From: Sphaerolaimus hirsutus
Taxonomy: Eukaryota > Nematoda > Chromadorea > Monhysterida > Sphaerolaimidae
NCBI GenBank assembly: GCA_964036195.1
Contig: OZ038458.1
Span: 17,125,832-17,189,831 of the forward strand
Reading direction: 5' to 3'
DNA length: 64,000 nucleotides
Below are positions 1 to 64,000 of the stretch, in pieces (position 1 is the stretch's first letter; every line of letters begins with the position of its first letter). The translations under genes were made by a program, and so were the position numbers. Below the pieces are notes generated by a model that saw only the letters and a program-made list of their open reading frames with translations, did not search any database and was not told the origin of the DNA.

Positions 1-438
1 TGCCTGTAGATATTTTCTCGCAATGCAATGTATTTACAGTATTTCCTCGAAATACCCCCCCCCCCCCCCACGAAATACCCACCTCAAAATGGCCACTGAA
101 TTTATAACCCCCCTCCCCCAAATTGAGTGTAAATGACAAAAGCTGCGGTTTGTGGGCAACACAGAACACACGTTAGAAACAATGACTGTGTTATGTTAGA
201 ACAGTGTTTATACCATCTACATACCAGAGTTGTTAAAAGTACTGAACTTTTTCAAAGTATACTTGAACGTAAAGTATTTATTTTTTACTCATCCCCCGAG
301 TACAGAAAACGTAAAGAAATGTTCGTAAAGGTACTTTTTCCCCGGATAGGTGAGCAATTTCCCGGATAGGTGAGCAATTTCTAGAAATTTCGCTCCAATT
401 TTCTCGCAAAATCACTAATTTTCAGAACGTTTTATCTA
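1..438. mobile_element. Fragments of TACCGTA-type MITE and CAGAGTTG-type element
   Basis: Positions 36-130 resemble the left part of the TACCGTA/TTCGAGG MITE family seen elsewhere in the window, with a C-run and a block that recurs in intact copies. From about 224 a CAGAGTTGTT start opens an AACGTAAA-word region like the element at 762. Neither has a matching right end here. A 20-bp unit is duplicated in tandem at about 341-380. No gene seen. Confidence 0.5.
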
Positions 439-761
439 TTAAGCTGAGATTACAGCTCAACGTGAATTTGACGTAAAATGACGACGTAAAATTATGTTGT
501 AAAACCAATTACATGGGTGTGGATGATGCTACAAATCTACAATTTTTTATGGATAATATATGTATCAATACCTTAATCGTGTCCAATACTGAGCGTTGTC
601 AGCCACAGCTAGAATGAATTGAAAAATTAAATTTTTTCATTTTACATCATAATTTTACATCAGGGAACTAATTTTTCATTTCAAATCAATGATTGCATGC
701 AACCATTGACGTAAAATGTAAAATTAGTTCCCTGATGTAAAATGTAAAGCGTCATCCACAC

Positions 762-2009
762 CAGAGTTGTTCAAATACTGGTATTTTTGGAAAACATAAA
801 CGTAAACGTAAATACCTTTTCCAAATCTAAAGTATAAATACTAAAATGTAAGGTATTTTTAAAATACCAAGGAATAACGTTAAAAAAACGTAAACGTAAA
901 AATTTCAAGAAGTGCCCCATATGAGCAGAGCTTCTGAAAATACCATTGTTGAGACATTTTCAACAATGTATACATAATTTCCATCCATATTTTTCACTTA
1001 CCGTATTACCTCGAAATACCCCCAGGGGGTTTATTATTTCGCCAGCAAAATTTGAGGGGGGATAATTCGAGGGGGGATAATTCGAGGGGGGTTTATTCGA
1101 GGGGGGGTCTATTATTTTGCCAGAAATTTTCGTAAATTTCCCATACGCAGACGTAGAAAAATCGAACAATCACATAGATTTATGTGTTTAAAGGCATATA
1201 TTACTGTATATACACAAAAACCCTTCCCTAACGTCACTTAATCATCACTTTTAACGTGTGTTCTGCATAGTACAGATCACAAACTGCGGTATTTGTCATG
1301 TACGTTCACGTTACACTCAATTTTAGGGGGGGCATTTCGAGCGGGGTTTATTATTTCCTCAGCCGAAATTTAGGGGGGTATTTCGAGGGGGGGATAATTC
1401 GAGGGAATACGGTACATTCAAAGCAAACAAAAAAATCTTATTTAAATTTTTGTCTATTTGTTAACGAATGTTGGTGCTGATGGCCTCGCAGTTTAGCACA
1501 TGGATTAGCACACTTCTTCATCAAAAATTCCATTACTGCGAAAATTCAGCAGGATATGAATAAAACAAAACAGTGAATGATTGTAAAATCCACAACACAA
1601 ATGCGTACACACATTCCACTTTTCTGCTTGTATTTATAGGTAACACATTCCTAGACACTGTTCATATTCCAAAATTGACACATTAAATACATATACAATT
1701 GATTGATTGCACGTATTTACAATATTTTCACTGTCAAAAAGACAATTACACAACATAATTGGCATTATTTAGGTCCAGTGGTAGAACTAGTTACACAAAA
1801 TCAATGTGACTGCGGTAATAGAGCCCATTTCACAGACGCGTGGTTTCGTGTAGCTGGATTTTTACATTTTCTCTGGTACCCGGGTAATTGTGCCAGGAAA
1901 ACGTAACAAAACGTAATGGTATTTTTGGAAAACGTAAACATAAACGTAAGTATAAATACCTGAATAACCGGGTATTTGGGGTAAACGTAAATACGTTTTT
2001 CCAACTCTG
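762..2009. mobile_element. hAT-like MITE, CAGAGTTG ends, AACGTAAA words
   Basis: Begins CAGAGTTGTTCAAATAC and ends GTTTTTCCAACTCTG. The 8 bases before it (754-761) and after it (2010-2017) are both ATCCACAC, an exact hAT-style target duplication. Both sub-terminal regions repeat AACGTAAA/TAAACGTA words. No transposase. It carries a nested TACCGTA MITE. Confidence 0.9.
999..1414. mobile_element. TACCGTA/TTCGAGG MITE
   Basis: TACCGTATTACCTCGAAATA at the left and the inverted form ending AATACGGTA at the right. The interior is full of TTCGAGGGGGG / CCCCCTCGAA runs. One of about a dozen copies in the window. Nested in the hAT-like element 762-2009. Confidence 0.85.
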
Positions 2010-2098
2010 ATCCACACTAACGTTATTAATTTTACAATGTAATTTTACATCAAATTCACGCTGAGCTGTAATCTGCGCTAATACTGTAATACTTCACT

Positions 2099-2509
2099 TA
2101 CCGTATTACCTCGCATTATCCCCCCTTGAATTAACCCTCCCTCAAGATGGGCAGGCGAAATAATACCCCCCCCCCCTCCCGTATGATGTACAATGTAAAT
2201 ACATCATGTATGCAATGTTTATGATGTATTTATTACTGCTATTTTGCATTGTATAGCTACACATAGACACATTAGTTTTTGTAGCTATCTACGTTTTTCC
2301 TGTTTTTCCTTTATCTACGTCCAAATATATCCTGTTTGGAAACATTTATTAGGTACCTGTTCTTGGTACGCAAATGCCTACTACTTACTACGGTCCTTAC
2401 GAAAATTTCTGACGAAATAATAATCCCCCTCGAATTAACCCCCCCTGAAATTTTGCTGGCGAAATTATAAACCCCCATGGGGATATTTGAATTTCGAGGT
2501 AATACGTTA
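2099..2509. mobile_element. TACCGTA/TTCGAGG MITE
   Basis: Left end TACCGTATTACCTCG, right end TTCGAGGTAATACGTTA (one change in the terminal GGTA). C-runs and G-runs fill the sub-terminal parts. The middle holds the TGCAATGTTTATGATGTA block shared with copies at 20598 and 43203. Confidence 0.8.
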
Positions 2510-2539
2510 GTTCATATTCTTTACAAACAAGTATTATTA

Positions 2540-3240
2540 GCGTATTCACGATAAGCTAGAATGCTTGTGATGGTGTACCTGTAAAAAACATCAATACCAT
2601 GTGTAGACAAAATTGACTGCTTCGACTATAGCCACAATACACCTAACACATTTCAATATGTAAATTGAAGATTAGCATTTATTGCGATACTTGCCATGTG
2701 AAATCCTGCGCGATCGCTCGATCGGCTTTTTAGATCGAAAATTCATACCCTGTCGATTTCAGGGGCCAGTTCCGCCAGTGGTAGAGTAAAAAGGAAAACT
2801 TTAATTTTCACTCTTTGTGGAACCAACACCAGGTGGCAGTCCCAAAGTGTCAACGATGTATCCAAATCTTATGTTTTGTATCCAAATATTATTATCAAAC
2901 ATAAGATTTGGATACAAAAACATAAGATCTGGATACAAAAACATAAGATTTGGATACACAATTGACACTTTGGGACTGCCCCTGGTGCTGCAAAGTAGCG
3001 TAGAGTCAAGTGAAGAGTGAAGTGGAAAGTTTTCCTTTTTACTGTACCACTGGCGGAATTGGCCACTGGTGATGAAATCACCGCGTACCAGGTGGGACAA
3101 TTCGCTTTTTGAACTAGATACTGCTTTCAAATTTTTTCGCTTCATATTTCAACTCGCAAGTGGGTTGGTTGAGAAGAGAAGGAAGGTTACCAGTTAACAA
3201 CCAAAATAAAAAACAGGGAAATGTTCAAAAAGTAACGTGA
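2540..3240. repeat. Segmental repeat, partner of 17620-18010
   Basis: The sequence around the foldback at 2763-3068 is a diverged direct copy of 17620-18010. Shared landmarks include GATCGAAAATTC, the GTGGGTTGGTTGAGAAG-like stretch and TATGTAAATT. The copy at 17.8 kb lacks the 306-bp foldback, so the two loci form a filled/empty pair. Confidence 0.7.
2763..3068. mobile_element. Introner-type foldback, GGCCAGTTCC ends (second subfamily)
   Basis: Left GGGCCAGTTCCGCCAGTGG, right CCACTGGCGGAATTGGCC. The interior is a long hairpin with words such as ATCCAAATCTTATG and GGATACAAAAACATAAG. The empty site is at 17843/17844 (TTTCAG then GTGATAATATCAC). Its outline matches the element at 30539-31013. 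No splice-competent ends are intact here. Confidence 0.75.
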
Positions 3241-3245
3241 ACTGC

Positions 3246-3649
3246 TACCGTAAATGCTCTAATAATACGACAGTCGTACTATTTTTTTCAGCACATTTTT
3301 AGGTGTCGTACTATTGGAGATGTCGCATTATTAGAGAGTGTCGCATTATTGTTTTCGTCGAATCAACAACTTCTCGGCTAGTGAATAGTGGCGGTTGTGA
3401 GGCGGCTGGCGCCCGTGCGAACTGCCGAGCGACTCTTGTGAACTGCCGACACCCGCCGCTTTGTCCAAAAGCGCCGAATCCGCGGCTTCCGCAGATTGCC
3501 ACATCGTTACGGCGCTTTTTCTTTTTATTTCTCAGGTGTCGCACTATTGAAGAGTGTCGCATTATTGGAGAGTGTCTGATTATTTTCACACAACGTGCCC
3601 AAACCTGTCGCACTATTGGAGATGTCGTATTATTAGAGCATTTACGGTA
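3246..3649. mobile_element. Variant TACCGTA MITE with TAATAATACGAC words
   Basis: Ends are TACCGTAAATGCTCTAATAA and its inverse TTATTAGAGCATTTACGGTA. Inside, GTCGCACTATTGGAGA and GTCGCATTATTGGAGAGT words repeat. Same TACCGTA terminus as the TTCGAGG family but with a different internal word. The GC-rich centre (3400-3510) has no recognisable gene. Confidence 0.8.
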
Positions 3650-3885
3650 TACGATCGACGTTTGGCGCTGTCTTGGACGTATGCGATTGCGAAGTAGGTA
3701 TTTAAGCTAAGTCCAAACATGGCTTTTTAGTGGAAAGCAATGACTTTTCTTGTCTTTTCATGTATGACGCCACTACATGTCCGCCGGGTCGAAATGTCCA
3801 GCGGGTTTACATGTTAAGGGAGCCTACGTCATTTGAAAAAGCACCAGGAAGTAGGATGCCGCTGCTGATGCTGATCGGAGCCCGG

Positions 3886-6352
3886 TAGTGATGGAAAAGC
3901 GCCAGGAAAAATGGCGCCAGGCGCCAATGGCGCCATGGCGCCATTCAAAATAATGGCGCCGGGCGCCAATGGGCGCCAGAGAAAATGGCGCCAGGCGCCA
4001 ATGGCGCCACGGCGCCATCTGAAAAAATGGCGCCGGGCGCCAAAAACAATGGCGCCAACGATAAAAGTCACTTTTTAGCATGTAAACTGGTGGAAAATAT
4101 AAATGGGAAAATCACTTAATTGTATTTTACAAATCCCACATGCAAGCTGTTAGGCTTTCATCTTGTGTGAGGGTGCCCCCAAGTATTTACTATATATACC
4201 CTAGGGGACACCCCCCTCAGGCCACCCTTGATGCAGGAAAAAATTTTTTCATGTTTTTTTTTCTGGCAAATATAAATGGGACTTCCATACAAATTTTTGT
4301 TCCTGATGAAACAAAAATTATTGAAAAATTTTTTTCTGGACATTTGAGACCAAAAAGTTTTTTTGACATTGGTAGATTGTAATTATGTGCAACTTTTCTA
4401 CCCAGTCAGAACCCCCGGAAGCCCCACACAATGGTGGCATTGTTGATCAAACATTAAATTTTTTTTGGAGAAAAATGTAGGTTTGAAAAAGTCAACAATC
4501 CACTATCCCAAGCTATTCATGGAGCACATGGGGCCAGAATTGGCTTGTTTGGTGTCAGGGGCAACATATGGCTGCTCCTGGGCTCCATTTTTGCATTCAA
4601 ATATTTTTTATAGCCAATGATAAAAATGGCCCTGCGTAGAGGGGGCACTCGCCTGACAGCTTGTCTGGCGCCTGCAGTGTCTTGACGCAAATGACAAAAT
4701 ACTTGTGCCCACCCAATGTGGACACTAATTATTTGATAAAAACCTATAGGGGCCAATGGGCAATGTGCCCTGTATCTAGTGTGACTGAGATAAACAAATG
4801 AAGAGGTCATGCCCAGAAAATTTAAAATCACAGTTTTTCAATCACAAGTACAATTTTGATAATCGCAAAGTTTAAAATCATTGTTGTCATGTTTTTGTGG
4901 TCCATGCCTGCTTGCTGGGGGCAAGTTTTGTGGGAGTGAGTGGACCAGGGGCCAAATTATACTCCCAAGTCACCAGCAGTCAAAATACGGCTGTGGGAAA
5001 GCTATAAGTAATTTTTTTGTTTTTGAAAAAGACCCAACACAAGTGCATTCATTGCTTGTGTTGGCAGCACACAAAAAAATCGGCTGTGCACTTTACTGCA
5101 GCTGTATTTTGTGTGTTTTTTGAAAATTCCCATTTATATGTGCCGGGGAAAAAATTGGAAAAAAACATTCATCAATCTGTAGCAGCAGAACAGGGGGGTG
5201 CCAGGGGGTGCCACTTGGCATATATGTAGGCAAATGTTGTGGGCATCCCCACATCAAATGGCAGCCATATTGGGCTGCACGTTTCCCTGTGAGATAGTTA
5301 TGAAAAATGAGGTACCTGATTTCCCATTTATATTTGCCACCAGTTTATATCATTTCATAACAGAAGCTTTTTTAGCAGAGGAATATGTGCCGTATTTTCT
5401 CCAAATACCCCTAGAATTAATGGGTGTTCGAGCGACCTCCAAAGGCGAGCTCATACCACATGGGGTATTTCGAAGGAGTATTCCAAATACCCCTTCGAAA
5501 TACCCCCTGTGGTCTGAGCTAGCTGGGGAAAAAATAACCCCAACTCAACGTCGACTCCCCCATCTGTAATATTTAAAGTACATCATGTTTGCAATGAACA
5601 TGATGTTTTAATGGCTGCCAATTTACATCGCAGCTATACTGTATTTCCTCGAAATACCCATAGGGGGTTTATTTTTCAGTGTGAGAATTTAGAGGGGGCA
5701 ATTTCGGGGGGGGGATATTCGATGGGTGGTTGTATTATCTCCCCAGTAAATTTTCGAGACATAGGGTAGTAAAGATGGGCTTTTACATACCAAAAATTGG
5801 TAATAAAAGTGACAACACAGCATATAAACATTTAGATGTATTATATCAACGTAGATGGCTACACAAACTAAATATGTAGTCTTATGTGTGGCTGTGACGC
5901 ATATTGGCATCGATTAATACATCATGTACCTTGTGTACATGATGTAAATAGCTTATTCCATACGGAGGTATTTCGAGGGGGGTATTTTTTATTCAGCTCG
6001 AAAACACATGGGGGTATTTCAAGGGAGGTTAATTCTAGGGGGTATTTCAAGGAAATACGGTACATTGACTGCTTTGTGCAACGATCTACGATAAAATGTC
6101 CTATTTGTTCACATTTATTCGCGAAATTTTGGCGCCATTTCTGGCGCCATCCAAAACAATGGCGCCGGGCGCCTAATTGGGGCCAGCGAAAATGGCGCCA
6201 AGCGCCAAGGGCGCCATGGCGCCATTCGAAATAATGGCGCCAGGCGCCAGATGGCGCCACAGAAAAGGGCGCCAAGCGCCAATGGCGCCATGGCGCTGGC
6301 GCCCTTTGGCGCCATTAAAGGGCGCCAGCACCATGGCGCCATTCCATCACTA
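3886..6352. mobile_element. hAT-like element, TAGTGATGG ends, GGCGCC words
   Basis: TAGTGATGGAAAAGCGCC at the left, GGCGCCATTCCATCACTA at the right, flanked by GAGCCCGG at 3878-3885 and 6353-6360 (exact 8-bp duplication). GGCGCC-word blocks lie at 3900-4060 and 6130-6340. The 2 kb between is AT-rich with other insertions, including a MITE at 5637. No transposase domain recognised. Confidence 0.9.
5637..6062. mobile_element. TACCGTA/TTCGAGG MITE nested in hAT-like element
   Basis: Left TACTGTATTTCCTCGAAATA (one change), right CAAGGAAATACGGTA, G/C-run interior with TTCGAGG words. A further damaged copy, TGCCGTATTTTCTCC, begins at about 5388. Confidence 0.8.
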
Positions 6353-6483
6353 GAGCCCGGCACTCGATGCCTTTTCGTCCTAGTCGCACGTCCTTCAATT
6401 TCAGGATCGCATTGTGTAAATTTAATCAACTTCGATACGATCCAGAGATAGCCGCCAGATTTTTTGTTACCGCTGTCTTTTTA

Positions 6484-7814
6484 AACTGCGTTCGGATCAA
6501 GTCCGGCAGTCAGTTTCTGACCTGACTGCTGATGCCATAACTCCTGCTGTGGGGGGAATTAAGAGACGAAATTTGGGTGAGACGTAGCCGACATTTCCCC
6601 ATACTATACTCCAACGCAAGGGCGATGGCGATCCGTTTTAGTGTGGGTCGTCGTATATGCGCAAAAATTTTTTACAGAACTTCGCTGTCCGCGTCAAGTC
6701 CGGCACACAGTGGTTTTCCACCACTTTGGCTGCCTTAACTCTAGAAACGCGGACACGAAATAGCTGAAATTTTGGGGGGTTATCGTCAACATCCTGTGGC
6801 ACCATCGACTCACCAAAAATGTCGCTCACTGCGTATACCGCCGCTGTTTTTTTACAGATACAGTGTACACATCAGGTCCAGGACCAACTTGCGTTTCACC
6901 GAGCCAAATTCACTTTAAATATATTTTTTATAAGACACTTGAAAAGTTGGTTTAGGATGCCCTCTAGGGAAGGGTTTAAGGTATAAAATTGCATAAAAAA
7001 CCTTACCCCAAAAATGCCCCACTAAGGAATTTTAATGGGGGTGAATGTAATGAAGTCACATATGACATCATCACCATACAAATTTGTACTGTGATGATGT
7101 CATAGGTGATGTCAGAACAGTCACCCCCATTAAAATTCTTAGGGGGGCATTTTGGGGTAAGGTTTTTTACGCAATTTTATAACTTAAACCCTTCCCTAGA
7201 GGGCATCCTAAACCAACTTTTAAAGTGTCTAACAAAAAAATATATTTAAAGTGAATTTTTAGGATGCAACTGTAGAGCATTGTTAAAATATCGCTTAACA
7301 GGTAACTTCACTGCATTGTACAGTATCATATGGGTCTGTAGAATTGTAAAACTGTATTACATAACTGCATTGAGCATTTTTGAAAAAATTTATAGGGTGC
7401 CGGACCTGATGCAGACAGCACATTCATTAAAAACGCGCTAGACCCGCAAGCGACACCTTTGGTGGGTCGCCTGTGCCCGCCATTTAGTGTACAGTAAGGG
7501 GAGGGGTGTCGGCCATATCCCCCCCCCAGTTTCAGCTTTGTATTGTCTGCGTTTCTGGAGTGACGGCACCCAAAGTGATGAAAAACCACTGGGTGCCAGA
7601 CTTGACGCGGACAGCGAAATTCTGTAAAAAAATTTGCGCGTATACAGCGACCCACACTTAGGGGGGTCGCCGTCGCCCCTGCGTTGGAGTATAGTAGGGG
7701 GGAATGTCGGCTACGTTCCACCCAAATTTCATCTCTTAATTCCCCCCACAGCGGGAGTTATGGCATTAGCAGTCAGGTTAGAAACTGACTGCCGGACCTG
7801 ATCCGAACGCAGTT
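6484..7814. mobile_element. 1.33-kb palindromic element, AACTGCGTTCGGATC ends
   Basis: AACTGCGTTCGGATCAAGTC at the left and its inverse GATCCGAACGCAGTT at the right. Inverted similarity continues inward for hundreds of bases. The centre (about 6930-7220) is a further hairpin built on ACCTTACCCCAAAAATGCCC. A second copy of nearly equal length sits at 52188-53515 in an SMC4 intron. TA at both borders here suggests a TA duplication. No transposase. Confidence 0.85.
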
Positions 7815-8990
7815 TACTTTTCGTTGTTTCCAACTCGATAAGTAGGTATACTCGACGGACCGCAAAGCATGCGCCTGAAATTACTTATGTCTTCGTCGAT
7901 AACGTGCCAGCAGGATACCTATGAACGCACTTTCACAACAAAAAAAAACATTTAAAAAAAGCAGATTCGCGTACAAGCGACGAAAGTTTTTTCCTGAAAC
8001 GTTTTTTCGTTTTTTTCTTTTTTTTCGTTTTCTTTTTTCTTCGTTTTTTTTCTGAAATTTGTTGGAACAATTTTTTATTTTATGAATGATGACGTCATGA
8101 TGGAGTGTTTCTCTCAGAGCAACGCATAGCATGCTGTCCGCGGAGTATATTTTGCATTGAATTTGTTTGGCTACTTATTCAGTTGTGCTTCTTGTGGTGT
8201 TGGTGGTATTATCACGTGACAGTAGGACAACCAATAAGACAGCCTGGCAAGCTGCAGCAAAAGGGAGAAAGTAAAATATAAAAATACCCAACACTTGATC
8301 GCATTGACAACGTGGCGGTTGTTGGTCAGTAGGTTTACTTTGATGATTTTTATTCTGTGTGAATTTACTGCATATTGCAGTTTGTATTTATCTAAACAAT
8401 TGTTCAACTTTCTGACGCTTCATTGTCGGTTACGCGATAACTGCGCGCCACTAGCAAATAAAAACACATTAAAGTCCTTCCAGAAAATAATTTTTTCATT
8501 AAGCCGAGATTACAGCTCAGTGTCGAGTTGACGTAAAATGACGATGTAAAATTACGTCGTAAAATTGATTAGGTACATACATCCGAACGGATAAAGATAT
8601 GGTGCTGGAATTTCATAACAGGATTGTCCTGGTAATTGTGATCCATATCCAAAAAATTTTTTTGAAAAATATGAAGTAATTAAGTTGTTTTTAATTTTAC
8701 ATCAAAATTTTGTCATTTTACGTTGACATTTTACTTCAAACATTTTACGTTAAATACATTTGACATCAACCACATTTTACGTCAAACTTTACGTCGACAT
8801 TTTACATTTTATGCTTGGGCTGTAATCTCGACTTAAAAAAATTGTAATTATTTGCTATCACTCTAAGCATTATACTGTGTATTTATACTCAATCACATTC
8901 TCTGACCCAGCAAAAAAAAATCGGTAGTCGCGAGCAAATAGACGTGGCCATTCGTATTGATTCATCCACGATGTAACTTGTTATTCAGAC
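7815..8990. other. Intergenic DNA with a T-rich tract, compact promoter-like motifs and a GACGTAAAATG palindrome
   Basis: A T/TTTTCG-rich tract lies at 7985-8060. Promoter-like motifs lie at 8213-8286 (separate entry). Inverted GACGTAAAATG-word arms (8498-8570 and 8760-8838) mark another member of the family at 439. I recognise no protein domain in this stretch. Confidence 0.5.
8213..8286 (+). promoter_or_regulatory. Candidate core promoter: E-box, CCAAT box, TATA box
   Basis: CACGTGAC at 8213-8220, CCAAT at 8231-8235 and TATAAAAATA at 8277-8286, all plus strand with textbook spacing. About 170 nt downstream is AATAAA (8457-8462). A short reading frame from 8341 has a hydrophobic start but no family I recognise. 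The motifs are seen; promoter activity is inferred. Confidence 0.35.
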
Positions 8991-9235
8991 TACCGTATTT
9001 CCTCAAAATACCCCCCGTCAAAATAGGCACTATGAATTTGTGGTCCGGGAAATGCATAACAGACGTTCAAAACACGTACTGTGTTACGTTAGAACATCGT
9101 TTATACCAACTACATCCTTATATAAGGCTGTAAAAACTTATACATGGTGGTTATTGTTGCATTTATCACGTTTTTCTCTCAAAATTTTCACTCTGAAAAA
9201 ATATACTCCCCGGGGGTAATTATAGGAAATACGGT
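8991..9235. mobile_element. Short TACCGTA MITE
   Basis: TACCGTATTTCCTCAAAATA at the left, TAGGAAATACGGTA at the right. It contains the AACACGTACTGTGTTACGTT block shared with the first 220 bases of the window. Its right end lies inside the reading frame of the secreted-peptide gene at 9188-9578. Confidence 0.8.
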
Positions 9236-9578
9236 ATTCTTAAGTGTAGGTATATCTTTAATGTCGTCTACCGAACGAACCACCACTGCACCGGCGTGCT
9301 TGCAGTTGCACCACTGCGGACCGTGGCCCCTGTCGCAATAGCACGCAATAGCGTGGGTGCCGCACGTGACGCTGACCAACAACAACTGGGGGCAGTCCCG
9401 GACCCTGGAAAATGTAAAATGTTTTGTAAAGTGTCGGATGTCATGTAAAATGCCCTGTAAAATGGCAAACACGTTTGTCATTGCACAGGGCATTTTACAT
9501 GACTTCTGACACGTTGCATGACACGTGACAATTTACAGGGTCTGAGACTGGCACCAGAATGGGCAGCAAATGATTCAT
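9188..9578 (-). CDS. Predicted secreted cysteine-rich peptide, copy 1 (two exons)
   Basis: Function unknown. Exon 1 is 9555-9578 (8 codons from ATG); exon 2 is 9188-9385. Joined in phase 0 they give a signal peptide (MNHLLPIL then a Leu/Val core) and a short mature part with a CYC...WCNC pattern, 73 residues to the first stop. It aligns with copies 2, 3 and 5 through the signal peptide and cysteine core. The intron is a hairpin element (9386-9554) inside the signal-peptide codons, where copies 2 and 3 have none. The last 16 or so codons lie in the inserted MITE 8991-9235, so the C-terminus is probably replaced. The start is supported by the ACACCATG leader also seen in copies 2 and 5. It could be a decaying copy. 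Confidence 0.6.
9386..9554 (-). mobile_element. Candidate introner forming the intron of copy 1
   Basis: On the minus strand it starts GTGCCAGTCTCAGACCCTG and ends GGGACTGCCCCCAG. Its two halves fold back through TGTAAAATG and CATGACATTT words. The exon before ends CTG and the intron ends CAG. Removing it leaves an open frame that aligns without a gap to copy 2. Confidence 0.8.
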
Positions 9579-9579
9579 G

Positions 9580-10420
9580 GTGTCCGTATTGGTGCCCGCT
9601 ATGCTTCGTTAGCACTGATTTTTTTAAATCTGAATGTAGGTAGGCGTTGGAAATTTAGTGATGGGGTTAAAGCCGGAGTTAAAGCACAGACAAATAATTA
9701 GGAGCTGAAGCGAAAAATTCAGTGTCGACAATTTGCAAATACTCGAGAACGCTTAGAGAGATCTATCGCCAAATTGAGATGCTGAAAGCACTAACCGATA
9801 TCTACATCGTGTCCAAAAGTTTTCCAAAAAGCTCCAAAAAGTTTTCGAAATATAATTTTAAAATAAAAATTTCGCTATTTGTCGGCAATTCCAACCAGAA
9901 ATGTTGCCGACAAATAGCGAAATTTTCAATTTTGATTTATATCTTAAGAACCACTGGAGCTTTTTGGATAATTTTTGGAGAAGATGTAGATATCGGTTAG
10001 TGCTTTCAACAGCTCGATTAGGGGATGGATATCTCTAAGCGTTCGTGAGTATTTGTAATTTGACGACACGGAATTTGTCACTTCAGCTCCTATTTGTCGT
10101 TGTGCTGTAACTCCGGTATAACAATAGCAGAAAGATTCGTTTTAATGACGACAAAAGCAAATGCAAAAATTGTGGTGCCTTTCTGCAAGTGTGGATATCG
10201 CTTTTATAACTGAATCAGCAGTGCAATACTGCGCAATGGCATGCGATTCGGGGATATTATTGCGCATGGATGCATTGTTTTTGCAGGTAGTTAGACAAAA
10301 CTGACTACAAAGGATTTCTTATAGCTTTGTCGATGTCTTTGTGTCTATTATTGTGTCGTCAATATGCTTACCTAATTTGCAGTTCTGAACCGCGAATCGT
10401 TCTGAACATCTGTTTGTAGA
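9580..10420. repeat. Segmental repeat, partner of 29161-30480
   Basis: Upstream of peptide copy 1. It matches the region upstream of peptide copy 5 over most of its length, including AATTTAGTGAT, TTAATGACGACAAAA, GGCATGCGATTCGGGGAT and GCAGGTAGTTAGACAAAACT. This copy holds a palindrome (9671-10120) the partner lacks. The partner holds a hAT-like element this copy lacks. Confidence 0.75.
9671..10120. mobile_element. 450-bp near-perfect palindromic MITE
   Basis: Ends AGCCGGAGTTAAAGC and GCTGTAACTCCGGTATA. The arms stay complementary inward (ACTCGAGAACGCTTAGAGAGA pairs with TCTCTAAGCGTTCGTGAGT) to a short centre near 9895. TTAA borders the left and TATAA the right. The empty site is readable at about 29254. 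Confidence 0.8.
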
Positions 10421-10823
10421 TGTCTAGTCGCAATGCAATGTAGATTTTATGACGTAAATATAACATGACATTTCAAAACTTGATTTGATTCGGTGTTTTT
10501 ATTTTGCATGCATGGATTCCATTTGAAGCGAAAAAATGCCGTAATTTCTGTGGCACCATTACCATACTCAAAGACGAATATTGGGAAAAATGTATTTCCC
10601 TTTCGTTTCTGACTGTGAACCCAATAAATACATGCGCCATTCGTCCACCTGATGCATCAGAACGAATATGCTGTTTTTAAGAATTATCATTCCATACGAA
10701 TTTGTTCTTTGTGCCCGGCTGGTTGGTATAGCTGCTGGGCACCCCAGCCTGTCTTGGCTGTTCAGCACACGCATCATGTGCTGTCGTACTGAGGGGTAGC
10801 ATTGCAATGTGATCTGTAAAACA
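10421..10823. other. Intergenic, no supported gene
   Basis: AT-rich sequence that shares CAATGCAATGTA with the start of the window. A 41-codon minus-strand frame at 10677-10802 is too short and unsupported to call. Confidence 0.4.
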
Positions 10824-11050
10824 TACAGGGAGCGGAAATTTAGACTTACGCCCTAGATTTCGAAAAACTTGTCACTGGGTGGTCGGATTGACGTCAAATT
10901 TTAGGTCAACATTAACAACTATATAGCAAAGGATCCCTGAAAATATGGCTGCGATAGGTCCCCTCGTTCTCAAGTTATTCATGCAAACACCAATAATTGT
11001 CGCTTTACTACAACCTTGCTTTACAACCAATTACGCAAGCGTCTGCCGAC

Positions 11051-11972
11051 TAGTGATGGAATGGCGCCATGGCGCTGGCGCCATTTGAGGGCGCCAAAGG
11101 GCGCCGCGCCATGGCGCCATTGGCGCTTGGCGCCCTTTTTCTGTGGCGCCCTTGGCGCCTGGCGCCCACATTCTGAAAGGCGCCATGGCGCCCTTGGCGC
11201 TTGGCGCCCTTTTTCCGTGGCGCCCTTGGCGCCTGGCGCCCTGCTTTAAAAGGGCGCCAAAAAGGCGCCAGCAGGGTTTCAAGGTGAGCGTTGTATAAAT
11301 GAACAAAAAATGAACAACGCATCCGTTGATGATCTAAATTCGCCAGAAAAATGGACAAAGTGGTTTGAGTGGGTGGGAATCTTTCGTCCAATGGTTCATA
11401 AGGTGTGCCTGACCGATCAGAAGACGAGAATGATGGACCATCGAATTTGCAAAATCATAAATCATGGATTCAAATCGTTGCAATTCCGTTTTTGTCCATT
11501 TCAAGGGAACATTGATTGAAAAAGTCTATTTGAAGTGAATGGATTGTTATCTAATGACAATTTCCATGGTGTTTGAATTTGTCATGTGGATTTTATATAA
11601 AAAATTATGTTGCTAGTCTTGTTTTTGTTAATTAAGTCCTGGAGAACGTGAATTAAGACGTAAATGCATGTACTAGAGTGCTGTAGAAGCATTTTTAGCA
11701 CACACAGGGTGTTGTACGCACCTATTTTTGCTGGCGCCCTTGGCGCCTGGCGCCCTATTTTTCAAATGGCGCCATGGCGCCCTTGGCGCTTGGCGCCCTC
11801 TTTCCGTGGCGCCCCTGGCGCCTGGCGCCCACTTTCAGAATGGCGCCATGGCGCCCTTGGCGCCTGGCGCCCTTTTTCTGTGGCGCCCTTGGCGCTTGGC
11901 GCCCTTGGCGCTTGGCGCCCACTTTCCGAATGGCGCCATGGCGCCCTTTTTTCTGGCGCTTTTCCATCACTA
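11051..11972. mobile_element. hAT-like MITE, TAGTGATGG ends, GGCGCC words
   Basis: TAGTGATGGAATGGCGCC to GGCGCTTTTCCATCACTA, flanked by CTGCCGAC at 11043-11050 and 11973-11980 (exact). GGCGCC/TTGGCGC word blocks fill both sides (11060-11270 and 11730-11960). The central 450 bp is ordinary AT-rich sequence. Confidence 0.92.
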
Positions 11973-12264
11973 CTGCCGACATCCTTATCGGTAAGGCGGA
12001 TTAGTGGCGCGCGCACACGCATTTTGGCATGCCGCTGCGAAAATAAAAAGAGAAGAAAAAAACTGAAAAAACAATCCCAATCCCGATCCGGGTCCCGAAA
12101 AACCGGATCCCGTTTGAAACCTATCACGGGGTGGTGGTAAAGTGACTATTACGCGTTTGCATGAATAACTTGAGAACGAGGGGAGCTATCGCAGCCATAT
12201 TTTCAGGGATCCTTTCCTTTTTAGTTGTTAATGTTGAACTAAATTTTGATGTTTATCCGACCAC

Positions 12265-13285
12265 TAACGATGGCAAAAAAAGATTCGAAAATTCGAAAAC
12301 ATTTTCGAATTTTCCAATTTTTTCAGAATTTTCGAATTTTTATTTCACCCCTAGAAAAAACACTTAAAAATCGATTTATTTTTCAAAAAATTCGAAAATT
12401 CGAAAATACTTTTTGAATTTTTTAGGGAATTCAAGGCAAAAAAGCGCACTCATAGGTTCAACGTGCTAAATAAAACGACAAATGATACGCGGTGCGTATG
12501 AAAAAGCGAAACAAAACAAAAAAAACGTCCAAAAACGTTGAAATGTATAATGTGAAATGTCTTGCAAGTGTCAAAAGTTATGAAAATGCTCTGGAAAATG
12601 GCTAACATATTTGAAATTTTCCGCAGCATTTCCATGACTTAAGACAATGTGCATAACACTTGACATTTCACAGAGCATTTTACAGGTGTCCGAGACTGCC
12701 CATAGGAACTGCACATATTTATATGTAAAAAGGAATGTGATCAAAGATATACTCCGGCCACATCACACCTTACAATGAAATCTACCATATCCCATCTGAA
12801 TAAAAGAACCAAAAAAAAATTTCATCATATTTATCAAAGCAATCTGATAAATAAAATTTAAAAAATGTACTGCTTGTCCTTTTATTCAGATGGGATATGG
12901 TAGATTTCATTGTAAGGTGTAATGTCGCTGGAGTATAAGAGTGGTTTCAAGTATTGGTTTGAGAAGTACCCATATCTTGTGAAGTTAGCACTGTATGCAC
13001 TGAGTACACTCAGTGTGTCACCCACTTCCAAAACAGTCCAAATTCTGCGTTTATAGCTTCAGATTCAATATTTTTCCAAAAAAATTCGAAAATTATTTGA
13101 AAAAATTCGAAAAATAGCCCAAAAAATTCGAAAATTGCCAAAAAAGATTCGAAAATTCGAAAATTCGAAAATTAAATACGAAATTTGAAAATTAATGTCA
13201 GGAAAAATTCGAAAATTCGAAAATACATTTTGGATAAAACACTTAAAAATTTAAATACTTTTTTTGGGAGGGTTTGCCATCGTTA
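12265..13285. mobile_element. hAT-like MITE, TAACGATGG ends, TCGAAAAT words
   Basis: TAACGATGGCAAA to TTTGCCATCGTTA, flanked by CCGACCAC at 12257-12264 and 13286-13293 (exact). AAATTCGAAAATTCG words fill both ends. The middle contains an eroded introner-like hairpin (about 12539-12690) and a palindrome (about 12741-12945). Sister of 22081-23326. Confidence 0.92.
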
Positions 13286-13440
13286 CCGACCACCCAGTGA
13301 CAAGTTTTTCGAAATCTAAAGCGTAGGTCTAAATTGCCGCACCCTGTATATCCAACCCAATTATAAGTGGATATTGCGCGCCTGCCGCACATCCCAGACA
13401 AATTCAGTGCACACGCCGCTGAAACTGCGACGTTAACAGT

Positions 13441-13862
13441 TACCGCAAATCCTCGAATAAGATCCCCCCTCGAATAACTCCCCCCTTGAATAAGTCCCCC
13501 CTGCTGGCGGGGTGAGGAAAAAATAACTCCCCCCCCCCTTGAATAACTCCCCCTCTCAAAAAATCCTCCCTATGATGAAAAGGATACAATGCAAAACCAT
13601 AAACGAATAGTAGCCTATGACAGCGACAGCAGATACATAATGTGTATGCAGTGTATACACATTGTTATGTTGTTATTGGACGGTGAAATACCTTAATTAA
13701 ACAAGTTTACACACTGCATCCATACAATGAATTAAGTCCACGTTTCCTGAGGAAATAATAACTCCCCCCCTCGAATAACTCCCCCCCCTTGCATAACTCG
13801 CCCCTCCAAAACGTCTGACGAAAAAATAACTCCCCTGGGGTCTTATTCGAGGATTTAGGGTA
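13441..13862. mobile_element. TACCG MITE with TCGAATAACTCCCC words
   Basis: Left TACCGCAAATCCTCGAATAA, right TTATTCGAGGATTTAGGGTA. The interior repeats CTCGAATAACTCCCCCC. Terminal change TACCGCAAAT compared with TACCGTATTT marks a subfamily. Confidence 0.8.
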
Positions 13863-14075
13863 GCTGCATTTTGTTGAATGGTGATGCGCATCTTTGAAGT
13901 CATGGTCAATTGTCTTCTTCTAAATTTTGACATTAGGTATATAAATTTTTAAAATTTTTATTTTTGTGAACTATAGCACGCTTTATCGGTTGTTTCCCGT
14001 GTCAGATTGCATTCAGGTCGCGATAAAGTAAAATAAATATTTAAAAAAGTGTCGAGTCGCTCTTTTCTACCGTAA

Positions 14076-15186
14076 TCACGTGAAAAACTGGTCGTCATCA
14101 AACTCTGCCCTCTGCACCACGTCGGAGCCGCACTCGTAGCACTTGAACACCAGCAGCGAGTGGCCTTTTTCGCCCTTTTCTCGGCACATTATCGCCGCCG
14201 TCTCGCCGATTTCCAGCGTGTTTTCTGGGTAAAAATTATTTTTGGGATGGGCGTTTTTCCGGCATTATAGGATTTCTGTTGCGAGCGTTGGTTATCCGTG
14301 AATAACGATGGCAAATACTCCGAATAAACGTGTGAAAATTTGTATATTTTACCTATCAATTGTTTCCAAAGAGGCTCCAATATTTTGGCTGAATTCAACC
14401 AAATTATGAATTATTAAGTGTTTTTGCCGCGGTCAAAAATGTAAAGGCTGAAAAATTGGATAATTTACAAAAAAAATCCGCTATTTTGTTTGCCACTGTG
14501 TTGCCTTTGCGTGGATGATCCAACAGTTTTTGTAAAACGTGGCACACCTGACTCAGTGCTGACGCAATGCCTCTCTGCTAGTTTTGGTGACTTCCCGTAG
14601 TATAAAACATCCGCAATCAGCTTCTCCACGTCGCATGTTCTCGTTTCTGGATCTGCGATGCGTGTTTATGAAACAGTGTTCATAATGTGTTCCCCCCTCG
14701 AATAATCCCCCTCTGTAAGACGAGTGAGGAAATAATAATCCCCCCTCGAATAATCCCCCCTTACAGATATTTCATCAATTAATTGTGCCAAATTTTAACA
14801 AAAATGGCACGTTTTTGTGTTAAAAATGCATATTTCGTGAAATGACTTGATAGAAAGATGCTCGAACTTTTTGACGAAAGAATAATCCCCCCTTGAATAA
14901 TCCCCCCTTGAATAATCCCCCCTTGAATAATCCCCCCCCCTCGAATAGTTCCCCCCTCAAAAAGTCTGGCGAAAAAATAATCCCCTAGGGGGATTATTCA
15001 AGCAAATGCGGTATTTTAAAATCAAGTGCCATACACATTTTAGCAGATGGTAAACTGACCATAGTCTGGCTGAACGAAATGGACGCAGGGATCCTCTGAA
15101 TTTGCACTTTTCTTTGAGCTGATTGACTTCGATTCTGTGACAACTGTGATTACTACAAGACTCAGTGCAACAGTGAAGACTTGCAT
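14076..15186 (-). CDS. Predicted secreted six-cysteine protein, 126 aa, three exons
   Basis: I do not recognise the family. Exons on the minus strand are 15060-15186 (127 nt, ATG), 14548-14652 (105 nt) and 14076-14224 (149 nt, ends TGA). Phases 1 and 1 join to one frame of 127 codons. Residues 1-21 are a clear signal peptide (MQVFTVALSLVVITVVTES), so the product should enter the secretory pathway. The mature part has six cysteines (EDPC, RTC, RHC, IMC, FKC, YEC) and an acidic tail ending FDDDQFFT. Donors are GTCAGT and GTGTGC, acceptors CGCAG and ACCCAG. Intron 1 (15059-14653) contains a MITE, 14690-15013. The matching phases, signal peptide and even cysteines argue it is real; transcript data would settle the exon choice. 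Confidence 0.6.
14690..15013. mobile_element. MITE with CTCGAATAATCCCC words inside intron 1 of the secreted protein gene
   Basis: The right end TTATTCAAGCAAATGCGGTA is intact. The left end starts directly with TCCCCCCTCGAATAATCC and lacks TACCG. It takes up most of the 407-bp intron. Confidence 0.7.
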
Positions 15187-15627
15187 TGTTACTGCGTTTT
15201 ATTGGAAACTGTTCTATGAGCTGCATTTTGTTCTGCAACGTGGCTTTTAAATATTAGCGTGGAAACATTGTTTGGATAGGTGGTAAACATGATCAAAAGA
15301 TTTCGAATGTGCAAAAGATATTTGTTTGTTGCTATTTAATTGATATTTTGTTTGTCAAACATTTATCATGTCATCAATTTTCATTGCCAAATCAGCGCAC
15401 AGTATTGCAATATCGAAATATTTTAGCGGCGTTTATTTTATTGCACACATTGTATCAGTATTTAAATCGCCTGCCATGTTTTGTCAAACAATCGTAAAAC
15501 AAACTTTGCCAAAACAATGGTTACGACAAAAATCATTTGCCATCAATAATCACTTGCATTTTATGCGCCTGCTCAAACACATTCTTGCATCCGGATCAAA
15601 AATCAACAAAACATGTATACATTCGTA
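15187..15627. other. Intergenic, nothing recognised
   Basis: About 440 bp of AT-rich sequence between the six-cysteine gene and peptide copy 2. No repeat family or coding signal seen; it presumably holds the promoter of the former and the 3' end of the latter. Confidence 0.4.
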
Positions 15628-16290
15628 TCATTGCATCGATTTCGGTTGATTTTTCTCATAATCCCATGTCTGATCGCCACCTGGGGGCAGTCCTATTCCC
15701 TTTAAAATGCCCTGTAAAATGTAAAATGTCATGCAAAGTGCCAAAAGTCGTTTGCCATTTTGCAGGGTATTTTACATGACTTGGCACTTTGCATGACATT
15801 TTACATTTTACAGGGCATTTTACAGGGTCTGGGATTACCACCTGGCTCCACCGCCCTGACTGCTCCATCCTCATCGCAGGGGCACCACTCAGTCCACGAG
15901 CCCCTGCTGCACTTGCACTCCAGCGGAAATGGGGGGTGCTGGGGGCACTCCCGGACCCTGTCAAATGTCTTGCAAAGTGTCAAATTTCATGCAAATTGTC
16001 TTAAAAAGTGTCAAATGTTATGTAAAATGCCCTGTAAAATCGCATACATACATGGCATTTTACATGACTTTTACGCTTGACATTTGACATTTTACAGGGC
16101 ATTTTTTATTACTTTTGACAATTTGCATGACATTTGACATTTTCCATGGCATTTTACATGACTTTTGACACTTTGCATGACATTTTGCAGGGCATTTTAC
16201 AGGGTCCGGGAGGGGCACCTGGTAGACGGCGGCGTAGGTGCTGCACGTCATGGTGACCACCAACAGCAGAATGGGCAGCAGTTTGTTCAT
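15628..16290 (-). CDS. Predicted secreted cysteine-rich peptide, copy 2 (three exons, two introner introns)
   Basis: Function unknown. Exons: 16219-16290 (24 codons), 15842-15938 (97 nt) and 15628-15680 (53 nt with TGA). They join to 73 residues. Residues 1-20 are a signal peptide (MNKLLPILLLVV...CSTYA). The mature part begins AAVYQHPPFPLEC, followed by CKCSRGSWTEWCPCDEDG and a polar tail with a TWDYEK motif. Copy 3 has the same length and most of the same residues. The two introns fall between VYQ and HPP (phase 0) and within the Gly of EPGG (phase 1). Copy 3 is uninterrupted at both points. Both introns are hairpin elements with CAG at each flank. The ACACCATG leader is shared with copies 1 and 5. 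Confidence 0.75.
15681..15841 (-). mobile_element. Candidate introner, second intron of copy 2
   Basis: 161 bp. Minus strand starts GTGGTAATCCCAGACCCTG and ends AGGACTGCCCCCAG, with CAG before and CAG at the end. It folds into a near-perfect hairpin (CATTTTACAGGGCATTTTAC pairs with its inverse). Phase 1; copy 3 lacks it. Confidence 0.85.
15939..16218 (-). mobile_element. Candidate introner, first intron of copy 2
   Basis: 280 bp. Minus strand starts GTGCCCCTCCCGGACCCTG and ends GGTCCGGGAGTGCCCCCAG. CAG precedes it and terminates it. It is made of repeated TGTAAAATG, CATGACATTT and GTGTCAAATG words with at least two hairpin modules. Phase 0; copy 3 reads straight through this site. Confidence 0.87.
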
Positions 16291-16567
16291 GGTGTGATTA
16301 TTGGTGTCTTTCCGTTGTGGCTCGTTAGATCTGTAACGTTTTGGAATACGGGTGTGCAGACAGCTTTTGTATTTATTGATGTGTTAGGTGTCGGAAAGTG
16401 GTTCTGTGATCTGCTAAATGACATTTTCAAATGCGAGGTATGGGGGCTATTGCAAGTACTATACTGCTTTAAAAGTGTATAATTTGAAGCAAGAGTGTCA
16501 TCAAAATTAAGGCATTCAATGCGCATAATGCCTAGGTATAAAACATTGCAGCTGTTCAAAGTATACC

Positions 16568-17024
16568 TACCGTATTTCCTCGAAATACCCCCCCCCGGGG
16601 GTGATTGTTTCAGAGTGCGAATTTTGAGGGGGGGGGGGTAAACGAGGGGGGGGGGTATTTCCATGGGGGGCTTATTATTTCGCCAGAATTTTTTTGAAAT
16701 TCCAGTACTAAATTGTCGTCTGAAACGTACACACACGTTGAAAAATGCAACAATAACCGCCATATACGAGTCTATTGACCTATATAAGTATGTAACACTG
16801 TTATAGCGTAACAATTCATTGTTTTTAATGTGTGTTTTGCATTGCCCGAATCACAAGCCGACCGCAGTTTTGTCATGTAAATATGTTCTCTGTACACTCA
16901 ATTTGGGGGGGGGGGGTATTTCGAGGGGGCTAATAAATTCATAGTGGCCATTTTGGGGGGATTTCGAGACGGGGGGTATTTCGAGAGGGGTATTTCGAGA
17001 GGGGTATTTCGAGGAAATACGGTA
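16568..17024. mobile_element. TACCGTA/TTCGAGG MITE
   Basis: TACCGTATTTCCTCGAAATA to TCGAGGAAATACGGTA with long G-runs inside. It shares the GTGTGTTTTGCATTGCC internal block with the copy at 28172. Confidence 0.87.
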
Positions 17025-17097
17025 TGCTCATTAAGATTGATCTTTGAACAATTGTTCTCAAAAAATGTAGCTGCTCCGCTATTGGCACTGTCACAAC

Positions 17098-17247
17098 CAG
17101 GGTTGGCTTTAGTAAAATTATTTTTACGAAAATTGTAGTTAAATTGTATTTTTTTATTTTCTATTAATGGTTCCTTTTTTTAATTTTATTATTCACTTTT
17201 CCATTTTATTTTAATTTTATTTTTTTTCTGAGATTTTGCCAACCCTG
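17098..17247. mobile_element. Short hAT-like MITE, CAGGGTTGG ends, TTTTATTTTA words
   Basis: CAGGGTTGGCTTTAG to TTGCCAACCCTG, 150 bp, interior TTTTATTTTAATTTTATT. Flanks ACAACCAG and GCAACCAG agree at 7 of 8 bases only if the element's first CAG overlaps the duplication. Confidence 0.7.
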
Positions 17248-18349
17248 GCAACCAGTTGAAACCAGTCCCACACAACAATATATTTTTGATTAGAGTTTCT
17301 CCTCAGGACTGTCCTCAGTACGAAAATGCCTAAGCATGAGCTGTGTCAAAATATGAAGTAAAATACATCAAACGTACAAAAAAGCTCACGCGGTATAATA
17401 ATATTTAAAGTAAATAGGCAAAGGTATGAAAATTGGTGATTTTCAGTCAATATTTGGGCAAAATTTCACAAAAACGACTGACTGCTGGGTGTACGACTGC
17501 TTTTTTGCCAATCGTGGCTAAGGGTTTCATGAATCATTAGTTGTGTGTGTTTGTCTAGCTGACTTCGCATTCTTTTGCGCATATTTATTTTTTTGAACAA
17601 ATAATATCCCGCGTATGCATGCACAATAGGATAGGATGCTTGTGATAAATATTTAATAGTGTACTAGTAAAAACATAAACCATGGCTCGACAAAATAAAC
17701 TGGGCTTAGACCTATATAAACACATTCCAATATGTAAATTCAAGATTAGCGTTTATTTAAATTCTGCCATATGCAATGCAACCTAGTGCTCGATCTCTCA
17801 ATTTGGTTTTCAGATCGAAAATTCCATACGATGTCTGTTTCAGGTGATAATATCACGCGTACCGGGCGGAACAATGGAATTTTTGCACTGTTTTGTTTTT
17901 TGAACTACTGCTTTCTACTCCGAGTTCGCAAGTTGGGTAGTTGAGAAGAGAAGGAAATTTACCACCAAAACAAAAACTGGTGGGGATGTTAAGAAAAGTA
18001 ATGTGAACTGCTATACAAATCGACTTAGCTGGCACGGTTTTAGTCCTTTGCGAACTCGACCGAACAGATATCCAAACAGAAAGCTTTTTTGACATGCCGC
18101 CACCGGCTTTACAATGATTTGATTCGTTGAATACAGTGCTGCACCTTCATGCACGATTTGCTAAAAACTAACAAATGTGAATTCGAAAACATTTCATTCA
18201 AAAATTTCTGATTTCAACTAGGTAATCTGCGGAGCACAACACGAGAAAAAAATCAGCAAAAATATCACAATTAAAAAATGTTTATCTGCGATCAAACACT
18301 TCCCTCCTGATCTGGCTCACGCATAAATAACTATAAAAATACATTCGTT
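17248..18349. other. Intergenic with empty insertion site; no gene supported
   Basis: 17620-18010 is the empty partner of 2540-3240, with the junction at 17843/17844. The rest is AT-rich. A minus-strand frame at 17853-18095 has no recognisable domain. Confidence 0.5.
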
Positions 18350-18777
18350 TCAGTCCATCGGTCTCGGTTTGCCCTTTCCATAATCCCAAGTGTCATCACC
18401 GCCGGCCGGCACAGCCCTGGGCCAGTCCCAGACCCTGTAAAATGCCCTGTAAAATGTCAAATACCATGCAAAGTACCAGAAGTAATGTAAAATGCCCTGG
18501 AAAATGGCAACTCGGTTTTGTATTTTCTATGACATTTGTAATGACCATTGACAAATTTTGTATCACATTTGTCCCGACATTTGACACTTGACTTGACACT
18601 TTACAGCGCTCGGGACTGGCACCTGACTGCTCCATCCTCATCGCAGGGGCACCACTCAGTCCACGAGCCCCTGCTGCACTCGCACTCCAGCGGAAATGGG
18701 GGGTGCTCGTAGATGGCCGCGTAGGTGCTGCACGTGATGGCGACCACCAACAGCAGAGTGGACAGCAATTGGTTCAT
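18350..18777 (-). CDS. Predicted secreted cysteine-rich peptide, copy 3 (two exons)
   Basis: Function unknown. Exon 1 is 18623-18777 (51 codons plus 2 nt); exon 2 is 18350-18416 (1 nt plus 21 codons and TGA). The protein is 73 residues, the same length as copy 2. A signal peptide (MNQLLSTLLLVV...CSTYA) is followed by AAIYEHPPFPLEC, CECSRGSWTEWCPC and a TWDYGK tail. The single intron interrupts the Arg codon of GAVR (phase 2), where copy 2 is continuous. Conversely, both copy-2 intron sites are continuous here. A TATA-like TTTATAG on the minus strand lies about 65 nt before the ATG, just downstream of a 48-bp-arm hairpin. It is the least disturbed member of the family and the best guide to the ancestral reading frame. 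Confidence 0.75.
18417..18622 (-). mobile_element. Candidate introner forming the intron of copy 3
   Basis: 206 bp. Minus strand starts GTGCCAGTCCCGAGCGCTG and ends TCTGGGACTGGCCCAG. TCAG precedes it and CAG ends it. It carries the same words as the copy-2 introns. Phase 2. Confidence 0.85.
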
Positions 18778-18849
18778 GGTGGGTTTGTGGGGATTTGTTT
18801 GAGCCAGGTTTCAGCTTGAGACAGACACTAAAAGATACGCTATAAAGCG

Positions 18850-18971
18850 GGAATTAGAGCTCAGCGTCGATTCGACGTGAAATGATGACGTGAAATGACG
18901 TCGTGAAATTAATTACACGACGACATTTCACGTCATCATTTCACGTCGAATCGACGCTGAGCTCTAATTCC
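18850..18971. repeat. Perfect hairpin with 48-bp arms, GACGTGAAATG words
   Basis: 18850-18897 is the exact inverse of 18924-18971. The arms include GCTCAGCGTCGATTCGACGT. It is related to the GACGTAAAATG palindromes at 439 and 8498, with G in place of A. It lies 70 bp upstream of peptide copy 3. Confidence 0.85.
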
Positions 18972-19044
18972 GGCCTTATAGATGCTATATTGTCACAAAA
19001 GCAATAATATTCTGAGACGAATAAATTGCAAGCAAGTACACAAG

Positions 19045-19155
19045 TAGTGATGGAATGGCATCGTGGCGCTGGCGCCATTTGAGGGCGCTAAAGATCGCCG
19101 CACCATGGCGCCATTGGCGCTTGACGCCCTTTTTTCTGGCGCTTTTTTATCACTA
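19045..19155. mobile_element. Minimal hAT-like MITE, TAGTGATGG ends, GGCGCC words
   Basis: 111 bp, TAGTGATGGAATGGC to GCGCTTTTTTATCACTA. TACACAAG precedes it (19037-19044) and recurs at 19160-19167 after four extra bases. Confidence 0.75.
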
Positions 19156-20307
19156 CCTATACACAAGTGCCATGTGAAAATTCTGTCTGCACATTCAGTT
19201 CAGAACCGGAACTTTGAAAATTCATAAATCAGCCTTGGACGCACTTGAGTTTACCGTAAAAAAGTTATTTTGTATACCCGTCAACTGTAGTTGACGTACA
19301 CCTCATTCCGGTAGATTCAAATGCGTTCATTTCTGATAGATATACATATCCAAAACGTTTCCTACAGATGTACCTAAATTGTGACTTGTCCTTTTTCGAA
19401 GGTTTGCGTTATGAACACTGAAAAGTGTATGCCTCAACCTGATACAGTTCTGGCTTGTCGGGATTGATTCTGATTTTTGAATGTAGCTATTTCTATACAT
19501 TGGAAGCGCTTAAATACATGGCTTTTGCAGGATACTATGCTGACACCTAATTCGATACAATATTACTGGTTTTCTATTTATGGTTGTTCAAATTGTTGCG
19601 TGTGTTTCTGTGTGTTTGTGTGTGTTACCTGGGTTTTGAATTTTGTGTAAACTTCCTTGTGCCATTCGGTGTTCCCGTAGATTTTCACATTTTGTTATGG
19701 TATTCAACCAAAGTTACGCAGAGCAGAAATCTTCAGAGTTAATCGTCTTCGCTTTTTAACCCATTTTTGAACGATAAGTTGCCAAATAAGATGAGATGAT
19801 GTGGATCCCAGGGACGAGTTGAAATGTACACAAACTGCAGGGTTTTTGCGCTGAAGCTGTTGAAGACGTAAAAAATTGGTTGAAAAAGTGCAACTCCACA
19901 TAAACTCTACCATTCATCGTGTAATTACACTGTACTGTTGACCCAAAACATTTTACGGAGTGAGTATGTCACCCTACAATTATTGGCGTCAGCAGATGAC
20001 TCGGGGGTTGTGTTAGTTTACAGAGTAATACTTTTTCATGGCGAATAACTTCGAAAAAATATCGAATGCGATTTGCAAATATGTCAAACTGCTTGTTCTC
20101 TAACAATCATTGCAAATTCTGATTTTATGTTTCAAACATCAATACAGCAGATGTTTTTCCAAAGTTTTTTTTGTCAAATTATTGGGACAAGTTGGTGCAA
20201 TTCTGATTATTGCTAAACCAAAAAAGTACTTGGGTGTAAAAATATCGTGATGTGATTTGGCCGTGTTTGCTTGTTATTTGCGCTCTAGCAGTCATGCTTT
20301 TATTTTT
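19156..20307. other. Intergenic, possible exon remnants on the minus strand
   Basis: A TG-rich tract lies near 19600-19630. The minus strand at 19650-19915 is open in several frames and ends at a canonical CAG/GTAACA donor-like site near 19628. I cannot choose a frame or find a start, so no gene is called. Confidence 0.3.
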
Positions 20308-20507
20308 NNNNNNNNNNNNNNNNNNNNNNNNNNNNNNNNNNNNNNNNNNNNNNNNNNNNNNNNNNNNNNNNNNNNNNNNNNNNNNNNNNNNNNNNNNNNN
20401 NNNNNNNNNNNNNNNNNNNNNNNNNNNNNNNNNNNNNNNNNNNNNNNNNNNNNNNNNNNNNNNNNNNNNNNNNNNNNNNNNNNNNNNNNNNNNNNNNNNN
20501 NNNNNNN
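20308..20507. other. Assembly gap of 200 N
   Basis: Exactly 200 Ns, probably a placeholder of unknown true size. It cuts the left arm of the foldback that continues to about 23400, so a palindrome may have broken the assembly. Confidence 0.99.
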
Positions 20508-20597
20508 ATCACATCTTTCTTGCCTTTTCACATTGAGCTATCAAATGAAGTAAATCAGGTATGTATACCATGGGAATGTTTACCAATATTTATGATA

Positions 20598-21035
20598 TAC
20601 CGCATTACCTCGAATTATCCCCCCCCCCCTTGAATTAACCCCCCCCCCCCCTTCGAATTAACCCCCCCCCCCTCAAAATGGGCTGGGGAAATAATAAACC
20701 CCCCCCCCCCTCGAAATACCCCCCCTCCGGAATGCTGTACATCATGTATGCAATGTACATGATGTATTTATTACTACTTATTTGCATCGCAGCTACTCTT
20801 ATACGCTCATTTGTGTACAGATGTACATCTATAGCCCCAATATAACCTATATTCTCACATCTATTACCGTTTTTGTGTAAGAAATAGCGTATTCTTTACT
20901 ACGAATTCCACGAAATTTTCTGGCGAAATAATAAACCCCCCCCTCGAATAACCCCCCCCCCCTCGAATTAACCCCCCTCAAATTTTGCTGGCGAAATAAT
21001 AAACCCCCATGGGGGTATTTCGAGGTAATACGATA
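20598..21035. mobile_element. TACCG/TTCGAGG MITE
   Basis: TACCGCATTACCTCGAATTA to TTCGAGGTAATACGATA, with long C-runs and the ATGTATGCAATGTACATGAT block inside. Confidence 0.82.
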
Positions 21036-21119
21036 GGCTATAAACACAGAAAACTGCATCACAAGGAAACAATTCCACCAAACTTTTGCATGGCAGCGTG
21101 AGCTGAGTCGACGTGGTGC

Positions 21120-21949
21120 CAACGATGGGTAAGTTCTCCAAAAAAAAACACTTTCTGTGTTTTGAGTTTTTCAAAAATGAATACCTGTGTTTTGAGTTTT
21201 TTTATCGAAAAAAACTTGAGTAACTCTGTTTTTATTTCTGTGTTTTTTGTTAAAACTCAAGTTTTTTTGAGTTTTTTCTAAAAAACTCGAGTTTTTGTCC
21301 AAAAAACTCGAGTTTTCCCCCAAATTTTTTTGATTTACAGCATTTTGATGTGGAAACAGTGGTTTTCTTATAAAATATTGGTTTTGCACATGTTTTAACC
21401 CCACATAACATGTGTATTCATTCAAGTGTCGAAAAAGTCCATAAAAATGTCCTCAATGAGGACATCCACCCATATCACAACACCAGCATCAACAAAATGC
21501 TCACAAACGACAATTTACGCAGAACTGCAAAATTCTTCAATGGCTGTGCACTGTATGGAAGACTACAGAATTGATTTGAACTACAACCATATTTAAACAT
21601 GTCCACCAGGAGATGTGCAAGCCATCTTTAATTTATTTTTTGTACCATCATAAAATATCAATACATTATGTACATATTTACATGAAATGCATGCAAATCG
21701 TATCTTGTTTAGTTGAACTGAATTCATGTGCGTTCTGAAAATGTGTTAAACCACTTCGCTGAAAAAAACTCAAAAACTCAAAAAACTTTTCTGTGTTTCC
21801 GTGTTTCTGTGTTTCTGTGTTCTCCAAAAAAAAACTCATTTGAGTTTTGAGTTTTTCAAAATTTGTGAGTTTCCGTGTTTCTGTGTAAAACAAAAACACA
21901 GAAACTCAATGAGTTTCTGTGTTCAATTTCTGTGTTTTTTCCATCGTTG
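21120..21949. mobile_element. hAT-like MITE, CAACGATGG ends, TTTCTGTGTTTTGAG words
   Basis: CAACGATGGGTAAG to TTTTTTCCATCGTTG, flanked by CGTGGTGC at 21112-21119 and 21950-21957 (exact). The ends are built from GTGTTTCTGTG, GAGTTTTT and AAAACTCAA words. The middle is ordinary sequence. Confidence 0.92.
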
Positions 21950-22080
21950 CGTGGTGCACACTTGAAACATACAAAAAGCTCACGCTGCTGTGCAAAAGTT
22001 TGGTGGAATTGTTTCCTTGTGATGCAGTTTTCTGTGTTTATAGCCTATATCATTAATATTGGTATACATTCCCATGGTAT

Positions 22081-23326
22081 TAACGATGGCAAAAAAAGAT
22101 TCGAAAATTCGAAAACATTTTCGAATTTTCGAATTTTTCCGGAATTTTCGAATTTTTAATTCACCCCTAGAAAAAACACTTAAAAATCGATTTATTTTTC
22201 AAAAAATTCGAAAATTCGAAAATTCGAAAATACTTTTCGAATTTTTCAGGCAATTCAAGGCACTCTTAAGTTCAACGTACTAAATACAACGAAAATTGAT
22301 ACGCGGTGCTTATGAAAAAGCGAAACAAAACAGAAAAAAGGTCCAAAAACGTTGAAATGTAAACTGCCCTGTAAAATGTGAAATGTCATGCAAAGTGTCA
22401 AAAGTTATGAAAATGCCCTGGAAAAATGGCAAACATATTTGCCATTTTCCACAGCATTTCCATGACTTTAGACACTTTGTATAACACTTGACATTTCACA
22501 GAGCATTTTACAGGTGTCTGGGACTGCACATAGGAACTGCACATATTTATAAGTAAAAGAGATGTGATCAAAGATATACTCCAGCGACATTACACTTTAT
22601 AATGAAACCTACCATACCCCATCTGAATAAAAGAACAAACATAAAAAAATTTCATCATATTAATCAAATTGCTTTGATAAATATGATGAAATTTTTTTTG
22701 TTTGTTCTTTTATTCATGGTAGATTTCATTGTATTTAGGCGTAATGTCGCTGGAGTATAAGAGTGGTTTTGAGTATTGGTTTGAGAAGTACCCATATTTT
22801 GTGCAGTTAGCACTGTATGCACTGAGTACGCTCAGTGTGCTATACTCAGGCGAAATTACACCCTACATTTTTCTGGTGGTAACACTCCATCATGACGTCA
22901 TAACCGCAGTCCGCACTGAACTTACGGCTGACTGAACTGGTTCGGAGTCAGGATGAAATGGAGTGCAGTGGTGAATCAGTTCACAAGTTTTCAGTTGGAT
23001 GTCTGCCAGCCAAAGATATAAATCATATCTATTTGTAGATTAGCATGTCTGCCGAGTATAGCCACTACCAAAGCAGTCCAAATTCTGTGTTTAAAGCTTC
23101 AGATTCAATATTTTTCCAAAAAAAATTCGAAAATTATTTGAAAAGATTCGAAAAATGGCCAAAAAAATTCAAAAATTGCCAAAAAAGATTCGAAAATTCA
23201 AAAATTCAAAAATTAAATTCGAAATTCGAAAATTAATTCCAGGAAAAATTTGAAAATTCGAAAATTCATTTTATAAAAAACACTTAAAAATTTAAATACT
23301 TTTTTTTGGAGGGTTTGCCATCGTTA
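22081..23326. mobile_element. hAT-like MITE, TAACGATGG ends, TCGAAAAT words
   Basis: TAACGATGGCAAA to TTTGCCATCGTTA, flanked by CATGGTAT at 22073-22080 and 23327-23334 (exact). Sister of 12265-13285, with the same two internal hairpin modules (about 22363-22520 and 22560-22760). Confidence 0.92.
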
Positions 23327-23400
23327 CATGGTATACATACCTGATATACTTCTTTTGATAGCTCAATGTGAAAAGGCAAGAAAGATGTGATATACTACTT

Positions 23401-23904
23401 TTCTGCATTCAAAAGCATACACATGTTTGGCTGCAGTGTCGACATTTTTGGCTTTGGCCATTTTTATGGGATATAGGTACTTCTTTTGGGGGGCCACAGG
23501 CCCAAAAAATTTCCTGTTTTTTTTCCAATCAAATGCCAAATATGGCACTGAGCAGTACAATGAATAGTTGAACAAAAGCTAAATTTATTGATTCAAAGTA
23601 TTTCAACTTGAATGTCACAAATTTTATTTTGTGATTAGGAAAATTACTTAACATTCAACACAGTGACATTTGTCACTTCACATTTGTAACATGCAATTTA
23701 TCAACTGAAAGTTTTAACTTGATATTTATCACTTTTTTACCTTTTGACATTTATCACTTGACATTTCTTACTTAACACTTTTGAGTGATAAATGTCAAAC
23801 GTTTAAACTTCCATAAACTCAGCCCATTATTTTTAAACACCTATCAACAGCGACTAATTTGTAAAGTCCTGTAAAGTCAGCCCTTAATTTGTTACTCCAT
23901 ACTT
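23401..23904. other. Intergenic with GTGACATTTGTCACTT hairpin words
   Basis: AT-rich. At 23640-23800 short inverted words (GACATTTATCACTTGACATT) resemble the interior of the introner family but without its ends. No gene seen. Confidence 0.4.
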
Positions 23905-26845
23905 ACTTCACTCCATAAAAATGGTGCCATTTTAGACTAAGTGGCACAACTCCATAAAAATTGTGCCATTTTGGAGTCAATGGCGCCACTCCATAAAAAT
24001 TATGCCATTTTGGAGTCAATGGCGACACTCCACAAAAATGGCGCCATTTTGGAGTAGATGGCGCCACTCCATAAAAATGGCGCCATTTTGGAGTAGATGG
24101 CGCCACTCTGTAAAAATGCTGCCATTCTGGAGTAGATGGCGCAACACCATAAAAATGGTGCTGTTTTGGAGTCGATAGCGCCACTCCGTAAAGATGGCAT
24201 CATTTTGGAGACGGTGGCGCCACTCCATAAAAATGACACCATTTTGGAGTCAATGGCGCCACTCCATAAAAATGGCGCCATTTTGGAGTAGATGGCACCA
24301 CTCCATAAAAATTGCGCCATTTTGGAGTCAATGGCGCCACTCCATAAAAATTACGCCATTTTGGAGTCAATGGCGGCACTCCACAAAAATGGCGCCATTT
24401 TGGAGTAGATGGCGCCACTCCATAAAAATGGCGCCATTTTGGAGTAGATGGCGCAACGCCATAAAAATGGCGCTGTTTTGGAGTCGATTGCGCCACTCCG
24501 TAAAAATGGCGCCATTTTGGAGTCAATGGCACCACTCTGTAAAATGGCGCTTTTTTGGAGTCGATGGCGCCACTCCGTAAAAATGGCGCCATTTTGGAGT
24601 CAATGGCGCCACTACGTAAAAATGGCGCCATTTTGGAGGTGATGGCGCCACTCTGTTAAAATTGCATCATTTTGGAATCGATGGCGCCACTCCGTAAAAA
24701 TGGTGCTGTTTTGGAGTCGATAGCGCCACTCCGTAAAAATGGCATCATTTTGGAGACGGTGGCACCACTCCATAAAAATGACACCATTTTGGAGTCAATG
24801 GCGCTACTCCATAAAAATGGTGCCATTTTGGAGTAGATGGCACCACTCCATAAAAATTGCGCCATTTTGGAGTCAATGGCGCCACTCCATAAAAATTACG
24901 CCATTTTGGAGTCAATGGCGGCACTCCACAAAAATGGCGCCATTTTGGAGTAGATGGCGCCACTCCATAAAAATGGCGCCATTTTGGAGTAGATGGCGCC
25001 ACTCCATAAAAATGCTGCCATTTTGGAGTAGATGGCGCAATGCCATAAAAATCGTGCCGTTTTGGAGTCGATTGCGCCACTCCGTAAAAATGGCATCATT
25101 TTGGAGACAATGGCGCCACTCCATAAAAATGACACCATTTTGGAGTCAATGGCGCCACTCAATAAAAATGGCGCCATTTTGGAGTAGATGGCACCACTCC
25201 ATAAAAATGGCGCCATTTTGGAGTAGATGGTGCCACTCCATAAAGATGTTGCCATTTTGGAGTAGATGGCGCAACGCCATAAAAATGGCGCTGTTTTGGA
25301 GTCGATTGCGCCACTCTGTAAAAATGGCGCCATTTTGGAGTCAATGGCACCACTCCATAAAAATTACGCCATTTTGGAGTCAATGGCGGCACTCCACAAA
25401 AATGGCGCCATTTTGGAGTAGATGGCGCCACTCCATAAAAATGGCGCCATTTTGGAGTAGATGGCGCAACGCCATAAAAATGGCGCTGTTTTGGAGTCGA
25501 TTGCGCCACTCCGTAAAAATGGCGCCATTTTGGAGTCAATGGCACCACTCTGTAAAATGGCGCTTTTTTGGAGTCGATGGCGCCACTCCGTAAAAATGGC
25601 GCCATTTTGGAGTCAATGGCGCCACTACGTAAAAATGGCGCCATTTTGGAGGTGATGGCGCCACTCTGTTAAAATTGCATCATTTTGGAATCGATGGCGC
25701 CACTCCGTAAAAATGGTGCTGTTTTGGAGTCGATAGCGCCACTCCGTAAAAATGGCATCATTTTGGAGACGGTGGCACCACTCCATAAAAATGACACCAT
25801 TTTGGAGTCAATGGCGCTACTCCATAAAAATGGTGCCATTTTGGAGTAGATGGCACCACTCCATAAAAATTGCGCCATTTTGGAGTCAATGGCGCCACTC
25901 CATAAAAATTACGCCATTTTGGAGTCAATGGCGGCACTCCACAAAAATGGCGCCATTTTGGAGTAGATGGCGCCACTCCATAAAAATGGCGCCATTTTGG
26001 AGTAGATGGCGCCACTCCATAAAAATGCTGCCATTTTGGAGTAGATGGCGCAATGCCATAAAAATCGTGCCGTTTTGGAGTCGATTGCGCCACTCCGTAA
26101 AAATGGCATCATTTTGGAGACAATGGCGCCACTCCATAAAAATGACACCATTTTGGAGTCAATGGCGCCACTCAATAAAAATGGCGCCATTTTGGAGTAG
26201 ATGGCACCACTCCATAAAAATGGCGCCATTTTGGAGTAGATGGTGCCACTCCATAAAGATGTTGCCATTTTGGAGTAGATGGCGCAACGCCATAAAAATG
26301 GCGCTGTTTTGGAGTCAATTGCGCCACTCTGTAAAAATGGCGCCATTTTGGAGTCAATGGCACCACTCTGTAAAATGGCGCTTTTTTGGAGTCGATGGCG
26401 CCACTCCGTAAAAATGGCGCCATTTTGGAGTCAATGGCGCCACTACGTAAAAATGGCGCCATTTTGGAGGTGATGGCGCCACTCTGTAAAAATTGCATCA
26501 TTTTGGAATCGATGGCGCCACTCCGTAAAAATGGCGCTGTTTTGGAGTCAATGGCGCCACTATATAAAAATGGTGCCATTTTGGAGTCGATGGCGCCACT
26601 CTGTAAAATGGCGCTTTTTTGGAGTCAATGGCGCCACTACGTAAAAATGGCACCATTTTGGAGGTGATGGCGCCACTATATAAAAATGGTGCCATTTTGG
26701 AGTCGATGGCGCCACTCCGTAAAAATGGCGCCATTTTGGAGTCAATGGCGCCACTACGTAAAAATGGCGCCATTTTGGAGGTGATGGCGCCACTCTGTAA
26801 AAATGGTGCTGTTTTGGAGTCAATGAATGGCACCACTCTGTGATC
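23905..26845. repeat. 39-bp tandem array, about 75 copies, with 1013-bp higher-order repeat
   Basis: The unit is centred on CCATAAAAATGGCGCCATTT followed by TGGAGTAGATGGCGCCACT, 39 bp. The ATGGCGCCAT core is a perfect palindrome. Variant units recur in the same order at exactly 1013-bp spacing (for example 24448 and 25461, 24739 and 25752), so a block of 26 units was duplicated as a whole. As 39 is divisible by 3, several frames stay open on both strands (up to 284 codons). These are composition artefacts, not genes. Confidence 0.95.
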
Positions 26846-27251
26846 ATAAGACTTGAATACCCACATGGTCACAGTATCAAGCAATTATCAATAGGCAATT
26901 ATCAATTAGCAAGTATAAAGCAGCACTTTCATCACTCGTGTGCATTTTACACAAATCACGCAAAGTTGAATAACTTTTCTAAATCTTAACCAAAATTGGT
27001 AAAATTGGGCTCATTTGAAAGCCACTGTTCCTGCGCACATCAACAAAAATTTTTTATCCCCTTGTTTGTATTTAAGTTTTTAATTTATTCATGTTTGAAG
27101 ATTTGAAACAACGACAGTTCTAAAGTGGGGGGAGCCTGTAAATTTTTTTTTTGAAAATACGAAATGGCAACATATGCTCTTTCATGTGAGCCATTAACCA
27201 TAAAAATCGGTTGTGTTTCAAAGAAGTTATCACACTTTGAAGTTTTTCGTC

Positions 27252-27300
<49 letters not shown>

Positions 27301-27751
27301 GAAAACACTACCTCTGAAAGAAAATCGTGGATAACTTTTTTGAAATTCAACCAATTGGTCTGACAACTGGAGCCGGGGTACTTTCTGACACGGGCTTTCC
27401 AATGGTGTTGGTGGTTTCTGTATAGCTTGTGGCGTTCCGAAGTTATTCGTGTTTTTATTTTCGATTTTCCGCATTTTCTGTCTCTGACCATATTATGGGT
27501 GGGTCGCTTGCGCACTCCCTCGGGGCGAGGGATGGCGCTGGCATATAATGGCGCCCACCCGATATAATAACAAATTGATCTATGCCTTAAGGAGGGATTT
27601 ATCTTTCTCACTCGTCTTACAGGGGGAATTATTCAAGATGTTGTACTTTTCAAGCTAACACAGTAGTTCACGTTATTTTTGATGTCAACTAGTGTGTGTG
27701 GGTTCTAGGCGCTTACTCGTGTGTCAGACGCCTTACGTGCCCCTTACGTTC
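26846..27751. other. Intergenic with CAA microsatellite
   Basis: 16 CAA units at 27252-27300. An interspersed GTGTGTGTGGG/AACTAGT end near 27680 resembles the GGCCCCACAC element family. No gene is supported; minus-strand frames here are driven by the microsatellite. Confidence 0.5.
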
Positions 27752-27892
27752 TTATTGAATTTGACACCAGTATGTCATTAAGCGCTCAACGCACTTACAT
27801 TCCATAGGCCAGTCTGGATGCCTCCATATGGCCGCGTGGCTGCACAAACTCATGGTTGCAATCAGGAAGATGATGGTTATTTTCGGGGGCAT
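27752..27892 (-). CDS. Predicted secreted cysteine-rich peptide, copy 4 (short, single exon)
   Basis: Function unknown. One open exon of 46 codons plus TAA. MPPKITIIFLIATMSLC is a signal peptide, then AAIWRHPDWPMECKC and TYWC. Each landmark (HP, P, ECKC, TxWC) lines up with copies 2 and 3, but the stop comes two residues after the position of the last cysteine pair, so the CPC and the polar tail are missing. It is either a shortened family member or a decaying copy whose 3' part was lost. An introner-like hairpin lies about 50 bp upstream (27942-28138). Confidence 0.55.
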   Translation of the reverse strand: MPPKITIIFLIATMSLCSHAAIWRHPDWPMECKCVERLMTYWCQIQ

Positions 27893-27941
27893 TTTGGGTT
27901 AGTTAGTTAGTGAGTTCGTGGGTTAGTTGAGTGGTCCGCAG

Positions 27942-28138
27942 GGGGAGTAGTCCCGCACCCTGTAAAATGTAAAGTCAAGTGTTAATTCTCATCGAAAAAG
28001 TCAATTAAAATAGAAAGGAAAATATTTTATTACTGAACTTATGATATTTTGACACAACATGACAATTTACAAATTCCTATGAAATTTTACATGATATTTG
28101 GCACATTTCTTTACAGTTTACAGGGTGCGCGAATGGCT
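27942..28138. mobile_element. Introner-family hairpin with CAG duplication, not splice-competent
   Basis: 197 bp, plus strand GGGGAGTAGTCCCGCACCCTG-like start to CAGGGTGCGCGAATGGCT. CAG is at both flanks (27939-27941 and 28139-28141). In the sense of peptide copy 4 these read CTG, and no AG lies between the element and that ATG, so it cannot act as an intron there. Confidence 0.7.
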
Positions 28139-28171
28139 CAGGGAGTTCCGTGTCTGTGTGTAGTTTTTATA

Positions 28172-28627
28172 TACCGTATTTCCTCGAAATACCCCCGGGG
28201 GGTTTATTGTTTCAGAGTGAGAATTTTGAGGGGGGGTTAAACGAGGGGGGGGGTATTTCGAGGGGGGGGGTTTATTATTTCGCCAGAAATTTTTTGAAAT
28301 CCCAGTACTAAAATGTCGTCTGAAACGTACACAGACGTCGAAAAATGCAACAAAAATAGCCATTTATAAGACTCTAAAGACATTTATAAGTGTGTAGACG
28401 TACAAACAGTGTTCTCACATAACAGAGTCATCGTTTTCAACGTGTGTTCTGCATTGCCGGGATGACAAACCGCAGCCTTTGTCATTTACGTTCTCTATAC
28501 ACTAAATTTGGGGGGGGGGGGGGTATTTCGAGGGGGGGGTTTATAAGTTCATAGTGTCCATTTTGAGGGGGGGTATTTCGAGGGGGGGGGTATTTCGAGG
28601 GGGGGGGTATTTCGAGGAAATACGGTA
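28172..28627. mobile_element. TACCGTA/TTCGAGG MITE
   Basis: TACCGTATTTCCTCGAAATA to TCGAGGAAATACGGTA, G-runs and TTCGAGG words inside, very similar to 16568-17024. Together with that copy it defines the family consensus. Confidence 0.87.
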
Positions 28628-28964
28628 CTTTAGATCGAATTAATGTGCTTTCTCTCTTGATAAATGTCGAATGGGAACGTGTGAAAAATATCGTACTGTT
28701 CATGAATTGATAGTGATTGTATGGTCATTTTGTATCAGTTTCGCTTTGAAGTTCCGTGGGAATTCATCCATATTTCCGATAAGAATGTAAATTACCTAGG
28801 TGTAAATATGGCCTATTTTTTACTAGCAGGATTTTCTCTGGACTCTGTTCCGGTTTCACAGTATAATACACTTTTGCTACCAATCAATTCCACAGACTCG
28901 TCTTCAGGGTCGTTATAAATACCACCAGAGGGGTGTATTTTTTCAGACTGCAAATTTTGAGGGG

Positions 28965-29160
28965 CTATTTCGAGGGGCACGTCACGCTGACTAATAACTA
29001 GGGCAGTCCCAGACGCTGTGAAATGTCAAATGTAATGCTAAGTGTCAGATTTAATGAAAAATTGCACATACGTTTGTCATTTTACATTTGGCTCATTGCA
29101 TGACATTTGACAATTTACAGGGTCTGGGAGTGGCACCAGAATGGGTAGCAAATGATTCAT
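28965..29160 (-). pseudogene. Secreted-peptide gene copy 5, truncated by MITE sequence
   Basis: Exon 1 is 29137-29160, eight codons identical in sense to copy 1 (MNHLLPIL). A hairpin intron (28998-29136) sits at the same codon as in copy 1. Exon 2 starts at 28997 with LLVSVTC and then runs into CCCCTCGAAATAG from a MITE fragment (about 28915-28976), stopping at once. The leader upstream (ACACCAATACTGACACCATG) matches copies 1 and 2. The intron predates the duplication that made copies 1 and 5. Confidence 0.7.
28998..29136 (-). mobile_element. Candidate introner in copy 5
   Basis: 139 bp. Minus strand starts GTGCCACTCCCAGACCCTG and ends TCTGGGACTGCCCTAG. It is orthologous in position to 9386-9554; the last triplet is TAG here and CAG there. 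Confidence 0.78.
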
Positions 29161-29415
29161 GGTGTCAGTATTGGTGTCTTCCCGTTCTGTCTCGTTGGCA
29201 ATTATCTTAAAAATCTGAATTTAGGTATTCGTTGGAAATTTAGTGATAGGGTTAACAGAAGCAGATAGATTCACCTTAATGACGACAAAACCAAATCCAA
29301 AAATTGTGGTGCTTTTCTGCACATCTGCAGTCTGCAAGTGTTGATATCGCTTTGAAACCTGCATAAGCAGCGCACCGCACAATGGCATGTGATTCGGGGA
29401 TTTTATGCACATGGA
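29161..29415. repeat. Segmental repeat, partner of 9580-10420 (left part)
   Basis: Continuation of the paralogous segment upstream of peptide copy 5; it resumes after the hAT-like insertion at 30378. It shows the empty site of the 9671-10120 palindrome at about 29254. Confidence 0.72.
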
Positions 29416-30377
29416 CAGGGTTGGTTTTATAAAAATTCATTTTAGTAAAATTGTATAAAAATTGTATAAAAATTTTATTTTATTTTTATTTTATTCTTGT
29501 TTCATTTTATTTTATTTTATTTTATTCCCAAAAGTCATTAATAAAATAAAATGACTCATTTTACAAAAATTTTACAAAAATTTTACAAAAATTTTACAAA
29601 AAATCAGAAACATGCATGCAAGGCCAGAAAAATGTTATAATTAGACCTTACATGAAAAACCTGTGACAAATTTTTCCCTTACTTTTCAAAAGTTGCATGC
29701 AATATGTATTGTTAGCTAGCTGCAAGTGTAAAGTTACAATTATTGATAAGAATGGTTTGCATTTTCAGTAGAAGGACTACCGGAGTGTGCTGGGCACATT
29801 TGTAAAATGTCATGCAAAGTGTCAATTGTCATGACAAATGTAAAGTAAAGTAAAGTATCAATTGTCAAGCAAAATGTCAAGTGTCATGTAAAATATCAAG
29901 CAAAGTGGCAATTGTCATGACAAATGTCATGCAAAGTGTAAATTGTGTATCCAAATCTTGTGTTTTTGTATCCATAGTATGTTTTATATCCAAATCTTAT
30001 GTTTTTGTATCCAAATGTTCACATAAAGTTTTGGAGTTAACAACAACATAATTTGGATACAAAACATAAGATTTCGAAATAAAATTTTATAATGCTTGGG
30101 ACACCCCCCAGATCCATGAATAAATAGGTAGAGACTCGAGCAATGAGACAAAATTTTACAAAAAATATGACTTTTTATACAATTTTACAAAAATATGAAT
30201 TTTTATACAATTTTACAAAAATATGAATTTTTATACAATTTTACAAAAATTCGAATTTTTATACAATTTTTATTTTTATTCTTAAATTTTCCATTTTATT
30301 TTATTTTATTTTATTCTTGAATATTCCATTTTATTTTTATTTTTTTTATATTTTTTTCTGAGATTTTGCCAACCCTG
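29416..30377. mobile_element. hAT-like MITE, CAGGGTTGG ends, TTTTATTTTA / TTTTACAAAAA words
   Basis: CAGGGTTGGTTTTAT to TTGCCAACCCTG, flanked by CACATGGA at 29408-29415 and 30378-30385 (exact). The intact site is seen at about 10268. The centre (29770-30110) contains introner-like words and ATCCAAATCTTATG words. Confidence 0.92.
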
Positions 30378-30538
30378 CACATGGATGCATTGTGTTTGCA
30401 GGTAGTTAGACAAAACTGAACGGTATTTCTTTCAAATTGTGAGCACGAGCAGCTATATCAGAAAAGTGGCGGTTCTTTGTGATGTGATGTTATGTACCTA
30501 TTTATGGCCATAAAAGGTACACATTTTACATTGCCGAT

Positions 30539-31013
30539 CTGGGGCCAGTTCCGCAAGTGTACAAGTGAGTAGTTAAAACATAAGAGTTGAGTAAAAGTAC
30601 AAATGGCGAGTTAAGAGTCAAGTTAAAGTTTAAGAGAACAGTTAAAATTTAAGAGTTGAGTTAAATGACAAATGATTAGTTAAGAGATAAGAGTAAAGTT
30701 GAGAGTCAAGCAAGCGTATCCAAATCCGATTTTCTTGTATCCAGATTTGATGTTTTATAACCAAATCTTATGTTCTCTCATAAGATTTGGATACAAAAAC
30801 ATAAGATCTGGATACGAAAAAAATTAGATCTGGATACGCTTGCTTGACTGTCAACTTTACTCTTATCTCTTAACTAATCATTTGTCATTTAACTCAACTC
30901 TTAAATTTTAACTTTTCTCGTTAACTTTAACTTTACTCTTAACTCGCCATTTGTAATTTTACTCAATTTTTATGTTGTGTAACTAGTAACTTGTACACTT
31001 GAGGAACCGGCAC
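30539..31013 (-). mobile_element. Introner-type hairpin, GTGCCGGTTCC ends, CAG duplication
   Basis: 475 bp. Minus strand starts GTGCCGGTTCCTCAAGTGTA and ends GCGGAACTGGCCCCAG; CAG lies on both sides. Long arms of TTAACTCTTAAC and AAGAGTTGAGTTAAA words fold onto a GGATACAAAAACATAAG centre. It is splice-competent in form, but no coding frame is assured at its flanks. Confidence 0.7.
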
Positions 31014-31049
31014 CTGGCCGATTGAAGTTGAAGCTGAACTAGACCATTT

Positions 31050-32031
31050 CTGGGGGCAGTCGCACTCCATGTAAAGTGTAAAGTCAAGTGTCAAATGACA
31101 CGTAAAATGTCAATGAAAACAAAAGAAATGATTTTCCTACTGAACTTTGCATGACATTTGAACTTTGTCTGTCAATTTACATGACAATCAACAAATTTGT
31201 CTCTCATTTATCATGACATTTGACCCTTGACTTTACACTTTACAGCAGAGTTGTTTAAATACTGGTATTTTTGGAAAGTGTAAGTGTAAGTGTAAATACA
31301 CTTGCCAAATTTTGAGTATGGATACCAAAAGTGTAAGTTATTTTAAAAATACCTAGGAAAGTGTAAAAAAGTGTAAGTGTAAAATTTTTTTTAGAAAGAG
31401 CATTTTTTTTGTTGAGCATTAGAAAACACCGCTGTTCTCACCTTTAGATCAATTTTTTATCATTTTCATGCATAATTCACTTTTTACGGCGTTTTATGAA
31501 ACATTTCAGGCTGTAACAAATACTGTAGTGGTATGAAGTTCCCTAATAATGGCAGATTTTCAGTGTTGATATTTTACTGATTAAGCAATGCGATACACAC
31601 TGTTTAAATGCAAGAATGGACATGCAGCGAATGTCAATGCAAAAGTTCACTTTGTGTCCAGCTGGTGAATTTCCATTGATCTTGTCCTTTTTACAAAAGT
31701 ATGATGGAACTGTAGAATACCATGAGTACTGATCAAAGGTTGTAGATCAAAGGCTAGTTTGTACATTTGCCATATTTTCTACATTCAATGCATTTTTTTT
31801 ATATGACCCTATTTTATGCTTTCTCAAAAGCATAAAACAGGTCCATCTAAAATAAAAAAATGCACTTTCTGTACCCGGGTATTTTGCCCAGGAAAAAGGC
31901 GGAAAAACTGGAAATTTAGCCGGAAAACATGAAAAAGGCAGAAAAACTGAAAATTTAGCCGGAAAACGGAAAATGAGCTTGAAAAACGGAAACGGAAAAC
32001 GGAAATTTGACACCCTACTTGGGACTGGCAC
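31050..32031 (-). mobile_element. Introner-type element interrupted by a CAGAGTTG-type insertion
   Basis: Minus strand starts GTGCCAGTCCC (32031) and ends GACTGCCCCCAG (31050), with CAG at both flanks. The left 195 bp has typical introner words. At 31246 a CAGAGTTGTTTAAATACTGG element start appears, followed by AAGTGTAAGTGT and GGAAAACGG words up to about 32018. Its right border is unclear. Only 36 nt separate it from the element at 30539-31013. Confidence 0.6.
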
Positions 32032-32076
32032 CTGGGCCGATTTGGGACGTTCAACGCTTCAAATGGGCAATCTTTA

Positions 32077-32507
32077 TACCGTATTACCTCGAATTATCCC
32101 CCCCCCTTGAATTAACCCCCCCCCTCGAAATACCCCCCTAAATTTCGTCTGAGGAAAAAATAAACCCCCCCTCGAAATACCCCCCCCCCCTAAAATTGAG
32201 TGTAACGTGAACGTACATGACAAATACCGCAGTTTTTGATCTGTACTATGCAGAACACACGTAAAACTGATGATAAAGTGACGTTAGGGAAGGGTTTTTG
32301 TGTATATACAGTAATATATGCCTATAAACACATATAAATCAATGTGATTGTTCGATTTTTCTACGTCTGCGTATATGGAATTTCCGAAAATCTCTGGCGA
32401 AATAATAGACCCCCCCCCTCGAATAAACCCCCCCTCGAATTATCCCCCCCTCAAATTTCGCTGGCGAAATAATAAACCCCCTGGGGGTATTTCGAGGTAA
32501 TACGGTA
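32077..32507. mobile_element. TACCGTA/TTCGAGG MITE
   Basis: TACCGTATTACCTCGAATTA to TTCGAGGTAATACGGTA with C-runs. The interior GTGATTGTTCGATTTTTCTAC block is the inverse of that in 999-1414, so it is the same subfamily. Confidence 0.87.
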
Positions 32508-34363
32508 TTCCATTTGTGATGTCAAGTCAGTGATGTCTTTCGTTACTCATTTGTTACGTAAACACGTCTCTTCAACGAGAAAAACAAATTCCGTAGCGCT
32601 ATCTCTTCAAGAGAGTATCATCTGCTGAGCTGAAACTGGCGCTGGGTCTTGCCAAATTATTATCAGAACAGAATCGTTTGCGAACAAACAAGAAACGTGA
32701 CATCAAATGAATACAATATGACGTGAAATGTGACCCTGGGCAATTCAAAAGGACGTGCGAAAAAAATAAGGTAAATTAATTCCAGCGATTATGGTAGCCA
32801 TTTTTCAGTGAATGTTTAGGTAAATATTGTAAGGAGCTCGTCGGGCCTATGCAAACATGAAAGACGATAAAATTTCAGAAACACTTCACATTAATTTAAA
32901 GCAGAACTTTCGGAAACTGATGAATTGGTTATAAAATATTTGAGTTGACTAGAATTGATCAATTTGATCTCAGTTATTTCAACATTGGTGATGAGCTCTC
33001 ATTCCGGTAAACTCATATGCTTCTAGAGCTGATTTATCAGTTTCCGGATTTTCTGTTGTAAACTAATATGCGTGGGGTTATTTTCAGATGAAGGAATACG
33101 CGTGCAAAATTTTTTGAAGTCGGTTTTCATCCATTCGTAACCCAATTAAACAAGACCCCTTTTCGACAGCTGATCATTTTCTACCAATTTTAAATGATTT
33201 TTCTGACAAATATACGCCGTATTTTTACTCACACTAACCGTATAGAAACGTCTGCGTGTAGTATAATTTTATCCCAATCATATTTATTGCAAAAATCACG
33301 TCATCATCAGTTCGGGTTTAAAGCGGCCGCATTCCACGAAACCGGTTAATTCCATGATTTATGCTATTTTCGCTCAACTTTTGGTGATTGCAGTGGTTGA
33401 CGTCAAACTTTCAGGTGTTGTAGTCTATTCAAATTGTTAGGAACGTCCACATTTCTATCTTCCATCACTTTTGGCAGTTTTCCAATCCTGGTTACTGTAT
33501 TCACAAAAATCGGCGTTGTGGAGTTATGCTCCTATGTGAGCTTGGCTTTTTTCGCGTGATGACCGCCGCGCGCATCACAGAATCGCGCGTCTCATCGGTG
33601 CGTGCAGAAAAATGTGGCTTTTGCCCATGTTATGCAACATTCTGTGTATGCGTGTGAAATGGAACCGTTGCGGTTGCATAACAAGCGTGGTTAAAGTTTG
33701 TAGTGAATGTACTTTTGAATAGGCACTGTCAATGGATCTAAAATTTTGATAAATTCATATTCAAAGTTGGCTAAAATCGACAACCGAGATAGCATATTTT
33801 GAAAAACATGGAAAATTGACATGTATATACAAATATAGAACGAACAAATTGAGCAGTCTTATTAAGAAATTAATCATAAAATATATCTAAATCTAGTAGT
33901 CTGATCTGATTTAACAGCTGATATGCATTATGCAAGCATAACAGTTCTACTTTACACGCATACGCAGAATGTTTCATAACACAGGCACGCGATATTTTTT
34001 ACACACGCCTTTGACCCCTAAAACATCCAATAGGGCGAAAAACCTATAACTGGACTCGAGTGCACAAACAGACGCCCCAATCTATAGGAGCATAACTCCA
34101 CATGACCCAAAAATCAGTCTTAATTGCTTGGAGAACTTGGAGAATCCTGCGAAATCATTACTGTGCAGAAAAAAATATTTGCATACACAGCGGTATAATT
34201 TTCGTCCTATTTACGCGCAACGTCTTCAGCCTCAACGACAGTCACGATCTTGTAAAATCGAGTTTACGCGGGCAAAAATACTCAACCCCCAAAATACCCA
34301 TCAATACCCTCAAAATACCCAGGTACCCAACATCCCGATACCTGTGACTCCAATTCCTGCACG
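32508..34363. other. Upstream region of NDP kinase 1, with a foldback
   Basis: Inverted GTGGAGTTATGCTCCTAT sequences at about 33519 and 34086 bound a loose foldback, with inverted GCATACGCAGAATGTT-type stretches inside. TTTATCAGTTTCCGG and CTCATTCCGGTAAACTC words (33000-33060) recur around the kinase genes. Directly before the ATG a C-rich leader repeats CAAAATACCC. No clear TATA box or gene seen. Confidence 0.5.
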
Positions 34364-35861
34364 ATGGCCGGAAAAGACTCAACTAGGGAACGTTCCTTCA
34401 TTATGATCAAGCCGGATGCTGTACAGCGCGGACTGGTGGGCAAAATTATGGCTCGTTTTGAAGACCGGGGGTATCAGCTGATCGCTTGCAAGATGCAGCA
34501 CGCCAGTGTGGATCATTTGAAGGTGGGTATTTTTGAGTATTTTGGTTGTTCTGAGGGTATTGGAAGGTTCGGGTGGTATGACTTTACGTGCATCGCGGCT
34601 CCTTCCTCGCTGGGGGTTCAAACGGGATCCGTAACCAGATCCTGAAAATATTCAAAAACAATCCGACGCCGACGCCGCCTCGCACCCTGTAAAAATGTTG
34701 TCAAATTTGTTGAATACCTAAACTCAAATACCCCCCCCCCCCAGGAGCACTACAAGGACCTCTCCTCGAAGCCGTTCTTCCCCCACCTGATCGAGTACAT
34801 GCACAGCGGCCCCGTGGTAGCCATGGTATGGCAGGGGTTAGATGTGGTCAAACAGGGCCGCGCTATGCTCGGTGCTACTAATCCCTTGGCCAGCGCGCCC
34901 GGAAGTATTAGAGGCGATTTTAGGTGGGTATGGGTTTTTCAGCGGTATTCTAGATTTTAACCTTCTCGGGGTTGGATAGATGGCATGGCAAGTCGTTCCT
35001 TCGGAAGGATTAGATAGCTGGAAAATCTTGGAGGTGTTACGGGGGTTAAAATATACGCCCTGACTGAACCCCCCAAATCGCCCAGCTATTGTTTAGCTAT
35101 CTGAAACTGGAGCGATTTTTCGAGAATTTTATTGCCTATTTCACCTATTTTTAACGATTTTCCCATTTTCTTCCTTCTACACCTTGAAAAACGCCTATAT
35201 ACTGAACGTCATTGCAAAAAAATTCCAGTTGTCTACCCCCCCCCCCCGATGGAGCGTTTACTATTTATCCAACCTCCCTGAGGGTCGAAATTTTAGACTC
35301 CGCCCCCCCCCCCCGATAGAAAACCCATGATTCGAGTGCCGATAATGACAACTAGAAACTTATTTCCCCTCCGACCTGAATTTATCGACCCCTATCTATC
35401 TGCTCCAATTCATTCATTATCCCTAAAAGTCTTTCTCAATTACAGCTGCATTCAGGGCTCTGTATTTACCCCACCCCCCGCTTTCAAATCTATAAAGTTA
35501 AGGGAATTGTTTTGGGGTCCCTCAGCCCCATGTGACAGCCAGCTGGTGTTGTTGTGTTTATTCAGTATTCATTGTGGTCTGTTCACTTGTGATTATTGTA
35601 CTGGCCTGTGTGCTACTTATACAGCCCTCAAATGGGATGTCACTCAATGGAAGTGATCACTCACAATCACACACTCAACTATAATTCCACCAAAATATCT
35701 TCATTTCAAACCTTCAACCCCCCTGCAGCATCCAAACGGGCCGCAACATCGTTCACGGATCGGATTCTGTCGAATCTGCGGACAGAGAAATCGCTCTGTG
35801 GTTCAAAAACGACGAGCTTGTCGCTTGGGAGCCGGCCAATAGGGGATGGATTTACGAGTGA
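34364..35861 (+). CDS. Nucleoside diphosphate kinase, copy 1 (three exons)
   Basis: Transfers the gamma-phosphate from ATP to nucleoside diphosphates through a phospho-histidine. Exons 34364-34522, 34745-34923 and 35729-35861 join (phases 0 and 2) to 156 codons plus TGA, close to the usual 152. The product shows [17 protein letters not shown] near the start, [20 protein letters not shown], the [16 protein letters not shown] loop, and [10 protein letters not shown] with the catalytic His. Donors are both GTGGGT; acceptors follow C-rich tracts. It shares its first intron position with copy 2. Its second intron interrupts the Ser after GDF, where copy 2 has none, and it lacks the intron copy 2 has before GR(A/S)ML. 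Family assignment is secure; which NME paralogue it is cannot be told. AATAAA at 36098 could end the transcript. Confidence 0.95.
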
Positions 35862-37400
35862 CGTGCTTTTTTTGTTTGATTGTTTTAATAGGGGAAAAAC
35901 ACCGTTATATTTATTGTGTAGGCAATTTCACAGGAGCGTTTGCAAAACCTGGTCTGGAAAATCATGACTTGGACCAATCCACACTATTTAGTTTACCGCC
36001 GAAATTTCTGGAACTGATAAGTCCGCTTTGAACGCATTTGAGTTTACCGGAATAGAGGGTCCGTCAACTACTTAAAAAATAGTAAACGTCTGTTTCTAAT
36101 AAACTAGAAAATGTAATTCGTTCTGGTAAGCACAAATGTGCTTGATGCAGATTTCTTTTTTGGTAATCTCGGCAGCAAACTAGTGTATTTGACCACATTG
36201 TCAACTAGGTTTTGCAAATGCTCCTGGATTGTCTCACTTGCTCACTTAGGTTCTATTTGCTTGGCTGTTAAACGGGCTTTTCAGTGCTTTGATTTAACAT
36301 GTTTTCGTTTTTGTAGCTGAATCTATTTATTTTCTTCATTCCGATTTGATTTCACTGATTTTTTTGCCGCCTAAGATTTCAAAAAGGCGCATTCCCGGTG
36401 TTTTGTCGTTATTTTATCTGTTTTATCTTAAATGAAGATCAAGTTGCAATCGTTTTGTGAATGTGTCTTTTTCTGTTGGGCCGTGCACACTGGAAGATAA
36501 AATCAACATTTATTACTGAATTTATGACTTGCCTACTACAACATCTGAATGGATGGGTATGACCAGAGGTCTCCTATGGGGTGGTTGGGGGGTTATCCCC
36601 CAAAACCGCCCAGCTATCTATCTATCCCACAGGTCGCTCGGCTATCTATCTATCCCGGAGGCCTCTCAGCTATCTATCCCGGAGGCCTCTCAGCTATCTA
36701 TCTATCCCGGAGACTACCCCTTGTGCCCCCCACCAAATCGCTCAGCTCAGCTACCTATCTGGAGCGATTTTAGAGAAACGATACTCGAGAAACGATTTCC
36801 GCTCAATCATTATTTTTCATACCATTTTATAGCGTTTAACCTCCAAAATAACTATTATAGCGTTCCTATTAACCTATTTTCAGCTATTTTAGTTGTGCTC
36901 TTCTATACCCATTTTGAGCTATTTTACGCCGATGGGCCAGTTATATAAAAACCTAATTTGAGTGGCCCAATTTTCGGTCATAATCGCAACTGATTTTTGC
37001 CCTTTTCACCTTCAAAATAGCTAGTTCATGGGCAAGTGCAATATTGGATATTTTCAGCGATTTTTGGGTTTACATGTGCTAAAAATTTGCCCAGTGTGTG
37101 TAGCGATTTTTCTTCCTTTTTTGCCTTCTACATCTTGTAAAAGTCTATATAACGAACCCCCCAAGCACCCGCAAGATTTCAAAAAGGGTTTATTTCGGCC
37201 ACAAAGCAGTTAAAAGTACCTCATAGAAAAATTCCGCTGTGCACTGGCAATTTCGCGAGTCCTGCCCACGCTCAAAGTAAACACAAGATCTCGCTTTGCT
37301 TTTACCTATCGCTTTCCATCTATCCACCTTATTTTAGTTTCACATTTCATTTCAACACCATTATTTTAGCATCCCAAAACCCCTCCAAAAAAAAGTAAAA
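35862..37400. repeat. Spacer between kinase genes with AGCTATCTATCC word repeats
   Basis: 36590-36770 repeats CAGCTATCTATCTATCCCGG, followed to about 37170 by a block shared with NDP kinase 1 intron 2 (35060-35330), 40180-40285 and an SMC4 intron (60340-60960). Frames here are repeat artefacts. TTTACCGGAAT near 36050 is the interspersed word also seen at 63350. Confidence 0.6.
36098..36103 (+). terminator. Possible poly(A) signal of NDP kinase 1
   Basis: AATAAA 237 nt after the stop codon. First good match on the sense strand. Confidence 0.4.
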
Positions 37401-39004
37401 ATGGCGCGCGAGGAACGTTCGTTCATCATGATCAAGCCGGACGCGGTGCAGCGCGGCTTGGTGGGCGCCATCATGCACAGGTTCGAGCAGCGCGGCTACA
37501 AGCTCGTCGCCTGCAAGATGATGCACGCGCCCGAGCAGCTGTTGAAGGTTGGGGGGGGGGGGTTCTGATGGCTTCTCACGTGCTAGATCGCAATCGAAAT
37601 TTCGAAAACTGATTCGAAATGTTTTCAACACGTTACCGGGATGGATTATTCTTTATTTCTTTGTAATAGCTGGAAAGCTCATTCCGACGAACTCGATTTT
37701 GTTAAAAGGGATTTATCAGCATTGGAAATTTCTGTTGTCAGGTAGTTCATTTTCGGCCAAAAATGTTTCTATATTCTGTGTTTTTTCGGAGGATGCCCCC
37801 ACAATATTCTTCACCATTGTGCTCGTGCACAATAGTTTTCACGGGAAATTTCGAAAACTCACAAATAAGCCTAGAACACATTTGAGTTTTCTACAATGAG
37901 GTGGCTGCCAACGACACTTGACGGAGATTTAAAATGACTTATTCTGGAAAACTGAAACACGCTCAAAGCTCATTTATGAGTTTTCGAAATTTCGTGTGGA
38001 AATTAGTGTGCAGGGGCTAGTGATGTGAAAAGCACCAGGACTTTGGCGCTAGCGCCAGGCATTCTGTTCCTGGCGCTGGCCGGAATTAGCTCTGAGCACC
38101 ATGGCGCTTTTCAAGGGCATGGCGCCACAGCATGGTAGCGCCATGGCGCTTTTACATCACTACACAGGGCTGTTGCACCTTGTCCCTTGAACAGTTTACG
38201 GAGATTTGCCTACAACACTTCGATACCAAAAGTGCTCATCCCTAGCGTTTGAATTCTGGATTTCACAAGTATACCTAGGTATATTCCATCCGTTATGTAA
38301 ACAATTTCCCAACCCCTCCCAGGATCACTACTGCCACCTGGCTTCAAAGCCGTTCTTCCCCGACCTTATCGCCTACATGCACAGCGGCCCCGTGGTGCCC
38401 ATGGTGTGGCAGGGGATCGACATTGTAAACCAGGTGTCTATTTCGGTTTTTGGGCTGGGTGGATGTTTATGGCGGGAAGTTGATTTGAAAAGTGTATTTT
38501 ATGTCAAGTGTGAAGATCCCGGAATCAGATTTTGGAATAGTTGATCCGTTTTTAGACACACGAGTATACTAGAATGAACCATTTTTATATCCGTCAGTAT
38601 TTGACAAACTCTACAGTCCGGTAAACTCATTTGTTCAAAGCTATTTATGTATCAGTTTCCGGCCGTATTCAAGCTGTGCGCATGGCGCCAATGTGTCACC
38701 CTTCACTTGTAAATACCCAGTACAATACGGTGGCAAAGCTTACCGTACCGTGCCCGCAAAGCCGTACCGTTTTTCACCCCGCGCCAAATCCCCCCCCCCC
38801 CAGGGCCGCTCCATGCTGGGCGCCACAAACCCCCTAGAATCGAAACCTGGCTCCATCAGGGGAGATTTCAGCATTCACACCGGAAGGAATATCGTACACG
38901 GGTCAGACAGTGTGGACACGGCTAAGAAGGAAATCTCCATGTGGTTTAAACCAGAGGAATTGATCGATTTTAAGAGGGAAAATGATGTTTGGATCTACGA
39001 GTGA
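37401..39004 (+). CDS. Nucleoside diphosphate kinase, copy 2 (three exons)
   Basis: Same enzyme family as copy 1. Exons 37401-37547, 38323-38433 and 38804-39004, all phase 0, join to exactly 152 codons plus TGA, the standard length. Landmarks are [54 protein letters not shown] and [10 protein letters not shown] with the catalytic His, ending VWIYE as in animal cytosolic enzymes. Donors are GTTGGG and GTGTCT; the last acceptor follows eleven Cs. Intron 1 carries a GGCGCC hAT-like MITE (38018-38162). The intron between NQ and GRSML has no counterpart in copy 1. The 5' leader and tandem arrangement suggest an old local duplication. Confidence 0.96.
38018..38162. mobile_element. hAT-like MITE, TAGTGATG ends, GGCGCC words, in NDP kinase 2 intron 1
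   Basis: TAGTGATGTGAAAAGCACC to GGCGCTTTTACATCACTA, 145 bp. Interior GGCGCTAGCGCC and ATGGCGC words. Flanks do not give a clean 8-bp duplication. Confidence 0.75.
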
Positions 39005-39440
39005 ATGGGGGCTGTTAGGCTGCAATGATATCAGTATTTGATGTCGATATTTTTTCGATAAAGATGCCTTACGTTCGATAAAATTTGCAGGTATTTTCAT
39101 GTCGACGTTGGATACGATATTGTTGCAAACCTAGTGGGCTGAAATATTTATTTTAGGCACTATTTTAAAGGGGTTGTTTGGACACTGGGTAGCATTTTTG
39201 AAGATGTGTGCTTTCAAGTTGTGTTGTGTGCATAATTTAAAATTTCAGGCTGAAAATTTTTTTAATCTTGATTTTTTTACTTCAGAGACTCAAGTCATGG
39301 GTGCTAAGAGTCATTGAACAATGGATCAAAGGCATTTCTTGTGCATTTTTGATGCTTTACTTTACTTGTCATAGAGACATTCTAGTCAATTTTCTCTATA
39401 AAAAGCTGATATTTGAATAACTATCTTTGGAATTAATTTG

Positions 39441-39446
39441 AATAAA
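39441..39446 (+). terminator. Possible poly(A) signal of NDP kinase 2
   Basis: AATAAA 437 nt after the stop, followed by a T-rich stretch. Confidence 0.3.
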
Positions 39447-39820
39447 ACACACTTTCTCTGGTAACTTTATTTCGCACTATTTACATTTTGAGAGATCAAG
39501 TCAAAAAATAAAAGTGAAATCGAATAAAAACCGGCATCATCAGGCACCACAAAATGAGTAATGTACTTCCGGTAGACCGCACACTTCAGAGAAATCTACC
39601 ATACCCAGTTTGAATAAAGAATGCCAAAAAGCTTCATATGCCCACTTGAAGCATGCGATGCAGAAAGTACATAAATACACAAATGCATAGACGCGGAACA
39701 AAATCTATTGCGTGGGAACAACGGCATCATTGCTGGTGTCCGAGACGTTCCGCTGCGCCAAAGGCCGAACCGATGTTTCGGACATCTGCGAAAAATGTGT
39801 TGTATCTTCGGCAACAATGG

Positions 39821-39973
39821 GGCCCCACACGCTAGTTGACATCGACATCAAATGGTGCCGATCCCGATTCAAAGCTTGCTGACGAGTGGACGAACGCGTT
39901 CAAATGCAATCTTTGAATTGGGAATGAAACCAGTTGACATTTGGTGTCGATGTCAACTGGCGTGTGTGGGGCC
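39821..39973. mobile_element. 153-bp foldback, GGCCCCACAC...AGTTGACATCGACA ends
   Basis: GGCCCCACACGCTAGTTGAC at the left, GTCAACTGGCGTGTGTGGGGCC-type inverse at the right, and the ATCAAATGG / CATTTGGTGTCGA inner pairing. Related ends occur at 27680, 41650-41870, 43019-43201, 59040-59348 and 61030-61080. Confidence 0.75.
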
Positions 39974-40879
39974 AATGCTGGCTGCTAGCGATGTAAATTT
40001 GACCGGACTTTGAATTTTTGAACCCCCGCCGCTTTTCAAAGGGCGCAAGACCAGTGCACAAGTAAACCCGGTGGACAAGTAACAATGTCCGGTGCCAATG
40101 TCGACCCGGTGCTTAGGTACGGCCCCCATAATTGAGCACTGGGTCTTCATTGGCACTGCAGGGGTTCAGTATGGGGGGTTGGGTTACCCCCCAAACGCTT
40201 CAGCTATCTACATATGTAGCGATTTTTCTCCCTTTTTGCCTTCTAAAGCTTGAAAACCCCCATATATTGAACCCCTGCGACCCCCGCTCCAAAAACAACA
40301 AATATACACATCATTAGTGATGGAATGGCGCCATTTGAGGGCGCCAAAGTATACCGCACCATGGCGCCCTTCTACTACTTTTGCTACTTGTACACCGGGT
40401 TTACTTGGGCACCGACACACCCCCTTTTCAAAGTACGGTAGATAAAAACGTCATTTCTCAACACTAGTGTAGACGAAAAGTAACGACATAGGCCTAGTAC
40501 ACATCTAAACCGCCAGTCATCTAACTCAACCCATCACACATCTATGATGAAGAGATAATTATATTATTTGACAAGCCCGCTGTACAGTGGGCTACAAACC
40601 CAAAGGAATAGACCTCTATGCCTTTGTGTTTACCCCCAGTGCAGAGCGGGCATGTCGACCAATATCACTATCATCCAACCAATTTGGGCACACTGACGAT
40701 GAAAACAATGCATGCTGCTAGCGCCGCTGCATGCTGAGCTATGTTTGACTGAATCATGGATGTCTATCGATCCAACATGTAGATAATCGCTGTTTATCCG
40801 CAGACTCTGTCTAGATGTGTAATGGGTTTAGATGTGTATCGGCACAGGGTCCAAAGTGACACACACTCAACAAAAGTGC
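39974..40879. other. Convergent spacer between NDP kinase 2 and SMC4
   Basis: Contains an AGCTATC-word fragment (40180-40285) and a one-ended TAGTGATGG/GGCGCC fragment (40315-40375). A late SMC4 exon could lie here if the donor at 40912 is used, but none is evident. Confidence 0.4.
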
Positions 40880-42165
40880 CTACATCCTCAAAGAACCCCC
40901 TTCCTTTCTCACCTGCGCGGCGGGCGTGCCCAAAGCGATGCGTTTCGGGTCGATAACCACGTGCTTGGTGCAGTCGTGCGTCTTGTAGATGCCCACCAAG
41001 CGGTCGGCCAGCTCGAACATGTGGTTGCGCAGCGAGATGATTATGAATTGGGCGTTTTTCGTCCGCTCCTGTTGGGGGGGGGGGGGTTGAAGGGTTTTTT
41101 TAAGTTGAAAACGGAATGGACACGGTGGACTTGCGGAACGAGAGAAAATTTAGCTTGTGGTTGAATTTTGTACTTTCGACTTTAAGAAATCAAACTTTAT
41201 AATGGACGTATCGAAAATTTACCAACCCGGCTAAGCTAATCTATGGCATTTTGAGAGATCGAATTTTGATTGGACTCGCAAATAAAACTAGCAGGATTCA
41301 CAGACACTTTAAAATTTTCACAACAAAACTGTGATAAAAATACACAAACACTTTTACCAACCTTCACATAATGCGCAATGATCGACACATTTTTAAAATC
41401 CAATGCCGCGTCAATTTCATCCATAACATAAAGCGGCGTCGGCTTGTAGTGGTGCAGCGCGAAAACTAGCGCCAACGAGGCCAAAGTTTTCTCGCCGCCG
41501 GATAAATTTGCGATTTCTTTCCACGATTTTTTCGGCGGCCGCACGCCGAATTCCACCTGAGTGGGAGGTAAAAAAGTTGAGAAATCATCTACTTGATCGT
41601 GGGTGCATTGATTAAAATAAATAATCCCCCAGTTTTGAAAACACAGCAGCTTTGGGCCCATACACTAGTTGACATCACAAATTCACGTCAACTCAATGTC
41701 AACTAAATAACAGAAAAAAATGTTTAAAAGCATCGCATTCAACAAAAACAGTAAAAATTAGGTGTCATGATGTAAAATTAACTATGCTTTATCAGACAGG
41801 AATATTGAAATCGCATAATTCACCAAAATTTAGTTGACACGAATTCAGTTGACATCCAGACTGTGTGGCGCCATAATCATATTTATATTGTCTATGAATA
41901 AATGACTTAAAACTTTTCCGGTGTACAATTCCAGTGACAAGTGAAATCAAGTGAGAAGGGTGGTGGATTGCGCGGAATTCCAACGGAAATTGACACCACC
42001 GCAGGGAAACTTACCCCCTCGCTAAATGGATCGCATTTATCTTTCAAGACCAATTCCGCATCTCCGCCAATAGTAATCGTTTGATACATTTCCTTGAGTT
42101 TCAGACTGATCGCTTCGAAACCGGCAAAAAATTCCGATAGGCGGCGCTTTCGCAATTCATCCAAT
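40880..42165 (-). CDS. SMC4: SMC4 exons 16-18: C-terminal ATPase head
   Basis: Exons 42015-42165, 41362-41556 and 40913-41068. RRLSEFFAGFEAIS, ITIGGDAELVL, VRPPKKSWKEIANLSGGEKT (signature), YVMDEIDAALDFKN (Walker B and D-loop) and NAQFIIISLRNHMFELADRL. After LGTPAAQ the sequence reads GTGAGA: it either splices onward or continues ten codons to TAG at 40880-40882. I favour the read-through stop because no later exon is visible. Confidence 0.93.
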
Positions 42166-45100
42166 CTGCACGTGGTAAATATTTTTACTGGGTAACGCGT
42201 GTGATTATGGCGAAATCGCGACATTCCGACCCCCCCCCCCCCCCCCCGACAGCGCGAAAAATCCCGAATACGTCCCTGCTCCAGATATTATTTTGTATTA
42301 TAATCTGTCAAATGTCAATTTTTTTGGTAGGTACACACACCCAGTGATTTTTGAGCGGGGGGGGCGGTTTTGTATACGGAGCCCGGCGAACGGCCCCCCC
42401 CCCCAAAAAAAATTTGACCCCTATAGCTGCGGAAAGGAGTTATGGCGCTGGCGCCATTCGTAGGCGCTGCGCCATGACGTGATTGGCGTTGGGAATGGCG
42501 CCTAAGTTTACTATTTATGACTTATATATACCTAAAATTATGATAATTGGCACAACATTTTTGAATTTGTATCGGTTTTTACACTCCGGAAACGTACATC
42601 AGCATAATAGAGGTACTGACGTGCGGAAATGTACGCTTGCGCGCAAAAATTTTTCATATCACACACAAAATCGCTTTGGAAATGTGCCATTCCTGGCATA
42701 TTCTCTGTCCGGCCCGGGAAGGGGGGGGGGCGGCCGCCCCCCCCCTGGCTACGCCACTGCACACACCGGGTGACAACTGGTTTTCATGTAGTCTGATTTT
42801 AGTTAACAGGTTAAATGGCAATTTTCAAGTGCACACGCGACTGCCGAAAAGGTGTGAATATTGTAATGTGCATTTGAACAATACCAACTAAAATTTGAAT
42901 AGAAACCAATCTATCCATTTGACACCTAATGCTTTTGTCAACTATTATGTAGGGTTTTATTGTAGGTATTGTGGTTTTATTATTTAGGGCAATTATTACG
43001 TTTTGCATATACCGTATTGGCCCTGCACACACTGGTTTTCACCGTGACTCGTGTGAAAACTGAAATGGCAACATGGCGACATTCAGCCTACTCTTATTGT
43101 ACGCTATGTGTTTTAGTTGTAAAATTTTTTAAATTTTAACTTTCATTAATTTGAATTCAACTAGTGTTGAAAACTTGTTTGAAAACTAGTGTGTGTGGGC
43201 ACATTACCTCGAATTATCCCCCCTTGAATTAACCCCCCCTCAAAATACCCCCCCCCATTCGGAATGATGTACGTCATGTACATAATAAATACGTCATGTA
43301 TGCAATGTACATGATGTACATTACTGTTAATTTGCATTGCAGCTACACATAGACTAGTTTGTATAGCTATCTACGTTTTTATGTCCAAATTTATCCTGTT
43401 TGGACACATTTATTACCTGTTTTGGGTATGCAAATGCCTACTATTTACTACGATCCTTACGAAAATTTCTGACGAAATAATAAAAACCCCTCGAATAAAC
43501 CCCCCCTCAAATTTTGCTGGCGAAATAATAAACCCCCATGGGGGTATTTCGAGGTGATACGGTACGCATTTGATTAATACGGACTCACTTGCGTCTGTGG
43601 TCCTCCCTACGCTTGGTGGCTTCTTCCAATAACTCGTAACATTCCAGGTACTTTTGTTCCTGCGTGTCAAGGTGAAACGTTGAGTATGAGCATTCACCCT
43701 TAAAACAGATGCTTGATTAAAACAGACCCTCTTTTTAAACTCCTCAATCGCCCGCTTATCAACTTTGGCACTTTTCACTTGAGTCTCCAAAGCGTGCAGC
43801 ATAGTGGCGACGCAGCTTATGGCATCCTCGAGCGTTCCCTGAAATTGTTTTTAACTAGCAGGATTCTCTCCGACCTTCGGTCGGGTTTTGTGGTTCTCTA
43901 CAATTAATACCATTGGAGAAAATATGATACTTTAGTTAAGTTTGCCCACATGCTAGGCATGTGTTTTGAAATGTGGTATGTAATGTACCAACAATAACAA
44001 GACCAATACCAAAGATGCAATGTTTTGGAATGGATTTTTGTAAACTTCTGTAAAATGGTTGGGCATGAAACTTGGTAGTAAAATGTGGACAGTTTGCGAT
44101 TTGGTATGATGGTGTGCAGTGTGCATTCTGTGTGGTATAGGTTTTGTGATATGATAGTGTGGTTTTTGCAAGGTGTCAAACTTTGTTGTAATCTTCAATT
44201 GGTTACATTTGTGCTTTGCTGTTCTTTTTGTGTTTGTAAATCCTTGTGGTATAAATTGTAGAGAACCACAAAACCCAACTGAAGGTTGGAGAGAATCCTG
44301 CTATAGGTACCCACTACTCAGAGGCTTGCAAAAACTGACACCCCAATGGGGACCCCCTCCAAATGGCACCCCCCGGGGAACCACCCAAAAATGGGACCCC
44401 CTAGGGCCCCACAAATATGGCACCCCCTGAGGACCACCAAAAAATTGCACCCCTTAGGGACCCCCCAAAAATGGCACCCATTGGGACCCCCCAAAAATAG
44501 CACACCCTGGGGACCCCCAAACATGGCACCCCCTAGGAACCCCCACAAAAATGGCACCCCCTGGGGACCCACCCAAAGTTGGCTCCCCCTGGGGACTCTC
44601 CAAAAATGGCACCCCCCTGGGGACCCCCCCAAAATGGCACCCCCTATGGACCTCCCCCACAAAAAAAAATATAGCACCCCCGAGGACCACAAAAAAATTG
44701 CACCCCTGGGGACCACCCAAAAAATGGCATACCATGTGGACCCCCTTGAAATGGCACCCCCATATGTACCTTCAGAAAATGGCACCCCCTGAGACCCCCC
44801 AAAAATGGCACCCCATGGGGACCCCCTCTAAATCCTGTAAACACAGCCCCTAGTTTGGAAACTCCTGTAAACTCAGCCCCTAATTTGGAAACTCCTACAA
44901 ACTCAGCCCCTAACTTGCAAACTCTCGTAAACTCAGCCCCTAACTTGCAAACTCCCATAAACTCAGCCCCTTATTTGTAAGCTCCCATAAACTCAGCCTC
45001 TAATTTGAAAACTCCCATAAACTCAGCCCCCAATTTTGGAAGCTCCTGTAAACTCAACCCATAATTTGGAAACTGCTGTAAACTCAGCCCTAATTTGGAT

Positions 45101-48100
45101 ACTCAAATAAACTCAGCCCCTAATTTAGAAACTCCCATAAACTCAGCCCCTAATTTGGAAACTCCCTTAAAATCAGCCCCTAATTTGGAAACTCCCATTA
45201 ACTCAGCCCCTAATTTGGAAACTCCCATAAACTCAGTCCCTAATTTGGAAACTCCAGTAAACTCATTTTCAGGTTTATGGTAGTGTAGTGTGAACATGGT
45301 ATGAATATTTCAAAAAATCACTATCATCAATCCACAAATGCATCAATTCACAATTTTCAATTTTTTAGCCACAGGGGTTAGACTTAAAAGGTTATGGTAA
45401 TGTACAGTAGAAATGGAGTGCACATCTCAAATCACTGCAATAAAAACCCACAAACGCATCATTTCACAAATTGAAAGTTTTTGTGCCCAGGGGTTCATTA
45501 TCAGGGTTTTAGTAACATGGTGTCAAGATGGAGTGCATATTTGAAATTGCTACAATCAGAAACCCACAAACACATCATTTTATGATTTGAAAATTTTTGG
45601 TCCTGGGGGTTCATTTTCAGGGTTATGGTAATGTAGTGTCAAAATGAAGTGCATATTTCAAATCAAGGCAATCAAAAAGCCACAAATGCATCATTTCACA
45701 ATTTCTTATTTATTAGCCCCATGGGTTCAATTTAAGGCTTACAGTAATGTAGAGTTGAAATTGAGTCATTTCAAATCAGTGCAATTAGAAACCTGCAAAA
45801 TGCATCATTTCACAATTAGAAATTTTTGGGTCTAGGGGTTCAATTTCAGGGTTTTAGTAATGTAGTGTCAAAATGGAGTGCATATTTGAAATCGCTACAA
45901 TCAGAAACCCACAAATGCATCATTTTATGATTTGAAAGTTTTTGGCTTAGGGGGTTCATTTTTATGGTTATGGTAATGTAGTGTCAAAATGAAGTGCATA
46001 TTTCAAATGAGTGCAATCAGAAACCTGAAAATGAATGATTTCACAAATTGAAAGTTTTTGGCTCCAGAGGTTCATTTTCAGGGTTATGGTTATGTAGTTT
46101 TCAGGGTTATGTAGTGTCAAAATGGATTGCATATTTCAAATCAGTGCAATTAGAAACCCACATCAAATCATTTCACAATTTCTAATTTTTTAAGCCCTGG
46201 GCATATTTGAAATGGCTACACTCAGAAACCCACAAATCCATCATTTTATCGTTTGAAAGTTTTTGGCCCAGGGGGTTCATTTTTAGGGTTATGGTAATGT
46301 AGTGTCAAAATGAAGTGCATATTTCAAATGAGTGCAATCAGAAACCTGAAAATGAATGATTTCACAAATTGAAAGTTTTTGGCTCCAGAGGTTCATTTTC
46401 AGGGTTATGGTTATGTAGTTTCCAGGGTTATGTAGTGTCAAAAAGGATTGCATATTTCAAATCAGTGCAATTAGAAACCCACATCGAATCATTTCACAAT
46501 TTCTAATTTTTTAAGCCCTGGGCATATTTGAAATTGCTACACTCAGAAACCCACAAATCCATCATTTTATGGTTTGAAAGTTTTTGGCCCAGGGGGTTCA
46601 TTTTTAGGGTTATGGTAATGTAGTGTCAAAATGAAGTGCATATTTCAAATGAGTGCTATCAGAAACCCGAAAATGCATCATTTCTCAAATTGAAAGTATT
46701 TGGCCCCATGGGTTCATTTTTAGGGTTATGGTAATGTAGTGTCAAAATGGAGTGCATATATCAAATTGGTGCAATCATAGACCCAAATTTGAAATCAGTG
46801 CAATCAGAAACCCAAAAATGAATGATTTCACAAATTGAAAGTTTTGGGCTCCAGAGGTTCATTTTCAGGGTTATGGTTATGTAGTTTGCAGGGTTATGTA
46901 GTGTCAAAACGGAGTGCATATTTCAAATCAGTGCAATGCGAAACCCACATTGAATCATTTCACAATTTCTGATTTTTTAAGCCCTGGGCATATTTGAAAT
47001 CACTACACTCAGAAACCCACAAATCCATCATTTTATGATTTGAAAGTTTTTGGCCCAGGGGGTTCATTTTAGGGTTATGGTAATGTAGTGTCAAAATGAA
47101 GTGCATATTTCAAATCAGTGCAATCAGAAACCCGAAAATGCATCATTTCTCAAATTGAAAGTATTTAACCCCATGGGTCCATTTTGAGGGTTATGGTAAT
47201 GTAGTGTCAAAATGGAGTGCATATATCAAATCAGTGCAATCAGAAACCCAAATTTGAAATCAGTGCAATCAGAAACCCAAAAATGCATCATTTCACAAAT
47301 TGAAAGTTTTTGGCCCCAGTGGTTCATTTTCAGGGTTATGGTAATGTAGTGTCAAAATGAAGTGCATATTTCAAATGAGTGCAATCAGAAACCCGAAAAT
47401 GCATCATTTCTCAAATTGAAAGTATTTGGCCCCATGGGTTCATTTTTCGGGTTATGATAATGTAGTGTCAATGGAGTGCATATATCCATCAGTGCAATTA
47501 GAAACCCACAATGCATCATTTCACAATTTGAAAGTTTTGGCCCCATTTTGGGTTCAATTTCAGGGTTATCGTAATGTACTGTCAGAATGGAGTGCATATT
47601 TCTAATCATTGTAATCAGTAACCCACAAATGCATTATATCACAATTTATATTGTTTAGCCCCGGGGGCCTCACTTAAGGATTATGGTAATGTTATTGTTA
47701 ACTCCCATAAACTCAGCCCCTAATTTGGCAAACACCCATCAACTCAACTCCCATAAACTCAGCCTCTAATTTGTAAACTTGTGTCAACAGCCCCTTATCT
47801 TTAAACTTCTGTCAACTCAACCCTAATTTATTAACACCCATCAACTCAACCCTGAATTGTAAACTCAGCCCCTAAAAACTCAGGTCAACCCCCTATACAT
47901 GTGCAATTGCATTCTTGGGAAGCAACTTTGCCATCTACTAACCCTGTTTGTCAAGATTGTGGATCGTGTTTGTAAAGGGCATTTGTACTAATAAATAGTG
48001 ACTGCATTGTGTGCAAAAACACACACGAATCGGGCACAATGAGGCCTGTGATTGTGCCTCCTATCTTTTGCATTGAAGCATCCTTAGCGTGCAGTTCTCT

Positions 48101-51100
48101 CGAAATTGTATAGGTGTTGATGTTGAAAAAATGGCGCTCTGTTGTACAAAGAAGCACCTGGTAAATTTTTTTACGTGAAGTATAGAATGTCACATATTTT
48201 GTTCAATTTCGAATGTCCAGTAAAACGCAAATTAAAACTTTACCGAACACATTATATTTGGCGTGACACTTGCCAAATTTGACATTTGACAGGTTTCATT
48301 AGCGGTAAAACGAGCAAGCGCAAAGGCATCATTGTACCAGTAGCCAGGGAATAACATTCACGACAAAGAGAAAGAAAACCACGCAGAAATTTTTTCAAGT
48401 AACCCACTCGGCCAATCCAGCGCTCAATAACGCGATCGTCGTATTTGGGTAATTGGGCGGCTGTCGGGTCAAATTCAAACTCTGGATCCAATTCCAAATT
48501 GCCCGTTGGAACAGTTGGCTCATTTTTCACCGGACCTGTGCAATGTAGCGGGATAGACTTACTGATCGAAAAAATTAGCGTGCACTTTTTTTTAATACAA
48601 AATTTTACCTATTTTTCACGTAATCTGAAACTTTAAATAAAATTCTTCACTTCTCTAAGCGGAGTGAAGAATTTTATTGGTTTAGAAGTCTAGCAAGAGT
48701 GCAGAATTTGTACACACCATTTACTACCTAATTTACTTACTAAAAATCATAACAACCCCGCCCCCTTCTCAACGAGGGACTCAACTGATGCCAAAATACA
48801 ACCTTTAATCAAACCCGAACACACCCTGCTCATTATTTAGCGCACCACCCTCATTTTCCTCATCCTCTTCAGTACTGGCGTCAGGGTCTGTTCCGGAAGT
48901 AGTGGGTCGCTGTGCTTGTTTTTGTTTCGCCCCACCCCGAAATGCCAACCCACCGATGCCATCGAGCAGTTTGTTCAGGTCCTCTAGTTTTAGGTGAGAC
49001 AACTGAATGGGTGGGATGTAAGTTGCGGAAAGTTATGGTTCAAAATAAACCACAAATAGCAATTCGTATGTGAAATTACGCGTTTGCACAGAGAAAATTT
49101 CAAATGTCTAGTAAATAAGTATACTAGGCAGACATCACACTCCGTATGGAAATCTACCACAGTCCATCTGAATATTGAACCAAAAATTATAGTTAGTGGT
49201 CAATATATTTAGTTTTTACTATGGGACAATTAGGTAGTTACGAAATTATCACAACATTTTATTCATTAAATTATGGAAGGACTCTACGAAAACTTTGCGC
49301 TCCACCAGGTATACAGAAATGTTTGGCCTGTTTCGATATCCATATTTAACCCACCGAGGCTTTTTTCTCGTCAAATTTTCTTTTCGCGTCATGCACCAAC
49401 TCTACCAGACTCTGCACTTTTTGCTTGATCACATTCAACTGTTTCTTTTTCTCGACCAGCTCTGATCCCAAGTCGCCGTCGCTCTGATTGGTCAGTTGTT
49501 CCAATTCGTTCCGTTTTTGGAGAATTTCGTCCTGTTGTGGGCGGAGTCTATTTGGATTGCAGTGGTTTGTAGAACGTATAATTTATACATTACAATGAAA
49601 TAAAAATTCTGCAAGTTGCAACAATGCAATACAACTTCTCTATCGTGACCTAAACTTGATTTTAAACCCAAACAATAAAAATACTTGATTTAAAAAATAA
49701 AAAATCTGAATTAAGAAGTCCTATATGATATATCTAGAAGTGGAAACAAACGTTTTTTAACGACCCCATTTTTAAAAAAGGAAGGTTTTCTAAAAAGCTA
49801 CCACATGTGGAGATGGGTTCATCAGACAAGTGGCATTACAGCAATTGCGCGTTTGGCGCAGAATATAGCAAAATACCTAGCGCATAGTACAAAATTTTCT
49901 GGCTGCGGTTTGAAAAAGTTTAGATGCTTGCGTTTTTTAAATAAAAAACAGTTACAAAAAAATCCTGCCATCCCTAGACAGATCTATAAAAATGACACGC
50001 GATGCGATTAGGGATGGCCAAGGTTATTTTCAAAGGTTTTTTTTAAATAAAAAACGTTTTATTTATAAAAACCCGACCATCGAAACCGTTAAAAAAAACC
50101 TTGACCAATTTTTTTTGTACTAAGCACTAGGTATTTTGCAATTTTTTTGCGCGCAAGCGCGCAATTTCACATGCACATTACTTTTTGTGGTTGTTTTCAT
50201 TGGTTTTGTGGAATTTTTAGTGTAAAAGCTTCCATTTTTTCATGCTATTGTGCCATAATAAGCCGCGATATGTTGGTGTAGTATATAATATCCAGTCAAT
50301 GCAGGGACGTATCCAGGATTTTTGAGCGGGGGGGGCTGCTTGTTTACGGAGGCCGGCGAGGGGGGGGGGGCTCAGCCCCCCCCCCCTAAAATTTTAGCCA
50401 CATAGTGACGGAATGGCGGCATTGGCGTCGGCGTCAGCGCCATGGAATGCTGTATATGTATGTAAATAGACATACAAAACAGCAAAAAACACAATATTGA
50501 GTGTATTTATAACGATTTGTGGCCACATGGAGCAAATCCGACGATAATACCTTATCTCTGGTGAAGAATGCGCGCTTGCGCGCAAAATTTTTTACGCTGA
50601 CGTTGAAAAAGTCTCGTTTTCCGGTCACTTTTTGGTCTCGCCCCGGGAGGGGGGGGGGGCTGCAGCCCCCCCCCCGCCCCCTGGATACGGCCCTGAGTCA
50701 ATGTGCCTCCATATACTTGTACAGTGTGAAAAATCACTTCTAATGAATTTGCCTTGAAACCTTTGCCTTTGCCTTTGCTATTGAAACTTGATTGAAACAC
50801 TATTCCAAGGCCAACTTCATTTGAAGTCACAAACGTTCGACAAAAGCCGATATATGTAATAAGTCGACATAAAACGGATATTTTTGACAGAAATCAGCAC
50901 TTATAATGATATTCCATGGCTCCACAGCCATTATATGGCTAAATATAACACCACAAAGTAGTGTCACCTAGGGTTCAAACGATATATCGTATCGAATATC
51001 GGATATAGACCATTTTTTTATATCGAATATCGAAAATTTTGAAAACATATCGAATATCGATATCGAATATCGACCATTTTTCGATATATCGAACCTATAT

Positions 51101-54100
51101 TGTGTCCCCAAAAAAGTTATCATTTACATTTTGAGATATTTATGATTGATCTGATGTGCTTGATCTGATCTGAGAATTGTATTAGATGAGTAAGTACAGT
51201 ACTTTCAATGTCATTTTTGTTGGAGTGCTAAATTTGAAGCCAGAAAATGCTGATATTCTATTTCTTGCAACATGCCCTTAGCAATCAGGTTATCAGTATA
51301 AACTGTAATATCTACCAATTGTTATTTGTCTGATACACATTGATTCATCATGTTTTTTTCTACATGTTCTACTTTTGAGTGATGTAAACCTTGTTAAAAT
51401 CACTTGTACCATTCACATTTTACTAAAGAGATGATTAACCATGCGTGCAACCACATGAAAATACAATATTTCACTTGAAATATGCCTTGCTATACCAAAA
51501 GCAAATCGCAATATCAAATATCGAAAATATCGAATATCGACCATTTTTTAATATCGAATATCGATATCGAGGTTCCATATCGTATCGATATCGAATATCG
51601 AGTTTCAGAAAAAAATATCGAATATCGAATATCGATATCGAAAAGTCATATCGTTTGAACCCTAGTGTCACCTGTCTAATATACCTGTATGTTTTGACTG
51701 ATAACCATATCTGGGAGATTTTGAAAAAAAGGTTTAATTTTAAAATAAAACCGTTTTTTTAAAAACGGTTTAAAAAAACCCTGTCGTTGAACAAAAACCT
51801 TTTTCGGCCATCCCTAGATGCGATATTAATATTGTTCAATCATATTGGCAGCCAGCCAAAAAAAACGACATTACCAACATTCCGCTCAATTTCCTCTTTA
51901 AACACAGCAGAGACTTGAACTTTCAATTCTTCATATGCTTCCTTCAATTTCTCAATTTCTCGTTGATTTTCTTCAAGTTCAGCGTCGATTTCTTCAATGC
52001 GCTTGGACGAGGAACTTTCCTTGCGTTTAAATCGATCCAGCGTCGCATTCGATTTGACTATGCGGTCCTGAGATGGGGAAAATATTTGAAAATGATATTT
52101 TCGAGGGTCCATTGCGATTATTTGCGCCGATTTTCGGAAAAAATTATTAGAAAAATCAAGTGTAACTCGTCAAGTTTTCACATATAAACTGCGTTCGGAT
52201 CACGTCCGGCAGTCATTTTTCGCAGTCACTATTGACGCCGTATCTCTCGCTATGGTGTGAGTGTAGAGATGGAAGTTTAGGGTAATGTAGCCCACACCCC
52301 TCCCTACTATATACCAAAGCGGGGGGCGCCGGGGTCCCGCCTAAGTGTGGGTCGCCGCATATGCAAAAAAAATTCCAGCTTTTCTCTGTCCGCATCAAGT
52401 CCGGCACCCAGTGTATTACGACTACTTTGGGTGCCATAACTCCGGAAACGCGGGCATGATGAAACTGAAACTTGGGGTATAGCTGACAACGCCCCCCACT
52501 ACGGTACACTGAATGGTGGGCGCCAGCGACTCACGAAGTGTGTCGCTCGGCGCGATTTTCGTTCTTCCATTTATGTTTCCCAGCAGCTGAACATTTTGAG
52601 GATATTTACAGTGAACAACACGTTTCAGAAGTTTTACGATTCCACAATACCATGGCATACTGTGCAGTACAGTGAAATTTCCTGTTCAATACCGCTGAAT
52701 AATATTTATAACCACAACCCCCTACAGTCGCATACCACAAATTCACTTAAAATCGACTTTTTTTAGACACTTTTTAAGTTGGTTGAGGATGCCCTCTAGA
52801 GGAGGGTTTAAGGTAAAAAATTGTGTAAAAAGCATACCCAAAAAATGCCCCACTGAGGAATTTTAATGGGGGTTAATGTGATAACATCACCTATGACATC
52901 ATCACAGTACAAATTTGTACTGGAACGATGTCATAAGTGACGTCATAACATTCACCCCCAATCAAATTCCTTAGTGAGGCATTTTTGGGGTAAGGTCTTT
53001 TACGCAATCTGATACCTAAAACCCTCCCCTAGAGGGCATCCTAAACCAACTTTTTATGTGTCTAACATAAAATCAATTCAAAGAGAATTTTTAATATCCA
53101 ACTCTAGGGGGCTGCAGTTAATTTTACGTTCATATAAAAAAATTATACGCGGCAAGCGACACTTTTCGTGGGTCGTTGGCGCTCGCCCGACAGTGTAAGG
53201 GAGGGGGGGGGATCAGCTATATTCCCCCAAGTTGTACCTTTGTCATGCCCGCGTATCTGGTGTTACGACACCCAAAGTTGTCGAAATCCACTGGGTGCCG
53301 GACTTGACGCGGAAAGCGAAAACTGCAACAATTTTTTAAAATATACGGCGACCCACACTTAGCCGGGTCGCCGCTGCCCCCCAATTGGTATATAGTACAG
53401 GGGGATGACACCTATATTTCCCCAAAATTGCAGGTTTATAGGCCCCCCCTTGCGGGAGATCCGGCGTCAATTGCAAGTTTGTAAACTGACTGCCGGACTT
53501 GATCCGGACGCAGTTTTTTAGTAGAATTTGATGTCAGACTATGACCAAACGAACAAATGAATTGCGTATACTTTTACGCAATTTTTTTAAATTTTTTGTT
53601 AAATTCAATTAAATTATTTGAAAATTTCAAACGGAGCCTTTAAACTAGACAAAATGACAAACATTTGCATCCTTTTTCTCGGTTTGTATAGCCTTCAGCT
53701 TGTCCATCTCTTTGCCCAACAGTCGGTGTGTAATTTCATCAATTTTCGCTTTTTCTAAATCGACAGTTTTGCCTATTTTCTCAGCCCTCTCGCGCGCAGC
53801 CAACATCTCTGCGTTGAAAAGATGATAGTGTTATTATAGTCAATAGGGTTGGAAAAAAATAGATTTTTTTTAACGACCCCGATTTTTTTAAATAAAAATC
53901 GCTGGGGTCAAAATTAGTTCCATTTCTCTCGAAAATCGCCTATGAGGGTAATAAAAGAGATGTAAATTGATAGGCAGTGCACAGTTATTCTTTCTGTGGT
54001 AATATAAGTACCGTAGAGCTGTGGAAAAGCTAAAAAGTCAGTTATTTTGAAGTTAAAAATTAATAAAATTGTTTTATTTGCTGCATCTATAAAATTTCAT

Positions 54101-57100
54101 CGACCATTTGCAATTTTGTTTGCAGAAATTCCATCTTTTTGCTGAGAACACTATAAAAATCATTGTTGAAGTGAACATGGATGCATTTCCATTCATGTTT
54201 GATATGAAAACACATAGCAAAACAATGTATACTTCCCGCCAATGATTCACAGCCTTCCTTACAAGCTTAAAAGCACACAGAAATGGGTGCTACACCACCA
54301 AATTGCTTGTAAAAGCAATGAAAAAAGCAACTGGTGGATAGCAGCAACTGGCGCATGCGCGCAAAATTTTTGCATTTTACCTAGTGCATGAGTACCAAAT
54401 TTTTTCCCAGCGATTTTTTTTTATCGATCGGCGCAGGGGCTGCGAATTTTTTTTTAAATCGAAATAAAATTTTTTTTTAAATCGCTTGCCAACCCTACAC
54501 ATGAACACACAAATTCTAATCTAGGGATGGAAAAAAGCGCTTTTTTTGAACGGCCCCGCTTTTTTTTTTAAAAAGCGCTTTTTTTTAAAAAAACGCGCTT
54601 TTTTCGCTTTTTTTCAAAAAATGTCGAGACGTTCCCCAAAAAGCTCCAAAATATGGTTCTGTATCAATATATACAGGTATATCAGACAATTGGCAGCAAT
54701 TGTGATGATATATAGCCATAGAATGGCTGTGTAGTCATGGGACAACATGATAAGTGGTGATTTCTGCCAAAAAAAATCATTTTTTTGTTGACTCGGTATG
54801 TATAAAGATCGCTGTTTGTGAATGTTTTTGTGACTTCGAGTGAAGTTAGGCATGAAAAAGTGCTTATAAATAAGGCTATAAGAGAAGGCTAATACATTGA
54901 GACTAATGTTTCCCACTGTAGAAGTATGTGGGAGCACATTGGCTGAATATTCTATACTACACTAACATATCACAACTTATTATTACATGATAGCATGCAG
55001 GAATAGAAGCAATGACTATAAAAATGCCACAAAACCAATGAAAACAGCCACCAGTGGTAATTTGCATGTGAAATTTCGCGCTTGCCCACGAAAAAATAGC
55101 AAAATACCTAGTGCATAAGTACAAAATTTTTTGCCAGCGCTTTTTTTTAAGCGCTTCTAATTGGGACCCTAGCGCTTTTTTTTAAAAAAAGCGGCGTTTT
55201 TTTAAAAAAAAGCGCTTGAAAAAAAGCGCTTGCCATCCCTATTCTAATCATTGTGAAAATTCTTGTTTGACGGCCAGGCCGCCCCCCCCCCTCCCGGGCC
55301 AGACAGAAAAGTGGCACCGAGAATGGCACTTTTCTATAGCGATTTTGTAGGTTGTTTATAAAAAATTTGCGCGCAAGCGTGCATTCCGCGCCTCACAGTC
55401 TCTCTTTTTGTTATATACGTCGCAGAAGTAAAAATACCGCTTCAAATTAGTAAACGCGGTATCAATTTTCATACGTTTAGGTCTATATATTTTCTAATGT
55501 TGTAGGCATTGGCGTCACGGCGCGGCGCCTACGAATGGCGCCAGCGCCATAACTTCATTCCGATCCTTTAGGGGCCAAAGTTTAGGGGGGGCGCCCATCC
55601 CCGTTCGCCGGGCTCCGTATACAACCCCCCCCCCGCTCAAAAATCCTGGCTACGCCACTGTTCTGCACATTTTAGAAAAAAGGTTATAGTCCGGAGATAC
55701 ATACAAAAGATACATACATATAGAACTCCCATACAAAATGGGCGTTTCATTCCAAAAGTACGTCCGTGCATTTTCAAACGTTTCTAGAGCTTTGAGTTGA
55801 ATTCGAATATATCAATATGTCTGAAAATTCAGGTCGGGGTACTTTTCTACACGCGCTTTCCAATGGTGTAATTGGTTTTGTTCTAGATTCACCCATTCAG
55901 AAGTTATTTTACTTTGAATTACATATTGTCTGTATATTTCCTAAAAAATGGGATGAAAAATCTGGCCATAACTCCACATAAGACTGTACGGTCAAACAAG
56001 GTCAGTTTTAATTGAATCTGAGGCGCCGCCGGCAACAGAACTAAAATCATAATATTCTGGCACATAAAAAAGTTTTTTCTGCACATCACCTTAAGCACCG
56101 TCACCAGTGACTTTAACTCGTAAAAATGAATACATTGAAAAACATGAACCCCAAAGCCATCCAAAATCACCTTTCTCCCTCTCCTTAATAGTTTCCTCAA
56201 TCTGCTGAACCCTTTCAGGGTCAGCCTTCGCATCCGCGGCACGTTTTTCCTGGGCACCAAGGGATTTTTTGTGCGTTTCTATCATTTCCGCGGCCATTTT
56301 CGCTCCCTTTTCAGAGGCGGAAAGGTTATTGTGCAATTGACGAATTGCAGACTCATTTTTGGTCATTTTTTCTCTGAGGCTGCCAATTTTTTGCCGCAAT
56401 TCGTTCAGTTGTGCTTTTGACTGCTCAACTGCCGCATTGAGTATTTGCAACTGAAAAGATTTGGGTGCGGCGTTAGAATAGTAAAATTTACCTACCGTAC
56501 AGGTAAATATCGGTAAATGTGAAAATTACTAACCGTTCTAGAGCCAATTTTTACTGCAAGTAAATTATAGGTATATTTAGGGTTGGCCGATGTTTTTTTT
56601 TTTAAAAACATCGGCCGAAATTTTTAGTACTAAGCACTAGGTATTTTGCAAAATTTTTGCGCGCAAGCGCGCAATTTCACACACAAATTGACATTGGTGG
56701 TTGTTTTCATTGGTTTTGTTGCATTTTTAGTATCAAAACATCCATTTCTATGTGCTAACATGTGTGAATAAGCTGACATATGTTGCTGTAATATATAATA
56801 TTGAGGTAATATGCTTCCATGTACCTCCACAGGGTGTAACTTCACTCCCAAAGTAACAAGCTCCTTTTATAACCTTGTTTGATCACCATTCCGTGCCAAA
56901 CATTACCTGAAGTCACGAACATTCGACTATAAGGCGATATACGAACGATATGTCGACGAAAAATGGATATTTTTGACACAAATCACCACTTATAATGCTA
57001 TCCCATGGCTCCACAGCCATTATATGGTCATATTTAACATCACAGAGTATTGCCACTGTCTGATATACCTATATATGTTGACACTAGGTCATATCTGGGA

Positions 57101-60100
57101 GCTTTTAAAAAAAAACGTTTTTTTTCCAACCCTAGGTATATTAAATAAATTTATCGATAACTTAAATGTACAGCATCGGTAATTTACCGGGATTTCGTAC
57201 CGTCTGTCTCACTACGATTTTTCCAATCCATCGAATCAACCAATTTTTTCGCTGAGCGTTTTTATCACTACAAAAGAAAATTGTAAAGCGCCATGCAGAA
57301 AATGCGTAAACGCGCGTATTTTTTTAGCAAAAGTGTTCACTCCACCAGTCGCGGCTCATGAAGTGACAAATTTCGGACTGAAAGTTCTGATACCATTTTC
57401 TATATAACTTCACAAAAAGCGGCGAAGGCGTAGGGTTCAAACGGGATCCCGATCCCGGATCCCGTGAAATTCCGGGATTTAGCAGTCCCGATCCCGATCC
57501 CGAAAATTTTCAAATCCCGATCCCGATCCCGAGAAACGCCAAAGTCCGGGATCCCGATACCGGAAAAATTAATGGAAATTATAATAAGTCAAAAAATGAC
57601 GTTTTTGCATGCAAAAATGTGAACGCAAACCCACAGCGTCCATTTTATGCCAATTTTCTGGCATCCAACAGTGTTTTGAGACCTTTATGAACAACTGTGG
57701 ATGCCAGAACATTGTCCAAAATCTCTATTCCAAGACCCCAATACCGATCCCGAAAGAATGCCAATCCCGATCCCGATCCCGTGACCCCAATCCCGGCCAA
57801 TCCCGATCCCGAAATCTCAAAAAAACCAATCCCCATCCCGATCCCGAAAAGTCAATCCCGTTTGAACCCTACGGAGGCGTCCAACATGTTCGTACCGGGA
57901 TATACGAGTTTCCGGCAAATTTGAAAACATTGCCCTCAGGTATAGCAATTTCACGGTCATTCTCTAAGACTTTAAATAAACGCGAGAAACTTCCCTCAAT
58001 CACAAAAACCTTCAAAACACCAAAAAACAGACATTCTCCTCAGTAGCAATCTGGTCGCTTCTCCGCCGCTGCGCAGCCGCAGCGCCCCCTCGAGAATCGT
58101 TGATGGTGATGCGGCCGCGCTGCTCGCTGTTCCCGCCGCCGGTCATCGTGCCCGACGGGTCGACCACTTGGCCATCTGCCAAATGGGGTTGCAAGTTTGG
58201 AGTTTTTTGGTTGTAGCGAAATTTTCAGGGGAGTCGCTTTAGAGGAATGCAAATGTATTGATCACTGATGTGTCTTATTTATTTAGATATTTCGAGGAAT
58301 TTTGAGGTATTCAGTATGTTTTTTATTTGACTTATTCCAGTAAAATATTTTAAGTTAATTTAAGAGTTGAAGTTAACAGCGTAATTAAATTCCGGTTAGG
58401 GTTTAGTGATTGCAAAATAAATTGTTAGCACGGACTATATATAGAAAAATACTGTAAATACATTTACTATATCAGTATTCAGTTTCACTTCCAGCGTTTA
58501 CCGACACCGGCAAATACACACAGTGAGTGGCACCAGTAAATATTTACTCGCTTCCATAAATCGGTAAATTCACGCATTTACCGTCACTTTAAATCAAAAC
58601 AAAATCCTGTGGCCCCCACCAACTCAAAGTGACGACCCTGTGCCGGACACTGCCAAAGCCGATTCTTCTAGCCTGGGTCATATCGCTGGCTACGAGTGTA
58701 TCCCTCACTGACTGGTAGAACAGCGCTGAGAAACGGGGCTCTATTGGGGTAATCAAGTCGAATAGGAGTGGACAGTCTTCGGGGCTGCGTGGGGATGGCT
58801 GGATTGTGGCCCGCGTACTAGTACACCGTAGAAATTTTGGCAACTCGTAAATATGTTCACCAGAATGAATGATTTTTGACAACGTCGCCAATAGCGACAA
58901 TGGTTGACAGACACCTCATCACAGCAGAAGAAAAAACCATTTATTTTCCCCCATCATATAAATAACCTTTTCAAATTTTCTTGCAATTAACAAACAACTT
59001 GCAAATCCATGCGTTAAATAATAGTATTTAGTATCCATCCCCAAATTTAAGTATGGCAAGCAAATGTCAACTGGTCCCGATCCTAATTCAAAGCTTGCTA
59101 ACAAGCAGACGAACAACGTTCAAATTCGAAAGTGTTGAATCGTGTTGCAAATTTAAGCTGTACTGTAGTGTTGGAAAAATAGTTATTGCGGTAAGTGCAA
59201 TGCACAAGGCCGACATAAAGTAAATATATTCTGTATACAATAATACACAGGGTTACTCGTCAGCAAGCTTCTCGAATAGAAATCGAATTGAAATGGGATC
59301 GGAACCAGTTGACATTTGGTGTCGTTGTCAACTAGTGCGTGCAGGGCCTACCAACGGCTTTATACATATTTTTCAAATCTAAAAAAGCCACCAACGTGCG
59401 CCCTTTGCAACTCATGCGATTATCCACCCTCGCCTGGGGCCAATCTCTGTGCGTGACATCGAGCGCCTGAAAGCTAGCATATTGATTATTGTCGCACAAA
59501 ATTTTGATATATTGATTTGCGGCCCCGTTGTTCTCGATGACGATGTCGTCCAGAGTGGCCATGGTTGTGCTGGCGGCTACGTCGTACTGTGATTTTGGTG
59601 GTGAGATTTTACGTACCGGAAATTAACCGTACCGCAACGTTTACCTTCTTTTACGTCGAGTACATTTTGGACCTAATAATGAGTGGCTAGACTGGTTGGA
59701 ATAGGGTTGTAGGGTGTGTAGGGTTGGCAAAAAATAGATTTTTCTCAAACTACATGATTTTTTTTTAAATCTAAAATTATTTTAAAAATCAATTTTTAAA
59801 TTCAAAATTTGATTAAATACAAATTCAAATTAAATTTTTTCCATCCAAATCACCTCAGAGTTGTACAGATTAAATATCCAACTATACACAGTAATAGCCA
59901 GCCTATTGCATGTTTGCTGTGGCTACAAAGTATATGTAGACTAGAACCAAGGAAAATCACAAAGTGGGTTGTTTTCACGTTCTACATGTTGATAGTTAGG
60001 ATTTATCGAACCCCGCACGTGTCTCAATTTGTAAAACTCAATCTTTCAACTACCCTGAAAGCCGTAAACCCTAAAATCAACAGCCCCACTCACTTTTTCA

Positions 60101-63100
60101 TCGATACTTCCCAAATCGCCGAGCCGTCCAATAATCCCTTTGATCTTGCCGTCTTTCTGCGCGCGCAGCAAAGTGTTCAGGGCGCCCTTTCCACCTTTCG
60201 CGGCTTTCTGCTGCTGCAGGCGCTCTTCGCAGTCGGTTTTGTTTTGCAACCGATTCGAGTACTGAAAAAGTGGGCGGGGCTTGGTTGAATGAATGTTCCT
60301 GTTTTTTTATTATTGGATGTGTGAATTTGTGAAAAATGGATAGGTGGATAGCTGGGCGACTTGGGGGGGGGGGGGTTAGAGGATAGTAGCCAAAAAATTT
60401 GCCTCCGGGATAGATAGATAGCTGGGCGGTTTATCCCCTAGGAAACCCCTGTGCGGAACCGTGTTCAAATGCACATATAGGGGTCTCGAATGGGGGCGGG
60501 GTTGGGGGGATACCTATCTATCTATCCCGGAGGCCGCTCAGCTATTTATCCCGGAGGCAAAATTTTGGGCTACTACCCCCTAACCCCACCCCCTAAATCG
60601 CCCAGCTATCTACCTATCTGGAGCGATTTTTGAGGAACTATACACCAATTTTCGCTCAAAATCGCTATTTTTCATACCTTTTTATAGATTTTCACTTCTA
60701 AAATCATAGCTCTGGTTCCTATTTGCATATTTTCAGCTATTTTTAGTACTAAATGCTCTTGTATACCATTTTTGAGCTATTTTACACCTACTTTTAGCGA
60801 TTTTTCTCTCTTGTCTTCCTTCTATGCCCCGAAAAAGCCTATATATCGAACCACAACAACCCCCCCCCAGAAAAATTTTCAGCTATCTATCCCTCCGGAG
60901 GAGCGATTTGCCATCTATCCAACCACTCAGAGGGTCGAAATTGAAGATACCCCTGTGCACATGGCAATATAAATTCCTTTTCGACATTGCTGCATCTACC
61001 ATTGAAAATTGTCCAGCTACCTAAATTGAACTAAAATTGAGTTGACACAGAAACAGTTGACATCCAGTGTTTGTGGTGCCAATACGTAACAATCTTTCAA
61101 TACAGCTCACTCATAACCAGAAAAAACACCCGCAGGAAAAATCAGGGACGTACGCAGGATTTTTGAGCGGGGGGGGGCGGATTGTATACGGAGTCCGGCG
61201 AACGGGGGGGGGGCGGCGCGCCCCCCCCCCTATAATTTGGCCCTATAGTAAAGGAATGGAGCCATGGCGCTGGCGCCATTTGTAGGCGCCAGCGCCATGG
61301 CAGTATTGGCGTTGGCGCTGGCGCCAACGTATACTATATCGGTACCTATTAAGACCTAGATATAGTTACTATGACCACGTGGGGCACTTTTATAATGCTG
61401 TTCGGACTCCTGAAATTATACATTTAAGAACGCGGTGGGGTTTGCGCGCTTGCGCCGTTGGGCGTCCTTGGGAAAAATAGAAAAAAAATTATAACAAAAA
61501 AATCAATAATTAAAAAACGCAACTTCATTACCATAAGTGATTTAAAAATTGTCAACCAACCGTTTTGGCCAACTGCGGCTCTACTGCCTCCAACTTTGTC
61601 AACTCTTCCTGTGTAGTTTTCTGTTCACCTTTCAACGTCTCCAAATACGTGCGCGCATTCTCACGGTCCCTGGAAAGTAAATGAAGACTTTGAGATTGGT
61701 GGGCGGAGTTTCAATCCATGCTTAGTGGTTGAGCTTTGATTTGATTTGATTCGATTTGACTGGGTTCGATTCCTGGCTACACTGCAGTTCTACTGCGTAC
61801 CACAATGTATGCGCAGAATCCACCCTAATTTTATGAATAACATCCTGTTATAAATGTTGTAAATAATAGTACCATGTTAAAAACGGAATATTATGATGAA
61901 AAAACTGTACAATTTTTGTTCATTATTCACATGGGTCAGGGGACGTATCCAGGATTTTTGAGCGGGGGGGGCTGCTTGTTTACGGAGGCCGGCGAGGGGG
62001 GGGGGCTCAGCCCCCCCCCCTAAAATTTGAGCTACATAGTGGCGGAATGGCGCCATTAGTAAACGCCACACCATGGCGCGATTGACGTTGGCGCCAGCGC
62101 CATGAAACGCTGTATATGTATGTAAATATACATACAAAACAGCAAAAAGCACAACATTGAGTGTATTTATAGCGATTTGCGGCCACTTGGAGCAAATTTG
62201 ATGATAACACCTCATGTCTGGTGAAGAATGCGCGCTTGCACGCAAAAATTTTCACGCTGACGTTAAAAAAGTCGCATTTTCCGGTCACTTTCTGGTCTCG
62301 CCCCGGGAGGGGGGGGCTGCAGCCCCCCCCCCGCCCCACCCCCTGGATACGGCCCTGACATGGGTTACGGTGACGGGGGCCTCGCCGTAATGAAAACCCG
62401 GCCGTAATGAAAGCCTGGCTGTAATGTATGCCTACCCGGCCGTAATGAAAGCCTGGCCGTAATGTAGGGGATGCTACATTACGGCCAGGCTTTCATTACG
62501 GCCGGGTAGGCATACATTACAGCCAGGCTTTCATTACGGCCGGGTTTTCATTACGGCCGCTACACCCTCGGTTACGGTGTGTGGTCCGCTGAGTCTATTT
62601 TCCGATGTTTTGTGGAAAGCGCCTAAAAGCCTCACATAAGGCCCGGCTGAATACAGAAACTAAACACGGACAAACGTTTCATGCTTTTGCAATTTCTGTT
62701 CCGCTTCCTCAATTTTCAATCCCACTTCGCGCAACTTTTTCTGCTCTCTATTTTCATCCAATTTCAATCGATCCAATTCATTTTGCGCCTCGTCGCGGGA
62801 AGCTTTGCACTTGTCTTCGACCTGTGCGCGTTCGGCGAGCTGTTTTTCTAGATCGACGAGTTTTTCTTGGATCGGCTTCGTTTCTGAGTCGACTTCGTGT
62901 CGACCGGCGGCAACGGAAGCCTGGAATGTTGAGGGTTTAATCTTATGATTTATTTTGAAGTAATTTTGGGTGATAGTCTTCATGAATATGGTAGGTTTGA
63001 ATGTGGTAATGAAGTGGTCTTCTACCGTTTTTGTTTTATAAAAAAAACTTAAAAGGGGACAGTACCCAGTTCAGCCCGAAATTTAAAGCATTTTTAATCT

Positions 63101-63685
63101 GATGATTTCAGATTATTTTTCGCATCAAATACTGAACACAATTTTGGGGAAAAAATGAAAAATTCATCCTTGGGTAAACGTATAATGATTGAACAGGAAC
63201 ATTTGTCATTTTTGACAAGTTATGACATGCATGAGTTCTTGATGGCACGGTGCCAGTAAAGATATAAATAATAGATACCCACGCACACTAGTTTACGGTG
63301 GGAATTACTGAAACCGATAGATCAGTTTTGACGCATTTGAGCTTACCGGAATGAGGAGTCAGTCAACCTTAAAAAGGTTAAAAACTTTCCGAAATATCGG
63401 TCGCAAACAAGTGAGCGAGTGCACTAATAACTGACCTCAACGTTTTTCTCCCTCTCTTCACACTCTTCAACCTCCTTCCTAAGTTGTTCAATTTTGGCCG
63501 GCAAAGTGTCGCCACTTTTCCGAGCAGTGTCCAATTCCTTTTCACATTTGTCTTTTTCTTTTCTGAGCTCCTGTTTCTGGAGAATGCGTTCCGAGCGACT
63601 TTGTTTGTTCGCGTCGCCAGCATCGTCTAATTCTTTCTTTCTTTCTTGGACGGCTGCATATTTTTTCTCGATGGACTCAAGTTCC
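40880..63685 (-). CDS. SMC4: Condensin subunit SMC4, 3' 18 exons (5' end outside window)
   Basis: SMC4 is the ATPase partner of SMC2 in condensin, which compacts mitotic chromosomes. Eighteen exons run from 63685 down to 40913, or to a stop at 40880. Phases agree at every junction, giving about 1,034 codons of a protein usually near 1,300. Order: N-terminal coiled coil, hinge (KIKGIIGRLGDLGSIDEK then YDVAAS), the SMC motif NGQVVDPSGTMTGGG, C-terminal coiled coil, an acidic SMC4-type linker (LPKYDDRVIERW), then the C-terminal head with NLSGGEKTLASLALVFAL and the Walker B motif YVMDEIDAALD. The hinge and linker point to SMC4, not SMC2. The first ATPase half (Walker A) must lie right of the window. 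Introns range from 68 bp (43660-43727) to 4.6 kb and are packed with MITEs. Confidence 0.96.
42342..42759. mobile_element. hAT-like MITE, CAGTG...GGCTACGCCACTG ends, in SMC4 intron
   Basis: Right end CCTGGCTACGCCACTG; the left end is shortened to CAGTGATTTTTGAGCGGGG. CACACACC lies at 42334-42341 and 42760-42767 (exact). C/G-runs sit near both ends, with a GCGCTGGCGCC block inside. Confidence 0.88.
43019..43201. mobile_element. Foldback with GGCCCTGCACACACTGG ends
   Basis: Left GGCCCTGCACACACTGGTTT, right AAAACTAGTGTGTGTGGGC. TTTTCACC and TGTGAAAACT words pair inside. Same superfamily as 39821-39973. Confidence 0.6.
43203..43564. mobile_element. TACCGTA/TTCGAGG MITE lacking its first bases
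   Basis: Starts ATTACCTCGAATTATCC, ends TTCGAGGTGATACGGTA, only 25 bp from SMC4 exon 15. Interior ATGTATGCAATGTACATGATG block. Confidence 0.75.
43589..48535 (-). CDS. SMC4: SMC4 exons 13-15: linker before the C-terminal head
   Basis: Exons 48408-48535, 43728-43838 and 43589-43659. LPKYDDRVIERW, then VDKRAIEEFKKR and EQKYLECYELLEEATKRRED, matching the SMC4 segment before the head. Exons 13 and 14 are separated by the 4.6-kb repeat-filled intron, exons 14 and 15 by only 68 bp. Confidence 0.9.
43856..44303. mobile_element. 448-bp TIR element adjoining an SMC4 3' splice site
   Basis: About 50 bp at each end are inverted copies (TAGCAGGATTCTCTCC...GGTTCTCTACAATT). In the sense of SMC4 it ends 17 nt before exon 14, so the splice acceptor follows it almost directly. 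Confidence 0.75.
44340..44840. repeat. Degenerate 25-30 bp tandem repeat, ATGGCACCCCCTGGGGACC
   Basis: About 17 units of AAAAATGGCACCCCCTGGGG plus a C-run. Frames on both strands are repeat artefacts. Confidence 0.9.
44841..45270. repeat. 30-bp tandem repeat, AAACTCAGCCCCTAATTTGG
   Basis: About 14 units of TAAACTCAGCCCCTAATTTG plus GAAACTCCCA. A second short block of the same unit occurs at 47700-47890 beyond the 116-bp array. Confidence 0.9.
45271..47690. repeat. About 116-bp satellite-like array with higher-order copies, in SMC4 intron
   Basis: Units contain GGTTATGGTAATGTAGTGTC, TTTCAAATCAGTGCAATCAG and AAATGCATCATTTCACAATT. TTAAGCCCTGGGCATATTTG marks a higher-order variant at about 46193, 46511 and 46978. 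No coding signal. Confidence 0.9.
48825..56450 (-). CDS. SMC4: SMC4 exons 8-12: C-terminal coiled coil
   Basis: Exons 56171-56450, 53663-53808, 51879-52067, 49355-49531 and 48825-49002. All are strongly coiled-coil except the last, which ends in an acidic, low-complexity stretch (ASTEEDEENEGG). Donors are GTGATT, GTTTGT, GTTGGT, GTGGGT and GTGTTC. The ends of exon 7 (GTCTGT) and exon 9 (GTTTGT) are the least certain. Confidence 0.9.
50302..50695. mobile_element. hAT-like MITE, CAGGGACGTATCCAGG ends, C/G-runs
   Basis: CAGGGACGTATCCAGGATTT to CCTGGATACGGCCCTG, flanked by AGTCAATG at 50294-50301 and 50696-50703 (exact). Close relative of 61937-62357. Confidence 0.93.
50969..51664. mobile_element. 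hAT-like MITE, TAGGGTTCAAACG ends, ATATCGA words
   Basis: TAGGGTTCAAACGATATATC to ATATCGTTTGAACCCTA, flanked by GTGTCACC at 50961-50968 and 51665-51672 (exact). ATATCGAATATCGA words at both ends, ordinary AT-rich sequence between. Confidence 0.93.
52188..53515. mobile_element. 1.33-kb palindromic element, second copy, in SMC4 intron
   Basis: AACTGCGTTCGGATCACGTC to GATCCGGACGCAGTT, with the same internal hairpin (ATGCCCCACTGAGGAATTTT) as 6484-7814. Lengths are 1328 and 1331 bp. Located between exons 9 and 10. Confidence 0.85.
53844..54497. mobile_element. hAT-like MITE, TAGGGTTGG ends, AAATCGATTTTTTT words
   Basis: TAGGGTTGGAAAAAAATAG to TCGCTTGCCAACCCTA. Flanks (ATAGTCAA and CACATGAA) do not match, so the two ends may come from different insertions or a rearrangement. 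Confidence 0.7.
54522..55241. mobile_element. hAT-like MITE, TAGGGATGG ends, AAAGCGCTTTTTTT words
   Basis: TAGGGATGGAAAAAAGCGC to GCGCTTGCCATCCCTA, flanked by TTCTAATC at 54514-54521 and 55242-55249 (exact). Confidence 0.93.
55262..55660. mobile_element. Reverse copy of the CAGTGGCGTAGCCAGG element, left end lost
   Basis: Ends AAAAATCCTGGCTACGCCACTG-type sequence at 55660. The rest is the inverse of 42342-42759, including the GGCGCC block at 55520-55550. No left terminus or duplication found. Confidence 0.65.
56578..57134. mobile_element. hAT-like MITE, TAGGGTTGG ends, AAAACATCGGCC / AAAAACG words
   Basis: TAGGGTTGGCCGATG to GTTTTTTTTCCAACCCTA, flanked by GGTATATT at 56570-56577 and 57135-57142 (exact). 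Between SMC4 exons 7 and 8. Confidence 0.92.
57431..57871. mobile_element. hAT-like MITE, TAGGGTTCAAACGGGATCC ends, GATCCC words
   Basis: TAGGGTTCAAACGGGATCCC to AATCCCGTTTGAACCCTA. Flanks CGAAGGCG and CGGAGGCG agree at 7 of 8. CCCGATCCCGATCCC words fill both ends. Shares termini with 50969-51664 (ATATCGA words) and 63791 (GGTCCC words). Confidence 0.9.
58033..58798 (-). CDS. SMC4: SMC4 exons 6-7: hinge exit and GTMTGGG motif
   Basis: Exons 58624-58798 and 58033-58175. Exon 6 has SPEDCPLLFDLI and RDTLVASDMTQARRI, exon 7 GQVVDPSGTMTGGG, all in the order seen in animal SMC4. The junction needs the donor A/GTTGGT to rebuild the Asn of TLNG. Confidence 0.94.
59040..59348. mobile_element. GGCCC-GCACGC/AGTTGAC foldback abutting the SMC4 exon 5 donor
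   Basis: Right end TCAACTAGTGCGTGCAGGGCC at 59348 lies 7 bases from the exon 5 border. The left end is near GCAAATGTCAACTGGTCCCG. Inner AAGCTTGCT words match 39821-39973. Confidence 0.65.
59356..60261 (-). CDS. SMC4: SMC4 exons 4-5: hinge domain
   Basis: Exons 60094-60261 and 59356-59586. The hinge starts KIKGIIGRLGDLGSIDEK and continues YDVAAS, then LDDIVIENN, matching the SMC4 dimerisation hinge that binds SMC2. Donors are GTGAGT and GTTGGT; the latter is fixed by frame with exon 6, though GTAGGC four bases on is an alternative that would shift the frame. Confidence 0.93.
60340..60960. repeat. Foldback with AGATAGATAGCTGGGCG / AGCTATCTATCTATCC words
   Basis: 60345-60430 is inverted relative to 60505-60625. 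The tail (60620-60960) matches the blocks at 35060, 36770 and 40200. In the SMC4 intron between exons 3 and 4. Confidence 0.65.
61143..61330. mobile_element. One-ended CAGGGACGTACGCAGG hAT-like fragment
   Basis: Left terminus and G-runs as in 61937-62357, followed by a GGCGCTGGCGCC block. No right end found. Confidence 0.6.
61561..63685 (-). CDS. SMC4: SMC4 exons 1-3 in window: N-terminal coiled coil
   Basis: Exons 63436-63685, 62676-62920 and 61561-61669. They encode heptad-like, charged coil (ELESIEKKYAAVQERKKEL; IEEAEQKLQKHET; LETLKGEQKTTQEELTKLE). Donors are GTCAGT, GTTTGT and GTTGGT. The first exon starts at phase 2, so at least one more exon lies upstream. Confidence 0.93.
61937..62357. 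mobile_element. hAT-like MITE, CAGGGGACGTATCCAGG ends
   Basis: Ends CCTGGATACGGCCCTG; ACATGGGT at 61929-61936 and 62358-62365 (exact). One extra G at the left terminus compared with 50302-50695. Between SMC4 exons 2 and 3. Confidence 0.92.
62384..62557. repeat. Perfect hairpin, 84-bp arms and 6-bp loop, CCGTAATGAAAGCCTGG words
   Basis: 62384-62467 is the exact inverse of 62474-62557. Each arm is made of five GCCGTAATG-type words. No mismatch in 84 pairs, so it is recent or maintained. In an SMC4 intron. Confidence 0.95.
63285..63375. repeat. Interspersed AGTTTACGG...TTTACCGGAATGAG word block
   Basis: CACACTAGTTTACGG, then GCATTTGAGCTTACCGGAAT. Related blocks at 19200-19320, 33000-33060, 36010-36070, 37850-37990 and 38600-38660, often near the kinase genes. 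Confidence 0.45.
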
Positions 63686-63790
63686 CTGTGAGGTTGGAAA
63701 ATGTGGCACTTGATTTCGGGTGCAAAATTAATAATGCGCATGTCGGCAAGCCAATTGGATTCATTTTCAAGGTTTTTTATTATTATCAAT

Positions 63791-64000
63791 TAGGGTTCAA
63801 ACGGGACCGCGGTCCCGGTACATGGTTCGGCAAAAAGTCGGGACTGGGGCAGTCCCGGTCCCGGTCCCGGTCCCGACACCCCAGTCCCGGTCCCGGTCCC
63901 GGTCCCGACAATTGAAAAAGGCCAGTCCCGGTCCCGGTCCCGGTCCCGACCACCCAGTCCCGGTCCCGGTCCCGGAATTTTTCAGCGGTCCCGATAAGAA
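63791..64000. mobile_element. hAT-like MITE, TAGGGTTCAAACGGGACC start, GGTCCC words (runs off window)
   Basis: TAGGGTTCAAACGGGACCGC followed by reiterated CCCGGTCCCGGTCCC words to the window edge. Same terminus as 57431-57871 with GGTCCC in place of GATCCC. Confidence 0.75.

What the first reader, a model, noticed from the sequence alone, without database searches (positions are those of the whole stretch)
15628..18777. Paralogous secreted-peptide genes carry introner-type introns at different codons
Copies 2 (15628-16290) and 3 (18350-18777) both encode 73 residues that align without gaps. Copy 2 has two introns (after VYQ, and in the Gly after EP); copy 3 is uninterrupted at both. Copy 3 has one intron (in the Arg of GAVR) where copy 2 is continuous. 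All three introns are the same hairpin element family. Each gene is an empty-site control for the other, which is direct evidence of intron gain by element insertion with the frame preserved.
Basis: partly seen in the sequence, partly recalled or inferred. Interest (0 to 1): 0.95.

Follow-up and report, generated by a model that had tools for sequence, protein, structure and literature searches.

The report
Transposon-made introns in paralogous genes
Sister copies of a small secreted-peptide gene carry introns at different places, and these introns are copies of one hairpin-shaped mobile element, which is what one expects if jumping DNA makes new introns.

Summary
On the minus strand, copy 2 (16290-15628; introns of 280 and 161 nt) and copy 3 (18777-18350; one intron of 206 nt) each splice on paper to 222 nt, 73 codons plus stop, with no gap. 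Each is uninterrupted where the other has an intron. The introns are related hairpin elements (best blastn E about 1e-27). I add a fourth position, after codon 8, in copy 1 and a truncated copy 4; two candidate introns (32031-31050, 31013-30539) with the same ends but other interiors; and a copy inside another repeat (2833-2984). Paired ends: 13 pairings from 7 distinct elements, against a mean of 0.02 in random sequence. Best reading: an introner family of miniature DNA-transposon type that inserts after CAG/CTG-like triplets, carries the GT donor in its left end, and takes its AG acceptor from the right-hand triplet. Target triplet and GGG right end recall NuwaI transposons, but the empty sites are exact CWG at only 2 of 4 positions and a target-site duplication is not proven. 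Sliding is disfavoured; a retrocopy step is possible but would not remove the need for four insertions. No RNA, outgroup or species identity was available.

The parts
15628..16290 (-). Copy 2 gene: 73-aa secreted-type peptide, 3 exons (16290-16219, 15938-15842, 15680-15628)
15939..16218 (-). Intron I1 of copy 2, 280 nt hairpin element, phase 0
15681..15841 (-). Intron I2 of copy 2, 161 nt hairpin element, phase 1
18350..18777 (-). Copy 3 gene: 73-aa paralogue, 2 exons (18777-18623, 18416-18350)
18417..18622 (-). Intron I3 of copy 3, 206 nt hairpin element, phase 2
9188..9578 (-). Copy 1 gene: 73 codons plus stop if spliced (end coordinate counted by hand from the translation); its tail appears to run into a repeat
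9386..9554 (-). Intron of copy 1 after codon 8, 169 nt, same element family
28977..29160 (-). Copy 4: truncated peptide-gene copy with an element (29136-28998) at the same position as in copy 1; its acceptor reads TAG
27752..27892 (-). Copy 5: short uninterrupted relative (46 codons plus stop, ends counted by hand); a degraded element lies just upstream, about 28140-27940
31050..32031 (-). Element with intron-type ends (GTGCCAGTCCC...CTGCCCCCAG), 982 nt, interior holding other repeats by eye; candidate intron of an unidentified gene
30539..31013 (-). Element with intron-type ends but other interior, 475 nt, strong hairpin (-295 against -87 +/- 10 kcal/mol in resampled sequences); candidate intron
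2833..2984 (+). Element copy inside another inverted-repeat element (3068-2760): left end GTGGCAGTCCC, right end GGGACTGCCC followed by CTG
12543..12695 (-). Degraded element copy inside a larger repeat shared with 22357-22523
22357..22523 (-). Degraded element copy inside a larger repeat shared with 12543-12695

Best explanation
The introns are introners: copies of a short, non-autonomous DNA transposon with inverted ends that folds into a hairpin, inserted after CAG/CTG-like triplets in exons of a small secreted-peptide gene family. Shown by sequence: the element reads triplet-GTGCCAGTCCC ... GGGACTGSCCC-triplet. The left end starts GTG in 7 of 8 independent elements whose two ends are readable, and the right end, read inwards, GGG in 7 of 8. 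The paralogue's empty site has the triplet once: exactly CWG at two of four sites (CAG, CTG) and one base off at two (GAG, CCG). Inferred: the left end supplies the GT donor next to exonic CAG or CTG, the right end a C-rich run, and the right-hand CAG the AG acceptor; the spliceosome removes the inserted length and the protein is unchanged.
For: Removal restores the paralogue's length at three sites in copies 2 and 3, and the codon-8 site of copy 1 fits copies 2 and 3 without a gap over the 12 nt on each side. The introns at four non-homologous positions, in all three phases, are related. End pairs at threshold 14: 13 pairings, which are 7 distinct elements plus cross-pairings and strand duplicates, against a mean of 0.02 (maximum 1) in 100 order-1 Markov sequences. 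The matrices were trained on intron ends, but the copy at 2833-2984 was not in the training set and still scores at both ends. That copy lies inside another repeat and has GTG on one side and GGG on the other, so the donor seems to belong to the element; this rests on one copy. Coding constraint: CDSs of copies 2 and 3 score 297 against a shuffled maximum of 24, while 300-nt flanks score 20 and 23 against maxima of 30 (200 shuffles each). CxC-x7-W-C is found in copies 1, 2, 3 and 5; the fourth Cys only in copies 1-3 (translations).
Against: No transcript data. dN/dS between copies 2 and 3 is only 0.55 (0.134/0.245, NG86; the YN00 run gave nothing), and it is distorted by the conversion-like tract. 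Two of four empty-site triplets are not CWG (GAG, CCG), and the W base differs left to right in copy 1 (CTG/CAG) and in the nested and outer elements (CAG/CTG), so a 3-bp target-site duplication is not shown. Internal cryptic sites exist (42 GTR and 21 YAG in six introns); 35 and 14 of them are mostly paired in the fold, but so is most of any hairpin, and the true sites are not consistently exposed once exon flanks are added. Some single end-like sites score above 15 without a partner (4639, 58536, 59434, and a simple repeat at 63.85-63.96 kb). Only this window could be examined.
Confidence: 0.83

Rival explanations
1. Ancestral introns with precise loss or a retrocopy: an ancestor held several of these introns, and a copy made from spliced RNA lost them at once, so presence and absence partly reflect loss.
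For: One reverse-transcription step removes several introns together. Copies 2 and 3 share no alignable flanks, as a retrocopy would show, although age alone also explains that.
Against: Introns at four non-homologous positions are related, so each position needed an insertion at some time. Whichever copy were the retrocopy, its own intron(s) (I3, or I1 and I2) must still have been gained after it arose. Copies 1 and 4 share both intron position and 5' flank, as ordinary duplicates do.
Confidence: 0.1
2. I2 and I3 are one ancestral intron whose boundaries slid by 14 nt.
For: They are only 14 nt apart in the coding sequence. The copy-3 14 nt match the I2 end at 7 of 14 and the copy-2 14 nt match the I3 start at 5 of 14.
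Against: The 14 nt match each other as exon at 9 of 14 (P about 0.005 for unrelated DNA at 28%). I2-I3 is not the closest intron pair: same-orientation z 14.5, against 27.6 for I1-copy 1 and 19.0 for the copy 1-copy 4 pair shared by descent; I2-I3 is slightly closer in opposite orientation (18.2).
Confidence: 0.04
3. The gene copies are dying copies hit by a hairpin transposon; the GT and AG ends are a side effect of the element's termini and are not used.
For: The window is rich in repeats; copy 4 is truncated; there is no RNA evidence; dN/dS is not strongly low; an element copy inside another repeat also has the GTG end.
Against: 31 substitutions but no indel or stop in 222 nt of copies 2 and 3, while their flanks no longer align. 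The right-hand triplet ends in AG in all 7 intron-type insertions (six CAG; TAG in copy 4), but reads CTG in the nested and outer repeat-borne elements.
Confidence: 0.08
4. The elements spread by reverse splicing of excised intron RNA, as proposed for fungal introner-like elements.
For: Insertion next to CAG is also what a proto-splice-site model predicts.
Against: Inverted terminal repeats and a copy inside another repeat element fit DNA transposition. PMC9860276 (section 4) states that fungal introners lack TIRs and TSDs.
Confidence: 0.06

Closest known systems
Introners (Gozashti et al. 2022, PMC9860276; outline and abstract, section 4 in full, and passages of the methods seen)
   Same: Related introns at different positions with similarity reaching the splice boundaries; most families look like non-autonomous DNA transposons; TIRs in 72 of 177 assessable families; [quoted passage not shown] most insertions do not change mRNA length.
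   Different: That example has 4-bp duplications and no inverted repeats. Here the ends are inverted, the interior is a hairpin, and the target is a CAG/CTG-like triplet. Their pipeline removed similar introns in genes with similar proteins (passage), so pairs like this would have been filtered out.
NuwaI group of the PHIS (PIF/Harbinger-related) transposons (Han et al. 2015, PMC4482050; passages, section 7 in full)
   Same: CWG target-site duplications and TIRs of 12-61 bp that usually start GGG; here a CWG-type triplet stands next to a right end starting GGG.
   Different: The left end starts GTG, not GGG; the triplet duplication is not exact in three cases; two of four empty sites are one base off CWG; no transposase was sought systematically or found; NuwaI was reported only in animals and the organism here is unknown.
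Introner elements of Amoebophrya (PMC7789003; passages seen)
   Same: Hairpin-forming introns with inverted repeats (8-20 nt) near the ends and direct repeats of 3-5 nt at the boundaries.
   Different: Those introners are defined among introns with non-canonical splice sites; the intron-type copies here are GT-AG.
Fungal introner-like elements (Collemare et al. 2015, PMC4457414; passages seen)
   Same: Recent introner gains in members of multigene families, with sliding considered and rejected.
   Different: The words 'inverted' and 'hairpin' do not occur in that text; fungal introners are described elsewhere as lacking TIRs and TSDs (PMC9860276).

Membership tests
Introner | Introns at non-homologous positions with sequence similarity reaching both splice boundaries | tested here: met
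   four positions in the peptide family with the same end sequences
Introner | Empty site in a related gene, with insertion equal to intron length | tested here: met
   three sites in copies 2 and 3; locally at the codon-8 site of copy 1
Introner | Element is spliced out of the transcript | not testable with these tools
   no RNA data; only reading-frame and splice-site evidence
Introner | Many copies across the genome, in unrelated genes | tested here: inconclusive
   only 64 kb could be searched; two candidate introns at 32031-30539 in an unidentified gene; none of about 5 donors and 10 acceptors legible by eye around SMC4 exons has these ends
Non-autonomous TIR DNA transposon (MITE-like) | Terminal inverted repeats | tested here: met
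   e.g. GTGCCAGTCCC / GGGGCAGTCCC
Non-autonomous TIR DNA transposon (MITE-like) | Target-site duplication | tested here: inconclusive
   CAG on both sides in I1, I2, I3, 32031-31050 and 31013-30539; CTG/CAG in copy 1; CAG/CTG in the nested and outer elements; empty-site triplets GAG, CCG, CAG, CTG
NuwaI / PHIS | CWG target-site duplication | tested here: inconclusive
   as above
NuwaI / PHIS | TIR usually beginning GGG | tested here: inconclusive
   right end GGG in 7 of 8 independent elements, left end GTG in 7 of 8
NuwaI / PHIS | DDE transposase plus Myb/SANT protein in autonomous relatives | not tested
   no genome held; window ORFs were not scanned for a transposase
hAT | Target-site duplication of 5-8 bp (range from a passage of PMC4482050) | tested here: not met
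   at I1 and I3 the element plus one triplet accounts for the whole length difference
Fungal-type introner-like elements (reverse splicing) | No terminal inverted repeats | tested here: not met
   inverted repeats present

The most novel reading that the evidence does not exclude
A NuwaI-type transposon became an intron maker by a single base change: insertion at CAG with ends GGG...CCC gives CAG|GGG...CCC|CAG, and one G-to-T change in the left end gives CAG|GTG...CCC|CAG, a ready donor and acceptor. Only the short ends need to be kept, so the interior hairpin can be exchanged (as in 31013-30539), and the new introns then bound gene conversion between paralogues.
Probability: 0.3. Interest if true: 0.8.

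Novelty: new member of a known kind. Interest (0 to 1): 0.6.

Why it matters
Where new introns come from is a long-standing question. Here one stretch of DNA holds a gene family with element-made introns at four positions, paralogues that serve as empty sites, and an element copy inside another repeat, so the step from transposon to intron can be read and tested. The large published scan (PMC9860276, methods passage) removed similar introns in similar proteins, so cases like this may be under-counted. If the CWG-target/GGG-end idea is right, it points to a transposon group whose target triplet already matches the exon-intron boundary, so that intron birth could be a one-base event. The near-identity of copies 2 and 3 between the I1 and I3 sites (1 difference in 83 nt against 30 in 139 elsewhere) further suggests that new introns bound later gene conversion.

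Tried and rejected
Source organism: not identified. No genome is held. Exact pattern scans of viral contigs for a repeat end, an element end and an element interior found nothing, nor did a scan of prokaryote genome contigs for a repeat end. A peptide search of viral contigs matched 22 stretches by pattern, none a relative. The SMC4 exons match PDB SMC4 chains best (9f5w_B, E 7e-66), but PDB holds too few species to place the organism.

Pfam gave no family for four peptide sequences at E up to 0.1. Rfam gave no match at gathering scores; no tRNA.

Pairs 5214/4639 and 39855/40129 (threshold 12 only) are not counted: I read 4560-5280 and saw no hairpin by eye; the second was not followed up. The identity matrix is inflated by free gaps and was replaced.

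Slips of mine: and part of 31 the end of the copy-4 element was set at 29003; 28998 (used and in the printed alignment) is right, so the copy-4 translation and its right-end score are void. Neither is used.

Hairpin masking of cryptic splice sites is not specific, so I do not rely on it.

Literature: six searches. In one search (introner, Harbinger, CWG, CAG; 12 of 1,303 papers listed) none of the 12 held the word introner. That is not proof of absence from print. Huff et al. 2016 is not held; I know it by recall and from a citation seen.

For that reason the probability of the novel case was lowered from 0.35 to 0.3.
Full report
Observation. No whole genome is held for the window; I take it to be eukaryotic from its SMC4 gene with introns. 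On the minus strand, copy 2 (16290-15628) has introns I1 (16218-15939, 280 nt) and I2 (15841-15681, 161 nt), and copy 3 (18777-18350) has I3 (18622-18417, 206 nt). Spliced on paper both give 222 nt, 73 codons plus stop, with 31 substitutions and no gap. Intron lengths are 1, 2 and 2 modulo 3, and read unspliced both genes meet stops. At the I1 and I2 sites copy 3 is continuous; at the I3 site copy 2 is continuous.

The introns are one family. blastn relates I1, I2 and I3 to each other and to places at about 9.4, 12.6, 22.4, 28, 29, 29.9 and 31.1 kb (first 150 rows printed). The best I2-I3 and I1-I3 matches are in opposite orientation, as happens when hairpin arms resemble each other. Each intron folds below 30 resampled sequences, I3 least (about 3 SD). 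The ends are best kept: CAG-GTGCCAGTCCC at the left and GGGACTGCCCC-CAG at the right. A weight-matrix search for paired ends finds 13 pairings at threshold 14: seven distinct elements (I1, I2, I3, copy 1, 32031-31050, 31013-30539, 2833-2984) plus cross-pairings and strand duplicates. In 100 order-1 Markov sequences the mean is 0.02 and the maximum 1. The matrices were trained on intron ends, so the independent item is 2833-2984, which was not used in training. The copy-4 element was not found by this search. Single end-like sites above score 15 without a partner also exist (4639, 58536, 59434, and a simple repeat near 63.9 kb).

More members. Copy 1 (9578-9188) has an intron (9554-9386) after codon 8, where copies 2 and 3 are continuous. 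The truncated copy 4 (from 29160) has an element at the same position, and its 5' flank is related to that of copy 1 (score 91 against a shuffled maximum of 34), so this pair is shared by duplication. Copy 5 (27892-27752) is uninterrupted and short, with a degraded element upstream. CxC-x7-W-C is found in copies 1, 2, 3 and 5; the fourth Cys only in copies 1-3. Two candidate introns at 32031-31050 and 31013-30539 have the same ends; the second has another interior that is itself an extreme hairpin. So the ends are kept while the interior varies.

Are the genes real? Copies 2 and 3 align strongly within the CDS (score 297 against a shuffled maximum of 24), while 300 nt on either side score no better than shuffles (20 and 23 against maxima of 30). 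That contrast, and the lack of indels among 31 substitutions, argues for coding constraint. dN/dS is 0.134/0.245 = 0.55 by NG86 (YN00 gave nothing), which is only mild. No Pfam family matches.

Gain or loss. Because the introns are related at four non-homologous positions in three phases, each position needed an insertion. A retrocopy step could explain either the absence of I1 and I2 from copy 3 or that of I3 from copy 2 as loss, but not both, and not the insertions themselves. I2 and I3 are 14 nt apart, so I tested sliding: the 14 nt match as exon (9 of 14), and I2-I3 is not the closest pair (same-orientation z 14.5; I1-copy 1 27.6; copy 1-copy 4 19.0). Against this, the 14 nt also match intron ends at 5 and 7 of 14, so sliding keeps 0.04.

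Mechanism. Empty-site triplets are GAG (I1 site in copy 3), CCG (I2 site in copy 3), CAG (I3 site in copy 2) and CTG (codon-8 site in copies 2 and 3): exact CWG at two of four, one base off at two. In the intron-bearing copies the triplets are CAG/CAG at I1, I2 and I3, CTG/CAG in copy 1 and CTG/TAG in copy 4. The left end begins GTG in 7 of 8 independent elements with both ends readable (I1, I2, I3, copy 1 counted once with copy 4, 32031, 31013, nested; the outer element at 3068-2760 has TGG). The right end read inwards begins GGG in 7 of 8 (I3 has GGC). The element upstream of copy 5 was dropped as too degraded. So the donor GT sits in the element and the acceptor AG comes from the right-hand triplet behind a run of C. 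The copy at 2833-2984, inside another repeat, also has GTG on one side and GGG on the other, which suggests that the donor belongs to the element; this rests on one copy.

Results against. The W base differs left to right in copy 1 and in the nested and outer elements, so a 3-bp duplication is not established. PMC9860276 (methods passage) notes that for introns always preceded by AG, duplication and site preference cannot be told apart. Cryptic sites are mostly paired in the fold (35 of 42 donors, 14 of 21 acceptors in six introns), but this is expected of any hairpin, and the true sites are not reliably exposed.

Conversion-like tract. Copies 2 and 3 differ at 1 of 83 nt between the I1 and I3 sites and at 30 of 139 nt elsewhere (Fisher 4e-6). 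The longest stretch with at most one difference is nt 71-158, close to the interval between the two insertion sites (72 and 155); none of 20,000 permutations reached it. The simplest reading is gene conversion limited by the insertions; this is inference.

Ordinary introns nearby. An SMC4 gene lies on the minus strand, about 63.7-40.9 kb. Among the intron ends legible by eye (about 5 donors and 10 acceptors; exon borders not proven) none has the element ends. No end pair at threshold 14 lies beyond 32.1 kb; one at threshold 12 does (39855/40129, not followed up).

Comparison. Introners were reported in 175 of 3,325 genomes, chiefly in aquatic groups, with most families outside ascomycetes showing signs of DNA transposition; among animals and land plants only two groups, both animals, had them (PMC9860276, section 4). 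Carrying the 5' site and co-opting the 3' site is already described there. What is new here is the family, the paralogues as reciprocal empty sites, and the partial fit to CWG target plus GGG end, the marks given for NuwaI transposons (PMC4482050, section 7). Membership in NuwaI is not shown: no transposase was sought or found, and the duplication test is inconclusive.

Verdict. Confirmed observation, supported interpretation, with splicing inferred. New member of the introner kind. Confidence 0.83 for the core mechanism and 0.3 for the NuwaI one-base reading.

Noticed in passing
window 18840-18981: A 142-bp palindrome (71-nt arms, 94% complementary, no spacer) about 60 bp upstream of copy 3.
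   Followed up: no
window 15855-15940 and 18622-18707: 86-nt block 99% identical between copies 2 and 3, bounded by the I1 and I3 insertion sites, while the rest of the CDS is about 78% identical: likely gene conversion limited by the introns.
   Followed up: yes
window 63684-40952, minus strand: Exons of a condensin SMC4 gene spread over more than 20 kb; the intron ends legible by eye look ordinary.
   Followed up: partly
window 3068-2760: An inverted-repeat element (ends CAGTGGCCAATTCC / CAGGGGCCAGTTCC) with a second element of the introner family nested inside it.
   Followed up: partly
window about 23980-26830: Long minisatellite with a unit of about 39 bp (GCGCCATTTTGGAGT...), open in several frames.
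   Followed up: no
window 13.4-14.0, 14.7-15.0, 16.6-17.0, 20.6-21.0, 28.2-28.6, 32.1-32.5 kb and elsewhere: Abundant repeats with ends like TACCGTATTTCCTCGAAATACCCCCC and runs of C and G, seen by eye; one appears to replace the end of copy 4 and one to run into the tail of copy 1.
   Followed up: no
window 12543-12695 and 22357-22523: Two copies of a larger repeat, each carrying a degraded element of the introner family.
   Followed up: partly
L001, 2-172: A contig labelled Nomurabacteria encodes an SMC4-like stretch 72% identical to the window's gene; perhaps eukaryotic contamination of that assembly.
   Followed up: no
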